From contig CAMEDD010000025.1 of NCBI GenBank assembly GCA_945913285.1, positions 1 through 37,427 on the forward strand: DNA of 37,427 nt, in the 5' to 3' direction. Below the pieces are notes generated by a model. That model saw only the letters and a program-made list of their open reading frames with translations, made no database searches and was not told where the DNA came from. Origin of the DNA: Candidatus Sulfopaludibacter sp. SbA3 (GTDB lineage Bacteria > Pseudomonadota > Alphaproteobacteria > Caulobacterales > Hyphomonadaceae). How positions within the stretch are numbered: the stretch's first letter is position 1; each line of letters begins with the position of its first letter. Of the stretch, positions 1 to 37,427 are shown piece by piece. Both the position numbers and the translations under genes were made by a program.

Positions 1-2231
1 AAAACTTGGTTACGGAACGAACCGTTTGGCTTATCCATCCGCTCGAAAAGCCCGGCCCGGAAGGCGCCGAGGTCGACGCCCCTGAGAGCTTGCTTGACGG
101 GACCGATGGCAGAGCCGGCCATCGACAGGCTGGTGAACCCGAGCGCTGCAAAGCACAGGGCAACCGGCGGCGATGCCGTAGCTTCACCGCAAACAGACAA
201 GCGGATGTTCCCGGCCTTGCAGATATCGGCCACCATTTTCAGGTAGCGCAGCGAGGCGGGGTCCACGAGGTCATAGCGCTCGCTGACCGACGGGGTCATC
301 CGGTCGGCCGCAAAGAAGAACTGCAGCAGGTCGTTGGTGCCGACCGACAGGAAGTCAACTTCGCCAGCGAGATCCTGCATCGAGAAGCCCAGCGCCGGCG
401 TCTCCAGCATCACGCCGACTTCCAGTCTGGAAGGTTGTTTACCGGTCTGTTTGAGCGTCCACTCTATCTCTTCCAGCAGCAGCGCTTTGGCGGCCCTGTA
501 TTCCTGCGGCACTGTCACCATCGGGAACATGACGGTGAGTGGGCCCTCGGCGGCCGCCCGGACAAGCGCGCGCAACTGGCGCCGGAAAAGGCCCTTGTGA
601 TCGAGCGCGAAGCGGATCGACCGCCAGCCGAGCGCCGGGTTCTCCTCCCGCAGCTGGCTGAGCGCCGGCAGCACCTTGTCGCCGCCAAGGTCCAGTGTCC
701 GGAAGATGACCGGCCGTCCGGCCGCGCGGTCCAGAACCCGCTTGTAGAGCGCTATCTGGTCCTCCAGCGGCGGCAGGGATTCTGACACAAGGAACTGGAA
801 TTCGGTGCGGAACAGGCCGACCCCATCCGCGCCCGCCTGATCGAGCATGTCGAGATCAAGGTCGAGACCGGCGTTCAGCATCAGCGACACATGCGTGCCG
901 TCGAGTGTTTGAGCGGGCAGCCCTTTGAGTGCCGCATACCGTGCCTGCCGCTCGGAACGCAGCCCGACCCGGGCCATGTACGCATCGTACACCACGTCAT
1001 CGGGCCGGATATGGACGCTGCCGTCCTCGGCATCGACGATGATGTAGTCTCCCTGCTCGATCCGGGTCGTCAGGCCGTCAATTCCGCCGATGGCCGGAAT
1101 GCCGAGCGCGCGCGCCACGATGGCGGCGTGTGACGAGGCCGCCGCCTCCTCCATCAGGATGCCCTTGAGACCTGCATGCGCATATTCCAGCAGCTCTGCC
1201 GGACCGAGGCGGCGCGCAACCAGGATCGCCTGATCGCCGGTAATCTTCGGCTTGCCCTCTTCGCCGCCCAAAACGCGGAGCAGCCGGTTGTCGAGATCTT
1301 CGAGATCGTGGAGCCGTTCGCGCAGGTAAGGATCGCGCGCATTCTGCAGCTTTGCCCGGTGTTCCCGCCGCGCGCGGTCCACCGAGGCTTCGGCCGACAG
1401 GCCCGACCGGATGCCCTCGAGCAGCTTCTCGGCCCAGGACGGATCTTCCGCGAGCAGGCGATAAGCTTCCATCACGTCCCGCGGGTCGCCGCCGAGGGCG
1501 GCGCCGTCGATCAGCATCATCCGGTCGATGGACTCCCGCAGGCCAATCAGACCTTCGGACAGGCGCAACACTTCGGCCGCCTGGTCAGTCGCAAAGAACT
1601 TGGCGGGCGGCACCACCGGATCGTGGAGAACGGCGAGGCCGTAGCCGAGCCCTTCGCAGAATACCCGGCCCTTCAGGCTTCCGGCGGCGTTGCCGGGCCG
1701 GGACCGCCGTTCGTTGCCCGGCTGCGGCGCGGGCGCAAGCACCAGCGTATGCACGATCTCCGCCAGCACCATCGCGATAGTCTGCAGCGTATCGATCTCT
1801 TCTTCCCGGTAGCTGCGCTCTGTCCGGTTCTGCACAACGAGTACGCCGGTGACACCGCCCGTGCGAAGGATAGGCACGCCGAGGAAAGCGTGGAAGGGGT
1901 CCTCCCCCGTCTCTGGCCGGTACGAGAAGGCTGGGTGGCGCGGCGCGTCCTCGATCGCGATGGGTTCGGCGGTGCGGGCCACATAGCCGACAAGGCCTTC
2001 GCCGGGCGACATGCGCGTCTTGTTGACGGCTTCCGGCTTAAGGCCTTCGGTTGCGATCAGCAGGTGCGCGCCATCGGCCTCGCGCAAGTAAACCGAACAG
2101 ACATCCGCCACCATCGCGCCCGCGATCAGGCGGACAACATGGTCGAGCCGGGAGCGTGTATCTCCGTCCTCCGCCATCACCTGGCGAAGGTTGTTCATGA
2201 GCACACGGGTGGCCGTCATGTTATAGGGCAT
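1..2231 (-). CDS. ptsP: Phosphoenolpyruvate-protein phosphotransferase PtsP (EI-Ntr), 3' end outside window
   Basis: EI-Ntr takes phosphate from phosphoenolpyruvate and passes it to NPr, starting the nitrogen-related PTS cascade that regulates rather than transports. The minus-strand frame stays open to the left edge, giving about 743 codons, so only the last few of a roughly 755-residue family member are missing. An N-terminal GAF domain (about residues 15-165, with DVCSVYLREADG and GEGLVGYVARTAEP) separates it from sugar EI. The phospho-histidine lies in SSHAAIVARALGIPA, and the TIM-barrel PEP site includes GVGLFRTEFQFL, SVGTNDLLQFFFAADR and SVCGEA with the catalytic Cys. The start at 2231 has AGGAG just upstream (3-nt gap); an in-frame ATG at 2219 is the alternative. 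It lies 33 nt downstream of lysC on the same strand, a common alphaproteobacterial pairing, so the two are probably cotranscribed. Confidence 0.95.
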   Translation of the reverse strand, partial: MPYNMTATRVLMNNLRQVMAEDGDTRSRLDHVVRLIAGAMVADVCSVYLREADGAHLLIATEGLKPEAVNKTRMSPGEGLVGYVARTAEPIAIEDAPRHPAFSYRPETGEDPFHAFLGVPILRTGGVTGVLVVQNRTERSYREEEIDTLQTIAMVLAEIVHTLVLAPAPQPGNERRSRPGNAAGSLKGRVFCEGLGYGLAVLHDPVVPPAKFFATDQAAEVLRLSEGLIGLRESIDRMMLIDGAALGGDPRDVMEAYRLLAEDPSWAEKLLEGIRSGLSAEASVDRARREHRAKLQNARDPYLRERLHDLEDLDNRLLRVLGGEEGKPKITGDQAILVARRLGPAELLEYAHAGLKGILMEEAAASSHAAIVARALGIPAIGGIDGLTTRIEQGDYIIVDAEDGSVHIRPDDVVYDAYMARVGLRSERQARYAALKGLPAQTLDGTHVSLMLNAGLDLDLDMLDQAGADGVGLFRTEFQFLVSESLPPLEDQIALYKRVLDRAAGRPVIFRTLDLGGDKVLPALSQLREENPALGWRSIRFALDHKGLFRRQLRALVRAAAEGPLTVMFPMVTVPQEYRAAKALLLEEIEWTLKQTGKQPSRLEVGVMLETPALGFSMQDLAGEVDFLSVGTNDLLQFFFAADRMTPSVSERYDLVDPASLRYLKMVADICKAGNIRLSVCGEATASPPVALCFAALGFTSLSMAGSAIGPVKQALRGVDLGAFRAGLFERMDKPNGSFRNQV

Positions 2232-2264
2232 GCACTCCTGTTTGGGCCCGTTCGGAAAAGCGGG

Positions 2265-3512
2265 TCAGTCAGCGTCCAGACCAAAGGCTGTGTGAAGGGC
2301 GCGCACCGCCAGCTCTGTATAGGGCGCCGCAATCAAAACGGAAATCTTGATCTCCGACGTGGAGATCACATCGATGTTGATGCCCTTCTCGGAGAGGGCG
2401 GTGAACATCTTCTCGGCGACGCCGGTATGGCTCTTCATGCCGACACCGATGATCGAGATCTTCGAAACGTCGCGGGCCACTTCCAGCCGCTCGAAACCGA
2501 TATCGCCCTTGATGTTCTCCAACGTCTCGCGCGCGAACGGGCTGTCGCGGTCGGTGCAGGTGAACACGAGGTTCGCCTTGGACGCTTCGCGCGAGCTCGC
2601 CTGGACGATCATGTCCACGTTGACCCCGGCGCGGGCGAGCGCGGAGAAAATCTTGGCCGAGGAGCCCGGACGGTCCGGCACGCCGTACAGCGTCACCTTG
2701 GCCTCGTCGCGTGAATAGGCCACGCCGCTGACAACCTGCTTTTCCACGATCTCTTCCTCTGCACAGACAAGCGTCCCGGGGGATTCCTCGCCGGGCTTCA
2801 CAAAGCTCGACAGGACCCGCACGGGAACGTTGTGGTTCATCGCCAGCTCGACCGAGCGCGTCTGCAGCACCTTGGCGCCGAGCGAGGCCATTTCGAGCAT
2901 CTCTTCATAAGAAATCTTGTCGATCCGGCGCGCCTTCGGCACCATCCTCGGATCGGTCGTGTAGACGCCGTCGACGTCGGTGTAGATATCGCACACCTTT
3001 GCACCGAGGGCAGCAGCGACAGCCACGGCGCTGGTGTCCGAACCGCCCCGGCCGAGCGTGGTCACCCGGAAGTCATCCGTTACGCCCTGGAAACCCGCGA
3101 CCACGGCAATCTCGCCGCGATCGATCGAGTCCGGCAAGGAGGAGTCGTCAAAGCCGAGGATGCGCGCGCGCCCGTGGCTGTTATCGGTCTTGAGGCGCAG
3201 CTGCCAGCCGAGCCAGGAGCGCGCCTTGAGGCCTTTGCGGCGCAGCGCCAGCGCGAGCAGCCCGGCCGTCACCTGCTCTCCCGAGGCGACAACCACATCG
3301 TACTCGTCGTCGTAAAGGTGGCGGGCGAGGTCCTTGCCGGCCGCGCCATCCGCAAGGGCGACGAGCTTGTTGGTCTCCCCGGACATCGCCGACACGATCA
3401 CGGCCATTTGCTCGCCCTTGGCAGCGCGCGCAGCCACGATCTCGGCGACGTTGGCAATACGGTCCAGATCGCCAACCGAAGTGCCCCCGAATTTCAGTAC
3501 TGTGCGCGCCAT
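2265..3512 (-). CDS. lysC: Aspartate kinase LysC
   Basis: Catalyses ATP-dependent phosphorylation of aspartate, the first step towards lysine, threonine, methionine and diaminopimelate. The 415-residue protein has the N-terminal kinase signature VLKFGGTSVGD, the substrate segment TTLGRGGSDTSAVA and the DVDGVYTTDPR motif. Two C-terminal ACT-type regulatory segments follow (ALARAGVNVDMIVQ and ALSEKGINIDVISTSEIKIS), as in lysine/threonine feedback-inhibited monofunctional aspartokinases. The length is normal for the alpha/beta-subunit type of about 405-420 residues. It is divergent from ubiG across a 93-bp gap and is followed 33 nt later by ptsP. I saw no lysine riboswitch in the short upstream region. 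Confidence 0.97.
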   Translation of the reverse strand: MARTVLKFGGTSVGDLDRIANVAEIVAARAAKGEQMAVIVSAMSGETNKLVALADGAAGKDLARHLYDDEYDVVVASGEQVTAGLLALALRRKGLKARSWLGWQLRLKTDNSHGRARILGFDDSSLPDSIDRGEIAVVAGFQGVTDDFRVTTLGRGGSDTSAVAVAAALGAKVCDIYTDVDGVYTTDPRMVPKARRIDKISYEEMLEMASLGAKVLQTRSVELAMNHNVPVRVLSSFVKPGEESPGTLVCAEEEIVEKQVVSGVAYSRDEAKVTLYGVPDRPGSSAKIFSALARAGVNVDMIVQASSREASKANLVFTCTDRDSPFARETLENIKGDIGFERLEVARDVSKISIIGVGMKSHTGVAEKMFTALSEKGINIDVISTSEIKISVLIAAPYTELAVRALHTAFGLDAD

Positions 3513-3605
3513 TTCGCCCCAACCGGCTATCTGCCCTGCAATGGGCGTCCTATATCGGCCCCTCTAGGGGAAAGTTCGGCCCGGATCAAACAGGATTGCT
3601 AAACA

Positions 3606-4382
3606 ATGGCTAAAACGATCGAAGCCTCTGAGGCCACCCCGGTCACGCCGAGCATCGACCCCGCAGAAGTCGCCAAATTCTCGGCGATGGCGGCCGACTG
3701 GTGGAACCCGAACGGCAAGTTCAAGCCGCTGCACCGGTTCAACCCGGTACGTCTCAAATTCATCCGGGAGACGGCAGAGCGCCACCTTGGCCTCAAGGCC
3801 GGCGCCCTGAAACCGCTGGACGGCCTACGCCTGCTGGACATCGGCTGCGGCGGCGGCCTCGTGTGCGAGCCGATGGCGCGCCTCGGCGCGTCAGTCACCG
3901 GGGTGGACGCCTCCGAAGCCAACATCAAGACTGCCCTCACCCACGCTTATGAGCAGGGCCTCAAGATCGATTACCGCGCCGGCACGGCGGAAGGGCTGCT
4001 CGCGAGCGGCGAACAGGCTTTCGACATCGTGCTCAACCTCGAAGTCGTCGAGCACGTGGCCGACCCCGCGCAATTCCTCGCCGACACCGCGCGTCTCGTG
4101 CGCCCCGGCGGGCTGATGGTCGTCGCCACGCTCAACCGCACGGCCAAGGCGCTCGCTACAGCCGTCATCGGCGCAGAATATGTCCTGCGCTGGCTGCCGC
4201 GCGGCACTCATGACTGGTCGAAGTTCGTGACACCTGAAGAAGTCGAAACCGCGCTCAGCGGGGCGGGCATGAAACCCGAGACGCCAATCGGGGTCAGCTT
4301 CTATCCCCTGTCCGGCCAATGGAAGCTCACCGGCGATGCGTCCGTGAACTACATGATCGTGGCCCGGCGGCCGGGTGCATGA
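3606..4382 (+). CDS. ubiG: Bifunctional ubiquinone O-methyltransferase UbiG
   Basis: SAM-dependent methyltransferase acting on both O-methylation steps of ubiquinone synthesis. The 258-residue protein starts with the UbiG-specific block [19 protein letters not shown]. The SAM-binding motif [21 protein letters not shown] is at about residues 76-95, then [12 protein letters not shown], and [13 protein letters not shown] with the post-I acidic residues. The late UbiG signature [13 protein letters not shown] is present. The start fits the family length. It is divergent from lysC, and its stop codon overlaps the ATG of the next gene (ATGA at 4379-4382), indicating translational coupling. Confidence 0.97.
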
Positions 4383-4981
4383 CATCGCCGCAGGACGTCC
4401 TCGCATTCTGGATCGGAGAGGCCTGCCAGTCGCCGGAAAGGTTCAAGGCGCAGCATAAAAAATGGTTCAACGGGGGACCGGCCCTCGACGCAGAACTGCG
4501 CAGCCTCTTCTTGCCATTGCTGGAGCAGCTCTCCACTGGCCCTGCCGCCAGCGGCTGGATTGCGACAGGCAAACGGGGCCGTCTGGCGGCGATCATCGTG
4601 CTCGACCAGTTCAGCCGCAACATCTTCCGCAAAACGCCGCGCGCCTTCGCGCAGGACGCACTGGCGCTCAGTCTGTGCAAGGACGGCCTTGCGCGAGGGG
4701 AGGACACTGGTCTCCTGGAAGCCGAGCGCATTTTCCTTTACCTGCCGCTTGAGCACTCCGAAGACATCACCGATCAGGACTGTTGCGTGGAAATGCTCAC
4801 CAAACTGCATGCCGAAGCCCGCCCCGGCTTCGAGACATTCACGAAATCATTCCTCGACTATGCACGCGAACACCGCGACGCGATCCGCCAGTTCGGCCGC
4901 TTCCCGCACCGTAACGCCATCCTCGGCCGCGAGAGCACGCCGGACGAGCTTGAATGGCTTGCCGAAGGCGGCGGGTTTTAA
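4379..4981 (+). CDS. DUF924 family protein
   Basis: A 200-residue member of the DUF924 (YPO1978-like) family, a mostly helical, TPR-like soluble protein of unknown biochemical role. Family landmarks are the opening [27 protein letters not shown], the central [26 protein letters not shown], then LPLEHSEDI, and close to the C-terminus [20 protein letters not shown]. The start at 4379 is set by the ATGA overlap with ubiG; the longer frame from 4319 would run through ubiG. It ends 2 bp from the convergent transporter gene, so no independent terminator fits between them. The coupling with ubiG suggests coexpression, but I infer no function from that. Confidence 0.92.
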
Positions 4982-4983
4982 GC

Positions 4984-6336
4984 TTAGGTCAATGTGCCGG
5001 CGCTGAGCTGTTCGGCTGTTTGCAATTGCACCGCGCGCGTCAGCGCATAGTTGCGCACCGCGAAATAGGTGGCGAAGTAAAGCAGGGCGGGCAGCACGCA
5101 GAAGATGATCAGCAAGCCCTGCACGGCTTCCGGAGAATTGTCGGCGCCGGCCTCATAGCCCGCCGCCAATCCGACGAGCAGATAGGCGAGACCCGTCGCC
5201 GCGCTTGCGCCGATTTTGTAGGCGCCGGCATTCAGCCCAAAGTACAACCCGGCCCGGTTGACGCCGGACCGGGCCAATTCCCACTCAACCACGTCCGCCG
5301 TCATCGACCGGCCGATAACGAGCGGCGCCGTGAAGGCGAACCCGTTGATAACGGCCGCCACAGCAAACGGCCAGAAACCTCCGAACTGGGCGACCAGGAA
5401 GTAAAGTGCATAGCTGCCCGCCGACATCAGAACCGCGATACACACAGCCTTTTGTTTTTCGGTCCTGGCCGCGAGGCGCATCCAGAGCGGCAGGCCAATC
5501 ACGGACGAGAGAAAAAACACGACCAGTAACAGACTGGCCTGCACATCTGTGAGGCCAAAAACGGACTCGGCCACGAACAGGTAGAGAGACGCCGTGACGG
5601 TGATGCCCATGCCAACCAAGATCTCAAGCAGCAGGACCGTCCTCAGATGGCGGTTGCCCACGGCGATGCGCATTTCGGCAAAATCGAAGCCCTTCGCCGC
5701 AGGGTCCTTCGCGCGGGGGAGGTCGGGCACAAAGGCACACGCAATCAGCGCTGTAACCGGCAGGGAAATGATCAGGCACCACCCCATTGCGCCGATCTGT
5801 TCAAACCGGTCCCCGCCATTGCTGGCGATGATCACCGGGATGATCAGCAGGAAGAGCATGCTGAGCACGCTCGCCATCTCGATCACCACGAAGTGGCGTG
5901 AGCGATCATCGTAATCGGCGGCAATGTCCGCGACCCAGGCGTTGCGCGCGATGATCATAATGGTGGATCCGAGATAGAGGACCACCATCCAGAGCACGAA
6001 GTACACCGCGTTCACGCCTTCGCGCGGCGGCAGATACACAAAGAATGCCGAGAGCATAAGCATCGGCACGCTGGCAACGATCCACGGACGCGCCCGGCCC
6101 CACTTCGAGGTAAAGCGGTCCACGAAATGTCCGATTGTCGGATCGAGCACCGTGTCGAGCAGACGTAACAGCATGAACAGCGTGCCGGTCAGCGCCAGGC
6201 CGAGACCCAGCTCGTCGGCATAGAACGGCGAAAGATACACCCCAAGAGGCAATCCAATTCCCGCAAGCGGAAATGCCAGCGTGGACAAGGCAAGAACACG
6301 CGGCGTGCTGAGCCGCTTCGGAGAAACTTCAACCAT
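4984..6336 (-). CDS. GPH-family (MFS_2) cation symporter
   Basis: A 450-residue polytopic inner-membrane transporter of the glycoside-pentoside-hexuronide:cation symporter type (MelB-like, MFS_2). About twelve hydrophobic segments are visible. The family signature LLRLLDTVLDPTIGHFVDRF, followed by SKWGRARPWIVASVP, corresponds to the MelB cation-site and loop 2-3 motif. IARNAWVADIAADYDDRSR matches the conserved LTPDYDERTR-like loop. The substrate cannot be read from sequence; a sugar or glycoside taken up with H+ or Na+ is the family expectation. I chose the ATG at 6336 because the upstream extension to 6456 is non-hydrophobic and runs into the divergent peptidase gene; AGGGT lies just upstream. 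It is divergent from the M20 peptidase and convergent with the DUF924 gene. Confidence 0.9.
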   Translation of the reverse strand: MVEVSPKRLSTPRVLALSTLAFPLAGIGLPLGVYLSPFYADELGLGLALTGTLFMLLRLLDTVLDPTIGHFVDRFTSKWGRARPWIVASVPMLMLSAFFVYLPPREGVNAVYFVLWMVVLYLGSTIMIIARNAWVADIAADYDDRSRHFVVIEMASVLSMLFLLIIPVIIASNGGDRFEQIGAMGWCLIISLPVTALIACAFVPDLPRAKDPAAKGFDFAEMRIAVGNRHLRTVLLLEILVGMGITVTASLYLFVAESVFGLTDVQASLLLVVFFLSSVIGLPLWMRLAARTEKQKAVCIAVLMSAGSYALYFLVAQFGGFWPFAVAAVINGFAFTAPLVIGRSMTADVVEWELARSGVNRAGLYFGLNAGAYKIGASAATGLAYLLVGLAAGYEAGADNSPEAVQGLLIIFCVLPALLYFATYFAVRNYALTRAVQLQTAEQLSAGTLT

Positions 6337-6456
6337 GGCGGCTACCCTGCCGCGCGAAAGAGTGGCGGCCAAGTCATTTTTTGATGACCCTTCGCTTGAC
6401 GTGGAATGCGCCGCTCCTCCACGATCCGTCAAAGAACAACGGGGAGCCTGCCGCAC

Positions 6457-7950
6457 ATGATCCGGAACCTATCGATCGGGCTTTTGCTCGCAGTTGCAGC
6501 ATTGGCCGGCGTGCTGATCTACAACACCGTGAACTATGGCGCGGAGCCCGTGGGCGGACGCGTTACGCTCCCCGCCCCCCCCGCCATCTCGGCCGAGCGC
6601 GGAGCCAAGAACCTCGCCCGCGCTATCCAGTTCAGAACCGTCACGCTGGCGAACGGCGACCCGCGCCCCGGACAGGACGGCGAATGGCTGGCCATGCATG
6701 CCTGGCTTCAGGAAGCTTATCCTGCCGCGCATGCGGCAATGACCAGGGAAGTTGTGCCCGGCACGCTGACGCTGCTCTACACCTGGCAGGGCTCCGACCC
6801 GTCGCTGAAACCTCTGCTGCTGATGGCTCACCAGGACGTGGTGCCCGTCAATATCGGCACCGAAGGCGACTGGGACGGCGAACCCTTTGCCGGTGAGATC
6901 ATCGATGGCTACATTTATGGACGCGGCGCGATCGACGACAAAGGATCTCTCATCGGCCTGATGGAAGCAGTCGAAGCGCTGGCCGTGGCCGGCTTCAAAC
7001 CTCAGCGCACGGTGCTTTTCATGTTCGGCCATGACGAGGAAGTCTCTGGCTCGGGCGCCGAGGCCGGCGTCGCGCTGCTCAAGTCACGCGGCATAGAGCC
7101 CGAGATGGCGCTCGATGAAGGCTTCATGGTGCTGAACCCATCCCCGCTCACCGGCAAGCCGACCGGCTTCATCGGCATTGCGGAGAAAGGCTATGTGACG
7201 CTCGACATCGTCGCCAACGCGGCCGGTGGGCATTCCTCCACGCCGCCCCGCAATTCCGCGACGGTCAGCCTGTCGCGCGCGGTCATCGCGCTCGACGAAA
7301 ACCAGATGCCGTCTGATCTCTCGAAGCCACCCGCATCCGACATGTTCAAGGCTGCCGGCGAGGACATGCCCTTCCTGCAACGCATGGCGTTTGCCAATCT
7401 CTGGCTGTTCAAGGGCATGATCGACAGCCAGCTCGCCGAAATCCCGGCGGGCAACGCGATGATCCGCACCACGACCGCGCCGACGATGCTTGAGGGATCT
7501 GCAAAGCAGAACGTCCTCGCCCAGCGCGCCACCGCAACGGTGAACTTTCGCATTCACCCCAATGACACAGTCGACAGCGTGGTCGAGCATGTGAAGGACG
7601 TGACGGAGGACATCGAAGGCATCGAGATCGTGACGGACAAGGAAGGCATTGCCGGCACCGGCGCCTCGAATGTCTCGCCCACCGACAACCGGGCCTATGC
7701 CGTGCTCGCCAGTGTCGCCGAAGCCACTTTCCCCGGCGCGCCGGTCGCCCCCGGCCTCGTGCTCGGCGCAACCGACGCACGCTACGCAGAAGCGATCACC
7801 GGCAACGTCTACCGCTTCGCGCCGTTCGTGCTTACGCCGGACGAACTCACCGGTTTCCACGGCACGAACGAGCGCACCAGCGTTGAGAACATGGGACGCC
7901 TCGCCCGCGGCTATGCGCAGGTGATCCTCGCGATGGACGCGCCGGAATAG
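6457..7950 (+). CDS. M20 family metallopeptidase (CPS1/PM20D1-like), membrane-anchored
   Basis: A zinc-dependent peptidase/amidase of 497 residues. The N-terminus IGLLLAVAALAGVLIYNTV is an uncleaved signal anchor, so the catalytic domain is probably periplasmic. M20 metal and catalytic motifs follow: LLMAHQDVVPV (first metal His and the Asp), GRGAIDDKG (bridging Asp) and FMFGHDEEVSGSGAE (catalytic Glu pair). The dimerisation lid region begins near GYVTLDIVANAAGGHSSTPP, and GLVLGATDARYAEAITGNVYRF carries the last metal-site region. The order and long W-DGEPFAG insertion resemble yeast Gly-X carboxypeptidase and PM20D1 more than short PepT/ArgE types. The ATG at 6457 has GGGGAG ten nt upstream, which decides it over the ATG at 6406. 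It ends 3 bp from hslO, convergent. Confidence 0.93.
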   Translation: MIRNLSIGLLLAVAALAGVLIYNTVNYGAEPVGGRVTLPAPPAISAERGAKNLARAIQFRTVTLANGDPRPGQDGEWLAMHAWLQEAYPAAHAAMTREVVPGTLTLLYTWQGSDPSLKPLLLMAHQDVVPVNIGTEGDWDGEPFAGEIIDGYIYGRGAIDDKGSLIGLMEAVEALAVAGFKPQRTVLFMFGHDEEVSGSGAEAGVALLKSRGIEPEMALDEGFMVLNPSPLTGKPTGFIGIAEKGYVTLDIVANAAGGHSSTPPRNSATVSLSRAVIALDENQMPSDLSKPPASDMFKAAGEDMPFLQRMAFANLWLFKGMIDSQLAEIPAGNAMIRTTTAPTMLEGSAKQNVLAQRATATVNFRIHPNDTVDSVVEHVKDVTEDIEGIEIVTDKEGIAGTGASNVSPTDNRAYAVLASVAEATFPGAPVAPGLVLGATDARYAEAITGNVYRFAPFVLTPDELTGFHGTNERTSVENMGRLARGYAQVILAMDAPE

Positions 7951-7953
7951 AGC

Positions 7954-8874
7954 CTAGTTCACCGGCCCGGTGACGCGCGCAATGTCCACATTGTAGTGGC
8001 GCGCGCAGAACTGGCAGTCGATGGACAGGTTGCCGTCTTCCTCCACGAGTTCGCGCAGCGACTCGTCCGGCATCTGGCTCAGCGTATTGACGAGGCGTTC
8101 CTCGCTGCACGTGCACTGGTCGAGCACCTTCATCCCGCTTTCAAGCGTCACGCCCTGCTCGTGAAACAGGCGGTAAAGCAGCTCTGGCATCGGCAACGCC
8201 GGGTCGATCAGCTCGGCGGGGGTCAGCGTCGCAAACAGCATTTCCGCCTCGCGCCAGCCTTCATCCGTCTCGCCGCGTGCGTCGTCCGCTGCAATGCGTT
8301 GCACCAGCATGCCGCCGGCCGTCCATGCGCCGGAAGCGGAGCGGTCGACGGCGATCCGGATGCTGGACGGCACCTGCTCCGACATATCGAAATATTCTTC
8401 CGCACACTGAGCGAGCGTCGCCTTATTGAGCGGCACAATGCCCTGGTAGGGCTGGATGTCCGGACTGTCGTGAACGAGGATCAGGCCCAGCCGGCCCGAT
8501 CGCCCGAACAGCTGCGGCATATGCGGCTCGCCGCCCTTGTTGACGCGCTCGAGGTTCGCCCAACCTTCCGGGTTGTAACGTGCATAACCTCGCACATTGC
8601 CATTCGTGTTGTACTCGCCGACGAGCAGCGTCACGGGGCCGTCGCCTTCCGCCTGCACAAGGATCTTGCCCTCGAACTTCAGTGAAGCGCCCACCAGCGC
8701 CGCAAGCGTCACCGCCTCACCCAGGATCTGGGCAAGGTGGGGCGGATAGTCATGCCGGTCGAGGATGGGCGAAATGCTGCCGGCGCCCATGCGCACGGCG
8801 CGGCCCCGGATGGGGCGGCCTTCGATCTGGAAGGTGGCGGCGAAATCGCCGGTTTCGTGCGGGGTCTCGGTCAT
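7954..8874 (-). CDS. hslO: Redox-regulated chaperone Hsp33
   Basis: Cytosolic holdase chaperone activated by oxidation and heat. The 306-residue protein has the Hsp33 N-terminal fold (FQIEGRPIRGRAVRMG, then LLVGEYNTNGNVRGYAR). The C-terminal redox zinc switch reads CTCSEER followed about 30 residues later by CQFCARHY, the CXC...CXXC set that binds zinc when reduced. I chose the ATG at 8874 because homologues begin near this MTET-like segment and AAGG sits 9 nt upstream. An ATG at 8898 would add eight residues and has no clear ribosome site. It is last in the argF - radical SAM - hslO series; argF-hslO neighbourhood is common in this group. Confidence 0.95.
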   Translation of the reverse strand: MTETPHETGDFAATFQIEGRPIRGRAVRMGAGSISPILDRHDYPPHLAQILGEAVTLAALVGASLKFEGKILVQAEGDGPVTLLVGEYNTNGNVRGYARYNPEGWANLERVNKGGEPHMPQLFGRSGRLGLILVHDSPDIQPYQGIVPLNKATLAQCAEEYFDMSEQVPSSIRIAVDRSASGAWTAGGMLVQRIAADDARGETDEGWREAEMLFATLTPAELIDPALPMPELLYRLFHEQGVTLESGMKVLDQCTCSEERLVNTLSQMPDESLRELVEEDGNLSIDCQFCARHYNVDIARVTGPVN

Positions 8875-8948
8875 CGGAAACAGCCTTGCGGGGGGCATTC
8901 AAGCCGCCCCATGTGGCAGCGAGGGCGCCAATCGGCAAGAGGCAGGCT

Positions 8949-9884
8949 TCAGGCCGAACAACTCGCGCCGCCAAGCACGCAGAAACTCGCGCACCAGGGA
9001 TGGTTGAGCTTCACCGGCGCGGCGGTCGCTTCGGCCAGCGTGTCAGCGAGATCGAACGCCGGGTCATCGACCAGCAAGGTGCAGGCGAGTACGCGGGTGG
9101 CCGCAGCCCCCTTGCGGCGCACGATCATGCGCTGGCTGGCGCACATGATGCTTTCGGGCACCTTGTTCAGTATGCCCCAGCAGGCCGTGGTGATCTCGGG
9201 CGGATCCGCACGCGCGATCATCTCTGGAAAGAGGACAAGCTGCTTCGGGTCATCCGCATCGAGCGCAAGCCCCAGCGATGCGATCAGCGCCCGGTAGCCC
9301 TCGCGCGCGGCAGGCTCATCCTCGTGCAGCGCCTTTCGGCCCGCGAGCGCTAACGGAACCGCCTTGGCGGCGAGCCATCTCAGGCCCTCACACGCCTCGG
9401 CAAAGGCGCCCTGCCCACGCTCGGCGTCATGGGTCGCCGCGTCATGCGAGTCGAGCGAGACGCGAAGCGTCATCTTGCCCGCAAAGCGCGCGGCGAGATC
9501 GACCAGACCCGCCTGCACCCGGGGGCGCATCATCGGGCGCATCGCATTCGTCAGCACAAGGAGTGTATGACCACGAACAAGCGCGGCCTCAAGGATCGCG
9601 ATGATCTCCGGTGCCATGAAGGGCTCGCCGCCCGTGATGCCGATCTCGGCAGAGCCCGCCAGCGCATCGATATGGGGTTCCACGTCGGCGCGCGTCAGAT
9701 AGACAAGCCTGCCATTCGACGGGCTGCTCTCGATATAGCAATTGGCGCAGGTGATGTTGCAAAGCGTGCCGGTATTGAACCAAAGCGTCTTCAGCCCGGC
9801 CCAGGCCACGCTGGCGCGGGCCTCCCCCCTGGCGGTGATGTCGGGGTCGTTGAATTTCGCGTTCGGCATCAGTGGATCTGCCAT
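8949..9884 (-). CDS. Radical SAM protein with C-terminal Cys cluster
   Basis: A 311-residue radical SAM enzyme of unassigned reaction. The cluster-binding motif CNITCANC (C42, C46, C49) follows LWFNTGTLCN, and EIGITGGEPF supplies the SAM-contacting GGE motif. LVLTNAM and LRVSLDSHDAATHD match later strands of the half-barrel. The C-terminal third has a further set of cysteines (ACWG, IMCAS, LACTLL and CASFCVLGGASC), suggesting an auxiliary Fe-S cluster of SPASM or twitch type. There is no obvious Shine-Dalgarno site; a second ATG lies at 9869. It sits between argF (60 nt upstream) and hslO (74 nt downstream) on the same strand and is probably cotranscribed. No precursor peptide gene is visible beside it, so I do not infer peptide modification. 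Confidence 0.85.
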   Translation of the reverse strand: MADPLMPNAKFNDPDITARGEARASVAWAGLKTLWFNTGTLCNITCANCYIESSPSNGRLVYLTRADVEPHIDALAGSAEIGITGGEPFMAPEIIAILEAALVRGHTLLVLTNAMRPMMRPRVQAGLVDLAARFAGKMTLRVSLDSHDAATHDAERGQGAFAEACEGLRWLAAKAVPLALAGRKALHEDEPAAREGYRALIASLGLALDADDPKQLVLFPEMIARADPPEITTACWGILNKVPESIMCASQRMIVRRKGAAATRVLACTLLVDDPAFDLADTLAEATAAPVKLNHPWCASFCVLGGASCSA

Positions 9885-9944
9885 GGGTTAATCGTAAATG
9901 GGTGTCCGGCCTGCGCCAAGGGTGCGCGCAGGAGCCTGACCGGC

Positions 9945-10871
9945 CTACTTGCCGAGGCACCAGCGCAGAATCGCCTTTTGCGCATGAAGACGGTTTTCCG
10001 CTTCATCCCAGACGAGGCTCTGCGGCCCGTCAATAACTTCCGCGTCCACCTCCTCGCCCCGGTGCGCGGGCAGGCAGTGCAGGAACTTCGCGCCGCCATT
10101 GGCAAGTTCCATCAAATCCTCCGTCACTGCATAGGGCTCGAGGATTTCCAGCCGGCGTTCTGCGTCGAGGTCGCCCATAGACACGAACGTGTCGGCAATC
10201 ACGACGTCCGCGCCGGCAACCGCCTCTTCTGCCGTCTCGAACAGCTCGATATGCCCCTGTAGTTCCGTTGCAATCTCCAGATCGTCCTCATCCGGAGCAT
10301 ACCGGCCGGGCGTGCCGATCGCGAGGGAGAAACCGAATTTCGGCGCCGCATGAATGAAACTGGCGCAGACATTGTTACCATCGCCCACCCATGCGATCCG
10401 CGCGCCCTTCAGTGTCAGCCCGTGTTCTTCAAGCGTCATCAGGTCGGCCATGATCTGGCAGGGATGCGAGCGATCCGAGAGGCCATTGATGACCGGCACG
10501 CTGGCGGCCTCGGCGAAGGTTTCAATATCGGTATGATCGTTCGCCCGGATCATCACCGCATCGATGTAACGCGACAGAACCCGCGCCGTGTCCTCGATCG
10601 ATTCGCCGCGGCCGAGCTGCATGTCGCCGGCCGATGTGGTGATGGACGAGCCGCCGAGCTGGCGCATCGCCATGTCAAAGGAAAACCGGGTGCGCGTCGA
10701 GGCCTTCTGGAAGATCATCGCCAGCGTATGGCCCTCGAGTGGCGCGCCGGCATCAATCCGCCCCTTTGGCCAGCCGGTCCGCGCGCGCTTTATGCGGTGC
10801 GCCTCATCCAGGATCTCGCGCAGGTCCGCCTGCTCCAGCGGCCAGATATCCAGGAAGTGGCGGATTGTCAT
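9945..10871 (-). CDS. argF: Ornithine carbamoyltransferase ArgF
   Basis: Makes citrulline from ornithine and carbamoyl phosphate in arginine synthesis. The 308-residue protein has the carbamoyl-phosphate motif STRTR (residues 58-62), [30 protein letters not shown] with the family's HPCQ, the ornithine-side segment [14 protein letters not shown], and the catalytic [11 protein letters not shown]. The ATG at 10871 begins the standard MTIRHFLDI-type N-terminus; the upstream in-frame extension to 11006 has no family similarity. A promoter-like pair lies upstream (10902-10930). In relatives argD usually precedes argF directly, but here argD is 6.2 kb away. Confidence 0.97.
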
Positions 10872-10901
10872 CGTTTGCGGCCCCCGCAAAAATAAGCGCG
10901 C

Positions 10902-10930
10902 CAGATAGCCTGTAATTGGGCAGGTGTCAT
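10902..10930 (-). promoter_or_regulatory. Putative argF promoter
   Basis: On the minus strand ATGACA (10930-10925) is followed by a 17-bp spacer and TATCTG (10907-10902). This predicts a start near 10895 and a leader of about 24 nt before the argF ATG. The -35 has one mismatch to TTGACA. The same -10 spelling occurs at the terC promoter candidate in this window. Confidence 0.5.
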
Positions 10931-11094
10931 CCTTCGTTGCGAAGGCCCCGCTCCGGCCACCCCGGTCGGGGAAGGTAAGGATGGAGCCGGCTGGTGATTG
11001 AGCCATAGCCGGCTTCAGAGGCAGGCCGGGCTCTTGCCGGCTATCGGTCAGGTGCCGGTGGGCGTAAGGTGGCGCATTGCAAAGGGATCACGTC

Positions 11095-11562
11095 ATGCCG
11101 CGCATTCCACTTATCGCCGCCTTCTCGCTCTTGATGCTGACCGCCTGCGCATCCGCACCGGCTCCGAAAGCCGGATGGATCGATTTTACCGCACTCGGGC
11201 CTGGGCTCGGCACGAACCGCGCGTTGAGCTGCGCGCCCGACATCTGTCCAGGGGCGTCCAGCTATTCGGCCGCGCCGGAGTTTTCCGCCAGCGCTGAGAC
11301 CCTCTCCAGCGCAATCCTGAAACAGGAACCGTCGGCCGAGCGGCGGGTCGAGGCGAACGGTGATATCCATATCCGGTGGGTCGCTGTGACCCCGGCGCTT
11401 CGGTTCCGCGATGATGTCGACGTGCTGCTGCACTCCGTTGACGGACAGACGACGCGGATGGCGGTTTACTCGCGCTCGCGGATCGGACTGTCTGACCTCG
11501 GCACCAATGCCCGGCGCATCCAAGACCTCATTCAGCGATTGCGCCAGGAGACCGGCGCCTAG
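11095..11562 (+). CDS. DUF1499 domain lipoprotein
   Basis: A 155-residue predicted lipoprotein. The signal peptide PLIAAFSLLMLTACAS ends in a lipobox (LTAC), so lipidation at that Cys is expected. The mature part matches DUF1499: a CAPDICPGASSYS segment near the start of the domain and the conserved end block YSRSRIGLSDLGTNARRI. The family is of unknown function. AAGGGA eight nt upstream decides for the ATG at 11095 over 11077. It ends 4 bp from the convergent ABM gene. Confidence 0.85.
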   Translation: MPRIPLIAAFSLLMLTACASAPAPKAGWIDFTALGPGLGTNRALSCAPDICPGASSYSAAPEFSASAETLSSAILKQEPSAERRVEANGDIHIRWVAVTPALRFRDDVDVLLHSVDGQTTRMAVYSRSRIGLSDLGTNARRIQDLIQRLRQETGA

Positions 11563-11566
11563 CGCG

Positions 11567-11887
11567 TCAGAATCCGTAGGCGCGTTCGACCTTCACGATG
11601 CGGATCGAATAGCCGGAATACCAGACGTCCCGGCCCATCCTCTGGGCTTCAAGGTGTTCGGCGTTCTGCTTCCATGCACGCAGGTTCGCCTCGGTGTCCC
11701 AATAGCAAATGGTGATCTCGGCATTGCCGTCGGCCTGCGCGGTCTCATAGCCAAGGAAGTCCGGTTGTTGATGCGCCAGCTCCACCATCCGCCCGCCCAC
11801 CGTCTCGTAACTGGCGCCGTCCTCACCGCTGAACACGGCGGTGAAGATCACGGCCCAGTAGGGCGCAGGCGGTGTCTTCGCGATCAT
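11567..11887 (-). CDS. Antibiotic biosynthesis monooxygenase (ABM) family protein
   Basis: A small dimeric alpha-beta barrel protein of 106 residues of the ABM/YgiN type. Landmarks are WAVIFTAVFSGEDG at the first strand, MVELAHQQPDFLGYET (the 'PGFLG'-like turn common in ABM proteins) and ITICYWDTEANLRAWKQNAEH followed by AQRMGRDVWYSGY. The WxxxENLRAWKxxxEHxxAQ pattern is typical of the stress-related subgroup. Some members oxidise quinones or haem; the substrate here is unknown. The gene lies 27 nt downstream of the dicarboxylate symporter on the same strand. Confidence 0.85.
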   Translation of the reverse strand: MIAKTPPAPYWAVIFTAVFSGEDGASYETVGGRMVELAHQQPDFLGYETAQADGNAEITICYWDTEANLRAWKQNAEHLEAQRMGRDVWYSGYSIRIVKVERAYGF

Positions 11888-11914
11888 GCGAGACGGGCCT
11901 ACCGTGTGGAGGTT

Positions 11915-13186
11915 TTAACTTCGGGCATTGTCCAGCGTCTCGGCCACAGGGATTTGATCGGTTTTGGGATCATAGAGGACGCCTTCCCATTTCGCGACCA
12001 CGGCGCTCGCGATGGAATTGCCGATCACGTTGGTCGCCGTGCGGCCCATGTCCATGAAGGCATCGACGGCCAGCACAAGCCCGATCGCTTCCGCCGGCAT
12101 GTTGAACGTCGGCAGCGTCGCCGCAATTACCACCAGCGAAGCGCGCGGCACCCCCGCGATGCCTTTGGATGTCACCATCAGCATCAGCAACAGGATGATC
12201 TGCTGCGCCGCCGTCATCTCCACACCGAGCGCCTGGGCGATGAACAGCACCGCGAAGGTGCAGTACATCATCGAGCCATCAAGGTTGAACGAATAGCCGA
12301 GCGGCACGACAAAGCTCGCCACCCGGTTCGCCACCCCGAAACGCTCAAGTCGCTCGAGCAGCTTCGGCAGCGCAGCCTCCGAGCTCGCTGTCGAAAACGC
12401 GATCAGCAAGGGTTCGCGCACCGCGGCAATAAGCGGAAATACCCGTCCCCGAAGGACCACGAAACCGGCAGCGATGAGCACGATCCAGAGCACGCCGACG
12501 CCGAGATAGAAGCTGCCGACAAGGCGGGCATAATCTGTGAGGACGCCCAGCCCCTTGAGCGCTACGACATTCGCGATCGCCGCGAAGACGGCCACCGGCG
12601 CGAGCACCATGACATAGCCGGTGATCTTCAGCATGACGAAGGCGCCCTGCTCGAGCAGATCCGTTACCTTCTGCGCCTGCGGACCGAGCGCTTGCAGGGC
12701 CGCGCCGAGGAAAATCGAGAACACGACAATCTGCAGGACCTCGTTGCGCGCCATCGCGTCAATGATCGAAGTCGGCACAACGTGGGTTATGAATTCCTTG
12801 AAGGTGAGGCTGCCGGTGGCGAGTTCAGGCTTCGCGGCGCCGAGACCCGTGGTGTCGAAACCGATGCCGGGATGCAGGACATTCGCCATCACCAGGCCAA
12901 TGCCTAGCGACACAAAGGACGCCGTGATGAACCAGGCCATCGTGCGAAATCCGATCCGGCCAAGCGCGCCGCCGCCGCCGATATGCGCGATCCCGACCGA
13001 AAGCGTCGTCAGGATCAACGGCGCAACGATCATCTTGATCAGGCGCAGGAAGATGTCCGACAGGATCTTCACGCCGTCGGCGAAGGCGGTCGCCTGTTCG
13101 GGCGTTGCGGCAGTATAGACGCCGGCTCCCACGGCAATACCGAGGACAAGTGCCCCGATCAGCGCCCAAAACATCCAGCGGCTCAT
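11915..13186 (-). CDS. Dicarboxylate/amino acid:cation symporter (DAACS family)
   Basis: Inner-membrane Na+- or H+-coupled carrier for C4-dicarboxylates or acidic amino acids, 423 residues. DAACS landmarks are LSDIFLRLIKMIVAPLILTTL, the serine-rich hairpin LIAFSTASSEAALP (HP1), GYSFNLDGSMMYCTFAVLFIAQ (the NMDGT-like cation site), LMLMVTSKGIAGVPRASLVV (HP2) and DAFMDMGRTATNVIGNSIAS in the last core helix. The substrate within the family cannot be fixed. I chose the ATG at 13186 at the start of the first membrane helix; a GTG at 13192 and an ATG at 13255 are in frame. It probably forms a two-gene unit with the ABM gene and is divergent from the polyamine genes. Confidence 0.93.
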   Translation of the reverse strand: MSRWMFWALIGALVLGIAVGAGVYTAATPEQATAFADGVKILSDIFLRLIKMIVAPLILTTLSVGIAHIGGGGALGRIGFRTMAWFITASFVSLGIGLVMANVLHPGIGFDTTGLGAAKPELATGSLTFKEFITHVVPTSIIDAMARNEVLQIVVFSIFLGAALQALGPQAQKVTDLLEQGAFVMLKITGYVMVLAPVAVFAAIANVVALKGLGVLTDYARLVGSFYLGVGVLWIVLIAAGFVVLRGRVFPLIAAVREPLLIAFSTASSEAALPKLLERLERFGVANRVASFVVPLGYSFNLDGSMMYCTFAVLFIAQALGVEMTAAQQIILLLMLMVTSKGIAGVPRASLVVIAATLPTFNMPAEAIGLVLAVDAFMDMGRTATNVIGNSIASAVVAKWEGVLYDPKTDQIPVAETLDNARS

Positions 13187-13336
13187 TTTCACCCCATGGC
13201 TTCGCGTATCCTGCTCCCTACTCCTAGCATGCAGAACGCCCGCGTCCACCCGCACGCCGCGCCCTAGCGAAGCGGCATCGAATGCCCTAAAAGGCGCGTT
13301 CCAGTTGCAGCCTCAATCCGATTCCCGCTCCCCTCC

Positions 13337-13378
13337 CATTCCCGCCCCACTTCCATTCCCGCCCCACTTCCATTCCCG
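13337..13378 (+). repeat. 17-bp tandem repeat, about 2.5 copies
   Basis: The unit CATTCCCGCCCCACTTC occurs at 13337-13353 and again without change at 13354-13370, followed by a third partial copy CATTCCCG at 13371-13378. It lies 17 bp upstream of the carboxy(nor)spermidine dehydrogenase start, in its probable leader or promoter. The strand is strongly C-rich here. Confidence 0.9.
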
Positions 13379-13394
13379 AAGGGTCTCCCGCTTC

Positions 13395-14609
13395 ATGGAC
13401 AATGTTCTCATCATCGGCGCCGGCGCCGCCGGCTCGGTCGTCGCCAAGAAATGCGCGATGGACCGCAAGACCTTCAAGGACATCACGCTGGCCTCCCGCA
13501 GGATTTCGAGCTGTGAAAAAGTCGCAAAGGACTGCGTCACGCCCATCGAAATCGCCCAGGTCGATGCCGACGACGTCGCCGCCACGGTCGCCCTTATCAA
13601 GAAGGTCAAACCGGACCTCGTGATCAACATGGCCCTGCCTTACCAGGACTTGCCGATCATGGACGCCTGCCTCGAGGCGGGCGTGAACTATCTCGATACC
13701 GCCAACTACGAGCCGCGCGAAGTCGCGAAGTTCGAATATTCCTGGCAGTGGGCCTATCAGGAGCGCTTCAAGGCCGCGGGCCTGACCGCCATCCTCGGCT
13801 GCGGCTTTGACCCCGGCGTCTCCAACGTCTGGTGCGCCTATGCGCAGGAATATCTGTTTGACGAGATCGACTTCATCGACATCGTGGACTGCAATGCCGG
13901 CGACCATGGCAAGACCTTCGCCACGAACTTCAACCCGGAGATCAACCTGCGGGAAGTGACCCAGGACGGCAAATACTGGAAAGACGGCGAGTGGATCGAG
14001 ATCCCCGCCCTCTCCATCAAGACAATGGTGGACTATCCGGAAGTTGGCCCCCGCAAATCCTACCTCATCTACCATGAGGAAGAGGAGAGCCTCGTGAAGA
14101 ACATCCGCGGGCTGAAGCAGATCCGCTTCTGGATGACCTTTGGCGATGCCTACATCAAGCACCTCGAAGTGTTCAAATCCATCGGCCTGATCAGCCTCGA
14201 GCCGATCAAGCATAAGGGCATGGACATCGTGCCGATGGAATTCCTGCGCGACCTCCTGCCCCCGCCCTCGTCCCTCGCCGAAGGCTATACCGGCAAGACC
14301 TCGATCGGCGTCATCGTCCGTGGCCGGAAGGGCGGCAAGGAAATTGCCAAGATGCTCTACAACGTCTGCGACCATGCCGAGACGAACAAGGAGGTCGGCG
14401 CGCAGGCCGTCAGCTACACGACCGGCGTCCCGCCGGTCTCCGGCGCCGCCATGTTCTTCCGCGGCATCTGGAAAGGCCCGGGCGTGTTCAACGTCGAACA
14501 ATTCCCGTCCAAGCCCTTCCTCGACGACGTAGCGGAACGCGGCCTGCCCACCACAATCATCGACATCGGCCCGGGCGACCAGGACGAGCTTTTCGAAGTC
14601 GTGACCTGA
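13395..14609 (+). CDS. Carboxy(nor)spermidine dehydrogenase (saccharopine dehydrogenase family)
   Basis: Condenses a diamine (putrescine or diaminopropane) with aspartate semialdehyde using NADPH to give carboxyspermidine or carboxynorspermidine. The 404-residue protein starts with the Rossmann motif NVLIIGAGAAGSVVAKKCA, and has INMALPYQDLPIMDACLEAGVNYLDTANYE and LGCGFDPGVSNV, both typical of this CANSDH subgroup rather than of saccharopine reductases. The late ETNKEVGAQAVSYTTGVPP block also fits. The ATG at 13395 precedes the Rossmann strand directly; GAAGGG lies about 11 nt upstream. It is followed 97 nt later by nspC, the next step, so the pair makes a spermidine-type polyamine without SAM decarboxylase. 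Confidence 0.92.
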   Translation: MDNVLIIGAGAAGSVVAKKCAMDRKTFKDITLASRRISSCEKVAKDCVTPIEIAQVDADDVAATVALIKKVKPDLVINMALPYQDLPIMDACLEAGVNYLDTANYEPREVAKFEYSWQWAYQERFKAAGLTAILGCGFDPGVSNVWCAYAQEYLFDEIDFIDIVDCNAGDHGKTFATNFNPEINLREVTQDGKYWKDGEWIEIPALSIKTMVDYPEVGPRKSYLIYHEEEESLVKNIRGLKQIRFWMTFGDAYIKHLEVFKSIGLISLEPIKHKGMDIVPMEFLRDLLPPPSSLAEGYTGKTSIGVIVRGRKGGKEIAKMLYNVCDHAETNKEVGAQAVSYTTGVPPVSGAAMFFRGIWKGPGVFNVEQFPSKPFLDDVAERGLPTTIIDIGPGDQDELFEVVT

Positions 14610-14626
14610 GCCTCCTAATGCCGCTC

Positions 14627-14690
14627 ATCCCCGCAAAAGCGGGGATCGCGGGAGGGTAAGAGCTTCACCAGATCCCCGCATTCTCGGGGG
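14627..14690 (+). repeat. GC-rich paired hairpin element between dehydrogenase and nspC
   Basis: ATCCCCGC-AAAA-GCGGGGAT at 14627-14646 is a perfect 8-bp stem with an AAAA loop. A second, weaker one (CCCCG-CATTCT-CGGGG) follows at 14674-14689. Neither is followed by a T run. The form resembles dispersed intergenic palindromes common in alphaproteobacterial genomes. It may act as an mRNA-stabilising or partial stop structure between the two polyamine genes. Confidence 0.7.
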
Positions 14691-14706
14691 TGATCGGATT
14701 TCAAAG

Positions 14707-15834
14707 ATGACCAAGATCAACACCCCCTGCTTCGTCCTCGACACCGCCCGCCTCCGGAAAAACCTGGAGACGGCGAAGCGCGTGCGGGAGGAGGCCGGCT
14801 GCAAAATCCTGCTCGCGACCAAAGCTTTCGCGATGCCGGCGGCCTTCCCGCTGATGCGGGACTATCTCGATGGTACGACCGCCTCCGGCGAGCATGAGGC
14901 CATCATGGGCCACGAGGAGTTCGGCAAGGAAGTCCACGTCTATTCGCCCGCCTATACCGAAGACGAAGTCCGCAGGCTGACGAAAGTCGCCCAGCACATC
15001 TATTTCAACTCCGCCGAACAGCTCGCCCGCTTCGGCGACATTGCCCGCAATGCCGGCTGCCATGTCGGCCTGCGCGTGAATCCCGGCTATTCCAACGCCA
15101 CCCTCGGCGGCGATCTCTACAACCCCACCGCCCCCACCAGCCGCTTCGGCGAAGTGCCGGAAAAGCTCGCGCAGGTCGACTGGTCCGGCGTCGACATCTT
15201 CCACGTCCACGCGCTCTGTGAGAGCCTGCATGAAGGCTCGGTCGGCCTGATTGAATACGTCTCCGAACACTTCGCCGCCTATATCGGCCAGGTCAAAGCC
15301 GTAAACTTCGGCGGCGGCCACTTCCTCAACAAGCCCGGCTACAATGTCGACAAGCTGATCGCGGCGATCAAGGCATTCAAGGCGCGCTTCGGCGTCGAGG
15401 TGATCCTCGAGCCGGGCGCAGGCCTCGTGGTCAATACGGGCGAGCTGCACGCCACCGTCCTCGCCCTCCACTGGAACGCGATGGACCTTGCGATCCTCGA
15501 TGCCTCTGCCTCGACCCATATGCCGGACGTCCTCGAGGTGCCTTACCGCCCCGACGTGATCGGCGCGGGCCAACCCGGCGAACATCCGCATATCTACCGT
15601 TTCGGCGGCAAGACCTGCATGACCGGTGACATCATCGGCGACTACTCGTTCGAAAAGCCCCTCGCCCCCGGCGACGAAATCATCTTCACCGACCAGATGC
15701 ACTACGCCTTCGTGAAGACGAACACGTTCAATGGCACGCCGCTGGCAAACCTCGCCATACGTTGGGAAGATGGCCGCGTCGAGATGATCTCGGACTTCGG
15801 CTACAATGAATTCCGGCGGCGGCTGGGGCGCTAG
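14707..15834 (+). CDS. nspC: Carboxy(nor)spermidine decarboxylase NspC
   Basis: PLP-dependent decarboxylase of the alanine-racemase fold that converts carboxyspermidine or carboxynorspermidine to the triamine. The 375-residue protein has the PLP lysine in LLATKAFAMPA (K39), NPGYSNATLGGDLYNP, HVHALCES, the phosphate-binding NFGGGHFLNKPGYN, EPGAGLVVNTGEL, and the catalytic Cys region GGKTCMTGDIIGDYSF. These are the CANSDC signatures and differ from ornithine or DAP decarboxylases. It follows the dehydrogenase in the same orientation. Its stop codon shares the palindrome CTAG (15831-15834) with the stop of the convergent amidase gene. Confidence 0.95.
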   Translation: MTKINTPCFVLDTARLRKNLETAKRVREEAGCKILLATKAFAMPAAFPLMRDYLDGTTASGEHEAIMGHEEFGKEVHVYSPAYTEDEVRRLTKVAQHIYFNSAEQLARFGDIARNAGCHVGLRVNPGYSNATLGGDLYNPTAPTSRFGEVPEKLAQVDWSGVDIFHVHALCESLHEGSVGLIEYVSEHFAAYIGQVKAVNFGGGHFLNKPGYNVDKLIAAIKAFKARFGVEVILEPGAGLVVNTGELHATVLALHWNAMDLAILDASASTHMPDVLEVPYRPDVIGAGQPGEHPHIYRFGGKTCMTGDIIGDYSFEKPLAPGDEIIFTDQMHYAFVKTNTFNGTPLANLAIRWEDGRVEMISDFGYNEFRRRLGR

Positions 15835-16664
15835 TATTCCGTCAACGGAAAGTCCCGCTCATTCCCGAGCGACGGAATCCGCGCCCGCGCCTTGGCCACG
15901 TCGCCCATGTCAATATCCGCAAGGATGATCCCCGGCTCGGCCCCGCCTGCTTCCGCGAGCACCTCGCCCCAGGGCGAGACGATCAGCGAATGTCCGAACG
16001 TCTCGCGCCCGTCCTCATGCTTGCCGCCTTGCGCGGGCGCGATCACGAAGCTGCCTGTCTCGATGGCGCGGGCGCGCACCAGAACATGCCAGTGCGCCGC
16101 GCCGGTCACGCGCGTGAAGGCCGCCGGGATGGTCAGCACCTCCGCGCCGGCCTGCGCGAGCCGGCGATAGAGATGCGCAAAGCGCACATCGTAGCAGATG
16201 GTCAGCCCCAGCCGTGCGAAGGGCGTCTGAGCCAGCACTGCCGCTTCGCCCGGGCGGTAGGCGCGCGACTCGCGGTAGGTCTGCCCATCGCCGACTTCGA
16301 CATCGAACATGTGGATCTTGTCATAGCGCGCGAGGAGGGCGCCGTCCGGGCCTATCAGGAAGGAGCGGTTGGTAAACCGCTCATCTTCTTCCAGCGCAAT
16401 CGCCAGCGAGCCGATGAGCAGCGTCACGCCAAGCTCGGCCGCCAGCGCGCGCAGTTTCGGCAGGCTCTCATCCTCCGCCTCGCGGCGCACTTTGGCCCGC
16501 GCCATGCCGGGCCGGATGTCGAGCAGGTTGGTCATCTCGGGAGTCGCGATGAATTCCGCGCCCTGCCCCGCTGCCGCGCGGATCAACTCCGAGGCCGCCG
16601 CGATGTTGGCCGCCGGCTCAGTGCCGGAGCGCATCTGGACACAGGCGGCCTTGAATATGCTCAT
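15831..16664 (-). CDS. Carbon-nitrogen hydrolase (Nit1-like amidase)
   Basis: Nitrilase-superfamily amidase of 277 residues. The catalytic triad is readable: Glu43 in FIATPEMTN, Lys116 in YDKIHMFDV and Cys157 in LTICYDVRF. The IHMFDVEV and LTICYDVRFAHLYR blocks are those of the Nit1/NitFhit branch, whose known activity is deaminated glutathione amidase, a metabolite-repair role; this substrate is inferred. The protein is cytosolic with no signal. Its ATG overlaps the stop of the GFA gene (ATGA at 16661-16664), so argD-GFA-amidase reads as one minus-strand operon. The 3' end overlaps nspC by 4 bp, convergent. Confidence 0.9.
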   Translation of the reverse strand: MSIFKAACVQMRSGTEPAANIAAASELIRAAAGQGAEFIATPEMTNLLDIRPGMARAKVRREAEDESLPKLRALAAELGVTLLIGSLAIALEEDERFTNRSFLIGPDGALLARYDKIHMFDVEVGDGQTYRESRAYRPGEAAVLAQTPFARLGLTICYDVRFAHLYRRLAQAGAEVLTIPAAFTRVTGAAHWHVLVRARAIETGSFVIAPAQGGKHEDGRETFGHSLIVSPWGEVLAEAGGAEPGIILADIDMGDVAKARARIPSLGNERDFPLTEY

Positions 16665-17077
16665 GCCGTGCGCGGTCCCGGCCAGGCATCCCGCGCGCCC
16701 TCCGGCGCAACCGTCATGCCCTCGCCTTCCGCCTGGCGAACCACCAGCCCGGACGGATCAAGATCCGTGAGGCAGTTGACGTTCACGCCGTAATGGTCCG
16801 GCGTCGCCCGCTTCTTGTGGAAGGGGTATATTCCGCAGACGGCGCAAAAGAAGTGCCGCGCGGCGCCCGTGTTCCAGTTATACTCGCGCAGCCTGTCCGC
16901 GCCTGCGACAAGCATAAAGGCATCCTCGTGCACGCTGGTCATCAGCGCGCCCTTCATCCGGCAGAGCGAGCAGTCGCAGCGGTAGATGTCGGTGATATCC
17001 GCCGCGATGCGGAACTGCACCGAGCCGCAATGGCAGGCGCCCTCGTATTCCGGGACGCGCGTCAGGAAACCTTCCAA
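16661..17077 (-). CDS. GFA family (glutathione-dependent formaldehyde-activating-like) protein
   Basis: A 138-residue zinc-binding protein of the GFA/CENP-V fold. The cysteine pattern is complete: ACHCGSVQF, YRCDCSLCRMKGAL, then HFFCAVCGIYPFHKK, giving the two zinc sites. The family was named for glutathione and formaldehyde adduct formation, but many members have unknown substrates, so the role is uncertain. The first 16 nt overlap the end of argD and the last 4 overlap the start of the amidase gene, indicating tight coupling. No better internal start exists before the first Cys motif. Confidence 0.9.
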   Translation of the reverse strand: MEGFLTRVPEYEGACHCGSVQFRIAADITDIYRCDCSLCRMKGALMTSVHEDAFMLVAGADRLREYNWNTGAARHFFCAVCGIYPFHKKRATPDHYGVNVNCLTDLDPSGLVVRQAEGEGMTVAPEGARDAWPGPRTA

Positions 17078-18270
17078 GCCGACAGCGCCGCATCCATCAC
17101 GCCGACCGCCTCGCGCACATGGGCTTCCTCGATCACCAGCGGCGGCGCAAGGCGCAGCACGTTATTGCCCGCCACGCCGACCAGAAGGTTATTGTCCCGG
17201 CAAAGCCCCTGCACCGCTTTCGGGTCCGCCTTCAGCTTGATGCCGGTCAGCAGGCCCTTGCCGGTCACGGCCTCAACCTTGTCCGGATGCGTATCGGCAA
17301 GGCTCTTCAAGCCCTGCTGCAAAACGCCGGACACCCGGCGCACATTTGTCAGGAACACCTCATCCGAGATGATGTCCCAGACCACATTGCCCACTGCCAT
17401 CGCCAGCGGGTTGCCGCCATAGGTCGAGCCATGGCTGCCGGGTTGCATGGGCTCGCCGCAGGCCTCGGTCATCAGGCAGGCGCCGAACGGAAAGCCCCCG
17501 CCAATCCCCTTGGCCGCGCACAGGATGTCCGGCTCCACACCGTCCGCCCACTGGTAGCCCCAGAGCTTGCCGGTCCGGCCCATGCCGCACTGCACTTCGT
17601 CGAAGATCAGGAGGATGCCGTGCGCGTCGCACATTTCGCGCAGGCCCTTGATGCAGGCCTCCGGCATGGCGCGCACGCCGCCTTCGCCCTGCACGACCTC
17701 AACGAAGATCGCCGCCGCCGTCGGCTCTGCCGCCGCCTTTTTCAGCGCCTCGTGGTCACCCCATTCGAGGTGCACGAAGCCCGGCAGGTTCGGCCCGAAG
17801 CCTTCCAGGTATTTCGGATTGCCGCCCGCATTGATCGCCGCCATCGAGCGGCCATGGAAGGCGCCGGTGAACGTGATGATGTCGATCCGCTCGGGATGGC
17901 CCTTCGACCAGTGATACTTGCGCGCCGTCTTGATCGCGCACTCGACAGCCTCAGTGCCGGAGTTCGTGAAGAACACCCGCTCGGCAAACGTGTCCCGGCA
18001 GATCTTGTCGGCGAGCTCTTCCTGTCCCTTCACGCGGAACATGTTGGAGGTGTGCCAGAGCTTTCCGGCCTGATCGCGCAGTGCGTCCACCAGCGCGGGG
18101 TGCGCATGGCCAAGAGCCGTCACAGCGATGCCGGCGATGAAATCGAGATAGCGCCGGCCATCCTCGGTAAAGAGATAGGCGCCCTGGCCCTCGACGAACA
18201 CTTCCTCCGGCGGACGGTACACCGGCAGGATGTGCTGGCGGGGGTCGGCCTGAAAACTGTCCTCTGGCAT
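17062..18270 (-). CDS. argD: Acetylornithine/succinyldiaminopimelate aminotransferase ArgD
   Basis: PLP-dependent class III aminotransferase in arginine (and probably lysine) synthesis. The 402-residue protein opens with ILPVYRPPEEVFVEGQGAYL. It has FFTNSGTEAVECAIKTARKYH, the cofactor-stacking FHGRSMAAINA, LIFDEVQCGMGRTGKLW and the Schiff-base lysine K254 in CAAKGIGGGFP. GSHGSTYGGNPLAMAV follows, as in ArgD. The ATG at 18270 has GGAG eight nt upstream; the in-frame ATG at 18342 adds 24 non-conserved residues. In relatives argD is normally followed by argF and hslO; here it is followed by the overlapping GFA gene. A 425-codon open frame on the opposite strand is its shadow. Confidence 0.95.
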   Translation of the reverse strand: MPEDSFQADPRQHILPVYRPPEEVFVEGQGAYLFTEDGRRYLDFIAGIAVTALGHAHPALVDALRDQAGKLWHTSNMFRVKGQEELADKICRDTFAERVFFTNSGTEAVECAIKTARKYHWSKGHPERIDIITFTGAFHGRSMAAINAGGNPKYLEGFGPNLPGFVHLEWGDHEALKKAAAEPTAAAIFVEVVQGEGGVRAMPEACIKGLREMCDAHGILLIFDEVQCGMGRTGKLWGYQWADGVEPDILCAAKGIGGGFPFGACLMTEACGEPMQPGSHGSTYGGNPLAMAVGNVVWDIISDEVFLTNVRRVSGVLQQGLKSLADTHPDKVEAVTGKGLLTGIKLKADPKAVQGLCRDNNLLVGVAGNNVLRLAPPLVIEEAHVREAVGVMDAALSAWKVS

Positions 18271-18368
18271 CGCGGCGGCTCCGGAAATCGTGCGGGAAAG
18301 CGGATTGTCGCCACGCTTGGAGGCGGGCGGACCCCAAGTCAACTCAGCGGCCCGGATTACGCCGAATT

Positions 18369-18431
18369 AATCGATTGGATGATCGAAAAACAATAAAACT
18401 TATTGACGGTATTCGATATAGGCTTATTGTT
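18369..18431 (-). promoter_or_regulatory. AT-rich palindromic island upstream of argD, possible operator
   Basis: On the minus strand TTCACG, 16 bp and TATCGA could be a weak argD promoter. On the plus strand TTGACG (18403-18408), 16 bp and TATTGT form an opposing promoter-like pair. CAATAA/TTATTG half-sites and AATCGATT lie among them. Dense half-sites over two opposed promoter-like pairs suggest a LysR-type regulated intergenic region, but no regulator gene is adjacent. Confidence 0.35.
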
Positions 18432-18585
18432 AATCGTGAAGCCGGGTTCTGGACGACGAGATCCTCCAACGCCCCCTTGACTCCCCCTGAAATCTTGACG
18501 CCTCGGGACCCGGCTTTCCCTTGACGGAGCCGCCGCCGGTACGCACCTCACGGTCAACGGTGGCCACTGGCCGGTGGCCGGAATG

Positions 18586-18624
18586 AAAAAGGGGCGCAGC
18601 GCCGTCACCGGCAAGCTGCGCCCC
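18586..18624 (-). terminator. Rho-independent terminator of the hisS-hisZ-hisG operon
   Basis: On the minus strand the stem GGGGCGCAGC (18624-18615) pairs perfectly over 10 bp with GCTGCGCCCC (18600-18591) across a 14-nt loop, and is followed at once by TTTTT (18590-18586). It lies about 90 nt after the hisG stop codon. Confidence 0.9.
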
Positions 18625-18714
18625 TCCACCGTTTGCAGCGTTTCCTCCCAGAAACTTGCTTATTCATACCGCAACGGATTCCAACTTGTGTCAAGAATGT
18701 GTCGAAATTTTTTT

Positions 18715-19422
18715 TCAGAAATTGTGATCTGATCGCGCAAATGCGCCAACCAGAGCATCTGCGGCCGCCTTGGCCACGGGGCCGAACTCTGCGCGCGCAG
18801 ATTGTGTGAAAGCCGCCTCGCTCTCGAGGATCACCCCGTCGCGTAAAACCTTCAGCCCGTTTGCCTTCAGCGTGGCGCCGGTCGTCGTGATATCCACGAT
18901 CACATCCGCAGTCCCGGTAGAGGGGGCCGCCTCGGTCGCGCCCGCACTTTCAACCAGCCGGTACTCACCGACCGACTTCTGGGCAAAGAACCGGCGTGTC
19001 AGGCGCAAGTATTTTGTGGCCACCCGGAGCCTCCGGCCGTGCGCTTTGCGAAAAGCGGCGCCGGCCGCTTCAAGGTCTGCCATCGAATCAACGTCAAACC
19101 AGGCCTGCGGCACAGCCACGACCACGTCCGCCCCGCCAAAGCCGAGCCGTTTCACGACGCGGAAATCGTCCGCGCCGTCCGGGGCGAGGTCATTCAGCAG
19201 GTCCTCCCCCGTCACGCCGAAATGCAGGCTGCCCTCGATCAGGCCCTGCGCAATCTCGCGCGCGGACAGCAGGCGCACTTCCGCGTCGAGCCCTTCGATC
19301 TCGGCCGTATAGCCTCGCTCCCCGCCGATCTGGCGCAGCGGGTGGCCAAGGCTCACAAGCCAGTCCTCAGTCTGCTCCTTGAGGCGCCCCTTGGAGGGGA
19401 TCGCAATCGTCAGCCGGCTCAT
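18715..19422 (-). CDS. hisG: ATP phosphoribosyltransferase, short form HisG
   Basis: First enzyme of histidine synthesis, joining ATP and PRPP. At 235 residues it is the short form, which lacks the C-terminal regulatory domain and needs HisZ for activity and feedback control. The N-terminus LTIAIPSKGRLKEQT and the PRPP/phosphate-binding end DVIVDITTTGATLKANGL are characteristic. VTGEDLL and RLRVATKYLRLTRRFF also match. The start overlaps the hisZ stop (ATGA at 19419-19422). The stop codon is followed by an A8 run and then the operon terminator about 90 nt later. The operon is probably controlled from the His-rich leader upstream of hisS. Confidence 0.96.
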   Translation of the reverse strand: MSRLTIAIPSKGRLKEQTEDWLVSLGHPLRQIGGERGYTAEIEGLDAEVRLLSAREIAQGLIEGSLHFGVTGEDLLNDLAPDGADDFRVVKRLGFGGADVVVAVPQAWFDVDSMADLEAAGAAFRKAHGRRLRVATKYLRLTRRFFAQKSVGEYRLVESAGATEAAPSTGTADVIVDITTTGATLKANGLKVLRDGVILESEAAFTQSARAEFGPVAKAAADALVGAFARSDHNF

Positions 19423-20537
19423 GCCCCCGCCCTCCGCACCCGGATCATCCGGTCAGGCCGCACCACGCCGCCGATACCCGTCGCCGCAACCCGTCCCGAG
19501 GAGAGACCGGAGATCAATCCGTCATACCGCCCGCCCGCCGCCACCGGCTGCGAAGGCGAGAGCCCCTCTGCCAGCACCTCGAAGACGAAGCCATCATAAT
19601 AGGTGAACCGCCGACCGAACCCGGCTCGGAACTCCGCCGTCCGCCGCGCGCCTGGCACGAGCGCCATGATCTTCCCAACGCGCGCCGCAAAGGCATCAAG
19701 CGCCGCGTCCGCACCGGTCAACCCACGCGCCTTCGCGAGAGCGTTCAGCGTCTCCGGTGCCTGCGTGAGCGGACAATCCACATCGCGCAGCGCAAGTAAG
19801 GCCGCGCGTGCACCGTCCGGCAGGCCGCCCGCTTCAATTGCCGCGCGCCGCGCCCGCAGGCCCTCAACGATTTCCGCGAGGCTGCGCGCGCCCACCAGCG
19901 GCATATCGCGCGCCGCCAGAATATCGCCCAGCGCCGCTTCCGGTTCGGCCGCGTCCAGAGCCTTCAGAACATCCGCATCCAGTGGACGCGCCGCCTCGTC
20001 CAAAACCGCCCGCACGCCGCCTTCCTGCCGGAACGCGCGCTTGAGCAAGTCCGTCGTCACCACAGGCAGGCAGAGCGCATCGATGAAGGCTGGAAAGATC
20101 GCGAGATCGCCGGTCACGATGGCTTTCGGCTGCACGCCGCAGGCCTCCACTGCGCGGTGGACCAGCGCGAAAAGCTCTGCGTCGGCGCCCGGGTCGGCGC
20201 CATAGCCAAAGCGCTCAAGGCCGACTTGCGTGAATTCGAACGGATCATCCGCCGCTGCCGGCAGCCGGAACGCCCTCGCGGCGTAGGTATAAGTCTTCGG
20301 CAACGCGCCGCCCTCCAGCCGCGCCGCCTCGCGCTGCGCCACCGGCAAGGTCAGATCAGGCCGCATCGCCATCTCGGCGCCGCGATTGTCCGTGAACACG
20401 CAAAGCCGCGCCCGGACCGCTTCGCCCGACAGCTCCAGCGGAATGTCCGCTGGCAGAACATAATCTGGATCAATCGGTGAGCCGCCCGCTGCTTCGAACA
20501 CCGCGCGGGCAACCGCCACCAGGGCGTCATGGTTCAT
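19419..20537 (-). CDS. hisZ: ATP phosphoribosyltransferase regulatory subunit HisZ
   Basis: HisRS-like paralogue without aminoacylation activity that forms the hetero-octamer with short HisG and carries its histidine response. The 372-residue protein has class II synthetase-like segments: MRPDLTLPVAQREAARL (motif 2 region), AFRLPAAADDPFEFTQVGLERFG and the C-terminal GGRYDGLISGLSSGRVAATGIGG (motif 3 region). It lacks the anticodon-binding domain and the full HisRS histidine loops. It overlaps hisS upstream and hisG downstream by ATGA junctions, indicating one coupled translation unit. The order hisS-hisZ-hisG puts the synthetase, its paralogue and the regulated enzyme in one mRNA. Confidence 0.94.
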   Translation of the reverse strand: MNHDALVAVARAVFEAAGGSPIDPDYVLPADIPLELSGEAVRARLCVFTDNRGAEMAMRPDLTLPVAQREAARLEGGALPKTYTYAARAFRLPAAADDPFEFTQVGLERFGYGADPGADAELFALVHRAVEACGVQPKAIVTGDLAIFPAFIDALCLPVVTTDLLKRAFRQEGGVRAVLDEAARPLDADVLKALDAAEPEAALGDILAARDMPLVGARSLAEIVEGLRARRAAIEAGGLPDGARAALLALRDVDCPLTQAPETLNALAKARGLTGADAALDAFAARVGKIMALVPGARRTAEFRAGFGRRFTYYDGFVFEVLAEGLSPSQPVAAGGRYDGLISGLSSGRVAATGIGGVVRPDRMIRVRRAGA

Positions 20538-22015
20538 CGCTGCGCCTCGACGATCGCGCGCACCGCTTCGACCATCTGCGCGCGTGGCACTTCGATCTGC
20601 CCCGGCCGGGCCTCGCGGTATTCCTCGTTAGACGAGATGGCCTGCGCCTTCAGCGCGCCCATCTCGAGATCCTTGATCGTCACCGTGCCCTTGGAAATCT
20701 CATCGCCGCCCACGATCACCACCGCAGGCGAAGCCCGCCGGTCGGCATACTTCATCTGTGGCCGCATGCCGGAGGCGCCCATGTAGGCCTCGGCGCGGAT
20801 GCCTGACCGTCGCAGCTCAGCCGCAATCCCCAGAGCGAGGCCCGGATTGTCCTTATCCAGATTAAGTACGACCACAGGGCCATCCAGCTTTGCGCCTTCG
20901 CCCATGATGGCGAGCGCCGCCGCCAGCCGCGAGATGCCGATGGAGAAGCCCGTCGCGGGCACCGTCTCGCCGGTAAAGCGGGCCACGAGATCGTCATACC
21001 GCCCGCCGCCGCCGATGGAGCCGATGCGGTAAGTCTTGCCGTCTTCGCCGGTCACTTCGCGCAACAATTCTGCCTCGAACACGGGGCCGGTATAGTATTC
21101 GAGTCCTCTGACTACGGAGGGATCGATCTTCACATCGTCCTCCGGCGCGCCGAGCGCTTCAAGCGCCAGCGCAATGGCTTCGAGTTCTGCAAGACCCGCC
21201 TTGCCTTCCTCGGTAAAGCCCGCCGCCCTGGCGAGGTTTGCCAGCGTCACCGCGCGCGTTTCAGCGCCCGCTTCGGCGAAGGCCAGCACGCGTTTCACTT
21301 CATCCGCGCCGAGGCCCGCGCCTTTGGTAAAGTCGCCGCTGTCATCCTTGCGGCCCGCACCCAGGAGGTCTGCGACACCAGAGGCGCCCAGCCGGTCGAG
21401 CTTGTCCAGCGCGCGCAGGATCGCGAGGCGCGTGCCGGCGCTTTCGGCCCCGACAGAATCCAGCACGCCGTTGAGCAGACGCCGCGTGTTGACGCGGATC
21501 ACGAACTCGCCCGGCTTCATGCCGATTGCGCGCAGCGCTTCAGCGCCCATTGCGATCATCTCGGCATCGGCGTGATAGCCGGGCGCGCCGACTGTGTCGG
21601 CGTCGCATTGCCAGAATTCCCGGAACCGTCCGGGCCCGGGCTTTTCGTTGCGCCAGACAGGTCCCGCCGCATAGCGCCGGAAGGGCCGGCCGAGCGACTG
21701 CCCCGCCTCCGCCACGAAACGCGCGAGCGGCGCCGTCAGGTCATAGCGCAGCGCCATCCACTGCTCGTCATCATCCTGCACCGCGAAGACGCCGGCGTTC
21801 GGCCGGTCATCATCGGGCAGGAACTTGCCCAGCGCGTCGGCATATTCGAACGCGCCGGACTCGAACGCTTCGAAGCCCCACTGGCGATAAACGCCGGTGA
21901 CGGTCTCCACGAGCCGCGCCTGCGCATGGATCAGCGCCTCCCGCTTGTCGGGAAAGCCGCGAGGCTTGCGGGCTAGGTCCTTGGCAGATGGGGGCGGATT
22001 TGCCTTGTCGCTCAT
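20534..22015 (-). CDS. hisS: Histidyl-tRNA synthetase HisS (eukaryote-like type)
   Basis: Charges tRNA-His. At 493 residues it is longer than the common bacterial form (about 420-450). Motif 2 reads PVWRNEKPGPGRFREFWQCD, closer to the REFYQCD form of eukaryotic and archaeal HisRS than to the GRYRQFHQ form of E. coli. The histidine loop RGLEYYTGPVFE and the motif 3 region GGGGRYDDLVARFTG are present, followed by an anticodon-binding domain. This fits the transferred HisRS known from a large alphaproteobacterial clade with unusual tRNA-His identity. The ATG at 22015 has GGA six nt upstream. The upstream frame to 22147 runs through leader RNA structure and is not coding. Confidence 0.95.
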   Translation of the reverse strand: MSDKANPPPSAKDLARKPRGFPDKREALIHAQARLVETVTGVYRQWGFEAFESGAFEYADALGKFLPDDDRPNAGVFAVQDDDEQWMALRYDLTAPLARFVAEAGQSLGRPFRRYAAGPVWRNEKPGPGRFREFWQCDADTVGAPGYHADAEMIAMGAEALRAIGMKPGEFVIRVNTRRLLNGVLDSVGAESAGTRLAILRALDKLDRLGASGVADLLGAGRKDDSGDFTKGAGLGADEVKRVLAFAEAGAETRAVTLANLARAAGFTEEGKAGLAELEAIALALEALGAPEDDVKIDPSVVRGLEYYTGPVFEAELLREVTGEDGKTYRIGSIGGGGRYDDLVARFTGETVPATGFSIGISRLAAALAIMGEGAKLDGPVVVLNLDKDNPGLALGIAAELRRSGIRAEAYMGASGMRPQMKYADRRASPAVVIVGGDEISKGTVTIKDLEMGALKAQAISSNEEYREARPGQIEVPRAQMVEAVRAIVEAQR

Positions 22016-22230
22016 GGTCGTTCCAGGTCCTGTGTCAGGCTGGGCCCGCTTAAACGGCGCGGGCCGGAATGGGAAGGCGGCGCGTCGAACCGGCCCGGGA
22101 ACCCGGTTTCGGCCTGCGTCTCTGGTTCGGTTCTGGAGGGTGAACACTATCAGAGACGCAGCCGGACCGGTTCGCGCCTCGCCGGCGCGTCATGCGTGAT
22201 GATGGTGGTGCCGGGGGGCCGTGTTCATTG
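22016..22230 (-). promoter_or_regulatory. his leader RNA with alternative stems (putative attenuator)
   Basis: After the leader ORF come segments that can pair in more than one way. A:B is GCGCC (22188-22184) with GGCGC (22178-22174). B:C is a 13-bp stem, 22174-22162 with 22098-22086, perfect but for one G-U, enclosing a perfect 11-bp stem CTGCGTCTCTG/CAGAGACGCAG (22161-22151 with 22124-22114). C:D is GGGCCGG (22096-22090) with CCGGCCC (22067-22061). D:E is GGCCCGC (22065-22059) with GCGGGCC (22049-22043). B cannot pair with A and C at once, nor C with B and D. No U run follows C:D or D:E, so the end step may not be a classic intrinsic terminator. Confidence 0.65.
22190..22228 (-). CDS. hisL: his operon leader peptide, MNTAPRHHHHHA
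   Basis: A 12-codon ORF with five consecutive histidine codons (CAC CAC CAT CAT CAC, 22210-22196), ending TGA at 22192-22190. It lies in the transcribed leader of hisS-hisZ-hisG, between a good promoter and a run of alternative stems. The density of His codons and their place before the structured leader are the marks of an attenuation leader peptide, as for the his leader of enterobacteria. Only 8 nt separate the -10 box from its ATG, so the transcript probably starts at or within 1-2 nt of the ATG and the ORF is leaderless, with no Shine-Dalgarno site. Histidyl-tRNA shortage would stall the ribosome just before stem A. Confidence 0.85.
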   Translation of the reverse strand: MNTAPRHHHHHA

Positions 22231-22421
22231 CCGGGCCGGATACTGACGCGGCCCGGTAAAGTCAACCGCAGCACGGGTTAAACCGGCTTTAGAGCCAGCT
22301 TGCTTGCAGGCCGCCGCAAATCGGCTAGTCATGCGGGCACCGGGCTTCGTGGGCGCCCGGAAAAGGCGTTCGCGCCCAAGCCCCACTCGATGGCCCGTGG
22401 CCGACGTGTGGAGACTTCCAG
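22229..22421. other. Rest of the hisS-chrA intergenic region
   Basis: The whole non-hisS gap is 406 bp (22016-22421). The hisS side holds the his promoter, leader peptide and leader RNA. On the chrA side I see only the chrA ribosome-binding site (GGAG at 22410-22413) and a half-matching TTAA-N7-TTAG (22278-22292) of the kind bound by CtrA. No convincing plus-strand promoter was recognised. Confidence 0.6.
22237..22265 (-). promoter_or_regulatory. Promoter of the hisL-hisS-hisZ-hisG operon
   Basis: On the minus strand TTGACT (22265-22260), a 17-bp spacer and TATCCG (22242-22237). The predicted start is near 22230-22228, at the leader ORF. An inverted repeat CCGGGCCG-N10-CGGCCCGG (22231-22256) spans the spacer and -10 and could be an operator or chance GC symmetry. 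Confidence 0.75.
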
Positions 22422-23720
22422 TTGACGACCGCGACACCTTCTCTGAGTGAACTCACCGTCGCCAGTTTCCGCATCGGCTGCCTCGGTTTCGGCGGCCCGG
22501 CGGGACAGATCGCGCTGATGCACCGCATCTTCGTCGATGAGAAAAAATGGATCGGCGAAGACGAATACCTGCACGCCCTGAACTATTGCACGCTGTTGCC
22601 GGGTCCCGAGGCGCAGCAACTGGCCACCTATGCCGGCTGGCAGCTGCACGGCGTCCGGGGGGGGGCTATTGCCGGCGCCCTCTTTGTGCTGCCGGGCGCG
22701 TTGCTCGTGTTCGGGTTGACTTGGCTTTATGCCACACTCGGGACAACCCCGATCGTCGGCGCGCTGTTCTACGGCATAAAGGCCGCCGTTATCGGCTTCA
22801 TCCTTGAGGCGCTCTGGAAAGTCGGCAAGCGAGCCCTGAAAACGCGAACCGACCTGGTGATCGCCGTCCTCGCCTTCCTCGGCCTGTTCCTGTTTGCCCT
22901 TCCCTTCCCGCTGGTGATCGGCGCGGCCGCCGCTTTCGGGCTTGCCCGGAGCCTGACTTCGCCGCTGCCGCGTACGACCGCTGCCAAAGCACCGCGTCCC
23001 GGCGCATCAAAAGCCTTGGTCACGGCGGCGGGCTGGGCGGCCATCTGGCTGGCGCCGCTCCTCGCAGCTTTTGCCCTGCTGGGGCCTGACCACGTGCTCA
23101 CCCGTGTCGGGGTGCTGTTCTCGAAACTCGCGCTCGTGACGTTCGGCGGGGCCTATACCGTGCTCGCCTATCTCCAGCAGCAGGCCGTCGAGGCCGAAGG
23201 CTGGCTGACGGCGCCGCAAATGATCGACGGGCTCGGCCTCGCCGAGACGACGCCCGGGCCGCTCGTCCTGGTCAACCAGTTCGTCGGCTTCATGGCCGGC
23301 TGGCAGGCCGAAGGGGGCGGGCTGATGCTGGCGGCTCTGGCGGCCGCAATGGCCAGCTGGTGCACCTTTGCGCCGTCTTTCGTCTGGATCTTCGCGGGCG
23401 CGCCGTTTTCTGAATCGCTGCGCCGCAGCCGGCTTGCCTCCGGCGCCCTCAAAGCGATCACGGCGGCCGTTTTCGGCATCATCGCCAAGATCGCGCTGGT
23501 CTTCGGATTTGCGGTGCTCTTCAGGGTGAACCTCAACGCGGCCCTGCCCGGAGGCTTAACCATCGCTTTGCCGGATTTCAGCGCGCTTGACCCGCTGGCG
23601 TTGGCCATTGCGGCCGCGGCTGCGATCGCCCTGATCCGCTTCAAGGCAAACATCTTCGGCGTCGTGATTGCCTGCGGATTGGCCGGATTAGTCCGTCTGG
23701 CAATCGTACCGGGGGCTTGA
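22422..23720 (+). CDS. chrA: Chromate transporter ChrA, TTG start
   Basis: Inner-membrane protein of the long (two-domain) CHR family, 432 residues, exporting chromate in studied members. Both CHR halves carry their signature: SFRIGCLGFGGPAGQIALM near the N-terminus and SKLALVTFGGAYTVLAYLQQQ near residue 235, each followed by an LxxxLLPGPEAQQLA- or LAETTPGPLVLVNQFVGF-type motif. About ten to twelve hydrophobic segments follow. The start is TTG at 22422, supported by GGAG eight nt upstream and by the lack of an in-frame ATG before the first motif. An uninterrupted run of nine G (22657-22665) encodes the Arg-Gly-Gly stretch of the first domain. It is divergent from the his operon. Confidence 0.93.
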   Translation: MTTATPSLSELTVASFRIGCLGFGGPAGQIALMHRIFVDEKKWIGEDEYLHALNYCTLLPGPEAQQLATYAGWQLHGVRGGAIAGALFVLPGALLVFGLTWLYATLGTTPIVGALFYGIKAAVIGFILEALWKVGKRALKTRTDLVIAVLAFLGLFLFALPFPLVIGAAAAFGLARSLTSPLPRTTAAKAPRPGASKALVTAAGWAAIWLAPLLAAFALLGPDHVLTRVGVLFSKLALVTFGGAYTVLAYLQQQAVEAEGWLTAPQMIDGLGLAETTPGPLVLVNQFVGFMAGWQAEGGGLMLAALAAAMASWCTFAPSFVWIFAGAPFSESLRRSRLASGALKAITAAVFGIIAKIALVFGFAVLFRVNLNAALPGGLTIALPDFSALDPLALAIAAAAAIALIRFKANIFGVVIACGLAGLVRLAIVPGA

Positions 23721-23744
23721 CGCAGCCAATAGCGTCGCTATCTG
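23717..23744 (+). promoter_or_regulatory. Putative promoter of the TerC-family gene
   Basis: TTGACG (23717-23722, overlapping the chrA stop), a 16-bp spacer and TATCTG (23739-23744). The predicted leader of about 100 nt holds a hairpin, GTGACTGC-GGCG-GCTGTCAC (23775-23794, one mismatch). The palindrome TAGCGTCGCTA (23730-23740) sits over the end of the spacer. I compared the leader with the yybP-ykoY manganese riboswitch known upstream of some TerC genes and saw no match. Confidence 0.5.
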
Positions 23745-23853
23745 CAACGCACCATTCGGAACCGGGCCCCTCTGGTGACTGCGGCGGCTGTCACGATGTC
23801 GGATCTACCTCGGACTCGCGCGGACGCGGCGCACCTATCCGGACCAAAATCAC

Positions 23854-24897
23854 ATGCCTGAATTCATGACCCTCGCTTATGCGGGCCAACCTGTCTGGTT
23901 GTGGCTCGCTTTCCTCAGCTTCATTGCCTTCCTCCTCTGGGTGGACCTCGGCCTTCTCAACAACAAGGATGAAGTGGTCTCTCCCGCCAAGAGCGCGATG
24001 ATGTGGGCGGCCTTCTCGTCGCTCGCGGTGGCCTTCGGCTTTTACGTCTATTTCGGCTACCAGCCGGACCCGCAATTCTACAACGAGCCGGACAACCTGA
24101 ACCAGCAGGCGACCATCCAGTTCGCCACGGGATACTTGCTTGAGACCGCCCTCGCCTTCGACAACATCTTTGTCATCGGCATGATCTTCACCTTCTTTGC
24201 CATCCCGCCGAAGTACCAGCACCGGGTGCTGTTCTGGGGCATCATCGGTGCCATCGTGTTTCGCGCGATCTTCATCTCGCTCGGCTCGGCGGTAGTGAAC
24301 GAGTTCACCTGGGTCCTCTACATCTTCGCCGCCTTCCTAGTGTTTACGGGCGTCAAGATGCTCATTGGTGGCAGTGACCATGAGATGGATCTCAACGAGA
24401 ACCCTGTTCTCAAGTTCCTGAAGAAACGCATCCGCGTTACCGAAGAGATCACCAACCACAATTTCGTGGTTCGGAAACCGCATCCGGTGACTGGCAAGAT
24501 GGTGTTGTTCGCAACGCCCCTGCTGCTCGCCCTGGTCATGGTAGAGCTTGTCGATATCGTGTTTGCAGTCGACTCGGTGCCGGCGATCTTCGCGGTCACC
24601 CGCGATCCGTTCATCGTTTACACGTCGAACATCTTCGCCATCCTCGGCCTGCGTTCGATGTACTTCATGCTCGCGGCCGCGATCGAGCGATTCAAGTACC
24701 TGAAGTATGGCCTGGCGCTTGTGCTCGTGCTGATCGGCCTCAAGATCATCTGGAACTTCCTGCTCTACAAGGAACTGCACATCGTGCCGTATCTTGAGCC
24801 GCAGGTGTCGCTGATCCTGACGATCACCTTCCTCGGCGGATCGATCATCTATTCGCTCTGGCGGACAGGATCGGAAAAGAAGGTCGCCGGGGCCTGA
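23854..24897 (+). CDS. TerC family integral membrane protein
   Basis: A 347-residue inner-membrane protein of the TerC/Alx type, with about nine hydrophobic segments. The family's conserved acidic membrane motifs are present: WVDLGLLNNKDEV near residue 30, GYLLETALAFDNIFVIGMIF, and LVMVELVDIVFAVDSVPAIFAVTRDPF with FIVYTSNIFAILGLRSMYF. These acidic residues fit the metal-ion (Mn2+) export role shown for relatives; tellurium resistance itself is not implied. The length fits the long Alx-like form. The last 49 bp overlap the 3' end of the convergent thioesterase frame. Confidence 0.93.
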   Translation: MPEFMTLAYAGQPVWLWLAFLSFIAFLLWVDLGLLNNKDEVVSPAKSAMMWAAFSSLAVAFGFYVYFGYQPDPQFYNEPDNLNQQATIQFATGYLLETALAFDNIFVIGMIFTFFAIPPKYQHRVLFWGIIGAIVFRAIFISLGSAVVNEFTWVLYIFAAFLVFTGVKMLIGGSDHEMDLNENPVLKFLKKRIRVTEEITNHNFVVRKPHPVTGKMVLFATPLLLALVMVELVDIVFAVDSVPAIFAVTRDPFIVYTSNIFAILGLRSMYFMLAAAIERFKYLKYGLALVLVLIGLKIIWNFLLYKELHIVPYLEPQVSLILTITFLGGSIIYSLWRTGSEKKVAGA

Positions 24898-25418
24898 AAC
24901 GACCGGCCCCCACCTTTCGCAGCGTCGCTGGGGGAGGTGGGGGCTTCCTGCTTCTTGTTCGCCGCGGCTTCACGCATCGGGACACCTTCCCGTCTCGGGA
25001 TCACCTTGAAGATGCCGGTGCCGCGCATGATCGTCTTGTCGCCGGTCCAGATCCTGCCCTCGACCGTGACCACATCATCCTGACGTCCGACGACCTTGCC
25101 ATCTCCCTCGACGAAACTACCGAGCGGCGCGCCGGCGAGAAAGTCGCACAGCAGACGGACGGTGACCCACCAGGTATCCTCGTCCTTTTCCACCGCGCCG
25201 CCCCAGGCCATGTCGGCAAAGGTCATCAACATACCGCCATGCGCATTGAGCATGCCGTTGGTATGATACTCTTCCACCCGGAAGGCGCGGGTCAGGTGGC
25301 CGTTCTCGCGTTTCTCGAACAGGGGTCCGATCTGGCGGCCGAAGCCCCGGTGCCAGGCGAGCTGGGCATAGCCGGGTGGGAGTTCGGTGGTCTGGTAGCG
25401 GTTGAAATCGTCAGTCAT
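24849..25418 (-). CDS. PaaI-type hotdog thioesterase with C-terminal extension
   Basis: A 189-residue acyl-CoA thioesterase-like protein of the hotdog (4HBT/PaaI) fold. The core FRVEEYHTNGMLNAHGGMLMTFADMAWGG has the HGG-containing catalytic loop, with VRLLCDFLAGAPLGSFVEGDGKVV as the central strands and GRIWTGDKTIMRGTGIFKVI as the last. The core ends near residue 150. The remaining 40 residues, rich in Ala, Ser, Gly and Lys, read through a perfect 10-bp hairpin (24906-24944) and into the end of the TerC gene, so they look like an acquired tail, not part of the fold. The start at 25418 (MTDDFNR) is favoured over 25487. Confidence 0.88.
   Translation of the reverse strand: MTDDFNRYQTTELPPGYAQLAWHRGFGRQIGPLFEKRENGHLTRAFRVEEYHTNGMLNAHGGMLMTFADMAWGGAVEKDEDTWWVTVRLLCDFLAGAPLGSFVEGDGKVVGRQDDVVTVEGRIWTGDKTIMRGTGIFKVIPRREGVPMREAAANKKQEAPTSPSDAAKGGGRSFQAPATFFSDPVRQSE
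24906..24944. repeat. Perfect 10-bp inverted repeat at the TerC/thioesterase 3' ends
   Basis: GCCCCCACCT (24906-24915) and AGGTGGGGGC (24935-24944) enclose a 19-nt loop. It starts 9 nt after the TerC stop and lies inside the C-terminal tail of the convergent thioesterase frame. It may serve as a stop structure for the TerC transcript or be a copy of a dispersed palindromic element; the T run after it is weak (CTTCCTGCTTCTT). Confidence 0.75.
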
Positions 25419-25498
25419 TCGGGCGGGATAAACCCGCGAGCAGGGCGACTGCAAGGGATGCCTTGAATTTGCCATCGGGGATCGCAAAGCATTTGCGG

Positions 25499-26278
25499 AT
25501 GCTTCGCTGTCTCGCCGCCGCCGCCCTCGCCGCCAGCCTGCTGGTCCCTTCCGCGCTGGCCGACATGCGGGCCCGGGACAATGCGATGGTGTCGTCCGCC
25601 GTGATGAGCGCCCGGGAGTCGCTGGATGCCTGCGGCGGGCGCAACCTGCTCGACGCCGCCGTGCCGGACGGGCCGTTCCTCGAAGCCTGCAAGTTTCACG
25701 ATGCCTGCTACCGTTCCGGCCAGCTGGACCAAGGCGTTTGCGATGCAGACTTCTTGAGCGACATGCGCCAGTCCTGCAATACGAACTGGCCGAAAGGCAG
25801 CGCCGCCGGCAAGAATGCCGCCTGTGAACTGGCCGCCTACACCTATTTCCGGGCGGTCAATTCCCGCTTCGGATCGATGCTGTATCCGGGCGGCGTGACC
25901 GAGGGCCAGTTCGGCGGCGTGACCCAAACCGTCAGCGAAGGGCTCAATGGCACACGCCATATTGAGGCCTGCGCCGAGGCGCGCAATGCTTCGAACCGGA
26001 AGCTGCGCTTTTTCCTCACGCTGCATGATGCGAAAGGCGACTGGGTGGCGACGGCGCCTGGGGTCTCGTCCCTGTCGCTGCAGCCGGGCGAGACGAAAAC
26101 CATCTGCGCCGGCACGTCGGCCTCCTGGTTCCGGAGCGCGGCAAACATTGGCGAGGCCTATGCGCTGACGCTGAAAGCGGATGATCCTTCGACGCTCAAT
26201 CCGTTCGGCGACCTCTTGGACGTGGACCGGCTGGATTGCGAGACGGCGAGCGGGAAGTGCGTGCGCCGCTCGCTTTAG
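25499..26278 (+). CDS. Secreted phospholipase A2-like protein
   Basis: A 259-residue exported protein that I do not recognise as a named gene. The signal peptide MLRCLAAAALAASLLVPSALA predicts cleavage near Ala21. The segment LEACKFHDACYRSG (H67, D68) has the Cys-x-x-His-Asp-x-Cys-Tyr form of the phospholipase A2 active site, where His acts as base with a nearby Asp. Additional cysteines (CDADF, MRQSC, AACE and later EACAEA, TICAG, DCETASGKC) suggest several disulfides. The C-terminal half (about 150-259) looks like a separate beta-rich domain. A TTG at 25463 with AAGGGA four nt upstream would add 12 residues. It is divergent from the thioesterase; hydrolysis of phospholipids is inferred from the motif only. 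Confidence 0.75.
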   Translation: MLRCLAAAALAASLLVPSALADMRARDNAMVSSAVMSARESLDACGGRNLLDAAVPDGPFLEACKFHDACYRSGQLDQGVCDADFLSDMRQSCNTNWPKGSAAGKNAACELAAYTYFRAVNSRFGSMLYPGGVTEGQFGGVTQTVSEGLNGTRHIEACAEARNASNRKLRFFLTLHDAKGDWVATAPGVSSLSLQPGETKTICAGTSASWFRSAANIGEAYALTLKADDPSTLNPFGDLLDVDRLDCETASGKCVRRSL

Positions 26279-26364
26279 GATTTCGCGCAGCACGTTCGGC
26301 CGGACGCAGCGTGGGCTGGTCGGGCCAGATCGTTTGCGGCTTTCGTGGGCGTAAGTGGCCTCAC

Positions 26365-26389
26365 CTCCCACGCCCTGCGGGCGCGGGAG
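26365..26389. terminator. Hairpin between convergent genes, possible bidirectional terminator
   Basis: CTCCCACGCCC (26365-26375) and GGGCGCGGGAG (26379-26389) form an 11-bp stem with one mismatch and a TGC loop. It lies between the phospholipase-like gene and the convergent ABC1 gene. There is no T run on either side, so intrinsic termination is uncertain. Confidence 0.45.
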
Positions 26390-26394
26390 AGCGG

Positions 26395-27759
26395 TTAAGT
26401 CAGCCCGGCAGCTTTCAGGGCAGCGGCCTGGCGGGCCGCGACCGTTTCGGTGGAGAAGCCTTCAAGGCTTTGTTCGAAGAGTTTGTGGAAGTTGAGTTCG
26501 GCGCCGAGGCGCAGGTAGGCGGCGCCGAGGCCGATGGCGGCGCGGTCCATGAAGACAAACTCGCGGGGGATCTTTACGGGCCCCTTCTCTTTCAGGAGCG
26601 CGCGCACGCGGAAGGCTTCCTTGCGGCCGTACTCGCCGGGCTTGACGCCGTCGGCGACGGAGCGGACGCGGTCATCGATGATCGGGCCATAGATGAAGCG
26701 GGCCCAGACATTGAGCACTTCGACGAGTTCGCGGGTTAGGTTCTCGAAGCCCCAGGTCTCGTAGGCGGCATAGGCCGCGTCGAAATCATCATGCAGCATC
26801 GCGCGGTAGAGATCGACGACACCTCCGACAAATTTCGGCGGGAAGATACGCACGCAGCCAAAGTCGAGCAGGTTGATGCCGGTGCCGCCGCCCGTGACCT
26901 GATAATTGCCGAGGTGCGGATCGCCGTGAATGACGGCGTAGGAGTTCATCGGCGCCCACCAGGTCCAGAACAGCATCTCGGCGATGTGGTTGCGGACGTC
27001 CTGCGGCGCGGATTCAAAAGCGCTGAGCTTTTCGCCGGAGAGCCAGGTCATGGTGAGCAGGCGGTCTGCGGAAAGTTCGGGGATCAGCTGGGGCACAGTA
27101 ACGAAAGACTTCTCGGCGAGCATCGCGCCATAAAGCGCCATGTGTTTGGCCTCGCGGGCATAGTCGAGTTCCTCGCGCAGGCGGTCGGTGATTTCCTCGA
27201 CCATCGCGTCGGCGTCGATCGAGCCGTCCATGCGCTTGAAGACGCCAAGCAGGGTACGCAGCTGGCCGACATCGGATTCAACCGCGCTGGACATGTCCGG
27301 ATACTGGAGCTTGCAGGCGACCTCGCGGCCATCATGGAGGGTGGCCCGGTGGACCTGACCGAGGGAGGCGGCATGGCCAGCCTCGTGGCTGAAGCTGGCG
27401 AACTTCGCTTCCCAGCCAGGGCCGAGTTCGGCGCGCATGCGGCGCTTGACGAAGGGCCAGCCCATGGCGGGCGCCTCGGCCTGCAGCTGGCTGAGTTCGG
27501 TCGCATATTCCGGCGGCAGGAAATCCGGGATCGTGGAGACCAGCTGGGCGATCTTCATCAGCGGGCCCTTGGACTTGCCAAGGGCGGCGGCGAGGGCTTT
27601 TGCGGTCCGCTGGTCGCCTTCATCCCCCCCAAACAGGGACTGGGCAGCAAAGGCGAGACCGGCGCCCGACAGGTTCGCGCCAACCCTGGCGGTGCGCGCA
27701 AGACGGCCGGTGAGGCGGTTGCGTTCGGGATCTGCGGGGCGGGAGGGCGTGTCGGTCAT
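26395..27759 (-). CDS. ABC1/UbiB family atypical kinase-like protein
   Basis: A 454-residue member of the ABC1/ADCK/UbiB family, atypical kinases linked to ubiquinone synthesis and lipid homeostasis. Family motifs are GPLMKIAQLVSTIPDFLPPEY (KxGQ region), the alanine-rich nucleotide loop HAASLGQVHRATL, VACKLQYPDM with the ATP-site Lys, HGDPHLGNYQV (catalytic loop) and LLDFGCVRIF (the DFG metal site). In the KxGQ motif the Gly is Ala (K69-I-A-Q72), which I believe is shared by an alphaproteobacterial subgroup distinct from UbiB itself. UbiB's C-terminal membrane helices are not obvious. The start at 27759 (MTDTPS) is favoured over 27792. Its substrate is unknown. Confidence 0.9.
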   Translation of the reverse strand: MTDTPSRPADPERNRLTGRLARTARVGANLSGAGLAFAAQSLFGGDEGDQRTAKALAAALGKSKGPLMKIAQLVSTIPDFLPPEYATELSQLQAEAPAMGWPFVKRRMRAELGPGWEAKFASFSHEAGHAASLGQVHRATLHDGREVACKLQYPDMSSAVESDVGQLRTLLGVFKRMDGSIDADAMVEEITDRLREELDYAREAKHMALYGAMLAEKSFVTVPQLIPELSADRLLTMTWLSGEKLSAFESAPQDVRNHIAEMLFWTWWAPMNSYAVIHGDPHLGNYQVTGGGTGINLLDFGCVRIFPPKFVGGVVDLYRAMLHDDFDAAYAAYETWGFENLTRELVEVLNVWARFIYGPIIDDRVRSVADGVKPGEYGRKEAFRVRALLKEKGPVKIPREFVFMDRAAIGLGAAYLRLGAELNFHKLFEQSLEGFSTETVAARQAAALKAAGLT

Positions 27760-27880
27760 GCCCCGGATATAGAGGACCTGACGGCCTTGCACAGTGACGG
27801 CGCGCCGCGCAGATGATCAAGGAATGGGCGCCTCAACCGAAAAAACCGGTCCCGGCGCTGCTTTTCCCCTCCGAGTCCGG

Positions 27881-27909
27881 TTGACGCACACCCGGCCTTT
27901 ATGTATCTC
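27881..27909 (+). promoter_or_regulatory. rpsT promoter
   Basis: TTGACG (27881-27886), a 17-bp spacer and TATCTC (27904-27909). This predicts a start near 27916 and a leader of about 43 nt before the rpsT ATG. Confidence 0.7.
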
Positions 27910-27958
27910 TCCGCCTTCGGCTTGACGGGGCAAATTCCCGGGGCCAACGGAGTCTACG

Positions 27959-28222
27959 ATGGCGAATACCAAATCAGCCAAGAAAATGGTGCGCAAGATT
28001 GAAGCGCGCACCGAAGTCAACAAGGCCCGCCGCTCGCGCGTGCGTACGTTCGTCCGCAAGGTCGAAGAAGCCATTGCCTCCGGTGACAAATCCGCAGCTG
28101 CAGATGCGCTGAAAGCGGCCCAGCCGGAAATCATGCGCGCTGTGACCAAAGGCGTGGCTCACAAGAACACGGCCTCGCGCAAGGTTTCGCGCCTGTCGGC
28201 CCGCGTCAAGGCCATGGCCTGA
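27959..28222 (+). CDS. rpsT: 30S ribosomal protein S20
   Basis: Small basic ribosomal protein binding 16S rRNA. The 87-residue sequence has the S20 pattern: [41 protein letters not shown] and the C-terminal [24 protein letters not shown] six nt upstream supports the start. It is a single-gene transcription unit with its own promoter and a strong terminator, placed upstream of dnaA as in many alphaproteobacteria. Confidence 0.98.
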
Positions 28223-28742
28223 AACGAGATCAAAGCGCCGTTTTTCGGTGGTTGAAATTGCAGCCCGTCAGGCTCGCCTGACGGGTTTTTTTTGGGCAGT
28301 TTCCGGCAGAGCAAACTTGGCCAGACAAGAGGATTTTGTATCCGCTACCCATTTCGAGAGCGCTCGGCGAAGACTTTTTAAGACCTGACCGGCGACGTGC
28401 CGAGGCAACCAGAATTTATCTCAATTTCCACAGCGAAAATGGAACCTTTCTGTTGACAGCACTTTTGCGAACAAATGTTTACGCGCGCTCACTCACAATT
28501 TTTTTCGCCGCGCAAATGCATGAATTTCCTGTGCATTTTTGCCAGGGACGACATGTCAACATGCTAATTGCGGCGTTCAAAAAAAAGAGGGGCTTGTAGT
28601 GGATTTCTGTTAGCAATAGTTTCGCGTCTTCCAGCTGATTATCGTCCCGGTAAAGAGTATTTTTGCGTATCAGGCGGGGGCCTGCCGGGGCGCGTCGAGT
28701 GCGGGTTGGACAGAACGAGCAAAACTAGAAACGGGGTCGGTG
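28223..28742. other. 520-bp rpsT-dnaA intergenic region
   Basis: The first part holds the rpsT terminator (28264-28293). From about 28420 to 28660 the sequence is AT-rich with short A and T runs. It contains a TTGACA (28453-28458) that could be the -35 of dnaA but lacks a convincing -10, an inverted repeat AAATGCA-N11-TGCATTT (28514-28538) and an 8-bp palindrome GACATGTC (28550-28557). Only one weak DnaA-box-like string (ATTTCCACA, near 28424-28432) is present, and I saw no GANTC site. The region may be the dnaA leader and regulatory zone; evidence for an origin is weak. An 87-codon open frame from a TTG at 28336 has no support. Confidence 0.6.
28264..28293 (+). terminator. Rho-independent terminator of rpsT
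   Basis: CCCGTCAGG (28264-28272), loop CTCG, CCTGACGGG (28277-28285): a perfect 9-bp stem followed by eight T (28286-28293). It lies 41 nt after the rpsT stop codon. Confidence 0.97.
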
Positions 28743-30182
28743 ATGCACCGAAAAAGATTGTTTGTTTCTCGCGTCAGTAAGGGAAATCAGGATCAAGCGG
28801 GTGGCGAAGCCACTGGCCTGCGCGTCTGGGATGATGTGCAGCTGGTCCTCGCTTCCCGGATTGCGCCGGAAGAATTTGACCGCTGGATTGCGGAGCTGCG
28901 CCTCGTCGCAGAGGTAGAGGGCGAAATGCTGCTCGCCGCGAAAGATCCCTATGCCCTTGACCGGGCTGAGACGGGTTACAAGCGTGAGATCGAACGCCTT
29001 TGGGCGGCGATGGACCCGCTTGGCCGCATGATCAAACTGATCTGTTGGCGGACGGTTTCGGACGAGATCCGCGACTTCATCGGTGACCCGTGGTCCGATA
29101 ACGGCGATCCGCCAGAGCCGCCCGACGTATCCTCGTCTGCCGGACCGGCGATGACCTTCGATACGCTGGTTGTGGGCCCGTCGAACCAGATCGCCGCCGA
29201 AATGGCGAAGCGGATTGCGGCAGGCCTTCCGGCCGGTACGCCGATCACGCTGATGTACGGCCCGCAGGGTACCGGCAAGACGCATATCGTGATGGCACTG
29301 AAGGCCGCCGTTACGCGCAGCGATGCCAGGCGCAAGGTCGTGTACCTGACGGCCGAAGAATTCATGTCCGCCTATCTCGACGGCGTGAAGGCGCGCGACA
29401 CGGGTCCGCTGAAGCGGCGCCTTCGCGAAGCGGCGATACTCATCGTCGATGACCTCCACCGCATCGCCGGCAAGCCGGGCACCGAGAACGAGCTTTACCA
29501 GAACATCCGGGAAGTGACCGGCAATGGTGGCCAGGTCGTTCTGGTGGGTGATACCGCGCCGGGCGAGACAGTCGGCTTCGGCCAGCGCCTGCGCAGCGAG
29601 ATCAAGGGCGCGACGGCCGTCGAAATCGGCCTGCCCGACGCGGCGATGCGCCGTGAAATCCTGACCCGTCTGGCGGCGTTCATTACGTCCAGCCATCCGG
29701 AATTCCTGCTCGAGGACGACATGATCCAGAAACTCAATTCCGGAATCCGCGGCCCCGGCCGCGAACTGAACGGCGCCGTGTGGAGCCTCTTCACGGAGGC
29801 AAACTTCGGACAGGAAACGCCGACGGCAGAGATGCTGGACCGCGTGATCCGCCGGCATTCCGGCGAGGCGCGCGAGCCGACGATGGACGTGATCAAGAAG
29901 GCAACGCTGAAAGTGTTCCCGATTGCCCGCGCCGACCTCGAAGGGCCGAGCAAAATGCAGGCTTATGTGTATCCGCGCCAGATTGCGATGTACCTGTGCC
30001 GGACGCTGACGCGCAAATCCTTCCCGCAGATCGGGCTCGCCTTTGGCAAGAGGGACCATACGACCGTTCTCTATGCGTTCCGCCGCATCCGGGACTCGCT
30101 GGCTACAGATCCCCGCGTCGCGGAAGACCTGGCGCGTGTCGAGGCTGTCGTGATCGATATGCTCGACAGCGGCTTGAGCTGA
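28743..30182 (+). CDS. dnaA: Chromosomal replication initiator DnaA (divergent)
   Basis: AAA+ protein that binds DnaA boxes and opens the origin. The 479-residue protein has Walker A in LMYGPQGTGKTH (about 173-181), Walker B ILIVDDLH (about 232-239), LRSEIKGATAVEIGLPD with the arginine finger region, and sensor 2 in GPGRELNGAVWSL. Domain IV has PRQIAMYLCRTLTRKSFPQI and GKRDHTTVLYAFRRIR, which carry the DnaA-box contacts. Domain III is more diverged than usual (for example GPQGTGKT in place of the common GGVGLGKT). The start is GTG (28740) or the adjoining ATG (28743); the ribosome site is weak. It is followed by a terminator-like stem and then dnaN. The 557-codon opposite-strand frame is a shadow. 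Confidence 0.95.
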   Translation: MHRKRLFVSRVSKGNQDQAGGEATGLRVWDDVQLVLASRIAPEEFDRWIAELRLVAEVEGEMLLAAKDPYALDRAETGYKREIERLWAAMDPLGRMIKLICWRTVSDEIRDFIGDPWSDNGDPPEPPDVSSSAGPAMTFDTLVVGPSNQIAAEMAKRIAAGLPAGTPITLMYGPQGTGKTHIVMALKAAVTRSDARRKVVYLTAEEFMSAYLDGVKARDTGPLKRRLREAAILIVDDLHRIAGKPGTENELYQNIREVTGNGGQVVLVGDTAPGETVGFGQRLRSEIKGATAVEIGLPDAAMRREILTRLAAFITSSHPEFLLEDDMIQKLNSGIRGPGRELNGAVWSLFTEANFGQETPTAEMLDRVIRRHSGEAREPTMDVIKKATLKVFPIARADLEGPSKMQAYVYPRQIAMYLCRTLTRKSFPQIGLAFGKRDHTTVLYAFRRIRDSLATDPRVAEDLARVEAVVIDMLDSGLS

Positions 30183-30191
30183 GCCGGCCGG

Positions 30192-30239
30192 GCCCCCGCG
30201 CCTCCGCTCCGGCGGACCCCGGGGGCGGCTTGGCTTTTT
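30192..30239 (+). terminator. Terminator-like structure after dnaA
   Basis: GCCCCCG (30192-30198) pairs with CGGGGGC (30220-30226), with an inner hairpin TCCGC-TCCG-GCGGA (30203-30216). An outer AGCCG/CGGCT pair (30182-30186 with 30226-30230) competes or extends. Five T follow at 30235-30239. It begins at the dnaA stop, suggesting that dnaN has its own promoter within 30240-30385. Confidence 0.6.
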
Positions 30240-30385
30240 CCCGAACTTGGTTAAGGGTCTGCAGCCCGTAGCCGGACCGGAGCGGGGTGATTCCCGGCGC
30301 GCCCGGGAGCAGATATTCGCGGCAACAGCCACCAGAGGATTGGGGGAGCGGCAACGCAGCTCCCGTGATATGGACGGACCTGAAG

Positions 30386-31507
30386 ATGAAACTGACAATA
30401 GAACGCAGTGACTTGCTGGATGCGCTGAGCCACGTGCAGAATATTGTCGAGCGGCGCACGACGATCCCGATCCTGTCGAACGTCCTGCTGCAGGCCACGA
30501 AGGGTGAGCTTCGCCTGACGGCGACTGACCTTGATATCGAGGCGGTGGACTCGGCCGCGGCGAAGGTCACGCGCGAAGGCGCTGTCACGGCGCCGGCAGG
30601 GACGCTGTTTGATGTGGTACGCAAGTTACCTTCGGGCGCCGAAGTGCTGATGGAACTGAACGCCGAGACGGGCCGGATCATCCTGACGGCCGGGCGCTCG
30701 CAGTTCGAGCTGCCGACCCTGCCCGCGGCAGACTTCCAGACGATGGCCTCCGATGAAGGCAGCGTACAGTTCAGCCTGCCGGCCAAGGAATTTGCCCGCC
30801 TCATCGACAAGACGCGGTTTGCGATCTCGACCGAGGAGACGCGGTACTATCTTAACGGCGTGTTCCTGCACGCCGCCAAGAATGATGCGGGCAAGCCTGT
30901 CCTGCGTTCTGTGGCAACCGACGGGCACCGCCTGGCGCTTGCGGAACTGAAGGCACCGAAGGGCAGCGAAAAACTGACCGGTGTGATCGTGCCGCGCAAG
31001 ACGGTAAATGAAATCCGCCGCCTGATCGACGGGCGCGAGGACGAGGTGGCGATTGAAGTGTCTGACACAAAGATCGTGGTGCGCGCAGGGCGCGCGGTGC
31101 TAACCTCGAAACTGATCGATGGTTCGTTCCCGGACTATGCGCGCGTCATCCCGAAGGGCAATGACAAGAAGCTGACCGTCAACAACAAGGCCTTCGAAGC
31201 CGCGGTGGACCGCGTCTCGACGGTGTCTGCGGAGCGGTCGCGCTCAGTGAAGATGAGCCTCAGCGATGGGCGCCTGACGCTGGCGGTGAACCATGCCGAG
31301 ACCGGCGCGGGCAATGAGGAAATCGAGGCCGAGTATTCATCGGACGCGATGGAGATCGGGTTCAATGCCAAATACCTGCTCGACATCGCGGGCCAGATTG
31401 AATCGGACGAAGCCGAGTTCATGTTCAACGACCCCGCCTCCCCGGCCCTGGTCCTCGACCCGTCGGACGAGTCGGCGCGCTATGTTCTGATGCCGCTTCG
31501 CGTTTAG
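30386..31507 (+). CDS. dnaN: DNA polymerase III sliding clamp, beta subunit
   Basis: Ring-shaped processivity factor of replication. The 373-residue protein starts MKLTIERSDLLDALSHVQNI and has VERRTTIPILSNVLL, the classic clamp N-terminal block. PKGNDKKLTV and the C-terminal end PASPALVLDPSDESARYVLMPLRV match the third domain and the family terminus. The ATG at 30386 fits the family start; the frame from 30287 adds non-conserved residues through the intergenic region. recF begins 27 nt after its stop, so the two are likely cotranscribed. Confidence 0.97.
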   Translation: MKLTIERSDLLDALSHVQNIVERRTTIPILSNVLLQATKGELRLTATDLDIEAVDSAAAKVTREGAVTAPAGTLFDVVRKLPSGAEVLMELNAETGRIILTAGRSQFELPTLPAADFQTMASDEGSVQFSLPAKEFARLIDKTRFAISTEETRYYLNGVFLHAAKNDAGKPVLRSVATDGHRLALAELKAPKGSEKLTGVIVPRKTVNEIRRLIDGREDEVAIEVSDTKIVVRAGRAVLTSKLIDGSFPDYARVIPKGNDKKLTVNNKAFEAAVDRVSTVSAERSRSVKMSLSDGRLTLAVNHAETGAGNEEIEAEYSSDAMEIGFNAKYLLDIAGQIESDEAEFMFNDPASPALVLDPSDESARYVLMPLRV

Positions 31508-31534
31508 ACAGGTGGGCTGGCGGGCCCTGCCACC

Positions 31535-32647
31535 ATGACCGCACTGACCCGCCTCACCCTCACGGATTTCCGGAATTATGCGAGCCTCACGCTGAAGCTC
31601 GATAACCGGCCCGTCTGCCTTTACGGGTCCAATGGAGCGGGCAAGACAAACCTGCTCGAAGCGGTCAGTCAGTTCGGGCCGGGCCGGGGCCTGCGCGCGG
31701 CGCAGCTCAGCGAAATGACGCGGCATGGCGCGTCGGCGGGCTGGACGATTTCCGGCACGCTGGATGATGAGCAGAAGATCGGCATTGCCCTCGAGGGCGC
31801 GGGACCTGTGAAACGCGCGGTCCGGATTGACGGCGCGCCGGCGAGCCCGGGCGACCTGGCGGAGCGCATGCGGCTGATCTGGCTGACGCCGGCGATGGAC
31901 GGCGTATTCCGGGGCGGGGCATCGGAGCGGCGGCGTTTCTTTGACCGGCTGGTGATGGCGCATCAGCCGTCACATGGCGGCGCGTCTTCGCGCTACGAGA
32001 AAGCGCTGGCGGAGCGCAATGCGCTGCTTGAACGCGGACACGTCGATCCGGCCTGGGCGGACGCCATCGAAGCGCGGCTCGCAGAGGCGGGCGCAGAGAT
32101 CGCGATCAACCGGGCGCTGGTGCTCGCGGACTTGCAGGCCGCGATCGACGCACGTCCCGAAGGGCATTTTCCGAAGGCGGATCTTTCGCTGGAAGGCGAG
32201 GCCGAAGCGGCAGCCGTACGAGGCGAGGATTTTCGCAGCGTGTTCGACTTGCTGGTGGACGCCTATCGCAGCGGGCGGCGACGCGACATTGCGGCGAGCC
32301 GGACGCTCAGCGGGCCGCACCGGTCTGACCTTGGCGTGATCCACAGGCCTTCAGGCGCGCCGGCAGGCGACGCCTCGACCGGGCAGCAGAAGGCCTTGTT
32401 GATCGGGTTGGTGCTGGCTTCGGCCGAGGCATTGTCCGTGAACGGAGACGGCCCTGCCCCGCTGCTGCTGCTCGATGAAGCGGCAGCGCATCTCGATCCC
32501 GACCGGCGCAGGGCGCTCTATGACGAGCTGGCGGCGATGCGCGGACAGGCCTGGTTGACGGGGACGGACGCCTACCTCTTCGAGGCGTTCGGCGCGCGTG
32601 CGCAGCGCGTGCGGGTCGAGGCCTCAAGCGCCGTTCTGGACGCCTGA
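31535..32647 (+). CDS. recF: DNA replication and repair protein RecF
   Basis: SMC-like ATPase that loads RecA at single-strand gaps. The 370-residue protein has LTLTDFRNYASLTLKL, Walker A in LYGSNGAGKTNLLEAVS, WLTPAMDGVFRGGASERRRFFDRLV, the signature region PHRSDLGVI and STGQQKALLIGLVLA, and Walker B PLLLLDEAAAHLDPDRR. Length and order are normal. In many alphaproteobacteria gyrB follows, but here the next gene is a convergent marR 5 bp away, so the replication cluster ends at recF. Confidence 0.97.
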   Translation: MTALTRLTLTDFRNYASLTLKLDNRPVCLYGSNGAGKTNLLEAVSQFGPGRGLRAAQLSEMTRHGASAGWTISGTLDDEQKIGIALEGAGPVKRAVRIDGAPASPGDLAERMRLIWLTPAMDGVFRGGASERRRFFDRLVMAHQPSHGGASSRYEKALAERNALLERGHVDPAWADAIEARLAEAGAEIAINRALVLADLQAAIDARPEGHFPKADLSLEGEAEAAAVRGEDFRSVFDLLVDAYRSGRRRDIAASRTLSGPHRSDLGVIHRPSGAPAGDASTGQQKALLIGLVLASAEALSVNGDGPAPLLLLDEAAAHLDPDRRRALYDELAAMRGQAWLTGTDAYLFEAFGARAQRVRVEASSAVLDA

Positions 32648-32652
32648 TCGCG

Positions 32653-33123
32653 TTAGCGGTTTGCGTCCAGCCAGATGCGCAGGCGTTCAAGCGCCGGCAG
32701 TATCTCGGCAGCGAGCGCAGGGGGGAAACCCTCGGGAAGCGTTGAAAGTTCGGGCGTAAGGGCCTTCATGGCCGCATCGCGTGCAGACTGGCCGGGCGGC
32801 GTGAGAAATACCCGTTTCGAACGCGCATCATCTGTATCCGGATCAACGCGGATGAAACCTTTGGATTCCAGCTTCTGCAGCGTATTGGTCATGGTGCCCT
32901 TTGTGACCTGGAAGGCGGCGGCGAGGCGGGCCGGCGTCCAGCCATCACCGAGGCGGACCATGTGATTGAGCAGGCTGAACTGGGCAACTGTCAGTTCATG
33001 CGGAAGGACTTTCTGAAAGCGATTACCGGATAGCTGGGCAATGATGCCGATCTCGTTGAAGAGCTGGAAGTAGAGCGTATCGGCAGGCGTAGGAGCGGCG
33101 GCCTTGGCGGCTTTTGCGGGCAT
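32653..33123 (-). CDS. MarR family transcriptional regulator
   Basis: A 156-residue winged-helix regulator. The helix-turn-helix and wing are clear: ELTVAQFSLLNHMVRLGDGWTPARLAAAFQVTKGTMTNTLQKLESKGFI followed by the wing DPDTDDARSKRVFLTPPGQ, with the DxR(S/K) motif typical of MarR. The N-terminal AAKAAAPTP tail is low-complexity. It starts 6 nt after the nitroreductase-like gene on the same strand, so both come from the promoter at 34305-34333, which carries two MarR-type palindromes. Autoregulation is therefore expected. The inducer is not readable from sequence. Confidence 0.94.
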   Translation of the reverse strand: MPAKAAKAAAPTPADTLYFQLFNEIGIIAQLSGNRFQKVLPHELTVAQFSLLNHMVRLGDGWTPARLAAAFQVTKGTMTNTLQKLESKGFIRVDPDTDDARSKRVFLTPPGQSARDAAMKALTPELSTLPEGFPPALAAEILPALERLRIWLDANR

Positions 33124-33129
33124 CAGGGT

Positions 33130-34275
33130 TCAACTCAGCATGTGGGCTTCAAGCCCGCGCCGGGGCGCAGGGACAACCGGCTTGGCATAGCCGACTCGCA
33201 CAAGCATCTGAAGACGCTGACCGTCGCCAACAAGCTCATGCAAATCGCGGTAAAGGTCTGCGATCTCGGGATACTCCTGCAGCGCCTGGCTCCAGGGATG
33301 TACCACGAGGCCATGCGCAGCAGTTTCCAATGTGAGGCGCATGTACGCGCGCCCGGCGTCGATCTGGCCTTCGCGTGACGCGCCGTCGTTGAGCATCCAG
33401 ACGAATGCCCGCGCAGAGGCCGCCATCGGGCGGTACATATCGAGGCCTTGCTTGAAAGCCGCCGACGCCGGATCAGCGAGCGCCTCTTTCGAGACGGCGC
33501 CGACGAGCTTGCCAAGGGCAAGGAACGGGCTTTCGAGGGATATCCCGTCCCGGTACAGGTTGGTTTCCGCCGGACCGATCCGCATGAGGTCGATGCTTTC
33601 CTGCATTGTATAGGCCGTGGTCGACTCGCGTTCATGGCCGCGCCATGTGAGATCGCGCAGGCGCTCCGCCGTCTGATCATTGCCGCATGTTCTGACGGTC
33701 ACTCCATATACTGATCCGGCTGCGACGAGCGCGGCGAGCTTTTCGGGCTCGACATCACGCGGCTCGTAGACTTCGCGATTGGTATGCCGGTTAAGGACGT
33801 AGGCGAAGAGCGGGTCGGCCTTCACCTTGTCCGGGATGAACCGGACATGCGCCACGGGCCGGGCGTCAAGCCGGCCGTCCAAGGCAGGCGCGCCTTCCGG
33901 GAAGGACGAGATTTCGGTGTCATACCCCTCTTCAGCTGCAGAGAGACGGAGCAGTTCAAGGAAAGCGCCGCAACCAATGATGATCTGCCGGTCGAACGGG
34001 TCGGTCGCCGGCAGGCGGCGTTCGAGGTCGACGTACAGGGTCAGGGCATCGCCGCCTTCCAGCTCGACCAGCCAGGGCTGGCGGTTGTGCGGGTTGGGCG
34101 CGAGCAGGGCGTAGGACAGGAAACGGCGGCGGTATTCGGTCTCCTGCCCGGCGAGGCGCCAGGCTTCGCGGGCGGCCACGCTCGGCTGGTTCAGCGCGAT
34201 GAAACCGCCTGCGCTGGCGGCGGCGAGGACAACCCCTCCCCCGATGAGTTTCAGAACGCCGCGCCGGGATGTCAT
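33130..34275 (-). CDS. Tat-exported Acg/nitroreductase family protein
   Basis: A 381-residue protein with a twin-arginine signal, TSRRGVLKLIGGGVVLAAASAGGF, so export as a folded protein, probably with bound flavin, is expected. The body resembles the Acg-like branch of the nitroreductase superfamily: FLSYALLAPNPHNRQPWLVEL near the start (compare A-x-APSxHNxQPW), DRQIIIGCGAFLELLRLSA, NRHTNREVYEP and a late ETAAHGLVVHPWSQALQEYP. Acg-type proteins can bind FMN without clear enzyme activity, so reduction of nitro compounds or quinones is only a possibility. AAAGGAG seven nt upstream fixes the ATG at 34275. It is the first gene of a two-gene operon with marR. Confidence 0.85.
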   Translation of the reverse strand: MTSRRGVLKLIGGGVVLAAASAGGFIALNQPSVAAREAWRLAGQETEYRRRFLSYALLAPNPHNRQPWLVELEGGDALTLYVDLERRLPATDPFDRQIIIGCGAFLELLRLSAAEEGYDTEISSFPEGAPALDGRLDARPVAHVRFIPDKVKADPLFAYVLNRHTNREVYEPRDVEPEKLAALVAAGSVYGVTVRTCGNDQTAERLRDLTWRGHERESTTAYTMQESIDLMRIGPAETNLYRDGISLESPFLALGKLVGAVSKEALADPASAAFKQGLDMYRPMAASARAFVWMLNDGASREGQIDAGRAYMRLTLETAAHGLVVHPWSQALQEYPEIADLYRDLHELVGDGQRLQMLVRVGYAKPVVPAPRRGLEAHMLS

Positions 34276-34289
34276 GGACCGTCTCCTTT

Positions 34290-34325
34290 GGTTTGATATC
34301 AAACCTTATAGTTTGACGTCGAACT
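34290..34325. promoter_or_regulatory. Two MarR-type operators
   Basis: GGTTTGATATCAAACC (34290-34305) is a perfect 16-bp palindrome. AGTTTGACGTCGAACT (34310-34325) is a second copy with one mismatched pair. Both share GTTTGA-x-TCxAAC, and their centres are 20 bp apart, two helical turns, so two dimers would bind one face. One lies in the promoter spacer, the other over the predicted start. Confidence 0.85.
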
Positions 34326-34333
34326 ATCGTCAA
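34305..34333 (-). promoter_or_regulatory. Promoter of the nitroreductase-marR operon
   Basis: On the minus strand TTGACG (34333-34328), a 17-bp spacer and TATAAG (34310-34305). The predicted start near 34298 falls inside the first palindrome. It is the strongest promoter match in the window and is fully overlapped by the paired operators. Confidence 0.85.
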
Positions 34334-34436
34334 GTGCGGACAGATCTTTTCTAAGCAGGGCGCGGCTTAGCAGCCGGCGCTCGCATCAAAACTGACGTCG
34401 CGGCCCTCTGTGGAGGTGGATTCCGGCCGCGCATCG

Positions 34437-35577
<1,141 letters not shown>

Positions 35578-35607
35578 GAAACTCAACCACAACTGGAGGA
35601 AATGCAA

Positions 35608-35985
35608 ATGTACAGTCACATGATGGTCGGCTCGAACGACATCGCGAAGTCCAAGGCGTTCTACGACGCCTTGTTTACGTCCGTCGGCGGAAAGCCGGGG
35701 ATCACCGATCCGAAGGGCCGCCTCGTCTATATGCACAATGGCGGCATCTTCCTCGTCACCCCGCCGATTGATGGCGCGCCTGCGACCGGTGGCAACGGCA
35801 TGACGATCGGTCTCGCGATGGCCTCGACCGAACAGGCCGACGCCTGGCACAAGGCAGGCGTCGCGGCTGGCGGCCAGGCGATTGAAGACCCGCCGGGCTG
35901 GCGCGGTGAAGGGCCCAGCGCACTCTACCTTGCCTACCTGCGCGACCCCGACGGCAATAAGCTGTGCGCCTTGCACCGCAAATAA
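35608..35985 (+). CDS. VOC (glyoxalase/bleomycin resistance) family protein
   Basis: A 125-residue metal-dependent vicinal oxygen chelate protein. MVGSNDIAKSKAFYDALF is the usual first beta-alpha unit, LVYMHNGGIFLVTPP the second strand pair, GMTIGLAMASTEQADAWHKAG the start of the second module, and LYLAYLRDPDGNKLCALHRK the standard end with the conserved RDPDGNKL. GGAGG at 35595-35599 sits 8 nt from the ATG at 35608 but only 2 nt from an ATG at 35602, which decides the start. It follows the dehydrogenase by 30 nt, so coexpression is likely; a role with glutathione-linked aldehydes is plausible but unproven. Confidence 0.92.
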   Translation: MYSHMMVGSNDIAKSKAFYDALFTSVGGKPGITDPKGRLVYMHNGGIFLVTPPIDGAPATGGNGMTIGLAMASTEQADAWHKAGVAAGGQAIEDPPGWRGEGPSALYLAYLRDPDGNKLCALHRK

Positions 35986-35995
35986 GCCGGAACGG

Positions 35996-37090
35996 TCAGG
36001 CGAGCGCGAGCCGGTAATTGGTTCGCGTGAGCCGCCGCGGCAGGCGGAAGGCTTTCAGCGGCTCGCCGTAGACACGCTCCAGCAGCACGTCAGCCCGGGC
36101 TTTGGCGCTTGCGTCCATCGCGTCATAGGCATCGGTGACGGCCTGCAGGCGCAGGAGCGGGAATGTCCGCGCCTGCGCTGGGCCGCGAGCGCCTTCAATA
36201 TCGATCCAGATTTCGCCAAGGCCGCGCGGCACATGCGCGCCTGACGAGGCGGTTGCCGCCCACTCCGTCAATAGCTGCACGGTGTCGACGAGCGCCGGGA
36301 ACTGTTCCTGCATCTGGCGGGCGAGGATAGGCTCAAGGGTCGGCGCGATGGCATCATCGGCCAGCAGGTCGCCCGATCCCTTCTGGCCGGAATGCGTGCG
36401 CCCCACCCAATCGGCCACACGCGGCGCATTGCGGCGCATGAATTCGCCGGAGGCCGGGTCGCGCAAGAGGTGGGCATAGAGCGGGCCGATGAAGGCAAAA
36501 TCGGCTAGGCACGGCCGCGCGCCGAGCAGGAAGCGGTGCTCTGCGAGATGCCGCGAGAAGTCAGCCAGGAACCCTTCATATGAACGCTCGATTCCGGGCA
36601 CCGTGTCCGGCGTGATGCCAAGCGGGGGCAGCGCACCCTTGAACCGCTGGCCGTTCTTCTTGCCCACCTCATATTGTTCGGTGCGGCTGAGCTGCGGCGC
36701 CGAGAGGGCGCCAAACTCGGCATAGGCAAAATCCTCGTTGAAGTTCCAGCGATAGTGCATCGCGGGGATGACCAGCCACTCATCGGCGTAGAGGTGCAAC
36801 AATTGTGCAACGAACCGCTGGAGCGGTCCGTCGGGCACGGCGGGGGGCTGCAGCTTTTCGCGCGCTTCCACATAGTCGATGATGTCGGCTGTGTCCTGGA
36901 TAATGGAGCCGTCCGGGGATTTGAGCACGGGGATGACCGGCCAGCCGACCGTGGGCAGGATGATCTCGCGGTAGACCGCCTGGGTGGCGCCTTCCTCGAC
37001 AAACGGCACCCCGCGCCAGCGCAGGTAGGCGCGCGCCTTTCCGGTGTAATAGCTGACCTCTGCGCCGTAGAGCGTGTATGTGCTTGTCAC
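35996..37090 (-). CDS. Glutathione S-transferase-like protein, long form, GTG start
   Basis: A 364-residue protein with an N-terminal thioredoxin-like GST domain: YTLYGAEVSYYTGKARAYLRWRGVPF, then the cis-Pro segment GWPVIPVLKSPDGSIIQDTADIIDYVEAR, which includes the Asp-Thr/Ser glutathione contact. The helical domain includes LLGARPCLADFAFIGPLYAHLLRDP, close to the usual GST helix 6 motif. The extra 140 or so C-terminal residues make it much longer than a standard GST of about 210. The start is GTG at 37090, with AGGG six nt upstream. It is convergent with the VOC gene (10-bp gap) and divergent from S-formylglutathione hydrolase. Confidence 0.87.
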   Translation of the reverse strand: MTSTYTLYGAEVSYYTGKARAYLRWRGVPFVEEGATQAVYREIILPTVGWPVIPVLKSPDGSIIQDTADIIDYVEAREKLQPPAVPDGPLQRFVAQLLHLYADEWLVIPAMHYRWNFNEDFAYAEFGALSAPQLSRTEQYEVGKKNGQRFKGALPPLGITPDTVPGIERSYEGFLADFSRHLAEHRFLLGARPCLADFAFIGPLYAHLLRDPASGEFMRRNAPRVADWVGRTHSGQKGSGDLLADDAIAPTLEPILARQMQEQFPALVDTVQLLTEWAATASSGAHVPRGLGEIWIDIEGARGPAQARTFPLLRLQAVTDAYDAMDASAKARADVLLERVYGEPLKAFRLPRRLTRTNYRLALA

Positions 37091-37255
37091 CGGCCCTGCC
37101 TTCCCAAACTGCGTACTGTCTCATGCGCAATGGCTCGCGGGGACGCAAGGCCCCCCGCCCTGCCACGAGAGTTTCTTGACACCCGCACTTCCTGCAGGCC
37201 AGAACCCGGCCGGGGCAGCCCTGCTCCGCCCACAAAACTGAAGGCATGGCTCGCG

Positions 37256-37427
37256 ATGACCCTCACACCTGTTTCTGCCTGGAAATCCTTCGGCGGAACA
37301 TTGTCCGTACACGATCATGAATCGGCGCTGCTGGGCTGCACGATGCGGTTTGCGGTCTATACACCGCCGCAGGCTGCGTATGGACCGGTGCCGGTGCTGT
37401 GGTATCTGTCGGGGCTCACTTGTACCT
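37256..37427 (+). CDS. fghA: S-formylglutathione hydrolase, N-terminal part (3' end outside window)
   Basis: Serine hydrolase (esterase D type) that releases formate and glutathione from S-formylglutathione, the step after the class III dehydrogenase. Only the first 57 residues are in the window: the opening VSAWKSFGGTLSVHDHESA, then LGCTMRFAVYTPPQA and VPVLWYLSGLTCT, which is the family's conserved strand and LSGLTCT turn leading to the oxyanion hole. The catalytic GHSMGG motif lies beyond the edge. The ATG at 37256 gives the family N-terminus; an ATG at 37246 in another frame closes after 24 codons. AAGG lies 12 nt upstream. Confidence 0.93.
   Translation, partial: MTLTPVSAWKSFGGTLSVHDHESALLGCTMRFAVYTPPQAAYGPVPVLWYLSGLTCT

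Follow-up and report, generated by a model that had tools for sequence, protein, structure and literature searches.

The window (the whole stretch of DNA analysed, 37,427 bases) carries on its minus strand the genes hisS, hisZ and hisG, preceded by a short open reading frame (ORF) with a run of histidine codons, a putative promoter and several potential RNA helices (Table 1). The order hisS-hisZ-hisG downstream of the leader, proposed earlier from the sequence alone, was borne out by NCBIfam matches, those of HisZ lying below the curated cut-offs. The leader ATG is located 213 nt before the hisS start (22015). Among relatives, hisS is followed by hisZ and hisG in 82 of the 85 leader-bearing loci, and in the remaining three the retrieved sequence stops too early. 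A divergent gene encoding a chromate efflux transporter (TIGR00937; 22422-23720, plus strand) starts 157 nt from the -35 box of the leader, and an Rfam terC RNA (RF03067, 55.4 bits; 23754-23811, plus strand) precedes a gene encoding a TerC/Alx family membrane protein (23854-24897).

Table 1. Genes, promoter elements and RNA strands of the hisS leader region in the window
Feature	Position	Strand	Basis
-35 hexamer TTGACT	22260..22265	-	direct reading; TTGACN in 64/64 leader-bearing relatives
-10 hexamer TATCCG	22237..22242	-	17-nt spacer; 8 nt to leader ATG
leader ORF MNTAPRHHHHHA + stop, probably leaderless (geometry)	22190..22228	-	ATG 22228-22226, TGA 22192-22190
strand 0, GAACAC beginning at the G of the start codon, partner of strand 4	22221..22226	-	helix 0:4
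strand 1, CGCGCC, immediately past the stop codon	22184..22189	-	helix 1:2
strand 2, GAGGCGCG, partner of strand 1, 3 or distant 6	22173..22180	-	helix scan, pairing counts
strand 3, UGCGUCUC in the window (UGCGCCUC general form), partner of strand 2 or 5	22153..22160	-	helix 2:3
strand 4, GUGUUC, complementary to the start codon region	22142..22147	-	helix 0:4
strand 5, CAGAGACGCAG, 11-bp partner of CUGCGUCUCUG (22161-22151)	22114..22124	-	window fold
strand 6, CGCGCC, pairs at long range with strand 2	22079..22084	-	helix scan and window fold
last hairpin before hisS, GGCCCGC-loop-GCGGGCC, no U-tract behind	22043..22065	-	fold
hisS, histidine-tRNA ligase	20537..22015	-	NCBIfam TIGR00442, 358.7 bits, cut-off 286.75
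hisZ, ATP phosphoribosyltransferase regulatory subunit	19419..20537	-	NCBIfam HisZ-family matches, all below curated cut-offs
hisG, ATP phosphoribosyltransferase	18715..19422	-	NCBIfam TIGR00070, 168.2 bits, cut-off 75.75

The sequence-only reading had described a 12-codon poly-histidine ORF about 8 nt past a TTGACT-17-TATCCG promoter. Direct reading confirmed this arrangement and places it on the minus strand, which had been left unstated. When both strands of the window were searched for ATG-started ORFs of 6-45 codons with at least four consecutive His codons, the leader ORF was the sole one found, and when the 300 nt before hisS were shuffled 3,000 times with dinucleotide composition kept, no shuffle yielded such an ORF with five consecutive His codons. 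The poly-His leader ORF before hisS is more than chance. The -10 hexamer shares only three of its six bases with TATAAT and does not end in the T that the sigma-70 scan requires, and a generic sigma-70 scan of the window made no call for this promoter; the promoter is therefore claimed because it is conserved in relatives, and not because of its fit to the consensus.

HisS was present in 98 of the 105 genomes of the family Hyphomonadaceae, and the upstream regions of all 98 loci (L002-L099) were examined. A leader ORF, defined as 6-20 codons with at least three His codons including HH, was found in 64 of them; a stricter earlier rule, asking for three consecutive His codons, gave 60. Promoters were fitted with spacers of 16-18 nt and distances of 4-15 nt from the -10 box to the ATG, scoring likeness to TTGACT and to TATCCG/TATAAT, and TTGACN with a 17-nt spacer was the best fit in all 64 leader-bearing loci. 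The end of the -10 box lies 6, 7, 8, 9 and 10 nt from the ATG in 3, 12, 38, 4 and 7 leaders, respectively, and an SD-like motif upstream of the leader ATG was found in none of the 64. Across the 58 leaders of twelve codons, CAT and CAC both occur at all six positions of the run and non-His residues are rare; position 9, for instance, is His in every one, encoded by CAT in 38 and by CAC in 20. Because the codon varies between CAT and CAC while the residue mostly stays His, we take the pattern to reflect selection for the amino acid, placed at a near-fixed distance from the promoter. The same near-fixed geometry between promoter and ATG makes leaderless translation of the ORF, from the 5' end of the transcript as the sequence-only reading had proposed, very likely.

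A covariance model built from the Hyphomonadaceae leader (R1) matched 65 of the 105 family genomes, with one match each, in three genera. All 65 matches are on the hisS strand and start 200-292 nt before the hisS match. One locus (L065), whose peptide MSYGPHPHCA has two His codons only, was detected by R1 alone. Across the order, R1 matched 62 of 398 sampled genomes belonging to 3 of 59 genera, all Hyphomonadaceae, under stricter filters by which weak relatives may be missed. In a survey of the class, HisS was matched in 108 of 385 genomes and 51 upstream regions were taken, mostly of the long HisS type; six were dropped as they could not be placed by tblastn, and none of the 45 placed regions of these more distant alphaproteobacterial hisS genes showed three consecutive His codons in a short ORF.

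The leader is not universal in the family. Conservation of the His run, on which the sequence-only reading had made its claim depend, stands for the 64 of 98 hisS loci but not for the two nearest relatives of the window (L003 and L004, 97% identity in HisS), both of which are leader-free. Five Hyphomonas genomes (L003, L004, L007, L010 and L032) show hisS-hisZ-hisG without the leader, and an R1 search of these genomes, three of which are drafts 84-96% complete in 220-520 contigs, found no leader elsewhere. Four of the five (L003, L004, L007 and L010) have a common alternative upstream region, CTTGCCG-CTAGGTGCGGGGCGAA, and their hisS starts as ATGACCGATGC. Since these four genomes do not fall into a single clade by HisS yet have this region in common, recombination may move the upstream allele. 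The operon being kept without the leader in five Hyphomonas, the leader would be dispensable in part of the genus, or would have been swapped by recombination. In Ponticaulis and several further genera of Hyphomonadaceae, neither the ORF rule nor R1 detected a leader.

Directly after the stop codon of the leader ORF come mutually exclusive RNA stems, in which most of the invariant alignment columns are found. The alternative stems that had been reported after the ORF are thus present, and two helices have compensatory changes. Helices 1:2 and 2:3 are mutually exclusive, strand 2 being common to both, and helix 0:4 joins the start codon region (AUGAACAC) to the downstream GUGUUCAU. Helix 1:2 is paired in 99.7% of cells and shows hardly any variation. 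Helix 2:3 is paired in 97.4% of cells, its end pair being G-C in 42 sequences, G-U in eight, A-U in two and C-G in one. Helix 0:4 is paired in 90.6% of cells over 57 sequences, a count that kept the MAFFT columns although, by eye, four leaders (L069, L070, L071 and L072) are misaligned there, which lowers the score; its clearest exchange, from C-G (40) to A-U (11), accompanies a change of the peptide from MNT to MKT. Taken together, helices 0:4 and 2:3 are paired in 94.0% of cells in the 57 distinct leaders; both sides have changed in 15 cells, and the covariation score is 0.114. None of 500 shuffles, which ignore the kinship of the sequences, reached any of these values. When the partners were slid against each other, pairing fell to 33-60%. 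The other two of the five measures were within the range of the shuffles, namely the number of pairs with both-side change (reached by 129 of 500 shuffles) and that of pair types (reached by 19 of 500).

In 48 relatives helix 3:5 is paired in 95.0% of cells in the register GCCUC/GAGGC; it was no better than shuffles there, with no covariation and no both-side change. The window forms 3:5 as a helix of 11 bp in a register differing from that of its relatives. For the full leader of the window (22228-22010) the predicted folding energy is -96.4 kcal/mol, whereas shuffled versions average -79.05 (z -4.06). Applied to the full leaders of all 64 loci, RNAalifold returned only 1:2 and a 4-bp hairpin before hisS. 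Judged from these alignments, the existence of the helices is supported by conservation, and that of 0:4 and 2:3 also by compensatory change.

We propose, with a probability of roughly 0.8, that a leaderless, ribosome-mediated histidine attenuator governs hisS-hisZ-hisG and, with it, tRNA charging and pathway entry. From the geometry, the transcript would begin at the leader ATG or a few bases from it, and the ribosome would start at the 5' end. With charged tRNA-His plentiful, the ribosome would reach the stop codon and cover strand 1, leaving strand 2 to pair with strand 3; after its departure, the freed 5' end would pair with strand 4, closing the start codon in helix 0:4. With charged tRNA-His scarce, the ribosome would wait on the His codons and cover the 5' end, which would block 0:4; strand 1 would be free, 1:2 would form, and strand 3 would join strand 5 once this is transcribed. 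Two states are thereby predicted, 2:3 with 0:4 when histidine is plentiful and 1:2 with 3:5 when it is short, the latter being the one that, by analogy, should permit expression of hisS-hisZ-hisG.

We infer the ribosome-dependent choice of helix from the size of the ribosome footprint and from constrained folding. On its downstream side, a ribosome extends about 12 nt beyond the codon it is reading (PMC4833913); strand 1 would therefore be free while the first His codon occupies the A site and covered once the ribosome is at the stop codon. Constrained folding was carried out on 58 of the 64 leaders (34 of Hyphomonas, 14 of Henriciella with MN and 10 with MK), leaving out L066, L069, L070, L071, L072 and L098. 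In RNAs of 125 nt with the ribosome stalled on the first His codon, 1:2 was predicted at 0.98, 0.90 and 0.70, and pairing of strand 3 with downstream sequence at 0.76, 0.76 and 0.61, in Hyphomonas, Henriciella MN and MK, respectively. With the ribosome at the stop codon, 1:2 was at 0 and 2:3 at 0.19, 0.66 and 0.59 in the same three sets. In RNAs of 95 nt, 0:4 was at 0.96-1.0 except with a ribosome on the His codons, when it was 0; in Hyphomonas it had almost disappeared at 125 nt (0.03 with no ribosome). With a stalled ribosome on RNAs of 82 and 95 nt, 2:3 was at 0.79 and 0.88 and 1:2 at 0.07 and 0.01 in Hyphomonas, so folding at these lengths is opposite to the model and 1:2 wins only from about 125 nt. 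In the leader of the window, strand 3 at 125 nt was paired downstream at 1.0 in all three ribosome states. Equilibrium folding of full-length leaders with ribosome masks did not separate the states, and downstream pairing of strands 2 and 3 dominates there in both Hyphomonas and Henriciella. Folding gives a mixed picture of whether the ribosome selects between the helices.

Two alternatives bear on the sensor itself. The His run is conserved as protein and poly-His binds metals, so the leader could encode a functional small peptide, for example a metal-binding one, and not a codon sensor. We hold this to be very improbable: exclusive RNA stems directly past the stop codon hold most of the invariant columns, hisZ and hisG come after hisS in all 82 informative leader-bearing loci, and the run HHHHHH becomes HHHGHHH or HHLH in relatives. 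The ORF could also have a 5' untranslated region of a few bases and not be truly leaderless, as would fit the range of 6-10 nt between the -10 box and the ATG. Against this stand the ATG at exactly 8 nt in 38 of 64 leaders, the absence of an SD-like motif from all 64, and helix 0:4, which starts at the A of the ATG in 14 Henriciella leaders (AUGAACAC/GUGUUCAU); a short untranslated region is unlikely on these grounds.

The output of the proposed histidine attenuator is the less certain part. As the standard scan recognised no intrinsic terminator in the window, the term attenuator in its strict enterobacterial sense is unproven. A looser scan (loop of at most 16 bases, at least five U in the 8 bases past the stem) gave terminator-like sites in 15 of the 64 leaders. 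In 11 of these the site is at 2:3, and nine of the 11 belong to the ten MKT leaders of the Henriciella branch, in which strand 4 is GUUUUC. In that branch, given this U-run past the stem, 2:3 may act as a weak terminator. That hairpin 2:3 is itself a weak intrinsic terminator, with strand 4 as its U-tract, would agree with 2:3 being the state expected at plentiful histidine and with the 11 sites of the looser scan, which had no shuffle control; this is rather unlikely, since the other 49 leaders, that of the window included, gave no site even by the looser scan, the standard scan was negative in the window, and a 12-nt loop and a gap ahead of the U-run are poor for termination. Outside the MKT branch, transcription may end by Rho-dependent termination, or hisS translation may be what is controlled. 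Both would suit a window in which no terminator was recognised. Rho-dependent termination is a real if minority possibility to which the C- and A-rich stretches seen by eye in the interval from strand 4 to strand 5 and ahead of the last hairpin lend something, although C-rich stretches are common in high-GC DNA. Control of hisS translation, by masking of the ribosome-binding site or by reinitiation, and not of transcription, is nearly as likely as the Rho-dependent route. In its favour, UCUUGUC and GACAGGA around the hisS SD can pair in 14 Henriciella leaders (on average 0.88 of the sequences paired at each pair); however, Hyphomonas showed no matching SD-masking helix but only a 5-bp GGUCC/GGACC, constrained folding barely shifted the accessibility of the SD in this genus (0.35, 0.39 and 0.38), and by reasoning the order of the exclusive helices in Henriciella would invert the sign of control.

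The 14 Henriciella leaders in question (L040-L068 minus the MKT leaders) have UCUUGUC/GACAGGA at consensus positions 145-151 and 208-214, and in the same leaders a stretch overlapping this pairing can join strand 2 over 10 bp. Masking of the hisS SD by strand 6 was considered as a general output and rejected, being found in Henriciella only and with the wrong sign of control.

A second type of leader was found in another family of the order. Among 26 further named hisS loci (L214-L239), mostly of Caulobacter, Phenylobacterium or Caulobacteraceae, 20 show an ORF such as MTRFAHHHGHHHPTLAGSAGGLVA before hisS, and 21 by a looser rule. The loci without it are L223 and L236, which have almost no upstream sequence, L232, which belongs to Ponticaulis, L225 and L237. 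This leader is longer (HHHGHHHPT), with -10-like boxes, by eye, about 8-10 nt before the ATG. It shows two exclusive hairpins with GCGGAYGG common to both: AGCCCCG/UGGGGCU is paired in 91.8% of cells, and GCGGAYGG/CCRUCCGU in 96.9%, where a single pair shows C-G in place of U-A in 8 of 21. For the latter hairpin, two of five measures of compensation were no better than shuffles. A further His leader with exclusive hairpins before hisS was taken to favour the attenuator proposed above. A covariance model of this second type (R2) matched 38 of 398 genomes of the order at E < 1e-10, in one other family and three genera. At E <= 0.01 there were 72 of 398, the weaker of which (about 6e-7 to 0.01) may be chance and were not counted. 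These R2 counts are of genome matches, position at hisS not being part of the criterion.

In seven leaders, ARAGORN found a tRNA-Gln(UUG) between strand 3 and the last hairpin: five belong to Henriciella genomes (L042, L044, L046, L047 and L051) and two to the genus of MAG UBA5336 (L070 and L072). Rfam RF00005 agrees, with 42.6-61.6 bits. A search with the leader tRNA-Gln sequence (E <= 0.01) gave one copy per genome in these seven, at the leader, a partial match of 25 nt in an eighth genome and none in the other 97 of the 105 family genomes. Its anticodon stem shows both-side changes at four of five pairs while UUG is constant; two of 28 cells are unpaired in the D stem, and the T loop of L072 is altered. 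At least four genomes (G012, G017, G018 and G019) probably have an ordinary tRNA-Gln(UUG) elsewhere, as read from sequence patterns and not by ARAGORN. Placed on the HisS tree, the tRNA-Gln label needs three changes. Furthermore, L060 retains acceptor-like arms only (GCCGGGT..CCCCGGC), and L066 and L052 show further tRNA-like remnants by eye.

Gln codons occur in all seven tRNA-Gln leaders, with peptides such as HHHHQQT and QQHHHHQHS, and in two of the 57 others (L066 and L074); the Fisher value of 5.8e-8 for this association is overstated because the sequences are related. We offer as a tentative idea, more probably wrong than right, that the start codon is itself a switch strand (0:4), one ribosome passage setting the state and then shutting the leader, and that the tRNA-Gln branch is a His/Gln double sensor, in which running short of either charged tRNA-Gln or charged tRNA-His would increase tRNA-Gln, HisRS and the entry enzyme of a glutamine-consuming pathway. 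No description of a tRNA within such a leader was found in the open-licence literature.

If the histidine attenuator proposed here is real, one histidine sensor would couple tRNA charging and pathway entry, and amino acid attenuation would operate in the absence of a Shine-Dalgarno site and, in the window at any rate, of a recognisable terminator. Two hisS leader types in two families of one order, together with the losses and the tRNA-Gln version, would form a natural series for how attenuators arise, switch amino acid and vanish. As named Hyphomonas strains (H. polymorpha and H. jannaschiana, for instance) and Caulobacter strains have these leaders, the main claims are testable.

The sequence-only reading knew of no published description of this arrangement. 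The open-licence literature likewise gave no description of a leaderless His leader before hisS-hisZ-hisG; the claim of novelty had nevertheless to be softened because, in bacilli, His leader peptides before hisS* and hisZ have been described (Naville and Gautheret 2010, PMC2965389, in the parts available), and in other Firmicutes His leaders before his operons (PMC9413887, likewise in part). Novelty of the leaderless leader-hisS-hisZ-hisG arrangement is likely, not proven. In Rfam, no family matched positions 21950-22300 up to E 5, T-box included, and the covariance model of the enterobacterial his leader (RF00514) gave no match at its gathering score or at E <= 5.

As far as the available parts of the sources go (PMC2965389, PMC9413887, PMC4833913), the bacilli hisS*/hisZ leaders are alike in having a His-codon run in a short ORF directly upstream and in the proposed sensing of charged tRNA-His. 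They differ in belonging to Firmicutes, in preceding separate genes and in their reported terminator hairpins, whereas here one alphaproteobacterial operon, hisS-hisZ-hisG, has a probably leaderless leader and no terminator recognised in the window; this likeness is drawn on features other than the RNA stems. The enterobacterial his leader (RF00514) also has a poly-His leader peptide, exclusive stems and hisG among the controlled genes, but here hisS is the first gene, there is no SD-like motif, and no terminator was recognised in the window. The rhizobial trpL (rnTrpL; PMC7298713, PMC10117765) is, in the parts of these articles available, an alphaproteobacterial leader ORF at the 5' end of the transcript, as ours probably is, but has Trp codons, trpE(G) and a described transcription terminator. 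Within the same order, 375 leaderless mRNAs are reported for Caulobacter, with leader coding sequences before trpS and ileS, both aminoacyl-tRNA synthetase leaders, and ilvL (PMC4117421, seen in part); the main text of that article does not contain 'histid', the part available names no hisS leader, and its data sets may list one. The His leaders of bacilli, other Firmicutes and enterobacteria are nearest to the present leader in logic, and the leaderless rhizobial trpL nearest in form.
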